The notes under the pieces were generated by a model, which was not told the origin of the DNA, searched no databases, and saw only the letters and a program-made list of their open reading frames with translations. Positions 1-64,000 of a stretch of DNA of 64,000 nucleotides are shown piece after piece; within the stretch, counting starts at the first letter, position 1, and each line of letters starts with the position of its first letter. A program made the position numbers and the translations under genes. Source of the stretch: Micrococcales bacterium (GTDB lineage: Bacteria; Actinomycetota; Actinomycetes; Actinomycetales; Cellulomonadaceae); assembly GCA_009785115.1 (NCBI GenBank), contig WQWY01000011.1, positions 24,556-88,555 of the forward strand, in the 5' to 3' direction.

Positions 1-53
1 GCGGCATCCCCCGGCGCCGGCCGGGCGCCACGTCCGGGCGACGCAGGAGAACC

Positions 54-1535
54 GTGATGACCGAGGGCCTGGGCCGTCGTGCCGCCCGGGGCGCCGCCTC
101 GACCGGCGCCGGCCTGGTGACGAGGATCGCGCTGCAGCTGGTCACCATCGTGGTGCTGGCCCGTCTGCTCACCCCTGAGGACTACGGGATCATCGCCGTC
201 GTCGTCGCCGTGACCGGCGTCGGAGAGCTGCTGCGGGACTTCGGGCTGAGCTCGGCGGCCATCCAGGCTCCTGAGCTCTCCGCCCGGCAGCGGTCCAACC
301 TGTTCTGGTCCAACACCGGCATCGGGCTGGTGCTGGGGCTGGTCACGCTGAGCGCGGCGGTGCCCATCGCCCTGCTGGTCCATAGGCCCGACCAGCCTGA
401 GACGGTGGCGGTCCTCGTCCCGGTGGTCCAGGCGCTGTCGGTCACCTTCCTGCTCAACGCGATGACGACGCAGCACCGGGCGAGCCTGCTGCGGGCCATG
501 CGGTTCTCGGTGGTCGCGGTGATCGACGTGCTGGCCCCGGCGGCGGCGCTCGTGGTCGCCGTGGTGCTCGCCGCGACCGGCGCGACCTACTGGGCGCTGG
601 TGGCCCAGCAGGTGACGCAGGCGGCCGTCGCGCTCCTGGCTGTGGTGATCGCCGGGAGGTGGCTGCCGAGCCTGGTCTGGCACCGCGGGGAGCCCATGCG
701 GGGGTTCTTCCGCTTCGGGGGCAACCTGCTCGCCTCGCAGCTCATCGGGTACGTGGCCAACAACATCGGCACGTTCCTCATCGGGCGCCGGCTCGGCACC
801 GAGGCCGCTGGCCTGTACAACCGGGCGTGGCAGACGGTGATGACCCCGCTGAGCCAGATCCGCCCGCCGTCGACCACCGTGGCGCTGCCCGTGCTGTCGA
901 GAGCCGGCCTCACCCCGCAGTTCGACCGGATCGTGCGGGCCGGGCAGCTGGTGCTCGGCTACCCGGTCGCCCTCGGGCTCGCCGTCGTCATCGGCACCGC
1001 GTACCCGCTGGTCGAGGTGCTGCTGGGCCCACGGTGGTCGGGGGTGCCCCCGATCATGCGGCTGCTGGCCATAGCCGGGGCGCTCCAGACGATGGCCTAC
1101 GTCGGGTACTGGGTGTATCTCTCGCGCGGGCTGACCCGCCAGCTCATGCACTACACGCTGGTCACCTCGATCATCAAGATCGGCTGCGTCCTCGTCGGCT
1201 CGGTGTGGGGAGCCACAGGGGTCGCGGCCGGCTACGCGGTGGCGGCCGCGCTGGAGTGGCCCCTGTCGCTGTGGTGGCTGTCGCGCATCACCCCCCTGCC
1301 GACCCGCGCCCTGTACCTCGGCGCGGGCCGCATCCTGTCGGTGGCGACCGCGACAGGCCTGGCCTCGGGCTTCGCCGCCGACGCGGTCGCTGCCCCCTGG
1401 CCCGCCCTGGGGGTGGGCGTCGCCGCCGGTGTCGCGGTGGCCACGACGGCGACCCTGGTCCCCGCGGTCCGCCGAGACCTGCGTGAGCTCACCCGCGCCC
1501 TCCGCACCGCCCTCTCTCGACGTGGCGCACGCTGA
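54..1535 (+). CDS. Polysaccharide flippase (MOP/Wzx-type oligosaccharide transporter)
   Basis: 493 aa multi-TM protein; N-terminal 'GLVTRIALQLVTIVVLARLLTPEDYGIIAVV' is typical of lipopolysaccharide/EPS flippases; beside glycosyltransferases. Confidence 0.88.
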   Translation: MMTEGLGRRAARGAASTGAGLVTRIALQLVTIVVLARLLTPEDYGIIAVVVAVTGVGELLRDFGLSSAAIQAPELSARQRSNLFWSNTGIGLVLGLVTLSAAVPIALLVHRPDQPETVAVLVPVVQALSVTFLLNAMTTQHRASLLRAMRFSVVAVIDVLAPAAALVVAVVLAATGATYWALVAQQVTQAAVALLAVVIAGRWLPSLVWHRGEPMRGFFRFGGNLLASQLIGYVANNIGTFLIGRRLGTEAAGLYNRAWQTVMTPLSQIRPPSTTVALPVLSRAGLTPQFDRIVRAGQLVLGYPVALGLAVVIGTAYPLVEVLLGPRWSGVPPIMRLLAIAGALQTMAYVGYWVYLSRGLTRQLMHYTLVTSIIKIGCVLVGSVWGATGVAAGYAVAAALEWPLSLWWLSRITPLPTRALYLGAGRILSVATATGLASGFAADAVAAPWPALGVGVAAGVAVATTATLVPAVRRDLRELTRALRTALSRRGAR

Positions 1536-1608
1536 GGGGAGACCAGGCCGTCGGCCAGCCAGACGCTCTCGCGCCTGACGAGACGGTCAGGGTGTGCCTG
1601 GCTGGTGC

Positions 1609-2544
1609 CTAGGTGCGGGCGTACTCGGCGACCACAGAACCCACGGCCGCGCCGACCATGCCGCGACCTCGGGCGAGGGTGCGCCGGCCACGGGCGTCGT
1701 GGACGATCGAGCCTGAGGCGCGGCCCAGGAGGATGCGGGCGACGCCGCCGACCATCCGCACCGCACCGCGAGCGAGACCCTCGGCGCGGACCGCCCAACG
1801 GCGTGGACCTGCCGGGGCGAGCGCGAGCGCGACGCGGACCGTGGAGTTGCCGGTACGCCGCGCGCGCCGCAGCACCCACTCGCGGGTGAGCCGAGAGGTC
1901 GGCACCCGGTCGACCACGACCGCCTCGTCGCACCAGACCATCGAGACACCTCGCAGGTGCAGCATGCGCGTGAACAGCGAGTCGCTCCCGCCGGTGAGAC
2001 CCCACTCCTCGTCGAACCGCAGGTCACCAGGCACCTGCGACAGGTCGAGCAGGAGGTTGTTGGTCGCGGCCATGTCGATCGGGGTGCCGGTCGGCAGGCG
2101 ACGACGGTCGAAGAAGCGCCCGGCGGCCATCCATGCGTCGGGCTCGGTGTCGTACTCCGACACGACCGCCCCGGCCACCGCACCCGCTCCCGTCCGCTCG
2201 TAGGTCGCCAGGAGGTTGCTCAGCCACCCGGGACACGGGTGCTCGTCGTCGTCCACGAAGACCAGCAGGTCGGCGTCATGGCTGGCGTCCAGAGCACGGT
2301 TGCGCCCGGCGGCGATACCAGGACGCGGCTCGTGCTCGTAGCGCACGCGCGGGTCACCGAGGGCCGTGACGGCCTCGCGAGCCGAGGCGTCCGGGTCGTT
2401 GTCGACCACGAGCAGCCATGACTCCCCCGGCACCGTGTCGAGCTCAGCCCTGAACGTGGGCACCGCCCGTGCCAGATCCTCCGGTCGACGATAGGTGAGC
2501 ATCGCGACGACCACGGGGCCAGTCACGGCGCGAGGCTCGGGCAT
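1609..2544 (-). CDS. Glycosyltransferase family 2
   Basis: 'VVAMLTYRRPEDLARAVPTF...LLVVDNDPDAS...LLVFVDDDEHPCPGWL' GT2 nucleotide-binding/DxD pattern; likely start MPEPRAV at 2544 rather than ORF start 2688. Confidence 0.85.
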   Translation of the reverse strand: MPEPRAVTGPVVVAMLTYRRPEDLARAVPTFRAELDTVPGESWLLVVDNDPDASAREAVTALGDPRVRYEHEPRPGIAAGRNRALDASHDADLLVFVDDDEHPCPGWLSNLLATYERTGAGAVAGAVVSEYDTEPDAWMAAGRFFDRRRLPTGTPIDMAATNNLLLDLSQVPGDLRFDEEWGLTGGSDSLFTRMLHLRGVSMVWCDEAVVVDRVPTSRLTREWVLRRARRTGNSTVRVALALAPAGPRRWAVRAEGLARGAVRMVGGVARILLGRASGSIVHDARGRRTLARGRGMVGAAVGSVVAEYART

Positions 2545-2664
2545 CGTTCCTCCATGAGGGCTCTCGCACGTCGCGTCGAGATCGACGCACACCCCCGAGC
2601 CTACGGCCAAGAGCCTCTGTCGCCCCGACGAGGGGAGAGCGGGCCCGACAGATACAGTGACGCG

Positions 2665-3819
2665 GTGAGGCACATCGTCATCGCACACCCGTCGCCAGAC
2701 CTGTACGGCTCAGACCTTCAGATGCTGGAGTCGGTCAGGGCTGCTGTGCGCGACGAGTGGCAGGTCACGGTGGTGCTGCCGAGCGACGGCCCGCTCGCCC
2801 CCCGCGCGGCCGCCGCCGGAGCCCAGGTTCTCGTCGCGGACTTCCCGGTGCTGCGCAAGGCTCTGCTGCACCCCCGTCGTCTGATCGGCTTCGTGCTCCA
2901 CGCGGCACGCGCCACGTTCGCGGCGCGGCGCTGGCTCCGCCAGAGCAGGCCAGACGTGCTCTACGTGAGCACCATCACGCTGCCGACCTGGTCGGCCGCG
3001 GGACGCCTGGCTCGCGTCCCGGTGCTCGTGCACACGCACGAGGCACAAGAGGACGTGTCGCTGCCGGTCCAGGTCGCGCTCGCCGCTCCCCTGCTGCTCG
3101 CTGACCGGATCGTGGCCAACTCGCAGGCCTCGGCGACAGCCGTCACCACACCCTTCACCAGGCTCGGCCGACGCACGCAGATCGTCTACAACGGCGTGCC
3201 AGGCCCACCCACGCCTCCAACCCTCTCGTCACGTCGTGCCGACGACCCGTTGAGGCTGCTCCTCCTCGGAAGACTGTCTCCACGCAAAGGTCCGATGGTG
3301 GCGCTCGAGGCCGTCGCCCGTCTCGTCGCCGAGGGGCGCGACGTGACGATCCGTCTCGCGGGGTCGGTGTTCCCCGGGTACGAGTGGTTCGAGAAAGAGC
3401 TGCTCGACCGAGCCACGGCACCGGACCTCGCTGGCCGGGTCGAGATGCTCGGGTACGTCCACGACCGCTGGGCGCGGCTGGCGGAAGCCGACATCGTGCT
3501 GATGCCCTCGACCTCGGAGTCTTTCGGCAACGCCGCGGTCGAGGCGATGCTGGCCCTCCGGCCGGTCGTCGTCTCCGCCACACGAGGTCTTGTCGAGATC
3601 GTCACCAACGATCAGACCGGGCTGCTCGTGCCTGTCGCCGACCCCGACGCTCTCGCCCAGGCCGTGGCCCGGCTGGCCGACGACCCCGAGCTGGCGGGGA
3701 GGCTGGCCACGACCGGACGTGCCGAGGCGGAGCGCCGGTTCGGCGTCGGACGGTACGGACGTGAGCTGGCCACGGTGCTCGACGCGCTCGTCTCCCCGCC
3801 TGGACCTGTCGACCGCTGA
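2665..3819 (+). CDS. Glycosyltransferase family 4
   Basis: 'LLLLGRLSPRKGPMVALEAVARL...MPSTSESFGNAAVEAMLALRPVVVSATRGLVEIV' GT-B/GT4 signature; probable GTG start at 2665. Confidence 0.87.
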   Translation: MRHIVIAHPSPDLYGSDLQMLESVRAAVRDEWQVTVVLPSDGPLAPRAAAAGAQVLVADFPVLRKALLHPRRLIGFVLHAARATFAARRWLRQSRPDVLYVSTITLPTWSAAGRLARVPVLVHTHEAQEDVSLPVQVALAAPLLLADRIVANSQASATAVTTPFTRLGRRTQIVYNGVPGPPTPPTLSSRRADDPLRLLLLGRLSPRKGPMVALEAVARLVAEGRDVTIRLAGSVFPGYEWFEKELLDRATAPDLAGRVEMLGYVHDRWARLAEADIVLMPSTSESFGNAAVEAMLALRPVVVSATRGLVEIVTNDQTGLLVPVADPDALAQAVARLADDPELAGRLATTGRAEAERRFGVGRYGRELATVLDALVSPPGPVDR

Positions 3820-3846
3820 GAACCGTGCGTCACGGCGAGCCCACGA

Positions 3847-5490
3847 TCAACGACGGGTGACGGAGACCGCCGCACCGTCTGACCATGTGTTCCCGGAGAG
3901 GGTGAGCAGCGGGATGGAAGGGCTGTCCACGATCATCGCGCACCCGGGATAGACCTGTGTCCGGGTGAACACGTTCTCCCGGACGACGAAGCCCTGCAGC
4001 GGTCCGCGAGACTTCTGCGCGAGGTTGAGCGCACAGGCACCGTGGCTGATGCGGTTGCGCTCGATGAGGACGTCGGCGACCACGCCGGTGTCCTGGGTGA
4101 CCTGGACAGCGGCGTTGTGCGTCGACTCCATGGTGTTGCCGACGATCCGGATGTTGCGCCCCGCCTGGATCTGCACGTTGTCGTCGTGAGAGGGCGTGCC
4201 CCCGTGAGACGGGTCTTCCAGGTAGTGCAGGTTGTCGTGCAGCCAAGAGTCTCTCACCAGGACGTTGTCGCCGATGATGTGCACCTGGTCGATCACCTGG
4301 TGGATGTTGACCCGCTCCAGCGTGAAGTTCTGTCCGATCACGCCCATCACGTGCGGGGAGGGGTGCCTGGCGTACAGCTCGGAGTCCTGCACCGTCACCG
4401 ACCAGCCCGGCCCGTTGACGTAGATCAACGACAGGTCTGAAGACAGGTGGCGCCCGGTGATGAGGGAGTTCTTGATGACCACGTCCTTGGCCTCGACCCG
4501 CACCAGACCGCGGATCTCCAAGCCGTCGATCACCGTGCCGTCCTGCGTGATCTTCAGGTCGCCCTCGTGCACCGTCAGCCGCGTCCCCGGCGGGACCCCG
4601 GTGTTCGAACGTCCGGGCCAGGTCTGGACGGGTGCGGGCGGGAACCGGGCTATGGCCCGGTTGGCGTACTCCTGGCTCCCCGCGATCCCCGTGCGCACCG
4701 CTCCCTCACCGTGGACGAGCAGCACCTGGCTCCAGGTCGCCAGGCCCGTCGGGTCCACACCTCGGCCCAAGAACTGATGGAAATAGGCGTTCACCCGACC
4801 ACCCACGGCCTCCGGCGACCACCAGATCGCGTCGATCACCCACGCTCGTCCGTGCACCCGTGCAGCCGTCGCCCATGCCGTCACATCGGCCGCGGTCGCC
4901 GAGCGCCCTAGCACCGACTGGTACAGCAGACGCACCAGCCCCTCGTCCGTCCCCCCGGCTCGCGAGAAGAACTCCGCCGAACCCAGGTGCGCTCGGGTCA
5001 CCGCATCGACGCTCATCTGCCCGCTCAGCACCAGGCTCGACCACGCCTGTGCACCCGACGAGTCCGGGTCACGGCCCAGCACCTGCCGATACGCCCCCGC
5101 GATCCGCAGCGAGACGTATTCGCTGCTGCTCGTCAGGCTCGACACCAATGCTGCCTGCGACGTCCCCGACGACAACACCCTCGACCAGCCTTCGAGCCCT
5201 GTAGGGTCCGCACCCCGACCCAGAAGGTCCCGATACAGCGCCATCACCACCGCACGCGCCTGCCCCGAGGGGACCGACGCCGGTACGGACGTCGCAGACC
5301 CCGGACGAGGGGCCCCAGGCGTCACCGCAGACACAGGTGGCAACCCTGCGGCCGCACCTTTCTCGCTGACCAGCGACCGGTTCTCGGCCGCGGAGGCTGA
5401 GGGGCCGGCAGCGACGACCAGGGCACCCCAGGCGACAGCCAGCACCATGGACGCGGCTACATTTCTGCGCCAGCTGATGGTGTGCGACAC
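3847..5490 (-). CDS. Secreted DUF4214-repeat protein with C-terminal right-handed parallel beta-helix domain
   Basis: N-terminal signal-like segment; repeated 'LYRDLLGRGADPTGLEGW', 'YRQVLGRDPDSSGAQAW', 'LYQSVLGRSATAADVTAW', 'YFHQFLGRGVDPTGLATW' (DUF4214 pattern); C-terminal beta-helix-like repeats. Confidence 0.75.
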   Translation of the reverse strand: MSHTISWRRNVAASMVLAVAWGALVVAAGPSASAAENRSLVSEKGAAAGLPPVSAVTPGAPRPGSATSVPASVPSGQARAVVMALYRDLLGRGADPTGLEGWSRVLSSGTSQAALVSSLTSSSEYVSLRIAGAYRQVLGRDPDSSGAQAWSSLVLSGQMSVDAVTRAHLGSAEFFSRAGGTDEGLVRLLYQSVLGRSATAADVTAWATAARVHGRAWVIDAIWWSPEAVGGRVNAYFHQFLGRGVDPTGLATWSQVLLVHGEGAVRTGIAGSQEYANRAIARFPPAPVQTWPGRSNTGVPPGTRLTVHEGDLKITQDGTVIDGLEIRGLVRVEAKDVVIKNSLITGRHLSSDLSLIYVNGPGWSVTVQDSELYARHPSPHVMGVIGQNFTLERVNIHQVIDQVHIIGDNVLVRDSWLHDNLHYLEDPSHGGTPSHDDNVQIQAGRNIRIVGNTMESTHNAAVQVTQDTGVVADVLIERNRISHGACALNLAQKSRGPLQGFVVRENVFTRTQVYPGCAMIVDSPSIPLLTLSGNTWSDGAAVSVTRR

Positions 5491-5687
5491 GACATGTTTC
5501 CTTCACGAGAGCGGAGCCGCTCGCACCTCGACCTGAGTGCGAACGCTGACGGATCGGCACGTCTGGGCCTCTGCTCGAGGCGGCGTAGGCCGTTCGGGTG
5601 CCGCAGGTCATCGAGATCACCCGAGGGTCGCACCACCGCGGAGGCCTCGCACCTGGGCGAGGACGACGCGGGCGGCGCGGAGCCTCG

Positions 5688-7169
5688 TCAGCTTCTGATC
5701 ACCGCGACGGTGCCTGGCTCCGCCTCCCACGAGCTCCCGGTCCACCTCACCCACCTGTTGTCGCTGAGCGACAACCCGCCGAACGACGGTGCGGAGACGA
5801 TGACGGCGCAGCCGTGCGTCGAGGTACGGGTGAAGCGGTTGTTCCGCAGGGTGATCCCCGTCAGGGGTCCGCGGGCCTTCTGCGCGAGGTTGACCGTGCA
5901 GCCCCCGTTGCTGAGGAGGTTGTTCTCGACGGTCAGGTTGGCGACCACACCCATGTCCTGGGTCACCTGGATCGCGGCGTTGTGCGTCGACTCCATGGTG
6001 TTGTGGACGATCCGGATGTTGCGTCCCGCCTGGATCTGCACGTTGTCGTCGTGGGAGGGCGTGTTGTTGTGGTTCGGGTCACGGGCGAAGTGCAGGTTGT
6101 GGTGCAGCCAGGAGTCCTTGACCACCACGTTGTCGCCGACGATGTGCACCTGGTCGATCACCTGGTGGATGTTGACCCGCTCCAGCGTGAAGTTCTGTCC
6201 GACCACACCCATCACGTGCGGGGAGGGGTGCCTGGCGTACAGCTCGGAGTCCTGCACCGTCACCGAGTGCCCTGGCCCGTTGACGTAGACCAGTCCCATC
6301 GACGACGTCAGGGGGCGCCCGGTGATGAGGGAGTTCTTGATGACCACGTCCTTGGCCTCGACCCGCACCAGACCGCGGATCTCGAGCCCGTCGATCACCG
6401 TGCCGTCCTGCGTGATCCTCAGGTCGCCCTCGTGCACCGTCAGCCGCGTCCCGGCCGGGACCCCCGTGTTCGACGGCCCTGGCCACCCCGCTGTCGGGTT
6501 GCTCCTCGGCGGTGACGAGGAGCCGGAGGAGGGGTCCGTCGGCATCGCGGTGGGCGGTGCGGTCACCGACGGGGCGTCCTGCGGGATCGTCGGCTCGTCC
6601 CCTGAGGGTGGCTCCGAGGAGGGTGAGGTCGGGGACGTCGTCACCGACGCCGCCGGGAGCATCGTGTAGCCGACCAGGCGCACCGACACCCCGGCCTTGG
6701 CCGTCGAGCTCTGGACGGTCAGCGTCCGTCTCTCTCCGAGCACCTCCACGGTCTGGGTGAAGGTGGACCTGCCAGCGACCGGCTCGGCCGCACGCTCGCA
6801 GGCGCGGGTCACGGCCGTGCCCTCGCACAGCGTGATCCTCGTCGGGCCGGTGAGGCTGCGCACCGAGACCTCGAACGTGGCGTCCACGAGCCAGACGTCC
6901 TGCGGCACGCCTCGCAACGAGAAGGTGACCGCACCGGCGTCCCCGGGCCGCACCCACCTGGTGCCGAGCCGGTCGTCGGCCTCGACCTTCGCGCCACCGG
7001 CCGGCACCACCGGCTCCGAGGCCGTCTGAGTCCCGGCCACGCTCGCGGAGAGCGCGAGGACGACCACGACGACCGCCGAGGCCACAGCCGTCCCGAGCGT
7101 GCGCCGAGACGCGCCCTGCCCCGGGGGGCGAGCGACGTGGCGAGCGAGCGAGAAGCGCGCCATCCTCAC
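5688..7169 (-). CDS. Secreted right-handed parallel beta-helix protein (paralogue of 3847..5490 over the C-terminal domain)
   Basis: C-terminal ~250 aa strongly similar to the neighbouring gene ('TRLTVHEGDL.ITQDGTVIDGLEIRGLVRVEAKDVVIKNSLITGR'); different N-terminal domain and Ser/Pro-rich linker. Confidence 0.72.
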   Translation of the reverse strand: MRMARFSLARHVARPPGQGASRRTLGTAVASAVVVVVLALSASVAGTQTASEPVVPAGGAKVEADDRLGTRWVRPGDAGAVTFSLRGVPQDVWLVDATFEVSVRSLTGPTRITLCEGTAVTRACERAAEPVAGRSTFTQTVEVLGERRTLTVQSSTAKAGVSVRLVGYTMLPAASVTTSPTSPSSEPPSGDEPTIPQDAPSVTAPPTAMPTDPSSGSSSPPRSNPTAGWPGPSNTGVPAGTRLTVHEGDLRITQDGTVIDGLEIRGLVRVEAKDVVIKNSLITGRPLTSSMGLVYVNGPGHSVTVQDSELYARHPSPHVMGVVGQNFTLERVNIHQVIDQVHIVGDNVVVKDSWLHHNLHFARDPNHNNTPSHDDNVQIQAGRNIRIVHNTMESTHNAAIQVTQDMGVVANLTVENNLLSNGGCTVNLAQKARGPLTGITLRNNRFTRTSTHGCAVIVSAPSFGGLSLSDNRWVRWTGSSWEAEPGTVAVIRS

Positions 7170-7209
7170 CGACTTTCCGGGGTCTCGTCTCGGACTGATA
7201 GCAGCAAGG

Positions 7210-7953
7210 TCACGACTCTATGACAGCGGCTGGCGGCAGGGAACCCATCTCCCGGAACCACCGCACCGCCGCCGCGAGCACGAACAGCGTCGTCGCGACC
7301 ACCACCAGCGTGTACCCGACGACGAACACCGACGTCGCCCCGAGCAGCAGGAACAGCAGGCACAGCACCCCGTAGTCCGTCGGGACCACCAGCACCGAGC
7401 GCAACCACGGAGCCCGGCCCCCGGTCGCGGCCGAGGAGACCACACCCCGCGAACGGCGCAGCTGCTCGGTGAGGATCATCGCGAAGAAGAGCACCGACGA
7501 GACCACCGCGTGCACCAGCGGCACCACGAGCCATGCCGTGGGCACCGTCTCGAAGCGGTAGAAGCCGACCATGAGGGCCAGCGGCAGGCTCACCACCTTC
7601 ACCGCGTCCACCACGTGGTCGAGCCACTCCCCCGCAGGGCCGCCGGTCTTGGTCAGGCGGGCGACCTGCCCGTCGGCGGAGTCGAAGGCATACCCGAGGA
7701 TCAGCGCCAGCCCCACCGCCAGCCCCGACCACCACGACGCGGGCACGAGCACGAGCAGCGCGACCCCGGTGAAGGTGAACAGAGCGCTGACCCCGGTCAC
7801 CTGGTTGGGCGTGAGCCCCCACCGCACCGCACCGGCCGCGAGCACCCGACCCAGACGGCGGTTGACGAAGCGCGAGTAGGCCGGGGCGCTGCGGGCCGCA
7901 CCTTTCTGCGCACCGCCCAGCGCGCGCAGGTTCTCCCGGTAGCTCCCGCTCAT
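7210..7953 (-). CDS. CDP-alcohol phosphatidyltransferase family protein
   Basis: 'FDSADGQVARLTKTGGPAGEWLDHVVD' matches D-x2-DG-x2-AR-xn-G-x3-D-x3-D; likely start MSGSY at 7953. Confidence 0.88.
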   Translation of the reverse strand: MSGSYRENLRALGGAQKGAARSAPAYSRFVNRRLGRVLAAGAVRWGLTPNQVTGVSALFTFTGVALLVLVPASWWSGLAVGLALILGYAFDSADGQVARLTKTGGPAGEWLDHVVDAVKVVSLPLALMVGFYRFETVPTAWLVVPLVHAVVSSVLFFAMILTEQLRRSRGVVSSAATGGRAPWLRSVLVVPTDYGVLCLLFLLLGATSVFVVGYTLVVVATTLFVLAAAVRWFREMGSLPPAAVIES

Positions 7954-9113
7954 CGCTCCTCCGTCGTCTCTGATCGGCATCGACGCCCCGAGGCCGTGGG
8001 TCTCAGGCGTCGCGCCCTCAGGTCACGTGCCAGCGCCTCGTAGCCCGTGGTCACGTCGTCCCAGTCGTAGTCCCGCGCCCGCACCAGCAGCGCGGCCGCG
8101 CGGCGGGTGACGTCGTCGTGGTCGGTCTCCGCCTCCGCGACACGGGCCGCCAACGAGGCCGGGTCGGAGAAGTACCACCCGGCGTCGCGCAGCACCTCCC
8201 GGTTGAAGGGCACGTCCCAGGCGATCGTCGCCGTGCCCGCACCGATCGCGCGCAGCAACGAGGGGTTCGTCCCGCCGACCGAGTGGCCGTGCACGTAGGT
8301 CAGCGCGTTCGCGTACAGCTGGTCGAGCAGCTGTCGGTCCCACACCCCACCCAGCAGACGCACCCGTGGGTCGTCGGCAGCGCGGGTCACCGTCTCGGTG
8401 TAGCCCGTCGAGTACGGTGCCGAGCCGACGACGACGAGCGTCCGCTCCGAGGCGCTGGCCACGAAGCCCTGGACGGCCTCCAGCACGTGGTTCTCAGGCT
8501 CGAACCGGGCCACCAGCAGGTGGTAGCCCCCGGGAGCGAGTCCCAGCTCCGCGAGACGGTCCGACCCCGGTTCGATGACCGGCGCCCCGTAGGAGATCAG
8601 CCGGGTGTCGGCGCAGAACTCGTGCCGGTAGTAGTCAGCGATGCCCTGGGCGTCGGCGATCAGCGCGTCCGACCAGCGCACGGCCATCGACTCGGCCACC
8701 CGGTAGTACCGACGGCCGGCCGAGCCCCATTTCGCGCGCCGCCACTCCAGCCCGTCGACGTGGGTGCCCACAGGGATCCGAGCCAGGCGCAGCCAGGGCA
8801 GGAACGGGGAGTTCGCGGCGTTGAACACGAAGGCCACGTCGGTGCGGTGGGTCAGCAGGTGGAGCGTGGACACCGCGGTATGGCTGAGGGTCTCCAACGA
8901 GCGTCGACGCAGCGCGGGCAACCACACCAGGTCCATCCCCGAGAACCGCTCCAGACGAGGTTCGGGAGAGCCGCTGCGGCAGTACACGCGCACCGTGTGC
9001 CCGCGGTCGACCAGGCGGCGGCCGACCTCTTCCACCGCGGTCTCGAAGCCGCCGTAGCGAGCGGGCACCCCGCGGGTGCCGAGCATCGCGATGCTCAGGG
9101 GCTCTTCGGGCAT
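7950..9113 (-). CDS. Glycosyltransferase (DUF1972/GT4-type)
   Basis: 'IAMLGTRGVPARYGGFETAVEEVGRRLVDRGHTVRVYCR' N-terminal signature; overlaps next gene by 4 bp. Confidence 0.87.
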   Translation of the reverse strand: MPEEPLSIAMLGTRGVPARYGGFETAVEEVGRRLVDRGHTVRVYCRSGSPEPRLERFSGMDLVWLPALRRRSLETLSHTAVSTLHLLTHRTDVAFVFNAANSPFLPWLRLARIPVGTHVDGLEWRRAKWGSAGRRYYRVAESMAVRWSDALIADAQGIADYYRHEFCADTRLISYGAPVIEPGSDRLAELGLAPGGYHLLVARFEPENHVLEAVQGFVASASERTLVVVGSAPYSTGYTETVTRAADDPRVRLLGGVWDRQLLDQLYANALTYVHGHSVGGTNPSLLRAIGAGTATIAWDVPFNREVLRDAGWYFSDPASLAARVAEAETDHDDVTRRAAALLVRARDYDWDDVTTGYEALARDLRARRLRPTASGRRCRSETTEER

Positions 9114-9256
9114 GTGCTCACCTTGTGCGGCCTGTGTCTGTCGTGGTCAAAATGGCTACAGCCGAACGTATCAGCGTTTTCCCGACCAGGTAATACGACG
9201 AAAGGAGGAGACGGCCAATCCTTGAGGATTAGCCCGACGCCCCGGAGGCCGTCACG

Positions 9257-10870
9257 TCAGTAGGCCCCGTGGCCCTTCAGCACCGCGCGCCCCGTCTTCC
9301 ACAAGATCATCAGGTCCATCGAGACCGACCAGTTGTCGACGTAGCGCAGGTCGAGCGCGACCGAGGCGTCCCAGTCCAGGTCAGAGCGCCCGCTGACCTG
9401 CCACAGGCCGGTCAGACCAGGCCGCACGTGCAGACGTCGGCCGACGTGGTCGGGGTAGGCGGCGACCTCCTCCGCCAGAGGCGGTCTGGGGCCGACCAGC
9501 GACATGTCGCCCCTGACGATGTTCCACAGCTGCGGCAGCTCGTCGAGCGAGGTGCGACGCAGGAGGCGACCGACAGGGGTCACCCGCGGGTCCTCGCGCA
9601 TCTTGAACAGCAGACCAGCGCCCTCAGACCTGTCCAGCAGCTTCTGCTTGCGCTCCTCCGCGTCGGCGTACATCGTGCGGAGCTTCCACATGGTGAAGGT
9701 CTTGCCGTCCAGGCCCACCCGGGTCTGCCGGAAGAAGGCCCCCCCGGGCGAGGTCGCGACGACCGCCAGGGCGGCCACCGCGATCACCGGCAAGGCCACG
9801 ACCGACCCGATCAGGGCGAGACCACGGTCCATCGCCGACTTCATCAGCAGACGGCGGCGCGGGGTCTCCACCTCGACGTCCAGCAGCGACACCCCCGCGG
9901 CAGGGCGCAAGGTCAGGCGCGGGCCCGCGACCTCGACGAGGTCTGGCGCGACCACGAGATCGGCATGAGCCCGGCCCAGCGCCCACGACAGGCGACGCAT
10001 CGCATCACCGGAGAGCGTGGACATCGACACCACGACCACCTCGACATGACGGTCGACGGCCACCTGGACGATGTCAGCCAGACCTCCGACGACCTTGATG
10101 CCGCCGACCTCGTCGCAGGTCTCGGGGTCAGGCAGGCACACCGCGACAGGCTCGAAACCGTGATAGGGCGAGCCGTGGAGCTTGGCGACCAGCCGGCTCA
10201 CGTCGGAGGTGTCACCGACCACCAGGGTCGGCTGCATCGCCTCGCCACGCTCACGAGCCCGGTGCAGACGCCGACGACGGCTGTGCCGGGCGACCCAGCT
10301 GAGCACCCACAGCAGCGGCAGGCCGACGAAGAGGAGACGACGCGGCACCTCGAGCTGCATGGTGAAACCGACAGCCATCATGCCGAGCCCCAGCAGGACC
10401 ACGGCGCGCAGCGCGGCCTCGAACTCCACCGACGCCGAGCCGAGAGACTTGCGCAGATATCCCCGCGACGCCGCGACCAGCGTCACGAACGACGCCCCGG
10501 CGATCGCGCCGAAGGCGAGGCTGACCCAGCCGAACCGCCAGGTCAGCGCCACCGTGATGGTGAAGGCGAGCACGAGGTCGCCGAGGATCGTCGAGCGCAC
10601 GTACGACGGTGCCACCTCGCGCCAACGACGACGCTGCGTGTCGTCGACCGTCTCGCGGGCGACGAACGGCTGCGGTGAGGCCCAGGAGCGGCGCGGCTCT
10701 CGCGACGGGGCACGGCGCTCCGAGGCACGCTCACGATCAGCGAGGCTCGCGGTCCCGACGCCATAGTCGTCCGCGAACGGCGCCATGGTGACCTCCGGGT
10801 AGGTTTTTGCGACTACCTGGAGATTAGCCCTGCTGGAATGCCCGGAACCACCAAGTTCTGCCTGATTCAC
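9257..10870 (-). CDS. Exopolysaccharide polyprenyl-glycosylphosphotransferase (sugar transferase)
   Basis: C-terminal 'FRQTRVGLDGKTFTMWKLRTMYADAEERK...LRRTSLDELPQLWNIVRGDMSLVGPRPPLAEE...RPGLTGLWQVSGRSDL'; start may be internal (MAPFADD). Confidence 0.93.
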   Translation of the reverse strand: MNQAELGGSGHSSRANLQVVAKTYPEVTMAPFADDYGVGTASLADRERASERRAPSREPRRSWASPQPFVARETVDDTQRRRWREVAPSYVRSTILGDLVLAFTITVALTWRFGWVSLAFGAIAGASFVTLVAASRGYLRKSLGSASVEFEAALRAVVLLGLGMMAVGFTMQLEVPRRLLFVGLPLLWVLSWVARHSRRRRLHRARERGEAMQPTLVVGDTSDVSRLVAKLHGSPYHGFEPVAVCLPDPETCDEVGGIKVVGGLADIVQVAVDRHVEVVVVSMSTLSGDAMRRLSWALGRAHADLVVAPDLVEVAGPRLTLRPAAGVSLLDVEVETPRRRLLMKSAMDRGLALIGSVVALPVIAVAALAVVATSPGGAFFRQTRVGLDGKTFTMWKLRTMYADAEERKQKLLDRSEGAGLLFKMREDPRVTPVGRLLRRTSLDELPQLWNIVRGDMSLVGPRPPLAEEVAAYPDHVGRRLHVRPGLTGLWQVSGRSDLDWDASVALDLRYVDNWSVSMDLMILWKTGRAVLKGHGAY

Positions 10871-10890
10871 CCAGTTGGCGGGGGCGAAGA

Positions 10891-11514
10891 TTACCGTACC
10901 GGGGCGTGGAACGCGCGCTGAGCGGCCTCGAGGCCGTCGCGGACGACCGCCTCGACCGCGTCGGCCGCCCGGTCGACCACCCAGCCCAGCTCGCCACGCT
11001 CGTCGGCGGCGAAGTCGCGCAGCACGTAGTCAGCCGCGTCCTGACGGCCGGGAGGTCGGCCGATGCCGACACGCACGCGCAGGTAGTCGCGGGTGCCCAA
11101 CGCCCGGGAGATGTCCCTCAGGCCGTTGTGACCACCCTCCCCGCCGCCGATCTTCAGGCGCACGTCGGCGAACGGGATGTCGAGCTCGTCGTGCACGACG
11201 ACGAGACGCCCCGGCTCCACGCCGAGGTAGCGGACGACCTGGCCGACCGGGCCGCCCGACTCGTTCATGTAGGTGGTCGGCCTCACCAGCATCGCGGCCG
11301 GGCCAGGGGCCCCACCGGGCAGCACCCCCAGGCGTACCGACGCCGACACCGCACGGGGCCGCTGGCCACCCGGCCCGGAGGCCGCCTGGAACCGCGACCC
11401 TGTGCGGCGGGCCAGCTCGTCAAGCACCATCTGCCCGACGTTGTGCCTGTTCCCGGCGTACCGGGGGCCCGGGTTGCCGAGCCCGACGACGACCCACGGT
11501 GCGGGAGCGGTCAC
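10891..11514 (-). CDS. pth: Aminoacyl-tRNA hydrolase
   Basis: 'VVVGLGNPGPRYAGNRHNVGQMVLDELARR...TYMNESGGPVG...VVHDELDIPFADVRLKIGGGEGGHNGLRDI'; GTG start at 11514 preferred over ORF start 11628, which would overlap rplY. Confidence 0.93.
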   Translation of the reverse strand: MTAPAPWVVVGLGNPGPRYAGNRHNVGQMVLDELARRTGSRFQAASGPGGQRPRAVSASVRLGVLPGGAPGPAAMLVRPTTYMNESGGPVGQVVRYLGVEPGRLVVVHDELDIPFADVRLKIGGGEGGHNGLRDISRALGTRDYLRVRVGIGRPPGRQDAADYVLRDFAADERGELGWVVDRAADAVEAVVRDGLEAAQRAFHAPVR

Positions 11515-11611
11515 CTGCTCAGCCCCCTGTGCTTGACCGAGACCCTGCGCCTGATCGACACCCTGTGCCCGCCCACGCCGCGCGCGCCCGAACCCGCGTG
11601 CGAACCAGAGG

Positions 11612-12193
11612 TCAGGCCTCCTCGGCACCCTCGGCCTCTTCGGCCGCGGTCGGCTCGGTCATCGGCAGCGAGATGGTCACCACGACGTGCTCGGGGTCCG
11701 ACAGCAGCATCGAGCCCTTCGGCAGCACGACGTCGCGGGCGTACACGACGGTCCCGTCGGCCATCCCGGTGATGTCCAGGTCGACCGCCGACGGCAGGTG
11801 GGTGGCCTCGGCCTCGAGCTCGAGCGACTGGGTCTCCACGACGTGGATCGTCCCGGGCGCCGACTCGCCCACGACGTGCACCGGGACGTCGACGGCGACC
11901 TTCTCGCCACGCTTGACGATGAGCAGGTCGACGTGCTCGATGACCTGCCTGACGGGCTCGATCTGCACGTCCCTGACGATGGCCAGGGTCTTCTTGCTGT
12001 CCAGGAGGATCTCGAACAGGGCGTTGGTGTGCTTGAGAGCCATCATCGTCGCGTGACCGGGCAGCGAGACGTGGACCGGGTCGGTGCCGTGCCCGTAGAG
12101 CACCGCAGGGATCTGGTGAGCGCGACGCAGACGGCGGGCGGCGCCCTTGCCGAACTCGGTGCGGGTGGTGGCGGTCAGCGTGATGTCAGCCAT
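11612..12193 (-). CDS. rplY: 50S ribosomal protein L25/general stress protein Ctc
   Basis: 'MADITLTATTRTEFGKGAARRLRRAHQIPAVLYGHGTDPVHVSLPGH' and C-terminal TL5-like domain; adjacent to pth and prs as expected. Confidence 0.93.
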   Translation of the reverse strand: MADITLTATTRTEFGKGAARRLRRAHQIPAVLYGHGTDPVHVSLPGHATMMALKHTNALFEILLDSKKTLAIVRDVQIEPVRQVIEHVDLLIVKRGEKVAVDVPVHVVGESAPGTIHVVETQSLELEAEATHLPSAVDLDITGMADGTVVYARDVVLPKGSMLLSDPEHVVVTISLPMTEPTAAEEAEGAEEA

Positions 12194-12429
12194 GAAGGGC
12201 TCCCAGGTCGTAGGTAGACGAGCAGACGGACCTCGACGTGGGACGCGAGACGCACCGGGAAGCGAGACGCACGTAGCGTCAGGCCCAGTCGATCACGGAG
12301 GGCCGGGGTCGTCCCGCCTCCCTCGCCGAGGCAGCCTGAGCATCCTACCCGCTCCGCGAGGTGAGGACCTCACCGCGTCGACGTGAGGGCTCTGGTCGGT
12401 CGTCGCTGCCGATCAGACCTTGCCGTCGA

Positions 12430-13416
12430 TCACGCGTTGCCGTCGAACAGTGAGGTCACCGAGCCGTCGTCGAAGACCTCGCGGATGGCCCGCGCCAGGA
12501 TCGGCGCGATCGACAGGACCGTGAGCCTGTCGAAGCGACGTTCCTCGGGCAGCGGGAGCGTGTCGGTGACGACGACCTCCTTGGCCCCGCACTCCTGGAG
12601 CCGCTGCGTGGCCGGGTCGGACAGCACCCCGTGGGTGGCGACGACGATCACGTCCTTCGCACCCGCCTTGAGCACCACCCGGACAGCCTCGGAGATCGTC
12701 CCGCCCGTGTCGATGAGGTCGTCCACCAGGATGCAGGTGCGGCCCTCGACGTCACCGACCACCCGGTGCGCCACCGACTTGTTCGGCGTGCGGATGTCGC
12801 GGGTCTTGTGCACGAAGGCCAGCGGCCCGCCGCCCAGCTTGGCGGCCCACTGCTCGGCCACCCGGATGCGCCCGGCGTCGGGTGAGACGACGGTGACGTT
12901 GGTCACGTCGACCCGCGAGCGGACGTGCTCCACGAGGATCGGCTGCGCCCACAGGTGGTCGACGGGCCCGTTGAAGAAGCCCTGGATCTGCGCGGAGTGC
13001 AGGTCGACGCTGATGATCCGGTCGGCGCCGGCGGTCCTGAACAGGTCGCACATCAGGCGGGCGGAGATCGGCTCGCGACCACGGTGCTTCTTGTCCTGGC
13101 GGGCGTAGCCGAAGAACGGCGCCACCACCGTGATCGTCTTCACGCTCGCCCGCTTGAGCGCGTCGACCATGAGCAGCTGCTCCATGATCCACTGGTTGAT
13201 GGGTGAGGCGTGGGACTGCAAGACGAAGGCGTCCGACCCGCGCACCGACTCGCCGAACCGCGTGAAGATCTCGCCGTTGGCGAAGTCCAAGGCGGTGGTC
13301 GGCACCAGCTGGATGCCCAGGTGGTCGGCGACGTCCCCGGCCAGCTCGGGGTGCGCACGGCCAGAGACCAGCACCAGTCGTTTCTCGCTGTCTACGGTGA
13401 CCAGCCCGGTCATCAT
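12430..13416 (-). CDS. prs: Ribose-phosphate pyrophosphokinase
   Basis: 'VVSPDAGRIRVAEQWA', 'CILVDDLIDTGGTISEAVRVV' PRPP motif. Confidence 0.95.
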   Translation of the reverse strand: MMTGLVTVDSEKRLVLVSGRAHPELAGDVADHLGIQLVPTTALDFANGEIFTRFGESVRGSDAFVLQSHASPINQWIMEQLLMVDALKRASVKTITVVAPFFGYARQDKKHRGREPISARLMCDLFRTAGADRIISVDLHSAQIQGFFNGPVDHLWAQPILVEHVRSRVDVTNVTVVSPDAGRIRVAEQWAAKLGGGPLAFVHKTRDIRTPNKSVAHRVVGDVEGRTCILVDDLIDTGGTISEAVRVVLKAGAKDVIVVATHGVLSDPATQRLQECGAKEVVVTDTLPLPEERRFDRLTVLSIAPILARAIREVFDDGSVTSLFDGNA

Positions 13417-14882
13417 GCCTGCTCTCTGCTCGGTTCTTCGCTGCTCTGCTGTGCGTCGAGGGCCGCCTGCGCGGCCTGCGCCGCGGCCGAGCCCGGACGG
13501 CGGCTGATGACCCAGCCGTCGATCGTGCGCTGGCTGTTCTCGCTGAGGGCCAGGGCCCCGGGCGGCACGTCGTGACGGATCACCGCGCCGGCACCGGTGT
13601 AGGCACCGTCCCCGACCACGACCGGGGCGACGAACATGTTGTCCGACCCGGTGCGCGCGTGGGAGCCGATCACCGTGCGGTGCTTGGTCACGCCGTCGTA
13701 GTTGACGGTGACCGACGCCGCGCCGACGTTGGCCTGCTCACCGATCTCCGCGTCGCCGATGTAGGACAGGTGCGGCACCTTCGACCCGCGCCCGATGGTC
13801 GCGTTCTTGGTCTCCACGAAGGTGCCGATCTTGCCCTTCTCGCCCAGCACGGTGCCCGGGCGCAGGTAGGCGAACGGCCCCACGCTGGCACCGGGCCCGA
13901 TCACCGAGTCTGAGCCGTGCGTGCGCACCACGGTGGCACCCTGCCCGATCTCGACGTTGCGCACCGTGGTGTCCGGCCCGACCGTGGCGCCCGCCGCGAC
14001 CGACGAGGCGCCGAAGATCTGCGTGCCGGGCAGCAGCGTCACGTCTGGGGCGAGGTCCACGTCGACGTCCACCCAGGTGGTCGCGGGGTCGACCACGGTG
14101 ACCCCGGCCCGCATCCAGCGCTCGAGGACGCGGCGGTTCAGCTCGGCGCCCAGCGCCGCCAGCTGCACCCGGTCGTTGATGCCCTCGACCGAGACACGGT
14201 CGTCGGTGCGCAGCGCCCGCACGTGCCCGCCCTCGACCCTGGCCAGGGCGAGCACGTCGGTGAGGTACATCTCGCCCTGCGCGTTGTCGCGCCCGAGGCG
14301 GCCCAGGGCGTCGCGCAGCGCCGCGGCGTCGAACACGTAGACGCCGGAGTTGATCTCGTCGATGGCCCGCTGGGCCTCGTCGGCGTCGCGCTCCTCGACG
14401 ATGCCGGTCACCTCTCCGGTGCCGGGGTCGCGCACGATCCGTCCATAACCAGCGGGGTCGGGCACCTGGGTGGTCAGCACGGTCACCTGGTTGCCGTCGG
14501 CGTGGTGGGCGACCAGCAGCTCGGCGACGGTGCCGGCGTCCAGCAGCGGCACGTCCCCGGAGAGCACGACGACCGCACCGGCCGCCGAGGCACCCAGGGC
14601 GTCCATCGCCACCTGGACGGCCCGTCCGGTGCCAGGCACCTCGTCCTGGTCGACGAGCAGCGCCTCGGGGTCGAGGTGCTCGACGTGCGCGGCGACCTGG
14701 TCGCGGCCGTGCCGCACCACGACGACGACCTTCTCGGGCGCCAGCGTGCGGGCGGTGGTCAAGACGTGGCCGAGCAGGCTGCGCCCACCGATCTCGTGCA
14801 GGACCTTGGGGACCGCCGAGCGCATCCGGGTGCCTTCCCCAGCGGCGAGGACGATGACGGCTGCCGGGCGTGGGATGGTCAC
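13413..14882 (-). CDS. glmU: Bifunctional UDP-N-acetylglucosamine diphosphorylase/glucosamine-1-phosphate N-acetyltransferase
   Basis: 'VIVLAAGEGTRMRSAVPKVLHEIGGRSLLGHVL' plus left-handed beta-helix hexapeptide repeats and 'RPGTVLGEKGKIGTFVETKNATIG'. Confidence 0.95.
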   Translation of the reverse strand: MTIPRPAAVIVLAAGEGTRMRSAVPKVLHEIGGRSLLGHVLTTARTLAPEKVVVVVRHGRDQVAAHVEHLDPEALLVDQDEVPGTGRAVQVAMDALGASAAGAVVVLSGDVPLLDAGTVAELLVAHHADGNQVTVLTTQVPDPAGYGRIVRDPGTGEVTGIVEERDADEAQRAIDEINSGVYVFDAAALRDALGRLGRDNAQGEMYLTDVLALARVEGGHVRALRTDDRVSVEGINDRVQLAALGAELNRRVLERWMRAGVTVVDPATTWVDVDVDLAPDVTLLPGTQIFGASSVAAGATVGPDTTVRNVEIGQGATVVRTHGSDSVIGPGASVGPFAYLRPGTVLGEKGKIGTFVETKNATIGRGSKVPHLSYIGDAEIGEQANVGAASVTVNYDGVTKHRTVIGSHARTGSDNMFVAPVVVGDGAYTGAGAVIRHDVPPGALALSENSQRTIDGWVISRRPGSAAAQAAQAALDAQQSSEEPSREQA

Positions 14883-14992
14883 CAGGTGCGCTCCTCAGAG
14901 CTCGGCCACCGTGCGGCGGCGTCTGTCAGGGGGTAGACGAACTCTACCGCCCGCTGGTGCCGACGACGGCGAGATGCTGGTGATTCCTGTGC

Positions 14993-15064
14993 TCCGCCTC
15001 CAGGATTCGAACCTGGACCGCAAGGCTCCAAAGGCCTGCGTGCTGCCGTTACACCAAGGCGGAT
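14993..15064 (-). tRNA. tRNA-Gln (anticodon TTG)
   Basis: 72-nt cloverleaf: acceptor TCCGCCT/AGGCGGA, discriminator G, anticodon loop CTTTGGA, T-arm CCAGG-TTCGAAT-CCTGG; 3' CCA not encoded. Confidence 0.93.
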
Positions 15065-15146
15065 CGCGAGGGACAGTCTGCCAGCCCCGGTCTGCCGTCA
15101 CAGACCCAGGTCGGGAGTCCGGTGCCACCGGGCTCCCGGAAGGGGC

Positions 15147-15779
15147 ATGATGAGGGCCGTGTCCGACAGCAGACGTTCGAGGATGACGGGGAGCGAGCGG
15201 CGTGCCCAGCTGGTCGAGGTCGCGCGCACGCTGTTCGCCGAGAAGGGCTTCGAGCAGACCAGCGTGGAGGAGATCGCGGCCAGGGCCAACGTCTCCAAGC
15301 CCGTGGTCTACGAGCACTTCGGCGGCAAGGAGGGCATCTACGCGGTCGTCGTGGACCGCGAGACCCAGGCCCTGACCGGTGCGCTGACCGCGGCCCTGGA
15401 CAAGGGCGGCCACCCGAAGACCCTGGTCGAGCAGACCGCGCTCGCCCTGCTGGGGTATATCGAGAACAACGAGGACGGCTTCCGTATCCTCGTCAGGGAC
15501 TCGCCCGTCGCCCAGGCGACGGGCACCTTCTCGTCCTTGATCGGGGACGTCGCCACCCGGGTCGAGCACCTGCTGGCCGACCAGTTCAAGAAGCGCGGCC
15601 AAGACCCCAAGACCGCGCCGATGTACTCCCAGATGCTGGTCGGCATGGTGGCCCTGACCGGGCAGTGGTGGCTCGACGCGCGCAGCCCCCGCAAGGACGA
15701 GGTCGCCGCCCACCTGGTCAATCTCGCCTGGAACGGCCTCGCCGGCCTCGAACGCCGCCCCCGCCTGACGACCAGCTGA
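15147..15779 (+). CDS. TetR family transcriptional regulator
   Basis: 'RRAQLVEVARTLFAEKGFEQTSVEEIAARANVSKPVVYEHFGGKEGIYAVVVDRE' TetR HTH. Confidence 0.93.
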   Translation: MMRAVSDSRRSRMTGSERRAQLVEVARTLFAEKGFEQTSVEEIAARANVSKPVVYEHFGGKEGIYAVVVDRETQALTGALTAALDKGGHPKTLVEQTALALLGYIENNEDGFRILVRDSPVAQATGTFSSLIGDVATRVEHLLADQFKKRGQDPKTAPMYSQMLVGMVALTGQWWLDARSPRKDEVAAHLVNLAWNGLAGLERRPRLTTS

Positions 15780-15853
15780 TCGTCGCGTGGCGAGCGGTTG
15801 AATCCGTGGATACCCCGCCATGAAGAAACTCGACGTCACGTAACCTGTGCCCC

Positions 15854-16357
15854 ATGCTCGATGCTCCACGTGATGAGGTCGGTCGGATCGTCGCCGCCTG
15901 GCGACGGGAACGGCCCGACCTGGACGTCAGCCCGCTCGAGGTGCTGTCACGGATCAGCCGGCTCGCCCGTCACCTGGACCTGGCCCGACGCGCCACGTTC
16001 GCTTCTCACGACCTGGAGACCTGGGAGTTCGACGTCCTGGCCGCCCTGCGCCGCCAGGGTATGCCCTACCGGCTCTCGCCCAGCGCCCTGCTCAACGAGA
16101 CGCTGGTCACCTCGGGGACGATGACCAACCGGATCGACCGGCTCGAGGACCGTGGGATGGTGCGCCGCCTGCCTTCCCCCAACGACCGTCGCGGCATCTT
16201 GGTCGAGCTCACCCTGGAGGGGCGAACCCGCGTCGACGCGGCGCTGGCCACGTTGCTGACCGCCGAGCACTCCCTGCTGATCGGCCTCGGCGACGACGAC
16301 ACGCGCACCCTGGCCAGCCTGCTGCACGACGTGCTGGCCCCGTTCGACGCGCCCTGA
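15854..16357 (+). CDS. MarR family transcriptional regulator
   Basis: 'LSPSALLNETLVTSGTMTNRIDRLEDRGMVRRLPSPNDRRGILVELT' MarR winged helix. Confidence 0.92.
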   Translation: MLDAPRDEVGRIVAAWRRERPDLDVSPLEVLSRISRLARHLDLARRATFASHDLETWEFDVLAALRRQGMPYRLSPSALLNETLVTSGTMTNRIDRLEDRGMVRRLPSPNDRRGILVELTLEGRTRVDAALATLLTAEHSLLIGLGDDDTRTLASLLHDVLAPFDAP

Positions 16358-16400
16358 CCGCACCACGCCCGCGAGAAGACCCTGGGGTCCCGCACGCACC

Positions 16401-17219
16401 TCACGAGGGGCGACCCAACGCCACCGAGCGCTGGTGGGCGGCACGGGCCGCCGCGACCACGCCGGCCCTCACGCCGTGCGCGTCGAGCTCGGCCACGGCG
16501 GCGACCGTCGTCCCGCCAGGGGACGAGACCTGCTCGCGCAGCGCCGTCGGGCTCTCCTGCGTGCGGGCGGCCAACGCACCGGCACCCTCCACGGTGGCCA
16601 CCGCGAGACGGACCGCCAGGTCACGGGTGAGGCCCAGCAGCACACCAGCCTCGGCCATGGCGTCGATCAGGTAGAAGGCGTAGGCCGGGCCCGAGCCGGA
16701 GATCGCGGTCACCGCGCCCAGGTCCGCCTCAGGGACCCGCACCACCAGGCCGGTCGCGGCGAGCAGGCGCTCGGTGAGGCTCAGGTGCTCCTCGGTGGCG
16801 GCGGAGCCCGCGGAGATCGCCGCGGCTCCTTTGCCGACCACGGCGGGGGTGTTCGGCATCACCCGGACCACCGGGGTGCCCACGGGCAGCGCCTGCTCGT
16901 AGGCGATCAGCGGGACACCCGCCGCCACCGAGACCACGAGCGTCGAGGGGTCGAGACGACCGGCCAGCTCGGTCAGGACGCCCGGCACGACGGCCGGCTT
17001 CACAGCGAGCAGCACGACCTGAGCGCCGGGCACGGCACCGGGCACGTCTGGCGCGATGCTCACCCCCAGCGTCGTGGCGAGCACCCGAGCCTTGTCCGGG
17101 TGAGGCTCGACGACGACGACGTCGTCCGGCTCGAAGCCGGCGGCACGGATCGCCCCGACCAAGACGCTGCCCATCACCCCGCCGCCGACGACGACCACCC
17201 GACCGTCTACCTGCTCCAT
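16401..17219 (-). CDS. proC: Pyrroline-5-carboxylate reductase
   Basis: Rossmann start 'VVVGGGVMGSVLVGAI', 'VVRVMPNTPAVVGKGAAAI', 'AVTAISGSGPAYAF', 'LREQVSSPGGTTVAAV'. Confidence 0.94.
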   Translation of the reverse strand: MEQVDGRVVVVGGGVMGSVLVGAIRAAGFEPDDVVVVEPHPDKARVLATTLGVSIAPDVPGAVPGAQVVLLAVKPAVVPGVLTELAGRLDPSTLVVSVAAGVPLIAYEQALPVGTPVVRVMPNTPAVVGKGAAAISAGSAATEEHLSLTERLLAATGLVVRVPEADLGAVTAISGSGPAYAFYLIDAMAEAGVLLGLTRDLAVRLAVATVEGAGALAARTQESPTALREQVSSPGGTTVAAVAELDAHGVRAGVVAAARAAHQRSVALGRPS

Positions 17220-17266
17220 CTCGCTCCTGTCGTCGTTCCAGCGTGCTGTCGCTCGTTCCAGAGGTG

Positions 17267-17974
17267 CTACCGGTCACCGTCGGCACCCGCGGGGTCCGCA
17301 CCGGGACGGGCGGCCGGGTCAAGCTCGAGGTCGACGACCACCGGACGGTGGTCGCTGGCCTCACGGGCCTCGTCGTCGTCGGGAACCCAGGCGCGTCGCA
17401 GACGCAGCCTCGAGGATCCCAGCACCGCGTCGATCCGCACGTCAGGCGTGCCGGCCGGGAACGTAGACCCAGCACCTGCCGCGAGATCCGTCAGCGTCGC
17501 GGTCAGGCGCTGCCACGACGGACGCCCTGGGCGCTCGTTGAGATCACCCATCACCACCCGCGGGCCCTCGGCGCCCCACCGTCCGGCCAGCAGGTCCAGG
17601 TGGGCGGCTCTCGAGCTCGCCCGCAACGGCAGGTGCAGCACCAGCACCTGGATGCCGTCGACGGTGGCGCCGCTCGCACCTCGGCCCATCGGCAGCGGAC
17701 GACGCCAGGTCGCCCGCTCGCGCGGCAGGCGCAGCCTGAAGACCTGGTCGACCTCGACATGGCTGGCCACGAGCAGCGCCGTCGTCCCCGCCGGGCCGCC
17801 GAGCACCACCGGCCGCAGGCCGGTGCGCCGTGCGAGGAGGGCGACCCGCACCCGCCCCAGCGGTCCTCGTCCCGGTTCTTGGAGCCCCACGACGTCCGCC
17901 CGCAGACGGCGGAGCACCTGAGCCACCTGCGCACCTCGACGCAGGCCCTCGACGTTGTAGCTGACGAACCGCAC
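17267..17974 (-). CDS. Endonuclease/exonuclease/phosphatase family protein
   Basis: 'MRFVSYNVEGLRRG...DVVGLQE...VVMGDLNERPG...SDHRPVVVDLEL' EEP motifs. Confidence 0.9.
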   Translation of the reverse strand: MRFVSYNVEGLRRGAQVAQVLRRLRADVVGLQEPGRGPLGRVRVALLARRTGLRPVVLGGPAGTTALLVASHVEVDQVFRLRLPRERATWRRPLPMGRGASGATVDGIQVLVLHLPLRASSRAAHLDLLAGRWGAEGPRVVMGDLNERPGRPSWQRLTATLTDLAAGAGSTFPAGTPDVRIDAVLGSSRLRLRRAWVPDDDEAREASDHRPVVVDLELDPAARPGADPAGADGDR

Positions 17975-18006
17975 CCGACCAGCCTAGCGACGAGGGAAGC
18001 AGACGA

Positions 18007-18043
18007 CTGGTGCCGGCCTCCTTCGAGGGGAGGCCGGCACCAG
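18007..18043 (-). terminator. Hairpin downstream of hppA (15-bp perfect stem)
   Basis: ctggtgccggcctcc (18007-18021) / ggaggccggcaccag (18029-18043), 7-nt loop; 24 bp past the hppA stop; no clear U-tract. Confidence 0.65.
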
Positions 18044-18066
18044 GGCGAGGAGCAGCGGTACGAAGG

Positions 18067-20517
18067 TCAGTCCGACCCGACCTGCTCGGTCTTGCGGCTC
18101 ACCGCCAGGTCGGCAGCCTCAGCGGCCTCGGCGGCTTCCAGCTCTTGCTGGTAGATCTCCGGCTCGATGGGGCCGGTGCGGTCCACCCGCGCGGCACGGA
18201 ACCGAGAGATGATGACCGCGCCGAACGCGATGAACATCGCCAGCAGCGCGATCAGCACCCGGGCGAGGTGGTTGGCGTCGTCGCCCACGGAGATCACCAC
18301 GACGGCCGGGGCGATGAGCAGGGCCACGAGGTTCATCACCTTGATGAGCGGGTTGATCGCCGGGCCGGCGGTGTCCTTGAACGGGTCGCCGACCGTGTCG
18401 CCGATGACGGCGGCCGCGTGGGCCGGGGAGTTCTTCCCGCCGTGGTGACCGTCCTCGATGATCTTCTTGGCGTTGTCCCAGGCACCACCGGAGTTGGCCA
18501 GGAAGATGGCCATGAGCACACCGGTGCCGATGGCACCGGCCAGGAACCCGGCCAACGCGCCGATGCCCAGCCCGAAGCCGACGGCGATGGGCGCGAACGC
18601 GGCGAGCAGACCGGGAGGGGCCAGCTCACGCAGCGAGTCGCGCGTGCAGATGTCGACGACGCGCCCGTACTCGGGCCGCTCGGAGCCGTCCATGATGCCG
18701 GGCCGCTCGCGGAACTGCCGGCGCACCTCGAACACGATCGCGCCCGCGGCGCGGGTCACAGCGTCGATGGCCAGGCCGGAGAACAGGAACACCGTGGCGC
18801 CACCGAGGATCACGCCGACCAGGGTCACCGGCGAGATGATCTCGTAGGAGATCATCGACGCGACCACGTCGCTCAGGTCTCCGGCAGCCATGCCGGCGTT
18901 CGCCAGCACCCTCTCGAGCTCGGTCTTCACCGCGTCGCTGTAGGCACCGAACAGCGCGGTGGCCGCGAGCACGGCGGTCGCGATGGCGATGCCCTTGGTG
19001 ATGGCCTTGGTGGTGTTGCCCACCGCGTCGAGGTCGGTGAGGATCTGCGCGCCCTCTTCGTCCACGTCGCCGGACATCTCCGCGATGCCCTGCGCGTTGT
19101 CGGAGACCGGCCCGAAGGTGTCCATCGCGACGATGACGCCGACGGTGGTCAGCAGACCGCACCCGGCCAGGGCGACGAGGAACAGCGCGAGCCACACCGA
19201 GCCGTTGGCCAGCAGGAACAGGGCGCAGATACCGGCCGCGAGGATGCCCGCGGTGTACACGGCCGACTCGAAGCCGACGCCGATGCCGGACAGCACGACG
19301 GTGGCCGGGCCGGTCAGGGTGGTGCGCGCCACGTGCAGGGTCGGGTTGCTCGTGGTCCCGGTGAAGTACCCGGTCAGCCACAGGATGATCCCGGCCAGCA
19401 GCACCCCGACGAGCACGGCCAGCGAGGCCACCAGGCGCGGGTCAGACAGCACGACGAGCCCGTCGGCGTGGTTCCAGAGCGCGTGGGTCTCGTCGACACC
19501 GGTGATCTGGTTGAACGTCGAGGGCAGGTAGGCGAACGCGGCGACCGCGGCGAGCACGACGCCGACGACGGCCGAGGTGTAGAACCCGCGGTTGATCGCC
19601 TTCAGGCCCGGCTCGTCGCCTCGCACCCGGGTGATGGCGATGCCCAGCGCCGCGACCAGCGCACCGATCGCGGTCACGATCAGCGGGAACACCATGCCCT
19701 GCTCACCGAACGCGGCCTTGCCCAGGATCAGCGCGGCGACCAGCGTCACCGCGTACGACTCGAACAGGTCGGCCGCCATCCCGGCGCAGTCGCCGACGTT
19801 GTCACCGACGTTGTCAGCGATGGTCGCCGCGTTGCGGGGGTCGTCCTCGGGGATGCCCTGCTCGACCTTGCCGACCAGGTCGGCCCCGACGTCGGCGGCC
19901 TTGGTGAAGATGCCGCCACCGACACGCATGAACATCGCCAGCAGGGCGGCGCCGAAGCCGAAGCCCTCGAGCACCCCGGCAGCGCCGAGGCCGAAGATCA
20001 GCTGCACCGACGCCGCGCCGAGCAGACCCAGGCCGACGACGCTCATGCCGACCACGCCGCCGGTGCGGAACGCGATCTGGGCACCGAGCACACGCCCGCC
20101 GGGCTTGCCGGCCGCCGCCGCGACCCGGACGTTCGCCCGGGTCGCCAGCCACATGCCGAGGAAGCCGATGCCCGCCGAGAAGGCGGCACCGAGCAGGAAG
20201 TACACCGAACGTCCGGCCTTCACACCCGCGTCGCCAGGCAGCAGCCAGAGCAGGGCGAACACCAGGACGGCGAAGAGCGCCAGGGTGCGGAACTGTCGCC
20301 GCAGGTAGGCGGACGCTCCTTCTTGCACGGCCTGGGCGATCGCCTTCATCGACACGGTGCCGTCGTCAGTCCGGAGCACCTGGCGGGCCAGCACCGCAGC
20401 CAGCACCAGGGAAGCCAGGCCCAGGGCCGCGATCACGGCGACGATGATGGTGCTCTGTGTCTGGAGAGCACCACCAGACGTCACGAGGGGAAGGCTCGTC
20501 GGAGCGAGCAGGAACAT
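18067..20517 (-). CDS. hppA: Membrane-bound proton-pumping pyrophosphatase
   Basis: Multi-TM; 'DVGADLVGKVEQGIPEDDPRNAATIADNVGDNVGDCAGMAADLFESYAV' and 'GGAWDNAKKIIEDG'; ORF start 20574 likely too far upstream, MFLLAPTSL at 20517 preferred. Confidence 0.95.
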   Translation of the reverse strand: MFLLAPTSLPLVTSGGALQTQSTIIVAVIAALGLASLVLAAVLARQVLRTDDGTVSMKAIAQAVQEGASAYLRRQFRTLALFAVLVFALLWLLPGDAGVKAGRSVYFLLGAAFSAGIGFLGMWLATRANVRVAAAAGKPGGRVLGAQIAFRTGGVVGMSVVGLGLLGAASVQLIFGLGAAGVLEGFGFGAALLAMFMRVGGGIFTKAADVGADLVGKVEQGIPEDDPRNAATIADNVGDNVGDCAGMAADLFESYAVTLVAALILGKAAFGEQGMVFPLIVTAIGALVAALGIAITRVRGDEPGLKAINRGFYTSAVVGVVLAAVAAFAYLPSTFNQITGVDETHALWNHADGLVVLSDPRLVASLAVLVGVLLAGIILWLTGYFTGTTSNPTLHVARTTLTGPATVVLSGIGVGFESAVYTAGILAAGICALFLLANGSVWLALFLVALAGCGLLTTVGVIVAMDTFGPVSDNAQGIAEMSGDVDEEGAQILTDLDAVGNTTKAITKGIAIATAVLAATALFGAYSDAVKTELERVLANAGMAAGDLSDVVASMISYEIISPVTLVGVILGGATVFLFSGLAIDAVTRAAGAIVFEVRRQFRERPGIMDGSERPEYGRVVDICTRDSLRELAPPGLLAAFAPIAVGFGLGIGALAGFLAGAIGTGVLMAIFLANSGGAWDNAKKIIEDGHHGGKNSPAHAAAVIGDTVGDPFKDTAGPAINPLIKVMNLVALLIAPAVVVISVGDDANHLARVLIALLAMFIAFGAVIISRFRAARVDRTGPIEPEIYQQELEAAEAAEAADLAVSRKTEQVGSD

Positions 20518-20755
20518 ACGTCCTCCATCATGAGGCAGGGTCCGCACCACTGTGGGTGTCCCGTCGGACGGCATCGTCGCCAGACCGATCTGAGGATTCT
20601 AGTGGGATGAATAAGCTTCCCAGGGGGTCACCAGACAGAAGTTAACCCGTTCTTCCACGGCTGACCAGCCCAGACACCGCCCAGCAGGCACGCTGAAGGC
20701 GCTCGCCACCGTCCGCTCCCCCAGATGGCCTACTGGGCAGACTGGTACAAAAGGG

Positions 20756-21397
20756 TCAGATGGTCCACTGGTCGTGGACGACGCCGAGGAGACGGTAGGT
20801 CCCGTCGATCTCACGGAAGACCAGGCGGAGGGCTGACCAGGTGTGGTCGTCGCTCGGGAAGGCGTACTCGACCCACTGGGCGTCCGGCCCGAAAAACTCG
20901 GGGATGTTGCTCAGCGTGTTGCCGCCGACCTGGTACTCGTTCTCGGCCACGAGCGGGGCGGCGGTGTAGTCGCGGTCCCAGACGAAGCGCTCCCAGTAGT
21001 CGGCGAAGGTCAGCTCGATCGGCTCGCCGCTGCCGTCCCAGTGCCCCCACACGTAGGTCGTGCTCGCCGTCGCGCCCAGCCGCTCGACCTCTTCCGCGTC
21101 GAGCCGGATCGGGTAGTCCTGGATGTACGCGTAGGGCGAGAAGACGAGCCCCTCGTCGGGATCCATCATCTCGAGCAGCGTCAGGTAGCTCTGGTCGTCC
21201 AGGTCTTCCAGGTCCCTCAACGCCTCCAGGGCGCGGTCGGCGGCGCCGCGCAACGAGGTCGAGTCGACCGCAGAGCCCGAGCCCACCCCAGGCGAGCCAC
21301 CGGGAGAGGCGGTAGACACGATCTCAGGGATGTCGGAGCACCCTGCCATGCCGACCGCCAGGGCCACGACCACCACGAACCGTCCCGCTCTACGCAC
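20756..21397 (-). CDS. Hypothetical lipoprotein
   Basis: 'MRRAGRFVVVVALAVGMAGCSD' lipobox; no recognised domain. Confidence 0.7.
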   Translation of the reverse strand: MRRAGRFVVVVALAVGMAGCSDIPEIVSTASPGGSPGVGSGSAVDSTSLRGAADRALEALRDLEDLDDQSYLTLLEMMDPDEGLVFSPYAYIQDYPIRLDAEEVERLGATASTTYVWGHWDGSGEPIELTFADYWERFVWDRDYTAAPLVAENEYQVGGNTLSNIPEFFGPDAQWVEYAFPSDDHTWSALRLVFREIDGTYRLLGVVHDQWTI

Positions 21398-21446
21398 AGG
21401 CCTAGCCTGCCAGAACCAAGACCGCCGCGAGGGTGAAGGCCGCGGG

Positions 21447-21513
21447 CTATGAGCGCGCGGCGGTGAGGCGCTGCTGGTAGGTGGGGGTGGTCGTGGACAC
21501 CGAGGGCACGCAG
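21447..21513 (-). pseudogene. Degenerate 3'-end fragment of nrdG
   Basis: 67 nt align to the 3' end of nrdG (23025-23123) with 9 mismatches and one 32-bp deletion that shifts the frame; both copies end ...A-A-R-S-stop (TAARS*/AAARS*). Confidence 0.82.
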
Positions 21514-21668
21514 CTCACCCTGGCCGAGGGAACGGGGGTCCGGTGTCCGCACAACCGCCGTCCGCTGTGCCGCGTCCCAACGAGCCCAGGTCCGCGTTTC
21601 GACGAGCTGAAGGTCGCGTTTCTGCGGATTGGCTTGCTGGCCACACGTTGGTCAGGCACTCTTGACGT

Positions 21669-22940
21669 GTGGACACGCTGATCCCGAGGCACGCGGAGGG
21701 CCTGGCGCGCGAGCTTCTCGACCTGTTCCCCGGCCTGGTGGTCGAAGGTGCGCGACAAGTCGGCAAGAGCACCCTCGCGGCCATGCTCGTCCAGGGACGT
21801 GACGCGACCGTCCTCAACCTGGACGACGAACCCACCCGCACGGTGGCGGTGTCTGACCCACAGTGGTTCGTCGCGCAGGCGGGATCGGGAATCCTGGTGA
21901 TCGACGAGATACAGCGCGTCCCTGAGCTGACCCTGGCGGTCAAGGCCGCCATCGACCGCGACCAGCGCCCAGGACGCTTCGTCCTCACCGGCTCGGCGTC
22001 GCTGCTGCGGGTGCGGGGGCTTGCTGACAGCCTCGCGGGCAGGGCTGGCAGGCTCACCCTGTTCGGCCTGAGCCAAGGTGAACGAGAGCGGAGGCTGGAC
22101 GACTTCGTGGCGACGGTCGCCGCTTCCTTGGCAGACGGGCGCGACGAACAGCTGACCGCGTTCACCAGCCAGACCGCGCGGGAAGACTACGCCCAGCGGG
22201 TGTGTACCGGTGGGTATCCCCGCGTTCAGGGACTGCCAGAGCGCTCCCGCAGGCTGTGGCTGGATGCTTATGTGGACGGGCTGGTCCACCGCGACCTGGC
22301 CGAGCTGCGGCGCGAGTACGACCCCCGCAGAGCGATGGCGGTCCTGCGGTTCTTGGCTGCACGACCATCGGCAGAGCTGGTCAAGGCGAGGCTGGCCCAG
22401 GATGCCGAGCTGCCAGCCAGCACGGCCACCGGCTACCTAGACCTCTTGGAGGCTGTCGGCCTGACCACCGTGCTTCCGTCATGGACCACCAACCTGACCA
22501 GACGGCAGACCAAGCGCGCGAAAACCCTGCTGCTGGACTCGGGCCTGGCCGCACGGTTGAGCCGACTGACAGCCGACCACCTCAGCCAGGTCCGATACAG
22601 CGAGTCCTTCGGGGCGTTGCTGGAGTCCTTCGTCACCGCCGAGCTGCTGAGACAACGAACCTGGTCCGCCGAAGAATACGAGCTGTTCCACTACCGCGAC
22701 CGTGACGGCAGCGAGGTCGACCTCGTGATCGAGCTGGCCGACGGGCGTGTCATCGGCATCGAGGTCAAAGCCTCGACGACGTACCGCGGAGACCAGTTCA
22801 ACGGTCTGCGCACGATGCGCGACCTCCTGGGCGACCGCTTCGCAGGCGGCTTCGTCCTCTCGACAGCCACCACCGGCTACCGCTACTCCGACCGTCTGTA
22901 CGGACTCCCCGTCTCAGCCCTGTGGTCGCTCGGCACCTGA
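21669..22940 (+). CDS. ATP-binding protein, AAA_14/DUF4143 family
   Basis: Walker A 'VVEGARQVGKSTLA', Walker B 'ILVIDEIQRVPEL', 'RFVLTGSASLL', C-terminal DUF4143-like 'GALLESFVTAELLRQRTW...HYRDRDGSEVDLVIELADGRVIGIEVKAS'. Confidence 0.9.
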   Translation: MDTLIPRHAEGLARELLDLFPGLVVEGARQVGKSTLAAMLVQGRDATVLNLDDEPTRTVAVSDPQWFVAQAGSGILVIDEIQRVPELTLAVKAAIDRDQRPGRFVLTGSASLLRVRGLADSLAGRAGRLTLFGLSQGERERRLDDFVATVAASLADGRDEQLTAFTSQTAREDYAQRVCTGGYPRVQGLPERSRRLWLDAYVDGLVHRDLAELRREYDPRRAMAVLRFLAARPSAELVKARLAQDAELPASTATGYLDLLEAVGLTTVLPSWTTNLTRRQTKRAKTLLLDSGLAARLSRLTADHLSQVRYSESFGALLESFVTAELLRQRTWSAEEYELFHYRDRDGSEVDLVIELADGRVIGIEVKASTTYRGDQFNGLRTMRDLLGDRFAGGFVLSTATTGYRYSDRLYGLPVSALWSLGT

Positions 22941-23024
22941 ACCAGCATGGAAGGCACTTGAGCGACAAGGTTGTGCACATCCAATTCGCATACCGCGGGG
23001 CTTGTCGACTGCGCGTGCGTCCAG

Positions 23025-23705
23025 CTACGAGCGTGCGGCAGCAAGGCGGGCCTGGTAGGTGGGGGTGGTGCCGTCGGGGCGGACGGTCTGGAGGGTGTGG
23101 TCGCGGACACCGAGGGCACGCAGGGTTGTGGTGAGCTCAGTGACGTCGGTGTCGTCGAGCACCGTGGGGTCGACGGTGGTGCGGACCTGGAGGGGCACGC
23201 CCGCGTCGAGAGCCAGGCGCAGCGAACGGAAGGCGGCGTCGGCGCTGGCGGTCGGGCCACCGACACCGGTGATCGCGCGGTAGAGGCGGGCCGGGGCCTT
23301 GATGTCGAGCCCTACCCAGTCCACGAACGGCAAGACCCGGGCGAGAGCCTCCGGGTAGGCGCCCGCGGTGTGCAGACCCACGCTGAAGCCCCGGTCGCGC
23401 ACCTGACGGGCCGCGTCGACCAGACCAGCCTGACGGGTCGGCTCCCCACCGGAGAACACCACCCCGTCCAGCAGACCGGCACGCTGGTCGAGCAGGTCGA
23501 CCACTTCGCTCCACCCGACGACGCCGGGGGCCTGAGGGTCCAGGATCGCGGCGTTGTGGCAGTACCCGCACCGCCACGGGCACCCCTGCAAGAACACCGT
23601 CGCCACCAGCCGATCCGGCCAGTCGCACGTAGACAGGGGAACAAGACCAGCGATCGCCAGCCCCTCGGCTTCGGAAGGCCGAACGCTCACCGCACCACCT
23701 CCCAA
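23025..23705 (-). CDS. nrdG: Anaerobic ribonucleoside-triphosphate reductase activating protein
   Basis: Radical SAM 'QGCPWRCGYCHNAAI' (C-x3-C-x2-C), 'VVFSGGEPT'; next to nrdD. Confidence 0.92.
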   Translation of the reverse strand: MGGGAVSVRPSEAEGLAIAGLVPLSTCDWPDRLVATVFLQGCPWRCGYCHNAAILDPQAPGVVGWSEVVDLLDQRAGLLDGVVFSGGEPTRQAGLVDAARQVRDRGFSVGLHTAGAYPEALARVLPFVDWVGLDIKAPARLYRAITGVGGPTASADAAFRSLRLALDAGVPLQVRTTVDPTVLDDTDVTELTTTLRALGVRDHTLQTVRPDGTTPTYQARLAAARS

Positions 23706-23824
23706 CCCCCTGACCTCACCTCAATAGCGCGTGCCGCCCCCACCAACCCCTGACCACCGTCCCCCGCACCGACGGTGACCCCTGCACCTGCCGACCCACG
23801 ACTGTCGTCAGGTGGGCCGAAGAA

Positions 23825-23923
23825 GCGGGTCGGATCGTGGTGCCGCCGCGCTGGCTTCCGGGGCTGGCGGGAGCCCGGCTCTGCCGGGCGAGGGTCGCGC
23901 GGCGGCACCACGATCCGACCCGC
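23825..23923. repeat. 27-bp perfect inverted repeat with 45-nt loop containing a second hairpin
   Basis: gcgggtcggatcgtggtgccgccgcgc (23825-23851) / gcgcggcggcaccacgatccgacccgc (23897-23923); inner gcccggc-tct-gccgggc (23873-23889); lies between nrdD and nrdG. Confidence 0.9.
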
Positions 23924-23949
23924 GCCCCCGACCACCCTGGCAAGCACCG

Positions 23950-25743
23950 TCACCCAGCAAAAGCCGGCTCGAGGAACGGCACGCGCTCCGCCTGCTCCCC
24001 CTTCTTGCCGACGTTGAAGCTCGACACGGGGCGGTGGTAGCCCATGACGCGGGTCCACACCTCGGTGTCGGTGCCGCAGTCGGGGCAGGTCGGCTGCTCG
24101 CCGTCGAGGTATCCGTGCGCGACGCAGATCGAGAACGTGGGGGTCACCGTGAGGTAGGGCAGATGAAAGCGCGTCAGCGCCCGGCGCACCAGCGTCTTGC
24201 AGGCGGCGGCGGACGACACCCTCTCTGACATGTACAGGTGCAGCACGGTGCCGCCGGTGTACTTCGTCTGGAGCTCGTCCTGGCGGGTCAGGGCCTCGAA
24301 CGGGTCGTCGGTGAAGCCGACAGGCAGCTGGGAGGAGTTGGTGTAGTACGGGTTGACGTCCGTGCCGGCCTGGAGGATGGCAGGGAAGCGCTTGCGGTCC
24401 TCCTTGGCGAACCGGTAGGTGGTGCCCTCGGCGGGGGTGGCCTCGAGGTTGTACAGGTTCCCGGTCTTCTCCTGGAGCTCGACCATCCGTTCGCGCACGT
24501 GGTCGAGCACGCGCACGGCCATGGCGTGGCCGTCCGGGTCGGTGATGTCGAGCGCGTCGCCGGTGAAGTTGCGGATCATCTCGTTGATCCCGTTGACGCC
24601 GATCGTGGAGAAGTGGCTGTCCAGGCTGCCGAGGTAGCGCTTGGTGTACGGGAACAGCCCGTGGTCCATGAGAGCGGTGATCGTGCGTCGTTTGAGCTCC
24701 AGCGACTCCCCGGCCAGGTCGACCAGCCGGTCGAGGGCGGCGATCAGCCCGGGCTCGTCGCCGGCGTGGGTGTACCCGAGCCGGGCACAGTTGACGGTCA
24801 CCACACCGACCGAGCCGGTCTGCTCGCCGGAGCCGAACAGCCCGTTGCCGCGCTTGAGCAGCTCACGCAGGTCCAGCTGGAGGCGGCAGCACATGGACCG
24901 CACGTCGCCGGGCTCCATGTCGGAGTTGATGAAGTTCTGGAAGTACGGCAGGCCGTACTTCGCGGTCATCGCGAACAGCAGGTCGGTGTTGGGTGAGTCC
25001 CAGTCGAAGTCGGCGGTGATGTTGTAGGTCGGGATGGGGAAGGTGAACACCCGGCCCGAGGCGTCCCCGGCGGTCATCACCTCCATGTAGGCACGGTTGA
25101 TGAGGTCCATCTCTGGTTGGAGGTCGCCGTAGGTGAAGCCGCACGGCTCGTCTCCGACGAAGACGACCTCGTCGCGCAGGTCGGCCGGGCACACCCAGTC
25201 GAACGTCAGGTTGGTGAACGGGGTCTGGGTACCCCAGCGGCTCGGCACGTTGAGGTTGTAGATGAGCTCTTGGACGCCCTGGCGCACCTGCTCGTAGGTC
25301 ATGTCGTCGAGCCGCACGTACGGGGCCATGAAGGTGTCGAAGGAGCTGAACGCCTGGGCGCCGGCCCACTCGTTCTGCATGGTGCCGAGGAAGTTCACGA
25401 TCTGGCCGATGGCCGAGCTGAAGTGCTTCGGCGCGGTCGCCTCGACCTTGCCTGGCACCCCGTTGAACCCCTCGGCCAGCAGGCGCCGCAGCGACCACCC
25501 GGCGCAGTAGCCGGAGAGCATGTCGAGGTCGTGGATGTGCAGGTCTCCCTCACGGTGCGCCTGCCCGACCTCGGGCGGATACACCTGGGAGAGCCAGTAG
25601 TTGGCGATCACCTTGCCGGCGGTGTTGAGGATCAGCCCACCGAGCGAGTAGCCCTGGTTGGCGTTGGCGTTGACGCGCCAGTCGCTGCGGTCCAGGTACT
25701 CGTCGATGCTGGCTGCGACGTCGACGGTGACGGGTTCGGTCAA
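23950..25743 (-). CDS. nrdD: Anaerobic (class III) ribonucleoside-triphosphate reductase
   Basis: 'NANANQGYSLGGLILNTAGKVIANYWL', 'DLHIHDLDMLSGYCAGWSL', C-terminal 'CPDCGTDTEVWTRVMGYHRPVSSFNVGKKGE'. ORF track starts at GTG 25785; TTG at 25743 has a GGGGGAG Shine-Dalgarno 6 nt upstream and is preferred. Confidence 0.92.
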   Translation of the reverse strand: MTEPVTVDVAASIDEYLDRSDWRVNANANQGYSLGGLILNTAGKVIANYWLSQVYPPEVGQAHREGDLHIHDLDMLSGYCAGWSLRRLLAEGFNGVPGKVEATAPKHFSSAIGQIVNFLGTMQNEWAGAQAFSSFDTFMAPYVRLDDMTYEQVRQGVQELIYNLNVPSRWGTQTPFTNLTFDWVCPADLRDEVVFVGDEPCGFTYGDLQPEMDLINRAYMEVMTAGDASGRVFTFPIPTYNITADFDWDSPNTDLLFAMTAKYGLPYFQNFINSDMEPGDVRSMCCRLQLDLRELLKRGNGLFGSGEQTGSVGVVTVNCARLGYTHAGDEPGLIAALDRLVDLAGESLELKRRTITALMDHGLFPYTKRYLGSLDSHFSTIGVNGINEMIRNFTGDALDITDPDGHAMAVRVLDHVRERMVELQEKTGNLYNLEATPAEGTTYRFAKEDRKRFPAILQAGTDVNPYYTNSSQLPVGFTDDPFEALTRQDELQTKYTGGTVLHLYMSERVSSAAACKTLVRRALTRFHLPYLTVTPTFSICVAHGYLDGEQPTCPDCGTDTEVWTRVMGYHRPVSSFNVGKKGEQAERVPFLEPAFAG

Positions 25744-25752
25744 GGCTTGCTC

Positions 25753-25800
25753 CCCCGAGATGTTGTGCCTGATGGGGTCACGCACCCCTAGATGTAGTAA
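25753..25800 (-). promoter_or_regulatory. Candidate tandem NrdR boxes upstream of nrdD
   Basis: Cores CTACATCTAG (25788-25797, minus strand) and CAACATCTCG (25756-25765), offset exactly 32 bp; match 8/10 and 7/10 of the NrdR core CWATATATWG. Confidence 0.55.
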
Positions 25801-25984
25801 TTACACGCCGAGGATTCGACCCATCACGGGGACGTACGTCCCAAGCCTGGCACCACCGTCGGCCAGCTGGCGCGGCCCACCGCGTCTACCTCGCCGCACA
25901 GCCCTGTCTCACCGCGCGGCCATGCCTCACCACGCCGTCACACCGCGCAGCCACAACACCCCGCGCGGCCCCAGCAGCGGGCGG

Positions 25985-26647
25985 TCACGCCCCGGCCACA
26001 CCCCACTCGTAGGCCCTGGCCACCAGCTGGGCGCGGGAGACGCACCCTGTGCGGGAGAGCAGCCCGTGCACCTGAGCCTTGACCGCCGACTCCGACAGCC
26101 CGAGCTCGACGCCGATCTGGCGGTTGGTCCTCCCTCGGGCGAGCGCGACGAGCACCTTCCGGTCGCGCTCGGAGAGGCTCACCGGGATCGTCACCGGCGC
26201 CTGAGCGGTCACCGAGTCCAGGTCGCGCCAACGCCGCACCAGGCGTCCGGTCACCTTGGGGTCCACGACGCTCTCCCCACGGCTCACCGCCTGGACCGTG
26301 GAGATCAAGGTCGCCGGCTCGGAGTCCTTCAGCAGGAAGGCGTCAGCACCGGCGCGCAGGGCGCCGACCAGGTATTCCTCGTCGTCGAAGGTGGTCAGCA
26401 CGAGGATGCGCACCGCGGCGGTGCGCGGGTCGGCGCGCAGCCGGCGGGTGGCCTCGACCCCGTCCATACCTGGCATCCGCACGTCGAGCACCACCACGTC
26501 GGGCTGGCGCGCGAGCACCTCCGTGAGGCACCCCTCCCCGTCGCCCGCCTCACCGACCGTCTCGATGCCGGGCTCGTGGTCGAGGATCATCCGCAGCCCC
26601 ATCCGGATGGTCGGCTGATCGTCCACGACGACGACGCGCACGCTCAT
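25985..26647 (-). CDS. Response regulator, NarL/FixJ (LuxR-HTH) family
   Basis: 'VVVVDDQPTIRMGLRMIL...VVVLDVRMPGMDGVEATRRL...VLVALARGRTNRQIGVELGLSESAVKAQVHGLLSRTG'; overlaps histidine kinase stop. Confidence 0.93.
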   Translation of the reverse strand: MSVRVVVVDDQPTIRMGLRMILDHEPGIETVGEAGDGEGCLTEVLARQPDVVVLDVRMPGMDGVEATRRLRADPRTAAVRILVLTTFDDEEYLVGALRAGADAFLLKDSEPATLISTVQAVSRGESVVDPKVTGRLVRRWRDLDSVTAQAPVTIPVSLSERDRKVLVALARGRTNRQIGVELGLSESAVKAQVHGLLSRTGCVSRAQLVARAYEWGVAGA

Positions 26648-28095
26648 GGCGCCTCCTCAGGCTCAGGGTCGACGGGCTCAGGGTCGACGGGCTCAGGGTC
26701 GACCGGGATCTCCAGCACCACCAGCCAGCCCGACCCGTCCGGGCCGACCTTCAGCGTCCCGTCGACAGACGCCGCCCGTTCTCTCATGTTCGCCAGCCCG
26801 TGACCGCCCGACGACTCGTCAGGGTCGGCGGGTCCAGGGTCGGTGATCTCCAGCCGCACCCGGCCGTCCTCGACCTCGAGCAGCAGCGCGGCCCTGGTCG
26901 CCTGGGAGTGCAGCAGCACGTTCGTCAGCGACTCCTGGGCGACGCGCACCAGGGCGAGCTCGACCGCGGCCCCCAGGTGGGGCAGCCGCTCGGGCAGGTG
27001 AGCCTCGACCCGCAGCCCGGCGTCACCGACCCGGGCGATCACCGCTGGCAGCTCGGCCATGGTGTCCACCGGGTGCCACAGGGTGTCGGGCTCGGCCTCC
27101 CGCGACGGGTCAGGGTGGTCTTCCTCGCGCAGCACCCGGACCACCGAGCGCATCGCGTCCAGCGCCTCGCGCCCGCTGTGGGCGACCCACCGCACCGCTT
27201 CCCGAGGCTCTTCAGGTTTTTCGTCGGCGACGAGCTCGGCCGCCTCGGCCCGGATCACCACCGCCGAGACGTGGTGGGCGACCACGTCGTGCAGCTCACG
27301 GGCGATGCGGGTGCGCTCGGCCCGCACCTGCGTCCGCGCGTGGACCTCCCGCATGGCGAGCAGCTGGGTGTTGCGCTCCGTGAGCGCCTGCCGGGTCTCG
27401 TTCAGCTGGCCGGTGACGAACCCGACGACGACCGCCACGAACGCCAGCACCATGCGCACCAGGGCGTCTGAGGGGCGTTCGAGGCCGAGCCAGAAGCCGA
27501 GAGCCCATGGGGCCGCCTCGACGTCCTTGACGAAGTACGTCCAGTCCATGAGAGGCAACCACATCGCTGTCCGGAAGCCCATCGACAGCACCAGGGCTGA
27601 CACGACCGACACCAGACCGAGCAGCACCACGGGCACCCGGCGAGCCATCGCCCCCGCGTAGGCGGCAGCGAGCAGGGGGAGCATCAGCAGGTCTGTGAAG
27701 GGGTACGGCGAACGGAGCAGCATCGGGTACCCGATCGCGGTGGCCCAGAACACGGCCGTCGGCGCCGAGCGCCGCAGGAGCAGGATCGCCATCAAGAACA
27801 CACCCGCGACCTGCAAGTTCTCCAGGAGGTCCCGGGCGGGGAACCAGAACGGCGTGCGGACCGCCACGAAGAGACCGCCGAACCAGACCACCCCGACGAC
27901 GAGGGCCAAGAGGACGTCGCGCAGCCGGGTCGTGCGGAGCGCGGCCGCTCCGCGTCGCAGGTCGCCACCCATGGCGCGACCCACCCCGGACTCGCTCCAC
28001 ATCGACCGCCCCGCCACCGCGAGAGCGCGCGGCACGGCCGACCCGACCCGGGGCGCCCGCGGCGCGGGCTGGCCGCTCTCGACCGACGCCGGCAT
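26644..28095 (-). CDS. Sensor histidine kinase (NarL-partner, HisKA_3 type)
   Basis: 'RTRIARELHDVVAHHVSAVVIRAEAA', HATPase 'GHGLANMRERAASVDGTLKVG'; C-terminal DPEPV repeats. Confidence 0.92.
   Translation of the reverse strand: MPASVESGQPAPRAPRVGSAVPRALAVAGRSMWSESGVGRAMGGDLRRGAAALRTTRLRDVLLALVVGVVWFGGLFVAVRTPFWFPARDLLENLQVAGVFLMAILLLRRSAPTAVFWATAIGYPMLLRSPYPFTDLLMLPLLAAAYAGAMARRVPVVLLGLVSVVSALVLSMGFRTAMWLPLMDWTYFVKDVEAAPWALGFWLGLERPSDALVRMVLAFVAVVVGFVTGQLNETRQALTERNTQLLAMREVHARTQVRAERTRIARELHDVVAHHVSAVVIRAEAAELVADEKPEEPREAVRWVAHSGREALDAMRSVVRVLREEDHPDPSREAEPDTLWHPVDTMAELPAVIARVGDAGLRVEAHLPERLPHLGAAVELALVRVAQESLTNVLLHSQATRAALLLEVEDGRVRLEITDPGPADPDESSGGHGLANMRERAASVDGTLKVGPDGSGWLVVLEIPVDPEPVDPEPVDPEPEEAP
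26661..26705 (-). repeat. 15-bp tandem repeat (about 3 copies) in histidine kinase C-terminus
   Basis: gctcagggtcgacgg x2 then gctcagggtcgaccg; encodes (DPEPV)n. Confidence 0.85.
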
Positions 28096-28096
28096 G

Positions 28097-28849
28097 TCAG
28101 GTGGCCGAACGGCTCGGAGGCGCTGGGCTGGTGCGCCCGGCAGCGAAGCCGACGACGACCGCCATGAAGGCCAGCACCATGCTCATCACGGTCTGCGACG
28201 GGTCGAAGAACCAGCCGAGCTCGATGCTCCCGGACTCCGACCAGAGCGCGCTGTCGCGGATCATGCCGAGCAGGCTCCCGTCGAGCAGCCACCAGCGGGA
28301 GAACCCGAGCGACAGCAGCAGGGCCGACACGACCGACACCAGGCCGAGCAGCGCCACGGGAGCCCGACGGGCCGCCGCCGCCGCGTAGGCGGCGACGAGC
28401 AGGGGAAGAAGCAGCACGTCAGCCTGGAACACCGCCGACCTGAGGAAGAACGGGTAGCCGAGCGCGACGACCCAGAACACGACCGTCGGTGCCGAGCGCC
28501 GCAGCAGCACGATCAGCACCAGCAGCGCACCTGCCAGCTGCAGCCCTCCCAGCCGGCACGGGGCGGGGAACCAGAGCGACGAACGGTGGAGCAGGTACAG
28601 CCCGACGAACCAGACCGTCCCCACGGTCACGGCCCAGAGCAGGTCGCCCAGCGACGTGCCCCGCACCAAGGCCCTCGCGCCCCGCCGCAGGTCACCGACG
28701 ATGGAACGAGCGAGCCCCTCTTCTCCTCGCGGCGAGAGGTCTGGCCGGGCAGCAGCACGGTCCGGACCAGCCTCGACGCCTCCCGACGACCCCGAGGGCA
28801 GGGCCGGCTCAGGCCCCGCCGGCGTCGGGCGGTCGCTCTCGACTGGCAT
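28097..28849 (-). CDS. Membrane sensor-domain-only paralogue of the adjacent histidine kinase (kinase domain absent)
   Basis: 'DLRRGARALVRGTSLGDLLWAVTVGTVWFVGLYLL...VLIVLLRRSAPTVVFWVVALGYPFFLRS...RRAPVALLGLVSVVSALLLSLGF...MVLAFMAVVVGF' aligns along the TM region of 26644..28095 and stops before the H-box; likely start MPVESD at 28849. Confidence 0.75.
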   Translation of the reverse strand: MPVESDRPTPAGPEPALPSGSSGGVEAGPDRAAARPDLSPRGEEGLARSIVGDLRRGARALVRGTSLGDLLWAVTVGTVWFVGLYLLHRSSLWFPAPCRLGGLQLAGALLVLIVLLRRSAPTVVFWVVALGYPFFLRSAVFQADVLLLPLLVAAYAAAAARRAPVALLGLVSVVSALLLSLGFSRWWLLDGSLLGMIRDSALWSESGSIELGWFFDPSQTVMSMVLAFMAVVVGFAAGRTSPAPPSRSAT

Positions 28850-29305
28850 CACGGGCCACACGGTACGCACCTGGACGATCAGGCACGGCCAGTCTCGGGT
28901 CGGAGAACTGACGATCATCCGATCGCACCGGTCTGCCTGTCGCAGAACCATCCGTCAGGCTCATGCCGATGATCGAACGGTGGGCCACACTGGTCGCCTG
29001 TGACGATGGCACGCCCCGAGCAGACCCGTGAGTCGGTGCACCGACGCCGGTGGCTGGTCTTGGGCGGCCTCGCCGCAGCGGTCGTCGTGCTGCGCCTGCT
29101 GTCGTCGTGCACGGCCGGCCCGCCCCAGGCCGACGCGACACCAGAGCGACCGACCCAGGCCGCCTGGACGACGTGCTCACCCCACCTGCCCGGGCTCACC
29201 TCCTCCAACCTCCCTCTCTGACGAGGCGCACACCACCAGAGCGCACACCACGCAGGCCGCCGAGACGCGGCCACCGCCCGAGGCCGCCGGTGCCAGACTG
29301 GGCGG

Positions 29306-31915
29306 ATGGTCGGCCCCGGCGAGCTGTACGAAGCCCTCGTCGCCGGGGGTGCCCGTGCCGACCGGGTGACCCACGCCCGGGTGCTGCCCGCACGGGAGGG
29401 CCGGACCGCACCGTGGCCGGCCTGGGCTGATCCCGCGCTGGTCGCCGGGTACCGGGCGCTCGGGGTCGAGGCCCCGTGGGAGCACCAGGTGGTCGCGGCC
29501 GAGGCGGTGCACGAGGGTCGGCACACCGTGCTCGCCACGTCGACCGGGTCGGGCAAGTCGCTGGCGTTCTGGTTGCCCGCGCTGACCGCCGCCCGCGCGG
29601 CACGTGAACCAGCAGCACGTGAACCAGCAGGGCACGGACGAGCAGGGCACGGACGAGCGGGGCGCGGTGCGACCGTGCTGTACCTGGCGCCGACGAAGGC
29701 GCTGGCCGCCGACCAGATGGCGGGGCTGCACCGGCTGGTCAGCGCGGCCGGGGTGCGTGACCTGCACCTGGCCACGTGCGACGGGGACACCGGCACCGAC
29801 GAGCGACGCTGGGTGCGCGAGCACGCCGACGTGGTGGCGACCAACCCGGACTTCCTGCACTTCTCGCTGCTGCCCGGTCATGCCCGCTGGGGGCGGCTGC
29901 TGTCACGGCTGGCGTTCGTCGTGGTCGACGAGTGCCACGCCTTCCGGGGGGTGTTCGGGGCGCACGTGGCGCTGGTGCTGCGCCGCCTGCGCCGGGTCGC
30001 GGCCCACCACGGGGCGTCGCCGGTGCTCGTCTGCGCGTCGGCGACCACGTCTCAGCCTCAGACCAGCACGGCGCGTCTGATCGGGGTGCCTGCCAGCGAG
30101 GTCGTCGCCGTCACCGACGACACCTCACCGGCCGGTGCTCGCACCGTCGTGCTGTGGCAGCCGCCCGAGCCGCCGGACTCTCGGCCCCGCCGGACGGCCA
30201 CGGCCGAGACCGCTGACCTTCTCGCCGACCTGGTCGCGGCCGGTGGGCGGGCACTGGCCTTCACCCGGTCGCGGCGGGGCGCCGAGACGGTGGCGTCGGC
30301 GGCGCGCGCCCACCTGGACCAGGTCGCGCCAGAGTTGCCCGACCGGGTGCGGGCGTACCGCGGCGGCTACCTGCCCGAGGAGCGCCGGGCGCTGGAGGCC
30401 GCGGTGCGCGACGGGAGCGTGCGCGCCCTGGCCACGACGAACGCCCTAGAGCTGGGCGTGGACATCAGCGGGCTGGACGCTGTGCTGGTCGCCGGGTTCC
30501 CGGGCACACGGGTGTCGTGGTGGCAGCAGGCGGGGCGGGCCGGGCGCGCCGGGGCCGACGGGCTCGTCGTCCTGGTGGCCAGGGAAGACCCCATCGACGC
30601 CTACCTGCTGCACCACCCTGAGGCGCTGCTGGACGCCCCGGTCGAGCCGGTGGTGCTCGACCCGGACAACCCCGCGGTGCTCGCCGCGCACCTGGCCGCG
30701 AGCGCCGCCGAGGTCCCGCTGCGGGCGGACGACCTCGACCTGTTCGGCCCCGCGGCGGGCGAGGTGCTCACCGAGCTGACCGACCGTGGCTTCCTGCGGC
30801 GGCGCGGGTCCGGTGTCGCGGGTCGGGAATCCCTGGTCGGGTGTGGTGCTGGGCGGGATGCATCGCAAGGCGGAGGAGGAGGTCGCACTAGAGGTGCGTC
30901 CGACGACGACAACGCAGCGAGGCGCCCGCCCGGTGCCGCAGACGATCAGGGATTCCCGGTGCGCGACACCAGTACGTGGTACTGGACGCACGCCCAGCCG
31001 GCGTCGTCGCTGACCGATCTGCGCGGCTCGGGCGGCGCCCCGGTCCAGGTGGTCGAGCAGGGCACCGGGCGGGTGCTCGGCACGGTCGACGCGGCGTCGG
31101 CCGACGCGACCGTGCACCCCGGCGCGGTGTACGTGCACCAGGGCCGCACGTTCGTCGTGGACGACCTGGCCGCTGACGAGCCTCTGGCGCTGGTCACCGC
31201 GCAGGACGTGGATCACGGCACCTGGGCACGGTGGCTGACGTCCACGACGGTGGTCAGGGTGGACGCCCAGGCCACCTGGGGCCCGCTGACCTGGTCGCAC
31301 GGGCTGGTCGACGTGACCACGCAGGTCGTGTCTTTCCTGCGCCGCCGTCTGCCCGACCTGGCGGTGCTCGGCTCCGAAGAGCTCGACCTGCCGCCCCGCA
31401 CCGTCCGCACCACGGCGGTGTGGTGGACCGTGCCCGCGACGCTGCTGGCCGAGGCAGGTATCAGCACGGAGGCGGCCCCGGGAGCCCTGCACGCCGCCGA
31501 GCACGCGGCGATCGGCCTGCTGCCGCTGCTGGCCACGTGCGACCGCGGCGACCTGGGCGGCCTCTGTTCCTCGCTACGCTCGTCAACACCCTCAATCGGC
31601 TCGGAGGAACGAGCGAGCTCGCTCGTCTCTCGCCTCAATCGGGTGTCAACCCTGACCCACCCCGACACCGGCGAGGCCACCGTGTTCGTCCACGAGGCCT
31701 TCCCCGCCGGGTTCACCCGCCGAGGCTACGACCTGGGCCCAGCCTGGCTGCGCGCGACCCGCGACACGATCGCCTCATGCCCCTGCCCGACCGGCTGCCC
31801 CGCCTGCGTCCACTCCCCCAAGTGCGGTAACGCCAACGACCCCTTGGACAAGGCCTCCGCCCTACGCCTGATCGACGCGATCCTCACCCACACCCCGGGC
31901 CCCGAAGGACCCTGA
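29306..31915 (+). CDS. DEAD/DEAH-box helicase with DUF1998-type C-terminus (MrfA/YprA-like)
   Basis: 'LATSTGSGKSLAFWLPAL', 'VVVDECHAFRGVFG', 'NALELGVDISGLDAVLVAGFPGTRVSWWQQAGRAGR', terminal Cys cluster 'CPCPTGCPACVHSPKCGN'. Confidence 0.93.
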   Translation: MVGPGELYEALVAGGARADRVTHARVLPAREGRTAPWPAWADPALVAGYRALGVEAPWEHQVVAAEAVHEGRHTVLATSTGSGKSLAFWLPALTAARAAREPAAREPAGHGRAGHGRAGRGATVLYLAPTKALAADQMAGLHRLVSAAGVRDLHLATCDGDTGTDERRWVREHADVVATNPDFLHFSLLPGHARWGRLLSRLAFVVVDECHAFRGVFGAHVALVLRRLRRVAAHHGASPVLVCASATTSQPQTSTARLIGVPASEVVAVTDDTSPAGARTVVLWQPPEPPDSRPRRTATAETADLLADLVAAGGRALAFTRSRRGAETVASAARAHLDQVAPELPDRVRAYRGGYLPEERRALEAAVRDGSVRALATTNALELGVDISGLDAVLVAGFPGTRVSWWQQAGRAGRAGADGLVVLVAREDPIDAYLLHHPEALLDAPVEPVVLDPDNPAVLAAHLAASAAEVPLRADDLDLFGPAAGEVLTELTDRGFLRRRGSGVAGRESLVGCGAGRDASQGGGGGRTRGASDDDNAARRPPGAADDQGFPVRDTSTWYWTHAQPASSLTDLRGSGGAPVQVVEQGTGRVLGTVDAASADATVHPGAVYVHQGRTFVVDDLAADEPLALVTAQDVDHGTWARWLTSTTVVRVDAQATWGPLTWSHGLVDVTTQVVSFLRRRLPDLAVLGSEELDLPPRTVRTTAVWWTVPATLLAEAGISTEAAPGALHAAEHAAIGLLPLLATCDRGDLGGLCSSLRSSTPSIGSEERASSLVSRLNRVSTLTHPDTGEATVFVHEAFPAGFTRRGYDLGPAWLRATRDTIASCPCPTGCPACVHSPKCGNANDPLDKASALRLIDAILTHTPGPEGP
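29600..29659 (+). repeat. 15-bp tandem repeats inside the helicase gene (2+2 related units)
   Basis: gcacgtgaaccagca x2 followed by gggcacggacgagca / gggcacggacgagcg; encodes AREPAAREPAGHGRAGHGRAGRGA. Confidence 0.85.
30812..30970. mobile_element. 159-bp palindromic (MITE/RPE-like) insertion in frame in the helicase CDS
   Basis: Terminal inverted repeats 30812-30835/30947-30970 match 21/24; inner gggcggg/cccgccc (30851-30857/30925-30931) and central hairpin gtcgcac-tagag-gtgcgtc (30882-30900) all share the axis 30891; 159 = 53 codons. Confidence 0.7.
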
Positions 31916-31937
31916 GGACACAGAAGGCGCGTCGGTG

Positions 31938-33179
31938 TCACTCAGGCGCGCTGCCGCCTCTGGCCTCGGGGAGCAAGGGCTTCCAGTCCTCGTCGTCCTT
32001 CCACTCCTCCACCGGGAGACGAGAGCCACCCAGACCCTTCAGACCCTGGCCCATCTTCCGCTGCTGCTGGGGCTGCCCAGCAGCACCGGCGGTACCACCG
32101 ACCATGCCCGGCGGGTGCCCCGCACCTGCGGCCCCCGCACCCGAGACCCCCGCGCCTGCGCCTGGGGCGCCGACAGGACCACCAGCACCGCCGACGGCAC
32201 CGGGAGCGTAACGTCCGGTACCTGCTTCCAGACCGCGCAAGCCCATGCCCATAGGGCGTCCGGTCGGGCCGATATTGGCACCCGACGCACCAGCGGCACC
32301 AGCGCCGACCTGGCCGGCGAGCATCCCACCACCAGCGCCGCCCGCGCCCGAGGCTCCGCCGAGGCCGCCGGCGCCCAGCAGACGCCCCGCGGCCAGCAGG
32401 CCCGCCCCGCCAGCACCGGTCAGGAGCCCGCTGCCGACGACGCTGTCAGCAGCGCCCGCCTTCCCAGGAGACAGCGGATACCCCGAGGGGTGGACTCCCG
32501 CAGGTGTGGGGTCCTGACCAGGGGCGAACACTCCCCCGCCGGGAAGACCGGGGATGTACCCGGCAGGGTAGACAGCATCCTGACCCCCGGGGATGCGCCG
32601 GTTCGGACCGACCCACCGGTCGGTGTCCTCCTCACCCACCTCCGGAGGATCAGGAAATACCCCTTCGTCCCCACCGCCGGGGTATTCCTGCTCGAGGGCC
32701 ACCAGCCGGTAGTAGGCCCGGTCGAGGTGGTCGCACACAGCCAGGTAGCGCTGACGGGCCGCTTCTTGCTGGGCGGCCTCGTCAGCCTCGGCCTGCATCT
32801 GACCAAGGTGGTCAGTGGTGAAGTCGACCAGGTCCCACCCCCACTGCAACAACGTCTGACGCACCGGAGCAGCCCGCACCTTCTCCACCACGTCCAGCGC
32901 CTCCAACGCCATCTGACGTCCCTCGTTGGCGTAGTCGACCTCCTCCCGGGCCTTGCTCACCCATGCAGCCTCGGTCTCTAGCTCGGCCGCATACCCCAAC
33001 GTCGCTTCCCGGTATGCCTCACCGGTCTGAGCACCGAACACCGGCTGAGCGGCCATCGTCGTCAACGACTCGGCGAACTCCTCCTTCCAGCCCACCAAGG
33101 TGTCTGAGGCATGGATCCCCCAGAACTCACCCTCATAGATCGCGTAAAGCTCCCGCTTCCAGTCCTTGTCCACCATCAC
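31938..33179 (-). CDS. ESX/PPE-like protein: helical N-terminus, Gly/Ala-rich C-terminus
   Basis: Helical N-terminal ~170 aa followed by long GGAGA-rich tail ending 'LPVEEWKDDEDWKPLLPE'; next to mycosin-like proteases. Confidence 0.55.
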   Translation of the reverse strand: MMVDKDWKRELYAIYEGEFWGIHASDTLVGWKEEFAESLTTMAAQPVFGAQTGEAYREATLGYAAELETEAAWVSKAREEVDYANEGRQMALEALDVVEKVRAAPVRQTLLQWGWDLVDFTTDHLGQMQAEADEAAQQEAARQRYLAVCDHLDRAYYRLVALEQEYPGGGDEGVFPDPPEVGEEDTDRWVGPNRRIPGGQDAVYPAGYIPGLPGGGVFAPGQDPTPAGVHPSGYPLSPGKAGAADSVVGSGLLTGAGGAGLLAAGRLLGAGGLGGASGAGGAGGGMLAGQVGAGAAGASGANIGPTGRPMGMGLRGLEAGTGRYAPGAVGGAGGPVGAPGAGAGVSGAGAAGAGHPPGMVGGTAGAAGQPQQQRKMGQGLKGLGGSRLPVEEWKDDEDWKPLLPEARGGSAPE

Positions 33180-33267
33180 GGCCTCCTATGTTTTCTCATC
33201 GAATGTTTCTCGCTCGGACGTCGAGCGTGGTTCGTGCGCGCCAGGCCTGGTGGCCCGTCGCGTCTCC

Positions 33268-34602
33268 TCACACGGCTCCTCCTCGCCCGCGCCTGGCGAC
33301 CACGACCACCGCCACGACCACCCCCGCACCCAGCAGCACAACCACCACCGCGACCACCACCCACACCCACCCCGGCACACCGGCCGTGACGTCCGCACCG
33401 GACGAACCCGAGGAATCCGGCGACGGCGAGACCGTCGCCGTCGGCGCGGTAGCGAACGGGTCCGGAGAGAACGCCCCAGCGATATCAGCCGCAGACAAGT
33501 CCTCACGGAACTTCGCCTCAGGAACGATCAACGGACTCACATCCGGATACCCCGTCGGATCATCAGCAACCATCCCCACCAGGTTCACCGTCCCGTGCCC
33601 CACCACGGCCGGATCACCAGGGACCGCATGAGCCACCAGCACCTGCAACAGCTGGTTCGGCGTCGCCTCAGGATGAGCCGACCACACCACCGCCAACACA
33701 CCAGCAACGATCGGCGTCGCGAACGAGGTGCCAGCACCAAGCCTCGTCGGAACCCAGTCATGAGTGCTCAAGTCCCCTTGAAGCAAGATGCCCACACCCG
33801 GAGCCGCGACGGTGATCTTGCGCACCGGATACGGACCACGCGAAGTCCCCTCACCCATCACCTGCCCGTCCACCCCGACCGCCTGGACACCGACAGTGCC
33901 GTTGAGCTCACCGATTGACGCCAAGTCCCCAGGCTGGGAAGGGAGCGAGGAGACGATGACCACGCCTTGGTTCAGTGCCCACGCCACCTCTTGACGCGTC
34001 CACGCGCTAATAGGGCCGCTGGTCTGGGTGCTGATGATCTTCGCACCGTCGTTCACTGCCTGAACGATCGCCGAACCCAGACCACCACACATGGCGGTGT
34101 TGCGGAGATTTCCAGCAGGGCTACCGATCGCGTAGAACTTCACCGTCGCATCAGGAGCTATCCCGCGGACCGACGGCTGGCCCTCGAAGCCGACGCCCGT
34201 GCCGACGATGGTCGCTACGACATTGCTGCCGTGGGAGGTCGAGAACGTGAGTGCCTCGCCCGTGGCAGGCAGGTTCGCCCCGGTGTCGGGGTCCTTGCAC
34301 AAGGACCTCCCACCGTTCATGATCTGCACGTCAGCACCCTGGAGCACCGGCAGACTCGGGGTGATACTGGCGTCGATGACCGCCACGGTCACCCCCTGGC
34401 CCCTGTGTCCAGCCGCGTGGACCTGGGCCGTGCCCAACGTCTGGTGGTACCACTGACCGTCACCGTCCACCGCCGACGCAGGACCTGCCACCCCCACGAG
34501 CGGCACCAGAGCGACCACAGCCGCGACCACCCACCCCCAACCACCACCGCGCCGGCGGCTAACCGAGCTCGCATGTCGCCTTTCGCCCACACCCGCCATC
34601 AC
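33268..34602 (-). CDS. S8 serine protease, mycosin-like (type VII secretion-associated)
   Basis: Signal-like N-terminus; triad contexts 'VAVIDASI' (D), 'STSHGSNVVATI' (H), 'GAGTSFATPIVAGVLA' (S); C-terminal TM anchor. Confidence 0.9.
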   Translation of the reverse strand: MMAGVGERRHASSVSRRRGGGWGWVVAAVVALVPLVGVAGPASAVDGDGQWYHQTLGTAQVHAAGHRGQGVTVAVIDASITPSLPVLQGADVQIMNGGRSLCKDPDTGANLPATGEALTFSTSHGSNVVATIVGTGVGFEGQPSVRGIAPDATVKFYAIGSPAGNLRNTAMCGGLGSAIVQAVNDGAKIISTQTSGPISAWTRQEVAWALNQGVVIVSSLPSQPGDLASIGELNGTVGVQAVGVDGQVMGEGTSRGPYPVRKITVAAPGVGILLQGDLSTHDWVPTRLGAGTSFATPIVAGVLAVVWSAHPEATPNQLLQVLVAHAVPGDPAVVGHGTVNLVGMVADDPTGYPDVSPLIVPEAKFREDLSAADIAGAFSPDPFATAPTATVSPSPDSSGSSGADVTAGVPGWVWVVVAVVVVLLGAGVVVAVVVVARRGRGGAV

Positions 34603-34672
34603 GACCTCCTAGCCTTGATCGAACGCCCAACCGATCTCATACGTGCTGATCCTGTCGACCCCTCACGTCTCC

Positions 34673-35965
34673 TCACACGGTTCCTCCTCGCCCGCGTCTG
34701 GCGATCACGATCACCGCCACGACCACCCCCGCACCCAGCAGCACAGCCACCACCGCGACCACCACCCACACCCACCCCGGCACCCCGTTCGTGCTGCCCG
34801 AGCCCGCCGTGCCGGATGAGTCCGGCGACGGCGAGACCGTCGCCGGCGGAGCGGTAGCGAACGGGTCCGGAGAGAACGCCCCAGCGATATCAGCGGCCGA
34901 CAGGTCACCGTCAAACCGCGCCTCCTGCTCGATCAACGGGTTCACGTCCGGATACCCCGTCGGCTCATCAGCGATCATCCCCAACAGGTTCACCGTCCCG
35001 TGCCCCACCTTGTCCGGGTCACCAGGGATGGCGTGAGCCACGAGAACCTGCAACAACTGGTTCGGCGTCGCCTCAGGATGAGCCGACCACACCACCGCCA
35101 GCACACCAGCGGTGATCGGCGCCGCGAACGACGTGCCCTGACCGATCCTGGTCGGGGTCCAGTCGTGAGTGCTCAAGTCCCCTTGAAGCAAGATGTTCAC
35201 ACCAGGAGCGGCGACAGTGGTTTTGCGCACCGGGTACAGACCCTGCGTCGTCCCCTCACCCAACACTCGCCCGTCCATGCCGACCGCCTGGACACCAACA
35301 GAAGCGTTCAACTCACCAACAGAACTCAGACTCCCTGGTTGAGCGGGAAGCGAAGCAACGATGATCACGCCCTGGTTCAACGCCCACGCCACCGTCTGCC
35401 GCGTCCATGGATCGATGGGGCCGCTACGCTGGATGCTGATGATCTTCGCCCCGTCACCCACAGCTTGGACGATCGCATCCGACAAGCCTGCGCACGTGGA
35501 GGAGCGGTCGATAGCGGGATCTCCATCAGCGTAGAGTTTTACTGTCGCGTCAGGAGCTATCCCGCCGACCGAGGGCTGGCCGTCGAACCCAGCGCCCGTA
35601 CCGACGATGGTCGCCACGACATTGCTGCCGTGGGAGGTCGAGAACGTGAGCGCCTCGCCCGTGGCAGGCAGGTTCGCCCCGGTGTCGGGATCCTTGCACA
35701 AAGACCTCCCACCGTTCATGATCTGCACGTCAGCGCCCTGGAGCATCGGCAGGCTCGGGGTGATACTGGCGTCGATGACCGCGACGGTCACCCCCTGGCC
35801 TCGATGCCCCGCCGCGTGGACCTGGGCCGTGCCCAACGTCTCGTGATACCACTGACCGTCCACCGCCGACGCAGGACCTGCCACCCCCACGAGCGGCACC
35901 AGAGCGACCACAGCCGCGACCACCCACCCCCAACCACCACCGCGCCGGCGGCTAGCCCGGCTCAC
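34673..35965 (-). CDS. S8 serine protease, mycosin-like (tandem paralogue)
   Basis: Very similar to 33268..34602; same triad 'VAVIDASI', 'STSHGSNVVATI', 'GQGTSFAAPITAGVLA'; C-terminal TM anchor. Confidence 0.9.
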   Translation of the reverse strand: MSRASRRRGGGWGWVVAAVVALVPLVGVAGPASAVDGQWYHETLGTAQVHAAGHRGQGVTVAVIDASITPSLPMLQGADVQIMNGGRSLCKDPDTGANLPATGEALTFSTSHGSNVVATIVGTGAGFDGQPSVGGIAPDATVKLYADGDPAIDRSSTCAGLSDAIVQAVGDGAKIISIQRSGPIDPWTRQTVAWALNQGVIIVASLPAQPGSLSSVGELNASVGVQAVGMDGRVLGEGTTQGLYPVRKTTVAAPGVNILLQGDLSTHDWTPTRIGQGTSFAAPITAGVLAVVWSAHPEATPNQLLQVLVAHAIPGDPDKVGHGTVNLLGMIADEPTGYPDVNPLIEQEARFDGDLSAADIAGAFSPDPFATAPPATVSPSPDSSGTAGSGSTNGVPGWVWVVVAVVAVLLGAGVVVAVIVIARRGRGGTV

Positions 35966-36456
35966 GCCTGACCCCCGGTACCCGCAGCAGCGTCGCCCGT
36001 ACCCGCAGCGCCGCCCCCGGCGCCGGGGGTCGTCGCGTTCCCGCTGCTCTCCCCGTCGGAGTCGCCCGCAGCGGGAGGCCTGGTGGTGTTGCGGGTGATC
36101 ACGGTCACGGCCTGCTCCACCGCCAGCTGGGAGGCCTCGCTGTCCGCCGCGTGGTCGGCCCGCATCAACAGGTACGCGCCCTCGGCCAGCTGCTCCTCAC
36201 GGGCCTCCAGCTTCTCCTTCGAGGCGCGCGAGTCGGCCGCCACCATGTCAGCGATCGCGTCGATCGCCGCCTGACAACGGGCGACGGTGGGCGAGCCGGA
36301 GCCTGTCAGCCCTTCCCTGTACACCGCCCACTCGCTGGGAAGGCCGCCCTCGGCAACCTGCATGGCCCTGGCATGCTGGACCAGGCGCTCACGCGCGACA
36401 CCGACCGCGCTAGAGACATCTTCAAAGGCTGACACGCCGGGAACCCCTCTCGACAA
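35962..36456 (-). CDS. Small helical protein with Gly/Ala-rich tail (possible WXG100/ESX-like)
   Basis: Two amphipathic helical stretches around 'EGGLPSEWAVYREGLTGSG', disordered G/A/T-rich C-terminus; 4-bp overlap with downstream mycosin. Confidence 0.55.
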   Translation of the reverse strand: MSRGVPGVSAFEDVSSAVGVARERLVQHARAMQVAEGGLPSEWAVYREGLTGSGSPTVARCQAAIDAIADMVAADSRASKEKLEAREEQLAEGAYLLMRADHAADSEASQLAVEQAVTVITRNTTRPPAAGDSDGESSGNATTPGAGGGAAGTGDAAAGTGGQA

Positions 36457-36532
36457 CGATCGACCAACCGGTCATATCGGTCACCCTACAGCGGCACCAC
36501 GAAGACCACCGTCACCCTGTGGACTGAAGAGC

Positions 36533-36552
36533 TGTCCCCAATATTGGGGACA
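36533..36552. repeat. 20-bp perfect palindrome tgtccccaatattggggaca
   Basis: Exact self-complementarity; between divergent 35962..36456(-) and 36774..38072(+). Confidence 0.9.
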
Positions 36553-36773
36553 CCGTCGCCCCCGACCCTCAGCCCTGGCCGAGACTCAGGGCTCACGACA
36601 AGCACATCGTCGCGGACGCCATCAGCCAGCGCGCCGACCGGTCGAAGTCGCGCGCCGCAGCGGAGAGCTGATCGGCGACGACCGACCATCCGTGCCCACC
36701 GCTGTCACAAGAGCGCTCCTGCTCGACGCGGCGCTCAGGCACGCACCGGATCGAGCAGGCTCTGCGGAAATAG

Positions 36774-38072
36774 ATGAGGTGGATGTCGGGGGGCGCGCTT
36801 AGCCTCGCTGTCGTGGATGAGCAGCGGTGGGTGCCGCGGGTCGCGTGGTTCTTGACCGGGCAGGCGGTGTCGCTGTTCGGCTCTGGTGTGGTGGGGTTCG
36901 CGATCATCTGGCACGTCGCCCTGGACACGCGCAGCGCGACGAGCTTCGTCATCGTCTCGTTCGTGGCCACGGCGCCACAAGGCCTGATGTCGCTGGTCGG
37001 CGGCCTGTGGGCCGACCGCTACAACCGCAAGGCCCTGGTGATCGGGGCCGACGCGGCCATCGCCGTCATCACGGTAGCCCTCGCGTGGCTGATGCTCTCC
37101 GGTCAGGACTCGTTGTGGCTGATCGCCGGGGCGCTGCTGCTGCGGGCGCTGGGCGGGGGCATCCAGGTGCCCACCGTGGCCGCGATCCTGCCGTCCATCA
37201 CACCTGAACGTCACCTGCTGCGCGTCAACTCGATCTTCGGCTCTGTGCAGTCGGCGGTGTACCTGGCGGCCCCAGCCGTGGCGGCGGTGCTGCTGAGCGT
37301 CTGGGAGATCGGGTGGATCTTGCTGGTCGACGTGGTCACAGCCCTGATCGCGATCGTGATCCTGGCGCTGATCGCCGTGCCAGCCACACCCAAGGTCCCG
37401 GTCCGTGCGCCCGCGTCCGGTGCGGGTGCGGGCAGCGCCGACGACGAGAAGCCCGCGAGAGGCGGCATGTCCGAGGCTGTGAGGTTCGTCCGCAACCACC
37501 CGGGGCTGCACCGGACGATGCTGCTGGCCGTCGTCGTGGCCGCGCTCATCATGCCTGGGGGCTGGGCGATACCGATCATCGTGGTCAAGCTGTTCGGCGA
37601 CTCGCTCTGGATGCTCGCCTCCGCGGAGATCGGCTACTCGGGCGCCGTCATCGTGGGCGGGCTCATCCTCGCGGCCTGGGGCGGCCTGCGGAACCGCATG
37701 ACCATGATGCTGCTCGCGACAGGCGCCTGGGCGGTCTTCACCATCGCCCAGGGCCTGGCACCGTGGGCGCTCCTCTACATCGCGCTGTGGATCCCCTGGG
37801 GTCTGGTCAGCCCCGCGCTGATGGCGGTGTCGCTGACCGTGCTGCAGGAGGAGACGCCCCCGCACCTGCTCGGCCGCGTCATGGGGCTGCTGCAGGTCGT
37901 GTTCCTGCTCGTCGTGTCGTTCGTCCTGCTGCCGCTCGGCCCGCTGATGGACGCCGTCTCACCCCGCTGGGTGCTCGTGGTCGGTGGCGTCCTGGCGCTG
38001 CTGGCCACGTTCCTGCTCGCCCGGAAGGCACCACCGCTCATGGCGCCGCCCAAGGCCGAGACCACCACCTGA
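36774..38072 (+). CDS. MFS transporter
   Basis: 'FLTGQAVSLFGSGVVGFAIIWHVAL...SLVGGLWADRYNRKALVIGAD' MFS motif A; 12-TM-like hydrophobicity. Confidence 0.93.
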   Translation: MRWMSGGALSLAVVDEQRWVPRVAWFLTGQAVSLFGSGVVGFAIIWHVALDTRSATSFVIVSFVATAPQGLMSLVGGLWADRYNRKALVIGADAAIAVITVALAWLMLSGQDSLWLIAGALLLRALGGGIQVPTVAAILPSITPERHLLRVNSIFGSVQSAVYLAAPAVAAVLLSVWEIGWILLVDVVTALIAIVILALIAVPATPKVPVRAPASGAGAGSADDEKPARGGMSEAVRFVRNHPGLHRTMLLAVVVAALIMPGGWAIPIIVVKLFGDSLWMLASAEIGYSGAVIVGGLILAAWGGLRNRMTMMLLATGAWAVFTIAQGLAPWALLYIALWIPWGLVSPALMAVSLTVLQEETPPHLLGRVMGLLQVVFLLVVSFVLLPLGPLMDAVSPRWVLVVGGVLALLATFLLARKAPPLMAPPKAETTT

Positions 38073-38101
38073 CGAACGCAGCCGCCCCTGGTCTGGCGTG
38101 C

Positions 38102-38482
38102 CTATCGGTCCCGGGCGGAGGAGGGCCCGGCCCTGGCCGACGCTCTCACGATGCCGAACGGGGTTCCCATGCCGACGTCCACCGTCACCACCCCGGCACC
38201 CTCGTGACGGCAGCCGATCAGCGAGACGTCGTTGCGGGCCGCCGTCTGACCGGCCAGGTCGCAGCAGTCGTCCACGTCACCGGTGACGCTCAGCCGGGTG
38301 GCGGCCGAGAGCGCGGCCAGGTCGGCAGCGCTCTGGGCGCGAGCCTTGGTGACCACGACCTGCCCCAGCCCGACGACGGTCAGCGCGAGCGTCAGCGCCA
38401 CCGCGACGACGGCCACCACCAGGACCGAACCAGAACCCCCGTCCCCCCGTCGACGCTGACGCCGACGTCCGGCGGGCCTCAA
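38102..38482 (-). CDS. TadG/Rv3654c-like pilus-assembly protein
   Basis: 'GSGSVLVVAVVAVALTLALTVVGLGQVVVTKARAQSAADLAALSAA'; start uncertain (TTG 38482). Confidence 0.75.
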   Translation of the reverse strand: MRPAGRRRQRRRGDGGSGSVLVVAVVAVALTLALTVVGLGQVVVTKARAQSAADLAALSAATRLSVTGDVDDCCDLAGQTAARNDVSLIGCRHEGAGVVTVDVGMGTPFGIVRASARAGPSSARDR

Positions 38483-38820
38483 GGTTCCGCCCGGCCGGTG
38501 GCTGTCGCGGTCGCACGCAGACCGCCGAACGGCCCCTCCGCGACCACCGGTGCCGTGACCGTCACGGTGACCCACCCTCCGGAACGGTCGACCGTGGTGC
38601 TCGCGCCGACACCAGCCACCCGCTCCGCCACCGCCCGCACCGAGGCGTCGTCCTCGCCCAACGTGGCCACCCGGGTGGCGGCACGCGCCGCGTCGGTACA
38701 ACGCACCCGGGTGACCGTGGCGGCGGCCACCGCGAGCACCACGACGACGAGCATGGTGACCGCCACCATGCCGATCGCCAGCTCGGCGGTGACCGAGCCG
38801 CCGTCGCCTCGTGCCCTCAT
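38479..38820 (-). CDS. TadE-like minor pilin
   Basis: 'GDGGSVTAELAIGMVAVTMLVVVVLAVAAATVTRVRCTDAARAATR'; start MRARGDGG at 38820. Confidence 0.82.
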   Translation of the reverse strand: MRARGDGGSVTAELAIGMVAVTMLVVVVLAVAAATVTRVRCTDAARAATRVATLGEDDASVRAVAERVAGVGASTTVDRSGGWVTVTVTAPVVAEGPFGGLRATATATGRAEP

Positions 38821-39071
38821 CCCAGGGCTCGGGTGACGATGCCGAGCAGCAGCGCCCTCACCTCGCCGCCGTTGAGGACCAGCAGCAGGAGCCCGGCGAA
38901 CCCGGCCGCCGCCAACGTGACCAGCGCGTACTCGGCCGTGGCCATCCCGGCGTCGCGAGCGGTGGCCGCCGCCGTGCGGTGTCGAGCCACCACGCTGCAC
39001 CAGCTCACCACCCAGCGCCGACGCGGCCGTCGGGTGCTCCTCGCGATCAAGGGCATCGGGGTCAGGGACAT
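38817..39071 (-). CDS. DUF4244 Flp-pilin-like protein
   Basis: 'DAGMATAEYALVTLAAAGFAGLLLLVLNGGEVRALLLGIVTRAL'; start at 39071. Confidence 0.82.
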   Translation of the reverse strand: MSLTPMPLIARSTRRPRRRWVVSWCSVVARHRTAAATARDAGMATAEYALVTLAAAGFAGLLLLVLNGGEVRALLLGIVTRALG

Positions 39072-39446
39072 GTCGTTCCTCCTGCGCTTCGCCGTCCGGC
39101 CGTGTGCCGGGCCAGCCCAGCCTCGACCACCACGACCCCGCACGGCCGAGCACCCCCACCGGTCCCGTGCCTCGACCGTCCCCGCCCAGGGCTGAGGACG
39201 GCCGTCCGCCGACCCCACCGGCACCGAGCTCGACCATCCCGTCACCCACCGACCGCTCCCTCGACACCAGCGTCTCCCGACATGAGACACAGTGCTTATC
39301 AGAAAACGGCGAGGTTCAGAAGAGGGTGACGTCAGGCCTCTGGGCTCACCGCGCAGCCCAGAGACGCGGCGTGGTCGACGACGCCGCACGCTTCGAAGGC
39401 ACGGCGTGGTCCTCAGACACGGCTCGGTCCGCACGAGCGTCCCTGG

Positions 39447-40004
39447 TCAGAGAAAGATGCCGGCCAGCGAGAGGACGACAGGGAGCAGGCCCAGCAGGAC
39501 GAACGACGGCAGGAGGCACAGCCCGAGCGGCAGCACCAGACGCACCCCGAGACGAGCGGCGGCGACGCGGGCGTGCTCGCGTCGCCCACGCACGACGCGC
39601 TCGCCGGCCTGGCGCAGCAGCGGGCCGGGAGCGGCACCGGTGGTCCATGCGGTGCTCAGAGGGTCGAGCACCGGCACCAACGCCGCCGAGACCCCGCGGA
39701 CAGCCTCGGGCCAGGGTGCGCCGAGGGTGAGCCTCCCCCCGACCGCTCTCAGCGCGTCCCCGGCACTCCCACCCACCGAGCCACCGACCGTCACCAGGGC
39801 TCGCGGCACCGGCGTCCCTGCTGTGATCGCGGCATCGAGCAGCGCCAGAAGCAGCACCGGGTCAGGTGGCTCGTCGCACACCTGGCCTCGCTCGGCCGTC
39901 AGTGCCCCGCCCCGAGGGGGCACCACCCACGGCGCCGTCGCGAGCGCGGCAGCCAGCGCGGCCGAGACCAGCGCGGCCACGACAGGCAACACGGTCGCGA
40001 TCAT
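39447..40004 (-). CDS. Type II secretion system F family protein (TadC-like)
   Basis: 'LLALLDAAITAGTPVPRALVTVGG...AGERVVRGRREHARVAAARLGVRLVLPLGLCLLPSFVLLGLLPVVLSL'. Confidence 0.82.
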   Translation of the reverse strand: MIATVLPVVAALVSAALAAALATAPWVVPPRGGALTAERGQVCDEPPDPVLLLALLDAAITAGTPVPRALVTVGGSVGGSAGDALRAVGGRLTLGAPWPEAVRGVSAALVPVLDPLSTAWTTGAAPGPLLRQAGERVVRGRREHARVAAARLGVRLVLPLGLCLLPSFVLLGLLPVVLSLAGIFL

Positions 40005-40639
40005 CCTTGCCACCGCCGGGCCCGCTCGACCAGGGCCTTGATCCAGACGCGGCCGACGACGAGCAGGAGCAGCCCGGCCACCCCCGCCACGCTGCCGAGA
40101 CCACCGCCAGCGAGCACCGCGACCGGGTCCGCACCGACCACCAGGCCGAGGCCCAGCCCGAGCACAGGCAACCAGCCGACCAGCCGGGCGCTCGCCCTGG
40201 GCCCGGCCAGCGCGACGTTCAGGTCGCCCTCGGCCTCGGCGTCCGCCGCCAGCGCCGCCGCGACCGTGTCCAGCACCGGCGCCAGAGGTGCCCCCAGCTC
40301 CGCGGCCACCTGGTTCGCCGCCACGACAGCCCGGGCCCGCTCGACGGCACCGGTGGTCCGGCCGTCTCGTCGCGCCCGAGGCCGCTCCCCCACGGTGACG
40401 AGACGGGCCACGTCCGGCCCGTCGTCCCCCACGGGGGTCCCGAGAGCGTGCGACCACGCCTCACCCGCCCGAGCCCCGGCCCGCAGCCTGGCCGCGACAC
40501 CGGCCACCACGGCCGCCAGGTCGGACGGCCCACCCGCCGCACCCGACGACGGCTCGGCACGCTCGACCCTCACCCGCCGCACCGGGCCTGAGGCCACCAG
40601 CACCGCACCCGTCACCAGCACCACGACGAGCCAGGTCAT
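40001..40639 (-). CDS. Type II secretion system F family protein (TadB-like)
   Basis: TM-helical protein with 'AAVVAGVAARLRAGARAGEAWSHAL' upstream of TadC-like gene; 4-bp overlaps. Confidence 0.78.
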   Translation of the reverse strand: MTWLVVVLVTGAVLVASGPVRRVRVERAEPSSGAAGGPSDLAAVVAGVAARLRAGARAGEAWSHALGTPVGDDGPDVARLVTVGERPRARRDGRTTGAVERARAVVAANQVAAELGAPLAPVLDTVAAALAADAEAEGDLNVALAGPRASARLVGWLPVLGLGLGLVVGADPVAVLAGGGLGSVAGVAGLLLLVVGRVWIKALVERARRWQG

Positions 40640-42051
40640 GACGCTCCCCGCAGGTCAGGCCCGGCGGCCGGAGGACGCGGGCGCAGCACCAACCCCCCGT
40701 CAGGGGTCGTGTCGGCGTACCCGAGCAGCGCCGCCAGGCGAGGCCAGGCCACCCCGCGAGCGACGTCACCGCCCGGTGAGGCGGCGAGCGCGACCTCGAC
40801 CCGCACCGACCCGTCGGGGCCTCGCCCGACGACCCCCACCTGCGCCACGTACCTGCGCCCCGACGCGCTGTCGCGCCGCAGGTGCACCACGGCGTCCAGC
40901 GCGCTGACCGCCTGGGCTGCCATGGCCTCACGCCCCGTCCCGGCGAGCGCCCCCAGCGCCTCGAGGCGGGCGGGGACCTCGGTGGCGGCGTTGGCGTGCA
41001 GGGTCGCGAACCCGCCCTCGTGCCCGGTGTTCAGGGCCGCGAGCACGTCGAGCACCTCCGCGCCTCGACACTCCCCGAGCACGATGCGGTCCGGACGCAT
41101 CCGCAGCGCGTGGCGGACCAGCGCACCGAGCCCGACGCCGCCAGCACCCTCGACGTTCGCCGGGCGGGCAGACAGGCTGACCACGTGAGGGTGGTCGACG
41201 CTCAGCTCTCGGGACTCCTCGATCACGACGATCCTCTGCGCCGGGTCCACCAGGCCCAGCAGGGTGGTCAGCAGCGTCGTCTTGCCGACTCCCGTCGAGC
41301 CGGTGACCAGCAGGTTCGCCCGCCGCTCCACGAGCGCCGCGAGCACCCCGGCCGACGCCGGGGCGAGCGTGCCGGCCGCGACCAGCTCGCTCATGGTGAA
41401 CGGCCTGGAACGGGGCACCCTCAGGCTGAGCACCGCGCACCGGCCGCTCAGCGGCGGCAGCAGGGCGTGAAGACGAGTGCCGTCCGGCAGCCTCCCGTCG
41501 ACGGCCGGGCTCGCGTCGTCCAGGCGTCGCCCGGCGACCGCCGCCAGCCGTACCGCCAGGGCACGCACCCCAGCCGCGTCGCCCAGGTCGACGCTCGCGC
41601 GGACAAGAGCCCCGTCACGCTCGACCCAGACGTCACGCGGGCCGTTGACCAGGACGTCGCAGACTCGCGGGTCGTCCAGCAGCGGCTGCAACGGCCCCGC
41701 CCCCAGCACCTCGCCTCGCACAGCCTCCACGGTGCGAGCCAGGGCTCGAGGCCCCAGCACCGTGGCCGACCCGGCCAGCACCGCGCTGACGGCGTCGGCG
41801 ACCCCGGCCGGGTCCACCCGCCCACCCAGCAGGGCCCGCACCTGAGCGACCAGCCCTGGGTCTGCTTCCAGGTGCCCCGGCCCGCCCCGCCGCGTCGTGT
41901 CGTCGGGCTGCGCCGCACCCTCCCGCCGCGCCGTGCTGACGGGCTGCGCCGTGCCGTCGAGATCTCCGCCATCTCGGCGGTGACGACCGACGACACGACG
42001 GGAACCCGACGAGACGGAGACCCAGGGCGCCCTGGGCAGGGTGGGGGTCAT
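40636..42051 (-). CDS. TadA/CpaF family secretion ATPase
   Basis: 'LLVTGSTGVGKTTLLTTLLGLVDPAQRIVVIEESREL', 'MRPDRIVLGECRGAEVLDVLAALNTGHEGGFATLHAN'. Confidence 0.95.
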   Translation of the reverse strand: MTPTLPRAPWVSVSSGSRRVVGRHRRDGGDLDGTAQPVSTARREGAAQPDDTTRRGGPGHLEADPGLVAQVRALLGGRVDPAGVADAVSAVLAGSATVLGPRALARTVEAVRGEVLGAGPLQPLLDDPRVCDVLVNGPRDVWVERDGALVRASVDLGDAAGVRALAVRLAAVAGRRLDDASPAVDGRLPDGTRLHALLPPLSGRCAVLSLRVPRSRPFTMSELVAAGTLAPASAGVLAALVERRANLLVTGSTGVGKTTLLTTLLGLVDPAQRIVVIEESRELSVDHPHVVSLSARPANVEGAGGVGLGALVRHALRMRPDRIVLGECRGAEVLDVLAALNTGHEGGFATLHANAATEVPARLEALGALAGTGREAMAAQAVSALDAVVHLRRDSASGRRYVAQVGVVGRGPDGSVRVEVALAASPGGDVARGVAWPRLAALLGYADTTPDGGLVLRPRPPAAGPDLRGAS

Positions 42052-42854
42052 CGAGGGCCCAGGAGAGAGGTGGCGAGGGCGGTCATCGCCCGGGCGGTGC
42101 GCAGACCCGGGGTCAGCATGCCGCGCTCCGCGCCCAGCGCGAGGCCGCGGTCGCGCGGGACGCGGCCGAGCAGCGGGAGGGCCGTCGCCTGCTCCATCTC
42201 GGCCACCGACAGCCCGCCCGTGTCGCGCACCACCAGCCCGGTGCGCGACGCCGCCGGGCCCAGCGCGACCCTCAGCGCCACCGCCCCGCCCGCCGACATC
42301 GCGTCCCGCCCGACCACGACGACCACCAGGTGGCAGCGCATCGCCACCGAGGGGTCCGCGAGCACGCCGGCCCGGGAGAGGTCGAGCACGACCGCGCCGG
42401 CGGCCTCACCCAGCCGGTCCAGCACCTCGGCCCCCGGCAGCGCGGCCGGGCGCTCCCTGTCGGCGGACAGCACCGCGCAGCGACCCCACCGGGGGAGCGC
42501 CGCGAGCAGCTCGGCACCGGCGACGTCCCCCGCCCCGACCAGGTCGGGCCATCGCGGGCCCGGGACGGTCTCGAGGCCGAGGAGCACGTCGAGCCCGGCC
42601 CCCGCGCACAGGTCGACCACGACCGTCGCCGTGCGCTCAGCCGCCTGGGCCGCCAGCAGCGCGGCGAGCACCGACGCGCCGACACCACCGCGAGCGCCGA
42701 CCACCCCCACGACGACGGCTCGAGCTGGTCCAGACGGGTACGTGAACGTCTCTCGCACCCGGCCAACGTGACAGACACGGACGAGCGCGGGCCGACCGAG
42801 CCGCCCATCAGGGAGAACAACCTCTGGCGCGCTGGGCTGGGGACGGCTCGTCAC
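42048..42854 (-). CDS. CpaE/Ssd-like pilus-associated P-loop protein
   Basis: 'VVGVVGARGGVGASVLAALLAAQAAERTATVVVDLCAGAGLDVLLGLE'; immediately upstream of tadA; start uncertain. Confidence 0.8.
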   Translation of the reverse strand: MTSRPQPSAPEVVLPDGRLGRPALVRVCHVGRVRETFTYPSGPARAVVVGVVGARGGVGASVLAALLAAQAAERTATVVVDLCAGAGLDVLLGLETVPGPRWPDLVGAGDVAGAELLAALPRWGRCAVLSADRERPAALPGAEVLDRLGEAAGAVVLDLSRAGVLADPSVAMRCHLVVVVVGRDAMSAGGAVALRVALGPAASRTGLVVRDTGGLSVAEMEQATALPLLGRVPRDRGLALGAERGMLTPGLRTARAMTALATSLLGPR

Positions 42855-43097
42855 GGGAGCGATCCGTCCGCATGGTGAGCCGGCCGTCCACGATCTGAGT
42901 CAAGGAATCGCAAAGAGTTGTCTAGGGCCGATTGACCCTTCCTGGATCGCTCCTCATGGTCCACAATGGTTCTACAACTTCATGGTTCACCAGAACCCAC
43001 GAGCAGGCTGACCCACTTATGGGCGGGTCGACCGGGCTGGTCCCGTAGCGGCCGACGAAGCGCTCGCTTGATATCTGGAGGATCAGAGGTTTCGGGT

Positions 43098-43123
43098 GGC
43101 GGCGACCAACGTTGGTCGCCGCC
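43098..43123. repeat. 26-bp perfect palindrome ggcggcgaccaacgttggtcgccgcc
   Basis: Exact self-complementarity, in the intergenic region upstream of the malic enzyme gene. Confidence 0.9.
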
Positions 43124-43244
43124 GCTTCGTGTCTGGGGCGTGTCTGGCAGCATCGGCGCCGAGCGCTCGGGACGCGCGACCGACAGACGCCGCTGAGCAT
43201 GATCGACGGAGCCGGTTCGACCCGCCTGCCGCCGAGGGTTCACA

Positions 43245-44687
<1,443 letters not shown>

Positions 44688-44796
44688 GCCGGGTCGGAAG
44701 AGCCCTGCGCCACGGCGGCCGGCCCTGTGGCGACCGACCCTCGCCGTGGGAGGATGGGGCGCCCGAACGCCATCTTTGGGACATCCTGGGACACAC

Positions 44797-45933
44797 GTGA
44801 ACGACGACACCACCCCGCGCAGAGGCACCTACCGGCCGCCTCGCGTCGCCTCGAACCTGGACCCCCCGACCGTTCCCCTCCCTCCTCTGCCGCCGCCGCG
44901 CGACGACGGGCCCCCCACGCTGCCCTTCCCCGCGGCGCTCCCGCCGACCGGCCCGGCGGCTCCCGCTGGCGCCCAGCCTCGATACGCCCAGCCCCAGGCC
45001 TTCTCCCCCGCCGGGTCTGTGCCCGCTGGACCCGCGTCTCTCGGGCCGACGCCCCCGGCCCCGGCACGGGCTCGCCAGCCCGCTGGCGCGGCTCGTCGGG
45101 CCGCCGCCAACGCCCTGGCGCTGCTGGCTGTGGTCAACGCCGTGTTCCTGCTGGCCACGCAGGTCCCCGAGCTTCTCCCCACGTGGCCGCCGCTGTTCAC
45201 CCAGCTCACCCCGCTGGTGGCCACCCCGCTGACCGGAGGGGTGGCGCTGGTCGACGCCCAGGGGTCTGGTCTGGTCCAGACCGTCTGGTTGCTGGCGGTG
45301 CTGGTGCTGTACGTCGCCGCACGTCGGCAGGGCCCGTACCGTCTCGTCGGGCTGGGCGCCGCTGTGCTGAGCACCGTCCTCGCGGTGGTCGCGGCGCTCC
45401 TCGGCCTGGTGTCGGCCGACAAGGACGCGGCGGTCGGCGCCGCGCTGGCCATCATCGTCGGCCTGCTGACCGGCAGGGCGGCCAACGCCCTGCGGACCGC
45501 CGCGCCGCCCGACTCTGACCGGGCCGCGCCGCGCCGGGACCAGATCGGGACGGGCTTCCTGCTGGTCTACGGGGCGAGCCTCGTCCTGCCTCTGGCGGTC
45601 GGGCGGGCGCTCTTCGCCCCAGAGCTGGCAGAGATCGCTCGGGCCCTGTCCGACGGGCCGCTCGAGACACGCTTCCTCGCGCTGGGCCACATCACGACGC
45701 TGTGGCTGTACCTCGCGGGGCTGTCGGTCGGCGTCGTGGTCTGGGCCGCCCTCCAGCTCTTGCCGCCCTGGGCCGGGCGCTCCCTGGTCAGGCCGGCCTC
45801 GGTGGCGCTCCTGGTGCTGGCAGCCGGCTGGGTGTGGATCGGCTCCCTGGCCTCGTCCAGCGGGGAGCAGCGGGTCACCGAGATCCGCGTCGAGCACCCC
45901 GAGGTCTTCCTCCCTGTCGTCCCTCCGTCGTGA
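44797..45933 (+). CDS. Membrane protein with Pro-rich cytoplasmic N-terminus, function unknown
   Basis: Proline-rich ~100 aa then multiple TM segments; GTG start 44797. Confidence 0.65.
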   Translation: MNDDTTPRRGTYRPPRVASNLDPPTVPLPPLPPPRDDGPPTLPFPAALPPTGPAAPAGAQPRYAQPQAFSPAGSVPAGPASLGPTPPAPARARQPAGAARRAAANALALLAVVNAVFLLATQVPELLPTWPPLFTQLTPLVATPLTGGVALVDAQGSGLVQTVWLLAVLVLYVAARRQGPYRLVGLGAAVLSTVLAVVAALLGLVSADKDAAVGAALAIIVGLLTGRAANALRTAAPPDSDRAAPRRDQIGTGFLLVYGASLVLPLAVGRALFAPELAEIARALSDGPLETRFLALGHITTLWLYLAGLSVGVVVWAALQLLPPWAGRSLVRPASVALLVLAAGWVWIGSLASSSGEQRVTEIRVEHPEVFLPVVPPS

Positions 45934-46018
45934 TCTGCCCACACCTCACGCGGCGTAGGTGCGGGCCAGCACCGGCTGACCTACTGTCGGATCGTCCATC
46001 GAACGTCGGAGCCACGTC

Positions 46019-46786
46019 ATGACCCAGAACAAGACCGACCTCACCCCGCTGCTCGACCTCCTCCCCGAGACACCCGGAGAGGGTCAGCCCGACGTCGCCC
46101 GCCACGCCGTCGCCCGTCCGCTCCCGACGGCACCCGACGAGCCGGACGCCACGCTCGACACCACACCGGACACCGCGGACGACCCGACCCCCGACCCCGC
46201 CACGTCCACCCTGGTGCTGGACACCCCGGCGACCGGCACGACGGCTGCGGAGCGGACGGCCGCACCCGCCGCGAAGCCTGCCGACGTCGACGCCGGCCCC
46301 TCACCGAGGCACCCGGGGTGGACCGCCCACGTGCTGGGTGTCTGGGTGGGCCTGCTGCTGGGCACGGCCGGCGCGGGGGCGCTGCTGCTGGGTCAGGCGG
46401 GCATCGTCGAGGCCCAGGCCGACGGGTGGCGCGGCACCGTCGAGACGCTCGACATCGCGCTGGTGGCCGGTGGGACGGCGGCTCTCGTCCTGCTCGGGCT
46501 GCTCGCCTCGTGGACCGCGGCGGCGCCGCTGACCGCGGGTGTGGTGACCACGCTGCTCGGCGGGTACGCCTTCGTCGCCCCGGGGTACTTCGGCGACCAC
46601 GTGGTCGCGCTGCTGGAGTCGCCGGCGTGGCGCCCCACCCTCGACCAGATGATCGTCTCCGCGTCCACCGGCACGCTGCTGCTCGTCGGGCTGCTGCTGC
46701 TCGCCGCCGCGTGGAGCACGGCCGCCGCCCGCCGCGCCGGCACCAGGTTCGGGGCGTACCGCGAACGGCACACCCCGACGCTGTGA
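46019..46786 (+). CDS. Hypothetical membrane protein
   Basis: Disordered D/T/P-rich N-terminus, four hydrophobic segments; coding GC3 pattern. Confidence 0.65.
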   Translation: MTQNKTDLTPLLDLLPETPGEGQPDVARHAVARPLPTAPDEPDATLDTTPDTADDPTPDPATSTLVLDTPATGTTAAERTAAPAAKPADVDAGPSPRHPGWTAHVLGVWVGLLLGTAGAGALLLGQAGIVEAQADGWRGTVETLDIALVAGGTAALVLLGLLASWTAAAPLTAGVVTTLLGGYAFVAPGYFGDHVVALLESPAWRPTLDQMIVSASTGTLLLVGLLLLAAAWSTAAARRAGTRFGAYRERHTPTL

Positions 46787-46919
46787 CGGCCAGACACCTC
46801 CTGACCCCAGCCTGATCCGCACCAGACCGGCTTCACAGAACCTCGCAGGGCCTGTCCGGACTCGCCGAGAGCCCGTGCTGGTTCGACGGCCGGTGCTCGC
46901 CCTGACGGCCAGCTCTGGT

Positions 46920-48395
46920 TCAGGCGGCGGCCAGGGCGGTGACGAACCTGTCGATCGCCGGGCGTGCCGCGGTGCCGTTCGGGGCCTCGTCGGTCATGAC
47001 GACGAACACCAGGGCCCGGCCCTCGGCGGCGACGACGGTGCCGGCCAACGAGCTCACCCCCGGCAAGGAGCCGGTCTTGGCGCGCACCAGGCCGCGCGCG
47101 TCGGAGGTGACGAACCTGTCGTGCAGGGTTCCGGTCAGCCCGGCGACCGGCAGGCTCACGATCACGTCGCGCAGCGCCGGGTGCTCCACGCTCGTCGCTC
47201 GCAAGACCACCTGCGCCATCATCGTCGCCGTGACCGACGAGCCGGCGGCCAGCCCCGAGGCGTCGGCCAGCCGCGCCCCCGTGGTGTCCACCCCGAGCCC
47301 GGAGATCACGCTCAGCATCGCCTCGCCCGCACCCTCGAAGCTCGCGGGTGCCCCTTGGCTCACCGCGACCAGGCGGGCGACCACCTCGGTCACCGTGTTG
47401 TCGGAGGTGAGCAGGAAGTAGCCCACCACGTCGCGCAACGGGGCCGAGTCGACCTGTCCCAGCCGGGGGGCGTCGGCCGGTGCCGACGTCCGGGTGGCAC
47501 GCCCGGTCACGGTGATCCCCTGCTCGGTCAGCCGGTCGGCGAACACCGCCCCGGCGGCCAGCGACGGGTCGGCGTGCCGGGCCCCGTACTCCTTGCTGGG
47601 GTCGATCTTGGCGATGTGCACGGCCAGCGCGGTGACCGGGGCGGCGTAGCCGTCGGGCACGTAGGAGGGGCTCCACCCGGGGGCGGTCGTCGGGCCGGAG
47701 AACAGCGAGTCGTCCACGCCCAGCCGCACGGTGGTCACCCCGGCCTGCCGCAGGGCCTCGGCGGTCTGCGCCGCCAGGTCACCCAGCCCTGCCCGGCCGT
47801 CCACGACCCCCGGGTCGCCCGCACCGGGGCCGAGCATGATGTCGCCGCCGCCGACGAGCACCACCCGGTCGCCGTCGAGCACCGCGACGGTGGGCAGCGT
47901 GGCGTCCAGGTCGAGCGCGGTGAGCGCCGCGACACCGGGGATCAGCTTCATGACGGACGCGGGCTGGAGGCCGGTGTCGGCCGCGTGGGAGCCGAGCACC
48001 TCACCGGTGATCTGGTCGACGACCGCCACGCCGACACGCGGTCCCATCCGCGCGTCAGCGGCCAGGGTGCTGATCGCCGCCCGCACCGCGGCCTCGCTCG
48101 GGAGGGGAGCCGCGGCGTCCAGGTCGTCCAGCGCGGGCCTGGCCGGCCCGGCCTGCGCACCCGGGGGCGTCGGGAAGGGGGCGGGCTCCGGCCACGGGTC
48201 GGCCAGGGTCAGCGGGCCAGGGACCACGTCGTACGCGTCGAGCGCCGCGTAGGTGCCACCGCCGAGCACGAGCGTCGCCGCGACGCCGACCGCCGTCCAT
48301 CCTCGTGCTCTCACCGACACCTCCCGGTCCGTGCGACGATCTGATCGCCTGAAGTCTGGTCGACCCCCTGTCCGATCGACCCGCTGTCTGCTCAC
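46920..48395 (-). CDS. dacB: D-alanyl-D-alanine carboxypeptidase/endopeptidase (PBP4 family)
   Basis: 'LQPASVMKLIPGVAAL' (SxxK), 'LTSDNTVTEVVAR' (SxN), 'VRAKTGSLPGVSSLAG' (KTG). Confidence 0.92.
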   Translation of the reverse strand: MSRQRVDRTGGRPDFRRSDRRTDREVSVRARGWTAVGVAATLVLGGGTYAALDAYDVVPGPLTLADPWPEPAPFPTPPGAQAGPARPALDDLDAAAPLPSEAAVRAAISTLAADARMGPRVGVAVVDQITGEVLGSHAADTGLQPASVMKLIPGVAALTALDLDATLPTVAVLDGDRVVLVGGGDIMLGPGAGDPGVVDGRAGLGDLAAQTAEALRQAGVTTVRLGVDDSLFSGPTTAPGWSPSYVPDGYAAPVTALAVHIAKIDPSKEYGARHADPSLAAGAVFADRLTEQGITVTGRATRTSAPADAPRLGQVDSAPLRDVVGYFLLTSDNTVTEVVARLVAVSQGAPASFEGAGEAMLSVISGLGVDTTGARLADASGLAAGSSVTATMMAQVVLRATSVEHPALRDVIVSLPVAGLTGTLHDRFVTSDARGLVRAKTGSLPGVSSLAGTVVAAEGRALVFVVMTDEAPNGTAARPAIDRFVTALAAA

Positions 48396-48500
48396 AGCAT
48401 GGTCCGTTCACACCACGGGCGTCTGATAGGCCAGACTATGGCAAGACAATCGTGAGCATCTGGCGTCCTGGCGCGCCAGGAAGACCCGCCGAGGGGCGGC

Positions 48501-49007
48501 ATGGAGGAGACCGTGGACTTCGACGTCACCATCGAGATCCCCAAGGGGCAGCGCAACAAGTACGAGGTGGACCACGTCACCGGGCGCATCCGCCTGGACC
48601 GGATGCTGTTCACCTCGACCCGCTACCCGGACGACTACGGGTTCATCGACGGCACCCTCGGCGAGGACGGCGACCCGCTCGACGCCCTGGTGCTGCTGGA
48701 GGAGCCGACGTTCCCCGGCTGCCTGATCCGCTGCCGCGCGCTCGGCATGTTCCGCATGCGCGACGAGGCCGGTGGTGACGACAAGGTGCTGTGCGTGCCG
48801 ACCGGCGACCAGCGTGCCGCCTGGCGTCAGGACATCGACGACGTGTCGGACTTCCACCGCCTGGAGATCCAGCACTTCTTCGAGGTCTACAAGGACCTCG
48901 AGCCCGGCAAGTCCGTCGAGGGCGCCCACTGGGTGGGCCGGGCCGCCGCCGAGGAGGAGATCCAGCGCTCTCGCCAGCGTGCGATCGACGCTGGTCTCGA
49001 CCACTGA
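48501..49007 (+). CDS. ppa: Inorganic pyrophosphatase
   Basis: '[58 protein letters not shown]'. Confidence 0.95.
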
Positions 49008-49008
49008 T

Positions 49009-49076
49009 CTGACAGCACAGAGCCGCGCGCCGTCGTCGGGGATCCCCGACGACGGCGCGCGGCTCTGTGCTGTCAG
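49009..49076. terminator. 68-bp perfect palindrome between convergent ppa and FKBP genes (probable bidirectional terminator)
   Basis: ctgacagcacagagccgcgcgccgtcgtcgggga / tccccgacgacggcgcgcggctctgtgctgtcag, 34-bp arms, no spacer; starts 2 bp after the ppa stop. Confidence 0.85.
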
Positions 49077-49102
49077 TGAGGCTCAGCGCTGTCGGTGAGG
49101 TG

Positions 49103-49507
49103 TCAGCGGGCGTCGACGATGTCGACGACGAAGACCAGGGTGTCACCGCCACGGATGCCAGCCTGAGGCACGCCGCGGTCGCCGTAGCCCAGGTGCGACG
49201 GGATGGACAGCAGCACCCGGCTGCCGATCTGCTGACCGACCAGGCCGTCGTCCCACCCGGCGATGACCGCTCCCTGGCCGATCGGGAAGGTGATCGTGGA
49301 GCCACGGTCGTAGGAGTTGTCGAACACCTGGCCGGCCCAGGTCTGGCCGAGGTAGCTCACCTCGATCTCCTGGCCGGCCTCGACGACAGCACCGGTGCCA
49401 CGGACGAGCACGCTCGTCTCGAGCCCGGCGGGAGCCGACGCGTCGGGAAAGGTCAGGGTCGGCTTGTCGCCGAAGCCTCCGGACGCCTGGGGCAGCGGTG
49501 CGGCCAT
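49103..49507 (-). CDS. FKBP-type peptidyl-prolyl cis-trans isomerase
   Basis: 'VEVSYLGQTWAGQVFDNSYDRGSTITFPIGQGAVIAGWDDGLVGQQIGSRVLLSIPSHLGYGDRG'-type FKBP domain. Confidence 0.94.
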   Translation of the reverse strand: MAAPLPQASGGFGDKPTLTFPDASAPAGLETSVLVRGTGAVVEAGQEIEVSYLGQTWAGQVFDNSYDRGSTITFPIGQGAVIAGWDDGLVGQQIGSRVLLSIPSHLGYGDRGVPQAGIRGGDTLVFVVDIVDAR

Positions 49508-49741
49508 GAGCGGGTCTCCACGTCTGTGATCGGGTCAGGGACGGAGGGAATCATCGCCTATCGCACCCGCACCCGACCGCACCCGCTCCGGGTGTGTCGC
49601 CGGTGCGCGTCATCCGCGCCGAGGCCCGGCACCACCCCAGGCACGACGCTGCCCCCGAGGGATGACATCAACCTCGAGGGCAGGTCTTCTCTCATGATAC
49701 TCGCGACAACCCTGGTGGGAGGCGGTTTCACGAGACGGGTT

Positions 49742-49771
49742 CCGGGGCTCTCGCGCGGGCGAGAGCCCCGG
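49742..49771 (-). terminator. Hairpin downstream of Bax-inhibitor family gene
   Basis: ccggggctctcg / cgagagccccgg 12-bp perfect stem, 6-nt loop. Confidence 0.65.
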
Positions 49772-49780
49772 GGTCGAGCG

Positions 49781-50665
49781 CTAGTCTCGCCCAGCCAGCA
49801 TCGCGAACAGACGCAGCAGCTCCAGGTACAGCCAGACCAGGGTGACGATCAGGGCGAACGCACCCGTCCAGGCGTACTTGGCCGGGGCGCCGCCCTCGAC
49901 GCCGCGCTTGATGAAGTCGAAGTCGACGATCAGGCTCATGGCCGCCAGGCCGACAGCGACCAGCCCGATGATGATGCCGAACGTGCCACCGCGCAGCGGG
50001 CCGAAGCCGCTGTGAGGCATGAAGAGCGCCAGCACGAAGTTCAGGATCGAGAACACCGCGTAGCCGCCGACCGCGATGATCAGCCACCTGGTGAACTTCG
50101 GGGTGACCCGGACCTTGCCGGACCTGAACAGCATCAGCGAGACGGCGAACGTCGCCATGGTCGCCAGCACGGCCTGGAGGATGATCGGCTGGACGCCCGC
50201 CCCACCGACGTACAGCTCCTGGAACACGAAGCTGATGCCACCGAGGAACACGCCCTGAGCGACCGCGTAGGCGATGATCAGCGGCGGGCTGGGCTGCTTC
50301 TTGAACGCGTTGACCAGGCCCAGCACCAGACCGGCGGCCAGACCGACCCACACCAGGGCCGGCATGCTCGGGGTGAGCTGGTACGCACCGGCCGCGACGA
50401 CGACCAGCAGCGCGAGCAGCCCACCGGTCTTCATGATGACGTCGTCGTAGGTCATCCGGCGCATCTGCGTGCTGGTCGCCGGCGGTGCGGCGTACATCGA
50501 CTCCAAGGTCGCCGCGTCTGTCGACGCCCCGCCGTACGGGGAAGCGCCGTAGGGCGCGGGTGTGCCCCACGACGGGTCGGTCGCGAGCTGGCCGCGACGC
50601 TCACGGACCTTCGGGTTGTGCGGGTCGCCGAAGACACCGCTGTTGTTGAAGACGGGGTTGCTCAT
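49781..50665 (-). CDS. Bax inhibitor-1/YccA family membrane protein
   Basis: 'MSNPVFNNSGVFGDP' N-terminus and seven TM-like segments. Confidence 0.88.
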   Translation of the reverse strand: MSNPVFNNSGVFGDPHNPKVRERRGQLATDPSWGTPAPYGASPYGGASTDAATLESMYAAPPATSTQMRRMTYDDVIMKTGGLLALLVVVAAGAYQLTPSMPALVWVGLAAGLVLGLVNAFKKQPSPPLIIAYAVAQGVFLGGISFVFQELYVGGAGVQPIILQAVLATMATFAVSLMLFRSGKVRVTPKFTRWLIIAVGGYAVFSILNFVLALFMPHSGFGPLRGGTFGIIIGLVAVGLAAMSLIVDFDFIKRGVEGGAPAKYAWTGAFALIVTLVWLYLELLRLFAMLAGRD

Positions 50666-50859
50666 CGGATCGGGCTCCTCGCCAAGGTTGGGGATTCCGG
50701 CAGCACCAACGCGTCAGCACGCGTCAGCGTTCCCGCACCACGGTAGCGTGCCGTCGCGCACCCGTGCCCTGGTTCTGGTGACAGGCACCGGCACGGACGA
50801 CGCCGGCACAGCGCCGACAGGCCGACGCGCGCGAGGCACCCACCTGCGCGGGCTCCAGG

Positions 50860-50933
50860 TGCCCCCGCCCGGGTTCGAACCGGGACTGGACCGGTTTTAA
50901 GCCGGCTGCCTCTGCCAGTTGGGCTACGGGGGC
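50860..50933 (-). tRNA. tRNA-Leu (anticodon TAA) with class I-length variable loop
   Basis: 74 nt: acceptor GCCCCCG/CGGGGGC, anticodon loop CTTAAAA in stem GCCGG/CCGGT, 5-nt variable loop, T-arm CCCGG-TTCGAAC-CCGGG, discriminator A. Confidence 0.88.
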
Positions 50934-51039
50934 CGGTGCCGCGAGCAGCGACACCAGACGCCATCCTGGCACCTCGACCCGGAGAGGTCAGGCCAGACCA
51001 GGCGCTGGCCCTGAGGTGCGAGCCTCCTCTTGGCCCGCC

Positions 51040-51987
51040 TCAGGCCAGAGACAGGGCGATCCCGTCGAGGATGTCGTGCTCCGAGGTGACGGTCTCGGTC
51101 AGGGTGCCGCCCGCCGCCTCGACCTCGGCCACGACACGACGCACCACACGCGCCCAGATCAACGCACCCGCCCCGATGACGTCGACCCTGCCCGGGTGCA
51201 TGAAGCCCAGCCCGGCGCGCTGCGCCCGGGTGCGGCCCAGCAGGTCGTCGCACGCGGCCAGCACCTGGTCGACCGGCAGCACCGCGGCGTCGATGCGGGT
51301 GCTGTCGTAACGGTCCAGCCCGAGCGCGTGCGCGGTCACCGTCGTGACCGACCCCGCCAGCCCCACCAACGTGCGCACGTGGCCCACCGGCACGTGCGCG
51401 AACGCCTCGTCCAGCGCCTCGTCGACGGCGGCGGTGGCGGCGGCGACCTCCTGCGGTGTCGGCGGGTCGGCGCGCAGGTGCCGTTCGGTCAGCCGCACCG
51501 ACCCGACGTCCATCGACCAGGCCGCCTCAGGCCGCCCGCTGCCCACCACCAGCTCGGTCGAGCCGCCGCCGAGGTCCACGACGCACCACGGGGCCTCACG
51601 CCCGGCCAGGGCGCTGGTCGCGCCGACGAACGACAAGGTGGCCTCTTCCTGGCCGCTGATCACCTCAGGGGCCACCCCGATCGCGGCGCGCACCCCGGCC
51701 ACGAACTCGGCGCGGTTGGCGGCGTCCCGGGTGGCCGAGGTCGCCACGTACCGGATCTGCCGCACACCGACGTCGCGGCACACCTGGGCGTACTCGCTGG
51801 TCCTGGCCAGCGTGCGGGCCAGCGCGTCCGGGGCGAGCCGTCCGGTGCGGTCCACGTCCTGCCCGAGCCTGACCACCTCGGAGCGACGCACCACCTCGTG
51901 CAGCCGGCCGCCCGCGACGTCGGCCACCAGGAGCCGGATCGAGTTCGTCCCACAGTCGATCGCCGCCACCCGAGTCACGCAGGACAT
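51040..51987 (-). CDS. Ppx/GppA family exopolyphosphatase
   Basis: 'VAAIDCGTNSIRLLVADV', 'ATSATRDAANR', 'VVDLGGGSTELV'; start MSCVTRV at 51987. Confidence 0.92.
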   Translation of the reverse strand: MSCVTRVAAIDCGTNSIRLLVADVAGGRLHEVVRRSEVVRLGQDVDRTGRLAPDALARTLARTSEYAQVCRDVGVRQIRYVATSATRDAANRAEFVAGVRAAIGVAPEVISGQEEATLSFVGATSALAGREAPWCVVDLGGGSTELVVGSGRPEAAWSMDVGSVRLTERHLRADPPTPQEVAAATAAVDEALDEAFAHVPVGHVRTLVGLAGSVTTVTAHALGLDRYDSTRIDAAVLPVDQVLAACDDLLGRTRAQRAGLGFMHPGRVDVIGAGALIWARVVRRVVAEVEAAGGTLTETVTSEHDILDGIALSLA

Positions 51988-52055
51988 GGTGCCAGCAACG
52001 GCGGTCGATATGCTCACACGTCGCTACGTGCACACCTTTGGGGAGGACGCCCGCG

Positions 52056-52712
52056 ATGAGCCTGCCACCACCGCGCCGAGCCCAGGCGTGGGCGGCGGCC
52101 GCCGGATGGACGCTGGCCATGGCGGCGGTCTACGGGGTCGCGGTGCGCACCGAGCCCGGCCAGCGCCTCGACGCCGCGCTGACGGGGCTCGTCCAGCTGG
52201 GACCCGTGGTCGACACCGTGGCCCGGGTGGCACGGCCGCTCGTCCTCGTCGTCCTCACCGTCGTGGTGGTCGTGGCGGGCCGACAGGCCTGGCGGCGGGG
52301 ACGCCGACGGCTGGTCTGGCTGGTCGTGCTCGTGGTGGGGGCCGTCGCGGTGGTGTCGCCGCTGCTGCGCGACGTCGTGCTGACCAGGCCGCACCTGGGG
52401 GGTTTCGTCGTCTACCCCTACAACACGCTCCCCTCGACCCACATGGCGGTGAGCACGGCGCTGGTCGTCGCGGTGGTCCTGCTGCTGCTCGCCGAGGGAC
52501 GCCCCGTCCGACGGGCCGCGACCGTCCTGACGGCCCTGCTGGTGGTCGAGGGGGCGGCCAACGTCGTCATGATCGTGCACCTCCCCGCTGACGTCCTCGC
52601 CGGCGCCATGCTGGCCCTCGCGGTGTGGTCGGCGGGCTGGGCGTCGCTCGGCGCCTGGGTGAGCCGCGCTCCCGCGGTGCGAGGCGAGACCCGAGACCCC
52701 CTGGAGCGCTGA
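52056..52712 (+). CDS. PAP2 superfamily phosphatase
   Basis: 'YPYNTLPSTHMAVSTALVVAV' and 'VHLPADVLAGAMLAL' PAP2 motifs. Confidence 0.85.
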   Translation: MSLPPPRRAQAWAAAAGWTLAMAAVYGVAVRTEPGQRLDAALTGLVQLGPVVDTVARVARPLVLVVLTVVVVVAGRQAWRRGRRRLVWLVVLVVGAVAVVSPLLRDVVLTRPHLGGFVVYPYNTLPSTHMAVSTALVVAVVLLLLAEGRPVRRAATVLTALLVVEGAANVVMIVHLPADVLAGAMLALAVWSAGWASLGAWVSRAPAVRGETRDPLER

Positions 52713-52721
52713 CCGCTCACC

Positions 52722-53684
52722 TCATCGACGGGGGCGCACCCATCCCAGGTCGAGCGGCAGGCGGATCAGGTCGCCCACGACCGTCTGCACGCCCGGCAGG
52801 GTCCAGTCGCGGAACACCACCCGCAGGCAGCGGCGTCGCTCGGCGCGGTCCAGCCCGGCGTCGAGCACCGCCCGACGCACCAGCGGGATCTTCCGAGAGT
52901 ACGGGAACGCCACGTGCGGGCGGTTCGGGTCGACCCAGACCGCCTCGCTGCGCCGCTCACCACCAGAGCGGTCGACGTGGTGACGGATCTGCTGCACCGC
53001 CTCGGGCACCAGGCGCACGTTGCCGCGCACCGCGATCGCCGCCGGGAGCACGTACTCCCCCGCCGTGGAGACGTAGACACCGCCCGCCGCACGGACCGCC
53101 GAGGTGCGGAACATCCCGAACTGCACCGGCCAGATCCGGTGCCGCAGCACCTGCGCCAGCCGCTCGTGCGCGGGGCCGACGAGGTCGACGTACAGCCGCT
53201 CGTCCCAGCGGCCCAGGTCGGTGCCGTCCTCGTCGATCTTCATCACCGTCGGGCACGCGGCCACCGCGTCCGGGTCGGCGTCCAGCTGGGCGACCAGGGC
53301 CGAGACCATCCCCGGTGCGCACCGGTCGTCGTGGTAGGCCCACTTGAAGTACTCGCCGCGCGCGGCGTCCATCAGCACGTTGGAGTTGTGGGCGCCGCCG
53401 ATGTTCTTCTCCTGGCGCACCACCACCACACGCGGGTCTCGGGCGGCGAACTCCTCGGCGATCCTCACCGTCGCGTCGTCGGAGGCGTTGTCGCTGACGA
53501 GGATCTCCATGTCCTGGAAGTCCTGCTCGACGAGCGAGGTCAGCGCCTCGGCCAGGTAGCGCTCACCGTTGTAGACCGGCACCCCGATGGTGACCCGCGG
53601 GCTCGCTGTCATGACTGTCCTCTCTGCGCCGCGACCACCGCGGCCCTCTCGACGCCGGCCGGCTCTTCTCTTGCCGTCCGGCAC
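52722..53684 (-). CDS. Glycosyltransferase family 2
   Basis: 'VTIGVPVYNGERYLAEALTSLVEQDFQDMEILVSDNASDDATVRIAEEFAARDPRV'. Confidence 0.92.
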   Translation of the reverse strand: MPDGKRRAGRRREGRGGRGAERTVMTASPRVTIGVPVYNGERYLAEALTSLVEQDFQDMEILVSDNASDDATVRIAEEFAARDPRVVVVRQEKNIGGAHNSNVLMDAARGEYFKWAYHDDRCAPGMVSALVAQLDADPDAVAACPTVMKIDEDGTDLGRWDERLYVDLVGPAHERLAQVLRHRIWPVQFGMFRTSAVRAAGGVYVSTAGEYVLPAAIAVRGNVRLVPEAVQQIRHHVDRSGGERRSEAVWVDPNRPHVAFPYSRKIPLVRRAVLDAGLDRAERRRCLRVVFRDWTLPGVQTVVGDLIRLPLDLGWVRPRR

Positions 53685-53873
53685 GAGGCGTCGTCACCCT
53701 CGATCCCACCTGCGTGCCACCGGGTATTCTGCGCCCCCGAACAGTCGTCTACGCCGTTCTGCCGCTCTTTCACCCGATTTCACCAGGCGCCTTCCCCTGA
53801 TTTCACCAGGGTGTTCCGCCGTGTGCCACCGCGAGGGTTAAGGTGGCGTCCGCCGACCCGAGAGGATTATCTG

Positions 53874-55022
53874 ATGACCACCCCTGATCTCGCCCCCCCG
53901 ATCCCGACCTGGACCGACCGGTGGAGCGGCGAGCCCGGTGGCTCCGTCGTCCTCGACCTCGGGATGCAGCCCCCGTCCGACCTGTTCCCGGCGCTGACCG
54001 ACCCGCTGCCCGACCCGGCCTACCGGCTGCGCATGGTGATGAGCGGCGTCAGCGGTCTGCTCCAGCTCGAGGACGACCCGACCGACCCCGAGGAGCCCCT
54101 CGGCGTCGAGCCCGCCGCACTGGTGCGCCAGGCCGAGCTGTGCGTCACCGACGCCGCGGCCGCCGGGTACGTCCGCCCGGGGGCGAGCGTGCTGGAGTAC
54201 CCCAGCCCTCACGGCGGGTCGTGGCGCGGGTTGCTGATCGAGCGCGGCGCGCAGATGACCGACACCGGGCAGGTGGACCTCGTCGTCGACGTGCACGGGA
54301 TGATGCACGACCGCGACCAGCACGCCGCGTTCGTCGAGCGTCGCGAGCACCTGGCGCCCGACGGGGTGCTCATCATGATGATCCACGACGCCGCGTCGAT
54401 CGTGCGCCTCGGCATGTGGAACGCGCTGAAGAGCGGCCACTTCGCCTACTACTCGGTGCCGGCCCTGGTGTCGATGGGCCGCGAGATCGGGCTCGTCGGG
54501 ATCGGCGCGTGGCAGTACCCGCTGTACGGCGACAGGGGCACCACGCTGATCGCCTTCGCCCGTGAGGGCAGCCGGTGGGGCGCCCAGGCCCCGGTGGTCA
54601 CCGACCTGGTGGCCTCCCAGACGGCCGAGGGCATCACCGACCCCGCGCGCGTCGCCGCCCTGGCCGACACCCTGACCGCGTCGGTCACGTCGATCCGCTC
54701 CTACCTGGACGACGCGCGTGCCGCTGGGCTGACCGTCGCCGGCTACGGTGCCGCGTCGCGCACCTCGGCCCTCCTGGTCAGCGCGAAGGTGACCACCGAC
54801 GACCTGGTCGGGATCGCCGACGCCGCCACCGGCAAGCACGGCCGTGCCATGCCCGGCAACCGCATCCCGATCTGGTCGCCGGCCCAGCTGGTCGAGGCCC
54901 GCCCCGACCGCGTCCTGCTGTTCGTCCCCGACCTGCTGCCCGAGGTCCGCGCCGCCTACCCCCAGATCGAGGCGAACGGCGGCCGCTGGGTCGTCATGGA
55001 CCCCGACCCTCGCGAGATCTGA
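53874..55022 (+). CDS. SAM-dependent sugar C-methyltransferase
   Basis: 'VLDLGMQPPSDLFP', C-terminal 'VAGYGAASRTSALLVSA...DLVGIADAATGKHGRAMPGNRIPIWSP' typical of TDP/CDP-keto-sugar C-methyltransferases; start at 53874 instead of ORF start 52914. Confidence 0.85.
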   Translation: MTTPDLAPPIPTWTDRWSGEPGGSVVLDLGMQPPSDLFPALTDPLPDPAYRLRMVMSGVSGLLQLEDDPTDPEEPLGVEPAALVRQAELCVTDAAAAGYVRPGASVLEYPSPHGGSWRGLLIERGAQMTDTGQVDLVVDVHGMMHDRDQHAAFVERREHLAPDGVLIMMIHDAASIVRLGMWNALKSGHFAYYSVPALVSMGREIGLVGIGAWQYPLYGDRGTTLIAFAREGSRWGAQAPVVTDLVASQTAEGITDPARVAALADTLTASVTSIRSYLDDARAAGLTVAGYGAASRTSALLVSAKVTTDDLVGIADAATGKHGRAMPGNRIPIWSPAQLVEARPDRVLLFVPDLLPEVRAAYPQIEANGGRWVVMDPDPREI

Positions 55023-55060
55023 CCCCGCAGCCGTCTGAGATTCCGCAGGCGCAAGACGCG

Positions 55061-55112
55061 AAGACCTCTGCTTCGGGTACAGGAAAGTCCCTGGACCCGA
55101 AGCAGAGGTCTT
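55061..55112. terminator. Bidirectional intrinsic terminator between convergent genes
   Basis: aagacctctgcttcgggt (55061-55078) / acccgaagcagaggtctt (55095-55112): 18-bp perfect stem, 16-nt loop, T-rich flank on + strand. Confidence 0.85.
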
Positions 55113-55152
55113 TCTGTGTGGCTCGCTGCTGGGCTCTGCCCGCCGCAGGACG

Positions 55153-55701
55153 TCAGGCGCCGATGAGCTCGCGGTAGGCGTCCCAGGTGAGGCCGTTGCG
55201 GTCGCGCTCGCTGACGATGGTGATCGGGGCGGGCCAGGCCACGGCCAGGGTCGGGTCGTCGTAGGAGACCGTGACATCCTCGGACGGGCCGTAGAAGTCG
55301 TCGATGCGGTACACGAAGTCGGTCACCGAGGTGAGGGCCTGGTAGCCGTGCAGGAAGCCCCGGGGGATGTACACCTGCCGGTTCAGCTGGTCGTCCAGCA
55401 GGAACGTGGAGACCACCCCGAAGGTCGGAGACCCGGGGCGGGTGTCGATCGCCACGTCCAGCACCGCGCCGTGCGCGCAGCGGACGAGCTTGGCCTCGCC
55501 CTTGTTCAGCCGGCCGTGCAGGCCCCGGACCACACCCTGGTAGGAGCGCGACTGGTTCTCCTGCTTGAAGCCCGCCGGGTCGATGCCCGCGTCGGCGAGG
55601 ATCTGCACGTCCAGGGTGCGCGAGAAGTACCCGCGCTCGTCACGGTGGGGCGTCGGCTCGAAGACGATGAGCCCGTCAACCTGTGTCTCGATGACTCTCA
55701 C
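55153..55701 (-). CDS. dTDP-4-dehydrorhamnose 3,5-epimerase family protein
   Basis: 'FEPTPHRDERGYFSRTLD', 'QENQSRSYQGVVRGLHGRLNKGEAKLVRCAHGAVLDVAIDTRPGSPTFG', 'QVYIPRGFLHGYQAL'; GTG start 55701. Confidence 0.92.
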   Translation of the reverse strand: MRVIETQVDGLIVFEPTPHRDERGYFSRTLDVQILADAGIDPAGFKQENQSRSYQGVVRGLHGRLNKGEAKLVRCAHGAVLDVAIDTRPGSPTFGVVSTFLLDDQLNRQVYIPRGFLHGYQALTSVTDFVYRIDDFYGPSEDVTVSYDDPTLAVAWPAPITIVSERDRNGLTWDAYRELIGA

Positions 55702-55706
55702 GCGGC

Positions 55707-56777
55707 TCAGCCTATTGCTTGGCGCATGGCGTCGAGGCCCAGGTACTCGTCGACCTGCGCGCGGGTCGCCTCCAGCGGCGTGGCGCGCCCGGAGCGGACG
55801 TCGCGCTCCCAGGTCACGACGCGCTCCAGCGCGCCGGCCACGTCGTGCACCGGCGCCCAGCCCATCTCGGTGCGGGCCCGGGCGGAGTCGAGCATCAGCA
55901 GCCCGGCCTCGTGAGGGCCGGGGTCGCCCTCGCCGTGCCACGTCGCGCCGTCGCCCCACGCGGCGGCGACACGGGACGCGACCTCGCCGACGGTCAGCGC
56001 GTCCTCGACCGCGGGCCCGAAGTTCCACACGGTGTCGTGGCGCCGCGGCGTCAGGTGCTCGGCCAGGGTGAGGTAGCCCGACAGCGGCTCGAGCACGTGC
56101 TGCCAGGGGCGCACCGCGTCCGGGTAGCGCAGCACGGCGGCACGACCCTCGGCGTAGGCGCCGACCAGCTCGGGCATCAGTGCCTCCGGGGTGGCGTCAC
56201 CGCCGCCGACGACGTTGCCCGCCCGCGCGGTGGCGACGGCGTACCCCTCCCGGGGGAACGAGACGGCCATCGAGTGCGTGACGATCTCGGCGGCGGCCTT
56301 GGACGCCGAGTACGGGTCGTCCCCGCCCAGCCGGTCGGTCTCGCGGTAGCCCCAGGCCCACTCGTTGTTGGCGTACACCTTGTCGGTGGTGACCACGACG
56401 CACCGGGTCACCTCCGGGGCCCGCCGGCACGCCTCGAGCACCGAGAAGGTGCCCATGACGTTGCTCGAGAACGCCTCGCCGGGGTCGTCGTAGGACTCCC
56501 GCACGACGGTCTGGGCGGCCAGGTGCAGCACCACCTGCGCCCCCGAGGCGACGATGGCGTCGCGCAGGGCGGCGGTGTCGCGGATGTCGGCACGCACGTC
56601 GGAGGCCAGCAGGTCGGTGATCCCGGCCCGCTGGAAGAGGTAGTGCTCAGGGGTGTCCAGCGCGTAGCCGTGCACCTTCGCGCCGAGGCGCTCCAGCATC
56701 ACGCACAGCCACGCGCCCTTGAATCCCGTGTGCCCGGTGACGAACACCGACCGACCTGACCAGAACTGTGCATCCAC
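55707..56777 (-). CDS. rfbG: CDP-glucose 4,6-dehydratase
   Basis: 'FWSGRSVFVTGHTGFKGAWLCVMLERLGAKVHGYALDTPE', 'HLAAQTVVRESYDDP', 'TTDKVYAN.EW.WGYRETDRLGGDDPYSASKAAAE'; GTG start 56777. Confidence 0.92.
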   Translation of the reverse strand: MDAQFWSGRSVFVTGHTGFKGAWLCVMLERLGAKVHGYALDTPEHYLFQRAGITDLLASDVRADIRDTAALRDAIVASGAQVVLHLAAQTVVRESYDDPGEAFSSNVMGTFSVLEACRRAPEVTRCVVVTTDKVYANNEWAWGYRETDRLGGDDPYSASKAAAEIVTHSMAVSFPREGYAVATARAGNVVGGGDATPEALMPELVGAYAEGRAAVLRYPDAVRPWQHVLEPLSGYLTLAEHLTPRRHDTVWNFGPAVEDALTVGEVASRVAAAWGDGATWHGEGDPGPHEAGLLMLDSARARTEMGWAPVHDVAGALERVVTWERDVRSGRATPLEATRAQVDEYLGLDAMRQAIG

Positions 56778-56993
56778 GGCACCCACCGTAGCGCCGGGAG
56801 GAGCACCGTCCTCTCGCGGCTGGTCGGACGTGGCCGTCTCGCCGGCTTTTAGCACGAGGCGATACGAGGTGAGAGGGCCTGGTTGCCGCCCCCCGGGTGA
56901 TTTCGACGCAGCGTCTGGGTCTGCTCCGGGGAATTCGAGCCGGCTCGTCTGGCTCTGGTCCAGAATCGGTCAGGACTCATGAGGGGGGGATCG

Positions 56994-58379
56994 ATGCTGC
57001 TCGACGCACCACCGCACCTCACGACCGACCCACGACAACGCACCTTCACCCGTTCGGCCGCCGCCCAGCGACGGCTGCACGAGATGGTGCCAGGCGGCGC
57101 GCACACCTATGCCCGTGGCTCCGACCAGGTGCCCGAGCACATCACGCCGATCATCGAGCACGGTGTCGGGTCGAAGGTGCGCGACGTGGACGGCAACTGG
57201 TACGTGGAGTACGGCCAGGGCCTGCGGGCGGTCACGCTGGGCTACGGGTACCAGCCGGTGGTGGACGCGGTGACCGAGGCCGCGCGCGGCGGGGTCGGCT
57301 TCTCCCGGCCGAGCGTCTGGGAGCTCCGGGCGGCCGAGCGCCTCCTCGGCCGCGTGCCGGGGGCCCAGATGGTGAAGTTCGCCAAGAACGGCTCCGACGT
57401 GACCACCGCCGCGGTGCGCCTGGCTCGCGCGGCGACCGGCCGGGACGTGGTCGCGGTGTGCGGCACCCAGCCGTTCTTCTCCGCCGACGACTGGTTCATC
57501 GGCGCCACGCCGATGCGTGCCGGGGTCCCCCGCCGCGACCGGGAGCTGACCGCCCGCTTCGCCTACAACGACCTGGCGTCGGTCGAAGAGCTGCTCGCCC
57601 AGCACCCCGGTCAGGTCGCGGCGTTCGTCCTGGAGCCGGCCACCGCCACCGCCGAGCCCGCGCCAGGCTTCTTGGAGGGGCTGCGGGCGCTGGCCGACGC
57701 GCACGGCGTCGTGCTCGTCTTCGACGAGATGATCACGGGCATGCGCTGGTCGGCCGGCGGCGCCCAGGAGGTCTACGGGGTCACGCCGGACCTGTCCTGC
57801 TGGGGCAAGGCCCTGGGCAACGGGTTCTCGGTGTCGGCGCTGGCCGGCCGGCGCGAGCTGATGGAGCTCGGCGGGCTGAACACCGACGAACCCCGGGTGT
57901 GGCTGCTGTCGAGCACCCACGGCGCGGAGACCACCGGGCTCGCCGCGATGCTCGCTGTCGCCGACGCCTACGACGAGCGCGACGTGGTGGGCGAGATGAC
58001 CCGCGCGGGTGAGACCCTGCGCGAGGCGTGGACGCGGGTCGCGGCCGAGACGGGTGTGAGCGACCATGTGCCGGTGCTCGGCCGCCCGACCTGCATGGTG
58101 TTCGCCACGCGAGACGCAGAAGGTCGCCCGTCCCAGGCCTACCGGACGCTGTTCATCCAGGAGATGATCCGTCGGGGCGTGCTCGCCCCGTCGCTGGTGG
58201 TCTCCGCCGCGCACACCGACGCGGACATCGAGCACACCGCGGAGGCGGCCCGGGGTGCCATGACGGTCTACGCCCAGGCCCTCGACGCGGGGACCACCGA
58301 CGGGTTCTTGGAGGGACGGCCTGTGGCGCCAGCCCTCCGGGAGCACGCCGCACCACGACGGATCGGAGCATCCAGATGA
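56994..58379 (+). CDS. Class III aminotransferase, glutamate-1-semialdehyde aminomutase-like
   Basis: 'MVPGGAHTYARGSDQVPEHITPIIEHGVGSKVRDVDGNWYVEYGQGL', 'LVFDEMITGMRW', 'CWGKALGNGFSVSALAGRRELM'. Confidence 0.9.
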   Translation: MLLDAPPHLTTDPRQRTFTRSAAAQRRLHEMVPGGAHTYARGSDQVPEHITPIIEHGVGSKVRDVDGNWYVEYGQGLRAVTLGYGYQPVVDAVTEAARGGVGFSRPSVWELRAAERLLGRVPGAQMVKFAKNGSDVTTAAVRLARAATGRDVVAVCGTQPFFSADDWFIGATPMRAGVPRRDRELTARFAYNDLASVEELLAQHPGQVAAFVLEPATATAEPAPGFLEGLRALADAHGVVLVFDEMITGMRWSAGGAQEVYGVTPDLSCWGKALGNGFSVSALAGRRELMELGGLNTDEPRVWLLSSTHGAETTGLAAMLAVADAYDERDVVGEMTRAGETLREAWTRVAAETGVSDHVPVLGRPTCMVFATRDAEGRPSQAYRTLFIQEMIRRGVLAPSLVVSAAHTDADIEHTAEAARGAMTVYAQALDAGTTDGFLEGRPVAPALREHAAPRRIGASR

Positions 58380-59152
58380 AGGTAGTGCTGTTCTGCGGAG
58401 GCCTCGGGATGCGCATCCGCGAGAACGCGAGCGACGCGATCCCCAAGCCGATGGCGATGATCGGCGGGCGGCCGCTGCTGTGGCACCTCATGAAGTACTA
58501 CGCGCACTTCGGGCACACCGAGTTCGTGCTCGCCCTCGGCCACGGCGCCCAGGTCATCAAGGACTACTTCCTCCACTACGAGGAGACCGCGACCAACGAC
58601 TTCGTGCTGCACGGTGCTGGCGGGTCGGTCGAGCTGTGCTCCACCGACACCTCTGACTGGACCATCACCTTCTGCGACACCGGGCTGGACACGGCGATCG
58701 GTGAGCGCCTGCGGCGGGTGCGCCCCCACCTCGGTGGCGACCCGGTGTTCTTGGCGAACTACGGCGACGGGCTCTCTGAGGTCGACGTCAACGACCTGAT
58801 CGACCGGCTGCCCGACGACCACGTGGGCTCGCTGCTCGCCGTCCACCCGCAGGACTCGTTCCACGTCGTCGGGATCGACGCCCAGGGCACGATGACGGGG
58901 CTGGAGCCCGTGGCCGACATGGACATGCGGATCAACGGCGGGTTCTTCGTGCTGCGCCAGGGCATCTTCGACTACCTCGACGAGGGCGAGGACCTGGTGC
59001 TCGACGCGTGCGTGCGTGCCGCGAAGGACGGCCGTTTCTCCGCGCACCGCTTCGACGGCTACTGGGCCTGCATGGACACCCAGAAGGAGCGCGTCGAGCT
59101 GGAGAAGCTCGACCGTGCCGGTGCGGCTCCCTGGAAGGTCTGGCAGCGGTGA
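58376..59152 (+). CDS. rfbF: Glucose-1-phosphate cytidylyltransferase
   Basis: 'MKVVLFCGGLGMRIRENASDAIPKPMAMIGGRPLLWHLMKYYAHFGHTEFVLALGHGAQVIKDYF'. Confidence 0.93.
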   Translation: MKVVLFCGGLGMRIRENASDAIPKPMAMIGGRPLLWHLMKYYAHFGHTEFVLALGHGAQVIKDYFLHYEETATNDFVLHGAGGSVELCSTDTSDWTITFCDTGLDTAIGERLRRVRPHLGGDPVFLANYGDGLSEVDVNDLIDRLPDDHVGSLLAVHPQDSFHVVGIDAQGTMTGLEPVADMDMRINGGFFVLRQGIFDYLDEGEDLVLDACVRAAKDGRFSAHRFDGYWACMDTQKERVELEKLDRAGAAPWKVWQR

Positions 59153-59781
59153 GGTTGCGCCTCCCTGACGGCCCGCTGCGTGTGGTCTGCGTCGCCGCTC
59201 ACCCCGACGACGTGGAGATCGCCTGCGGGGGGACGCTGCTGCGCCTGGCCGCCCGTGGCGACGTCACCGCACGCTGGCTGACCCTGACCGGCACGCCCGA
59301 CCGGGTCGCGGAGGCCGAGGCCGCCGCCGAGACCTTCGTGCCCGGTGCCGTCACCACGTCCCTGGGCATGACCGACGGCTACCTGCCCGAGGCCTGGGCC
59401 GAGGTGAAGCGGGCGATGCACGCTTTCGCCGACGACGCCGGGCCGGCTGACCTGGTGCTGGTGCCCTGGGCCGGCGACGCCCACCAGGACCACCGCCTGC
59501 TCGGCGAGCTGGCGCCCACCGTGTGGCGGTCGGCACAGCTGCTGCACTACGAGATCCCCAAGTGGGACGGCGACGTGGGCAGACCGAGCCTGTACGTGCC
59601 TCTGGACGAGGCGACCATGGCCCGCAAGGTCGACTTGCTGAACGCCTGCTACCCCTCCCAGCACCATCGGGACTGGTGGGATGCCGAGCTGTTCCGCGGC
59701 TTCGCACGTCTTCGCGGCATGGAGGCCAAGGCCCGCTACGCCGAGGCCTTCCACGTCACCAAGGCCGCGCTCGACCTATGA
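59149..59781 (+). CDS. PIG-L family deacetylase
   Basis: 'VVCVAAHPDDVEIACGGTLLRLAARG', 'PWAGDAHQDHR'; GTG start overlapping rfbF stop. Confidence 0.9.
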   Translation: MRLRLPDGPLRVVCVAAHPDDVEIACGGTLLRLAARGDVTARWLTLTGTPDRVAEAEAAAETFVPGAVTTSLGMTDGYLPEAWAEVKRAMHAFADDAGPADLVLVPWAGDAHQDHRLLGELAPTVWRSAQLLHYEIPKWDGDVGRPSLYVPLDEATMARKVDLLNACYPSQHHRDWWDAELFRGFARLRGMEAKARYAEAFHVTKAALDL

Positions 59782-59833
59782 CGAGACCCGCCTCGTCCTC
59801 ACCACCACCCCCGTCGACCTGTCTGGAGGCACG

Positions 59834-60937
59834 ATGAAGGTCTTGCGCCTGTCGCACTCCGGCGTGGTCGACGCCTGGCGCGAGCGTGAGCGCGAGCTGC
59901 GTCGGCGCGGGGTGGACGTGCGCCTGCTCTCGGCCCGCCGCTGGTACGAGGGCGGCCAGGACGTTCCTCTGCGACCGCGCCCTGGGGAGGACGTCGTGGG
60001 GGTGCGCACCTGGGGCACGCACCCGGCGCTGTTCGTGTGGGACCCGATCGCCCTGTGGCGAGAGCTGGGTGCTGACGTCGACGTGCTGGACATCCACGAG
60101 GAGCCGTTCGCCCTGGCCACCTGGCAGGTGCTGGTGACCCGGAGGTTGCGCCGGGTGCTGACCCGCCGCCCGGCCCGTCTGGCGCCGTTCGTGGTGTACT
60201 CCGCGCAGAACCTGGACAAGCGCTACCCGCCCCCGTTCCGCTGGATACAGCGCTGGGTGCTGCGCGACGCCGCCGGGGTGAGCGTGTGCAACACCGAGGC
60301 CGGGGAGATCTGCCGCGACCGGGGCTTGACCGGGCAGGTCGCGGTGATCCCGCTCGGCATCGACCCGACCGAGCTCACCCCTGACCCGGACGCGGCACCC
60401 GCGACCGACCGGGTGGTGGTCGGCTACGCCGGGCGGTTCGAGGAGGCCAAGGGCCTGCGGGTGCTGCTCGATGCCGTGCGCGACGAGCCGCGCCTGGAGC
60501 TGGTGCTCGCCGGTGGCGGCACCCTGGCTGACGAGGTGGCGGCCGCGAGCGAGGCCACGGACGGGCGCATCCGCTCGGTGGGTGCGCTCGACGTCGACGC
60601 CCTGCCCGGTTTCTACCGGGGCCTGACCGTGCTGGCCGTGCCGTCGCTGACCACGCCGGCGTGGGTCGAGCAGTTCGGCCGGGTGGTCGCCGAGGCCATG
60701 GCCTGCGGCGTCCCGGTGGTCGCCGCCCGCAGCGGGGCCCTGCCCGACGTGGTGGCCGACGCCGGGGTGCTGGTGGACGAGGGCGACCCGGCGGCCCTGC
60801 GCGAGGCGCTGCTCGCCGTGGGGAGCGACCCCGCGCTCTGGTCGCGTCTGCGGACGGCCGGCCTGGCCCGCGCCGAGCGGTTCACGTGGGGCGCGGTGGC
60901 TGACGCCTACCTGGAGCTCTACGAGCGAGTGACGTGA
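59834..60937 (+). CDS. Glycosyltransferase family 4
   Basis: 'VVGYAGRFEEAKGLRVLLDAVR...VPSLTTPAWVEQFGRVVAEAMACGVPVVAARSGALPDVVADAGVLV'; start MKVLRLSHSG at 59834. Confidence 0.9.
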   Translation: MKVLRLSHSGVVDAWRERERELRRRGVDVRLLSARRWYEGGQDVPLRPRPGEDVVGVRTWGTHPALFVWDPIALWRELGADVDVLDIHEEPFALATWQVLVTRRLRRVLTRRPARLAPFVVYSAQNLDKRYPPPFRWIQRWVLRDAAGVSVCNTEAGEICRDRGLTGQVAVIPLGIDPTELTPDPDAAPATDRVVVGYAGRFEEAKGLRVLLDAVRDEPRLELVLAGGGTLADEVAAASEATDGRIRSVGALDVDALPGFYRGLTVLAVPSLTTPAWVEQFGRVVAEAMACGVPVVAARSGALPDVVADAGVLVDEGDPAALREALLAVGSDPALWSRLRTAGLARAERFTWGAVADAYLELYERVT

Positions 60938-62445
60938 TGAGCCCGCGTCGCCACCTCGGAGGCCGAGCGCTCGCAACCCGTGCGGTCACCACCCGCGCCA
61001 CCGGCCCGGGCCTCACCCCTGGCGGCCCCGCTCTCGACGGTTCTGCTCGTGACGGCTCTGCTCGCGGTGGCTCTGCGCAGGTGGTGGAGCAGGCCCGACG
61101 GCGCACCGAGGTCGCCGCCTCGATGGTCGTGGTGGTGATCGGCTCGCTGGCCCTGATCGCGGCCCTGGGTGTGGTGCTGCCTGTGGCGGGTGTCGTCGCG
61201 GCGACGGTGCTCGGGCTGGCGGCGGTGCTCGTCGCGGCGAGGTCCGAGCCGGTGGCGCTGGCGGTGTGGTCGATGCCGCTGCTGCTGTCCGTCCAGCGGC
61301 TGGGGGGCGAGGACGCCAGCCTGTCGATGTCTGACGCGCTGCTGTTCGTGCTGTTCTGGGTCGTCGCGCTGCTCGGCCCCCGGCCCCTGTCGCCGGTGCT
61401 GCGGTCTTTGATGTGGCTCACCGTGGTCTACCAGGCGGCCACCATCTTGACGGTGCTGGTCAACCCCTACCCGTCGAACCTCATCGAGTGGTTCCACACC
61501 TGGCTGCTCACCGCCGCGGCGATCCTGGTCGGCTGGGCCGCCGGGGTGCGCGGCTACGCGACGAAGGCCCTCACCCTGCTGATCCTCACCACGGCCGCCA
61601 TCTCGGTGCTCACCCTCGCCGCCGTGGCGCAGATGGTCGCCCAGGGAGGCCTGGGGGCGGTGGTCGAGGTGTACCTGGACTGGCCCTGGGCGATGCACAA
61701 GAACGTCATCGGCACCCTGCTGGCCTTCACCGCGATCGTGGTCTACGCCCGCCCGCCCTGGCTGCACTGGCCACGTTGGGCCACCACCCCCATGTTCTGG
61801 CTGCTGAGCGCCGGGATGGCCGCCTCCCAGTCGCGTCAGGCGATCATCTCCGTGGTGGTCGCGGTGGTGCTGATCGCGCTGCGGCAGTCGTCGATGGCTC
61901 GGCGCTCGAAGGCCATCGTCGTGCCGGTGTTCGCCGCGATGGTGGGCGTGATGCTCATGGTGGTCGCCCAGTTCTCCGAGGCCAACGCCTTCAACTCCGT
62001 GTATCAGCGCATGGACTGGTACGCGCAGTCCACCGACGTCTGGCTCATGAACCCCTGGTTCGGCATGGGCAACCGCTGGTGGTACACCGGCCTGCTCAAC
62101 GAGGAGTTCCAACCCCCGCAGGCCATCCTCGAGGTGCTGTCGACCACCGGGATCTTCGGCATGATCGGGTTCGTCATCATGCTCGGCGGCTTCATGGTGG
62201 TGCTCTGGTACCGCCTGCCCCCCGAGTACGGCACCCTGGCGGTCGCGGTGGTGCTCGCCCGGGTCGTCCAGGGCCAGCTCGACCAGTTCTGGGTCACCGT
62301 CCAGGTGTCGATGCCCCTGCTCATCGCCGGCATCTGCGTCGGCGCCTACGACTGGGCCGCACGGTCTGCCAGACCCTCGGACGCCTCGCCCGACGAGCAG
62401 CCAGAGACCGCCCCTTCTTCTCAGCCAGCACTGGTGACGCGGTAG
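60934..62445 (+). CDS. O-antigen ligase/polymerase-like membrane protein (Wzy/WaaL type)
   Basis: Multi-TM, 'SAGMAASQSRQAIISVVVAVVLIALR', 'NPWFGMGNRWW' ligase-like loop; last gene of glycan cluster. Confidence 0.8.
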   Translation: MMSPRRHLGGRALATRAVTTRATGPGLTPGGPALDGSARDGSARGGSAQVVEQARRRTEVAASMVVVVIGSLALIAALGVVLPVAGVVAATVLGLAAVLVAARSEPVALAVWSMPLLLSVQRLGGEDASLSMSDALLFVLFWVVALLGPRPLSPVLRSLMWLTVVYQAATILTVLVNPYPSNLIEWFHTWLLTAAAILVGWAAGVRGYATKALTLLILTTAAISVLTLAAVAQMVAQGGLGAVVEVYLDWPWAMHKNVIGTLLAFTAIVVYARPPWLHWPRWATTPMFWLLSAGMAASQSRQAIISVVVAVVLIALRQSSMARRSKAIVVPVFAAMVGVMLMVVAQFSEANAFNSVYQRMDWYAQSTDVWLMNPWFGMGNRWWYTGLLNEEFQPPQAILEVLSTTGIFGMIGFVIMLGGFMVVLWYRLPPEYGTLAVAVVLARVVQGQLDQFWVTVQVSMPLLIAGICVGAYDWAARSARPSDASPDEQPETAPSSQPALVTR

Positions 62446-62488
62446 ACCCCCCACCCACCGTAGACAAAATCTGAGTAATCAGATTACG

Positions 62489-62767
62489 ATGATGGGCATG
62501 AAGACTCTCACTGCCACCGAGGCGTCGCGAGGCTTCTCCGCGCTGCTGGACTCCATCGCCCAGGGCGGCGACGACGTCACCATCACGCGAGGCGGGGTGC
62601 CGATCGTGCGCATGACCGCGATCAAGACGCACACCTGGGCGCAGTTCAAGCGCGGCATGGGGGATCTCGTCTCGAACAACCCGCGCCCCGACGACGGCTG
62701 GGCTGACGAGGTCGACGCGCTCCGCGCCCTGCTGACCGAGCCGGAGAACCCGTGGGCCGACGACTGA
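62489..62767 (+). CDS. Phd/YefM-type antitoxin
   Basis: 'MKTLTATEASRGFSALLDSIAQGGDDVTITRGGVPIVRMTAI'. Confidence 0.92.
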   Translation: MMGMKTLTATEASRGFSALLDSIAQGGDDVTITRGGVPIVRMTAIKTHTWAQFKRGMGDLVSNNPRPDDGWADEVDALRALLTEPENPWADD

Positions 62768-63156
62768 TCCTCGACACGAACCTGTTGATCGAGATCGAGC
62801 GCGGCGCAGCAGGCCCTCTCGACGATGACGACGATCTGGCCGTCGCGGCGCTGACGCTCGCCGAGCTCGAACGCGGGGTCCACTCAGCCAAGGACGCGCG
62901 TGTGGCAGCGCGTCGACGCCGGTTCGTCGAACGCGTCCCCCACCTGGTCGAGGTGCTCGCCTACACCGACCAGACAGCGCACGAGCACGCCGTGCTGCTC
63001 GCGGAGACCGCAGCAGCTGGCCGACCACGTGGCGCACACGACCTCATCATCGCCGCCCACGCCCGCGAGACCGGCCGGACCATCCTTACCAGCGACCGAC
63101 GTGCACGATTCGACGGGCTGAGCAACGTACGCGCCGGGACCCTGACCTCGGCCTGA
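62752..63156 (+). CDS. VapC-type PIN-domain toxin
   Basis: 'LILDTNLLIEIERGA...LTLAELERGVHSA...AHDLIIAAHARETGRTILTSDRRARFDGL'; GTG start, overlaps antitoxin. Confidence 0.93.
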   Translation: MGRRLILDTNLLIEIERGAAGPLDDDDDLAVAALTLAELERGVHSAKDARVAARRRRFVERVPHLVEVLAYTDQTAHEHAVLLAETAAAGRPRGAHDLIIAAHARETGRTILTSDRRARFDGLSNVRAGTLTSA

Positions 63157-63269
63157 TCTGCTCACCTCCAGCCCGTAGAGGCTCTGGTCGCTCACATCGA
63201 CCTCGTCGATCGACGGCGTCTGCGTCAGCGCCGACGACTGGGCCACCCGCCACACCCGACCAGGCACCG

Positions 63270-63575
63270 TCAGATCGGACCGTGCGACGGCGCTGGGTTT
63301 CCTGGCAGCGTCTCGCTGCTGACACGCCGAGCCTCGGCCGCCGCGGCCTCGACCTTGAAGCGTTCCGCCTGGTCGCTCGTCAGCACTGACACCGCGCCAC
63401 AGTAGACACACTCCATGAGATGCTTGCTCTGGAACGGGAATATCGGCAAGAAGAACAGCGTGAACCATCTCCTCTGGTTCACCAGCCGCTGAGCGGCCGT
63501 CGCGTGACAGTGGGAGCACCGCAAGATCAGCGCCGCAACCACCTCTCTCTTCGTCGACACCCCAAAGATGATCAC
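63270..63575 (-). CDS. Zinc-ribbon domain protein
   Basis: 'VIIFGVSTKREVVAALILRCSHCHATAAQRLVNQRRWFTLFFLPIFPFQSKHLMECVYCGAVSVL' CxxC...CxxC; GTG start 63575. Confidence 0.78.
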   Translation of the reverse strand: MIIFGVSTKREVVAALILRCSHCHATAAQRLVNQRRWFTLFFLPIFPFQSKHLMECVYCGAVSVLTSDQAERFKVEAAAAEARRVSSETLPGNPAPSHGPI

Positions 63576-63630
63576 CAGAAACCTCCGAGCCCGAACCCGA
63601 CAAGAACCACATCCATCAAAATATCGCACC

Positions 63631-64000
63631 TCACCAATCATCGAGAGGAGGACGACCCTGTGACCCCCGCGGCCAGACGCTGTCGCGATAAGTCTCCACG
63701 ACCTCCGTCAGCTCGTACTGTGGCACCAGAGCCTCCCATTCAAAACCTTTCTCCGTCACCGTCACCGCGGGATGAAGAGATGAACCGCTCCAGCGCCGAT
63801 CTCCCCGAACCAGCACTCTGCCATCTTCTCTGATGTAGTCCACTTCCACGCGCTGCCCTTGCCACACGGCCGTCGTGGTGACGGAGAACCGGTGTTCGAC
63901 CTCGGAGATGTGGAACTTACGGACCCATCCTAGCTGGCGACTATATTCAAATCCTTCTGGCCGAGGTTGTGAGGTGGGTCGGAAAAGCCAGATGTTCGAC
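63631..64000 (-). CDS. Hypothetical protein, partial at window edge
   Basis: The open frame continues past the listed GTG start (63867) to the window end: '...SNIWLFRPTSQPRPEGFEYSRQLGWVRKFHISEVEHRFSVTTTAVWQGQRVEVDYIREDGRV...'. Confidence 0.55.
   Translation of the reverse strand, partial: SNIWLFRPTSQPRPEGFEYSRQLGWVRKFHISEVEHRFSVTTTAVWQGQRVEVDYIREDGRVLVRGDRRWSGSSLHPAVTVTEKGFEWEALVPQYELTEVVETYRDSVWPRGSQGRPPLDDW

What the first reader, a model, noticed from the sequence alone, without database searches (positions are those of the whole stretch)
31938..36456. Orphan type VII/ESX-like operon with two mycosins and two putative substrates but no secretion core
Four minus-strand genes in series: small helical protein with G/A-rich tail, mycosin-like S8 protease, second mycosin-like protease, and a 413-aa helical plus Gly/Ala-rich protein ending in an acidic Trp-containing tail. 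Mycosins normally accompany EccB/C/D/E and WXG100 proteins; no EccC-type ATPase or other Ecc component is visible in the window. This may be a stand-alone protease/substrate module or one that uses a core encoded elsewhere.
Basis: partly seen in the sequence, partly recalled or inferred. Interest (0 to 1): 0.66.

Follow-up and report, generated by a model that had tools for sequence, protein, structure and literature searches.

The report
Core-less satellite module of type VII secretion
A four-gene bacterial operon, apparently copied from part of a type VII protein-secretion locus, carries two subtilisin-like proteases and a likely secreted protein but no export machine; it shares a DNA switch with the machine encoded elsewhere in the same genome, so it looks like an add-on cargo module rather than a stand-alone system.

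Summary
The four minus-strand genes are real: p164, mycB, mycA and p413. The window holds no secretion core, but the genome does (EccB, EccD, two full EccC ATPases, canonical mycosin, WXG100s). About 40 actinobacterial loci carry relatives of these mycosins, and 31 of them have EccC or EccB in the fetched flanks. The usual order there is WXG100s, small helical protein, divergent mycosin (one or two), Gly/Ala-rich p413-like protein, then EccC. The window operon is therefore a core-less copy of that segment. It is absent from the same site in 12 relatives and belongs to a lineage-specific expansion of about 13 such mycosins. The N-terminus of p413 is predicted to have a PPE/WXG100-like fold. Both window mycosins keep Asp-His-Ser but lack the oxyanion-hole Asn.

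New here: a 20-bp palindrome, TGTCCCCA-N4-TGGGGACA, sits upstream of the operon. It occurs 9 times exactly in this genome and once in 221 other genomes of the family. Eleven of its 12 sites (exact or one mismatch) head T7SS operons, including the core, with a -10-like box at helical-turn spacings. The module most likely belongs to the core's regulon and supplies substrates to it. Secretion and protease activity are untested.

The parts
36533..36552 (.). Palindrome TGTCCCCAATATTGGGGACA, candidate operator shared with the T7SS core
36483..36488 (-). -10-like box TAGGGT, 44 nt after the palindrome
36444..36451 (-). Shine-Dalgarno-like GAGAGGGG before the likely p164 start GTG at 36435
35962..36456 (-). 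p164: small helical protein (likely start 36435, 157 aa), in the position of the small helical gene of complete T7SS loci
34673..35965 (-). mycB: divergent mycosin-like S8 protease, 430 aa, signal segment and C-terminal TM helix, oxyanion Asn replaced by Ala
33268..34602 (-). mycA: divergent mycosin-like S8 protease, 444 aa, 84% identical to mycB, oxyanion Asn replaced by Ser
31938..33179 (-). p413: N-terminal WXG100/PPE-like helical domain, Gly/Ala-rich middle, acidic Trp-containing tail; candidate T7SS substrate

Best explanation
The operon is a satellite of the organism's T7SSa (ESX) system: a duplicated and diverged copy of the 'small helical protein - mycosin - PPE-like Gly/Ala-rich protein' segment that, in complete loci, lies between the WXG100 genes and EccC. 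Shown: gene content and order, homology of the mycosins and p413 to complete loci, presence of a core elsewhere, recent insertion at this site, purifying selection on the mycosins, and a shared palindrome. Inferred: one regulator binds the palindrome and switches on core and satellites together, probably as an activator because the -10-like boxes lie at helical-turn steps. p413, perhaps with p164, is exported without Sec through the shared EccC/EccB/EccD core. The Sec-exported, tail-anchored mycosins join the outer face of that core, either to process the Gly/Ala-rich linker slowly or, since the oxyanion Asn is lost, mainly as structural or docking subunits specific to this cargo.
For: Genome core: EccB 181 bits, EccD 88 bits, two EccC over 790 bits per half, WXG100s. 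Same segment inside complete T7SS loci of other species: 31 of 40 loci have EccC or EccB in the fetched flanks. In this genome a p413 paralogue with a shared C-terminal region lies about 100 bp upstream of EccC. Mycosins are a lineage expansion, about 13 copies against 0-5 in relatives. The helicase-tad neighbourhood lacks the module in 12 relatives. p413 fold PPE-like; members of its family hit WXG100 and PPE. Shared palindrome: 11 of 12 sites before T7SS operons including the core's divergent promoter; helical phase p about 0.001 on 8 non-duplicated flanks. Precedent for core-less satellites served by a parental core: ESX-5a-c (PMC4852179). Precedent for a non-catalytic mycosin role: PMC5082899.
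Against: No export, binding or protease data. Window p164 does not score above shuffles against the small-helical family (5.3 bits), and profile-profile comparison gives only 24% probability. The p413 PPE match has a weak Foldseek E-value (0.08), and the window p413 tail does not beat its shuffles. The regulator is unidentified. Sites at duplicated loci are not independent. Modules on C38, C13, C26 and C16 show no clear palindrome in the DNA at hand (C38 is cut by a contig end).
Confidence: 0.72

Rival explanations
1. The operon is a decaying duplicate: a by-product of repeat-driven duplication of T7SS genes, now drifting, with proteases that have lost function.
For: Oxyanion Asn lost in both mycosins; other copies in the genome are frameshifted or fragmentary; p164 and the p413 N-terminus evolve fast, dN/dS 0.68 and 0.49 against C18.
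Against: All four reading frames are intact; mycA/mycB dN/dS 0.29 and mycA/C18 0.19; perfect palindrome and -10-like box kept upstream.
Confidence: 0.13
2. Stand-alone protease/substrate module that works without a T7SS core, for example Sec-exported surface proteases acting on p413 or on envelope proteins.
For: Mycosins carry Sec-type signals and membrane anchors and could act alone; no core gene at the locus.
Against: p164 and p413 have no Sec-type N-terminus; homologues sit inside complete T7SS loci; shared operator with the core.
Confidence: 0.07
3. The palindrome is a duplicated promoter repeat rather than a regulator site, so the link to the core is ancestry only, without co-regulation.
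For: Flanks of C11/C18b, of C33/C25 and of C22/C28 are similar, as expected of copies.
Against: Flanks at C7, C21, C14, C1 and C18a are unrelated, yet the palindrome is kept and the -10-like box follows at helical-turn spacings; the centre 4 bp vary while both arms are fixed.
Confidence: 0.08

Closest known systems
ESX-5a/b/c satellite regions of Mycobacterium tuberculosis (PMC4852179)
   Same: Core-less, dispersed duplicates of the substrate part of an ESX locus; ESX-5a is reported to act through the parental core.
   Different: They hold an esx pair plus pe/ppe. Here there is no WXG100 gene, there are one or two mycosins per module, and there is a shared palindromic operator.
Mycosin MycP (TIGR03921)
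   Same: S8 fold, D/H/S triad, N-terminal signal segment and C-terminal TM helix, T7SS linkage.
   Different: 77-83 bits against a cut-off of 279; D-[ST]-G motif altered to D-A-S-I; oxyanion Asn lost; separate clade from EccB-adjacent mycosins.
PPE proteins / EspB of mycobacterial ESX
   Same: WXG-type helical hairpin plus a third long helix in the p413 model; long low-complexity C-terminal part; neighbouring mycosin gene.
   Different: No Pfam PPE match for window p413; about 18% identity in the structural match; EspB itself was not among the hits shown.
Complete T7SSa loci of Cellulomonas, Actinotalea, Microbacterium, Leifsonia, Bifidobacterium
   Same: Same small helical - mycosin - p413-like order, sometimes with two mycosins.
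   Different: There the segment lies in one locus with EccD-like, FHA and EccC genes; the window copy stands alone.

Membership tests
Type VIIa (ESX) secretion system | EccC/EccB/EccD core encoded at the locus | tested here: not met
   No Ecc gene was found at the operon; core on contigs C33, C15, C8
Type VIIa (ESX) secretion system | Core present in the same genome | tested here: met
   EccB TIGR03919 181 bits, EccCa/EccCb over 790 bits, EccD PF19053 88 bits, WXG100
Mycosin (TIGR03921) | Score above the curated cut-off | tested here: not met
   77 and 83 bits, cut-off 278.75
Mycosin (TIGR03921) | S8 triad Asp/His/Ser | tested here: met
   AVIDAS, TSHGSN, GTSFA[TA]P
Mycosin (TIGR03921) | Oxyanion-hole Asn | tested here: not met
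   Ser in mycA, Ala in mycB; canonical mycosins in the same alignment have AGN or GGN (role of the residue in PMC5082899)
Mycosin (TIGR03921) | Signal peptide and C-terminal membrane anchor | tested here: met
   Kyte-Doolittle maxima 2.17 starting at residues 15-25 and 3.2-3.3 near the C-terminus; hydropathy only, no signal-peptide predictor
WXG100 / PPE | Pfam match of the window protein | tested here: not met
   No hit for p413 or p164; 5 of 30 and 3 of 30 members of the p413 alignment do match
WXG100 / PPE | WXG-type helix-turn-helix fold | tested here: inconclusive
   p413: PPE4 first hit, prob 0.99, TM 0.49/0.57, E 0.08; p164: hairpin, no meaningful Foldseek hit
ESX-5a-type core-less satellite | Duplicate of part of an ESX locus, distant from it, without core genes | tested here: met
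ESX-5a-type core-less satellite | Secretion through the parental core | not testable with these tools
   Needs an eccC deletion and secretome

The most novel reading that the evidence does not exclude
Mycosins that have lost the oxyanion Asn are exchangeable, largely non-catalytic subunits which, encoded with their own PPE-like cargo in dispersed satellites and driven by one dedicated operator, re-programme a single shared T7SS core for different substrates.
Probability: 0.2. Interest if true: 0.75.

Novelty: new variant of a known kind. Interest (0 to 1): 0.5.

Why it matters
In mycobacteria mycosins are essential to T7SS, yet their protease activity is dispensable and EspB was the only known substrate (PMC5082899, 2016). 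Here mycosins are multiplied and travel with a PPE-like partner gene, away from the core, and have repeatedly lost an oxyanion-hole residue. That gives a natural system for asking whether a mycosin helps define which cargo a core exports. The operator gives a sequence handle: it predicts which scattered genes belong to the T7SS regulon, including operons of unknown proteins that end in WXG100 genes.

Tried and rejected
Single-protein search with p413 in 58 relatives found only the five own-genome copies; a family HMM was needed. p164 against Pfam, NCBIfam and the small-helical family, plus its Foldseek search, did not place it. Sequence profiles of the p413 and small-helical families against PDB chains are swamped by coiled coils. 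Promoter/terminator consensus scan: nothing; the palindrome was found by reading the upstream DNA. The p413 acidic tail as a conserved secretion signal: clear for the paralogues on C38, C13 and C15, not above shuffles for the window copy. EspB membership: suggested by the low-complexity C-terminal part and the neighbouring mycosin, but EspB did not appear among the structural hits shown. Motif in the literature: no relevant paper.

Full report
Observation. They form a tight series: p164 and mycB overlap by four bases, and the next gaps are 70 and 88 bases. Pfam finds only the S8 domain in mycA and mycB and nothing convincing in p164 or p413. The mycosin model TIGR03921 is the best NCBIfam match, at 77 and 83 bits, far below its cut-off of 279. 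p164 probably starts at GTG 36435 behind GAGAGGGG.

A core exists elsewhere. The window lies on contig C11 of a 2.48-Mb, 39-contig genome. That genome has one EccB, two EccC proteins of about 1320 aa scoring over 790 bits with both halves of the EccC model, EccD, WXG100 genes and a canonical mycosin next to EccB on C33.

What the operon copies. A scan of named genomes with the mycosin family returned Cellulomonas, Actinotalea, Microbacterium, Leifsonia, Klugiella, Bifidobacterium and others. Of 40 loci with a family mycosin, 31 have EccC or EccB in the fetched flanks and 18 have both. The recurring order is eccD-eccB-mycP on one strand and, divergently, WXG100, WXG100, small helical protein, divergent mycosin, Gly/Ala-rich protein, EccD-like membrane protein, FHA protein, EccC. 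Several loci have two mycosins in a row. The window operon is this segment with the mycosin doubled and the core genes missing. In the same genome, C18 carries a sister module with one mycosin; C38 and C13 carry mycosin plus p413-like genes; on C15 a mycosin and a p413-like gene sit directly before EccC. The C15 copy shares about 550 bp of its 3' part at 85% DNA identity with C38 (about 460 bp with C13), but not its 5' part, so N-terminal domains vary on a common C-terminal region.

History. The own-genome mycosins branch among relatives from complete loci as a lineage expansion: about 13 copies here, counting fragments at contig ends and frameshifts, against 0 to 5 in 58 relatives. mycA and mycB are sisters, dN/dS 0.29. 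Sister tandem pairs also occur in C. citrea, C. denverensis, Actinotalea soli, Cellulomonas sp. APG4 and Leucobacter, which means repeated duplication or gene conversion. In 12 same-genus genomes the helicase next to the window operon is followed by tad genes, and no match to p413, mycA or the MFS gene was found between them; the module is a derived insertion.

Proteins. An HMM of the p413-like N-termini from other species gives 35-38 bits to the C38, C13 and C15 paralogues, 19 to C18 and 12.4 to window p413; the best of 1000 shuffles is 6.3. AlphaFold2 of residues 2-200 gives helices 24-43 and 49-102 around a short turn and a third long helix 122-164 (pLDDT 78). The first PDB match is PPE4 of ESX-3 (prob 0.99, TM 0.49/0.57, E 0.08), with PPE41 and PPE15 lower, among BAR-domain noise. 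Five of 30 family members hit WXG100 and three hit PPE. p164 is modelled as a helical hairpin (pLDDT 84) without a structural match; its link to the small-helical genes rests on position and on the C18 homologue. Neither p164 nor p413 has a Sec-type hydrophobic N-terminus.

Mycosin active site. Asp, His and Ser are kept, but where canonical mycosins have AGN or GGN the window copies have LPS (mycA) and LPA (mycB); C18 and C16 also lack the Asn, as do single copies in Leifsonia flava, C. composti and others. Pairwise alignment with a solved subtilase puts the same Asn opposite the Ser of mycA. In MycP1 this Asn coordinates the oxyanion hole; N239Y blocks cleavage of EspB while secretion persists, and inactive MycP1 even raises secretion (PMC5082899). 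Weak or absent proteolysis with a structural role is therefore plausible, but untested.

Operator. Reading upstream of p164 shows the perfect palindrome TGTCCCCAATATTGGGGACA at 36533-36552. TGTCCCCA-N4-TGGGGACA occurs nine times exactly in this genome, plus three sites with one mismatch; the reversed control gives none at that stringency. With up to one mismatch it is absent from 58 relatives, and exact copies occur once in 221 other genomes of the family. Eleven of the 12 sites precede T7SS or T7SS-like operons: the window module; the C18 module; the C14 mycosin; the divergent core promoter on C33 (WXG100 operon and eccD-eccB-mycP); a second divergent eccD-type promoter on C25; WXG100 genes on C7, C22 and C28; operons that end in WXG100 genes on C18 and C21; and a gene on C1 for a 561-aa protein that follows a p413-like Gly-rich ORF. 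The exception, on C8, precedes a tad-like gene. Seven of the eight WXG100 matches above cut-off lie in these operons; the one at C7:111478 carries an internal stop. A -10-like TANNNT box lies 22, 25, 32-33 or 44 nt from the palindrome in 11 promoters, against a background of 0.02 per such window. The helical phasing has p about 0.001 on eight flanks that are not copies of each other, which points to an activator. The regulator is unknown, and no paper with this motif in a T7SS context was found.

Comparison. Core-less copies of ESX substrate genes that work through a parental core are known as ESX-5a, b and c (PMC4852179). The present modules work like these in outline but differ in carrying mycosins, in lacking WXG100 genes and in sharing a palindromic operator. 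They are filed as a new variant of a known kind. Steps shown: anatomy, homology, insertion, selection on the mycosins, operator. Steps inferred: co-regulation by one factor, export through the shared core, role of the mycosins.

Noticed in passing
L004 (contig C26) 6907-12655: A lone family mycosin gene sits between rplL (L7/L12) and rpoB, in the middle of a ribosomal/RNA polymerase gene pair (identified by eye from the translations).
   Followed up: no
window 36533-36552 and 11 further places in the genome: Palindrome TGTCCCCA-N4-TGGGGACA marks a candidate T7SS regulon with spacing in helical-turn steps to a -10-like box.
   Followed up: yes
ends of contigs C38, C33, C14, C15, C25: Several contig ends fall inside mycosin genes, so the assembly is broken by this repeat family; C25 and C15 may join.
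   Followed up: partly
L009 6694-8098 and L001 1907-3302: Mycosin copies on C8 and C33 are split between two frames (frameshift or assembly error).
   Followed up: no
L030, L031, L034, L041, L055 and the window: Tandem mycosin pairs are each other's closest relatives within each species, suggesting repeated duplication or concerted evolution.
   Followed up: partly
L002 6826-8807 and L015 7084-9411: Operons of unknown proteins (400-aa and 396-aa first genes) ending in WXG100 genes and headed by the palindrome: candidate T7SS effectors.
   Followed up: partly
L019 3123-7469 and L020 7976-12313: Two more multi-domain FtsK/EccC-like proteins of about 1450 aa on C19 and C14, more distant from EccC than those of C15 and C8.
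   Followed up: no
whole genome G000: At 2.48 Mb the genome is smaller than the same-genus relatives (3.3-4.9 Mb), yet has the most family mycosins of those compared.
   Followed up: no
window 36774-38072: An MFS transporter gene seems to share the insertion between the helicase and tad genes with the module; no match to it was seen at that site in 12 relatives.
   Followed up: partly
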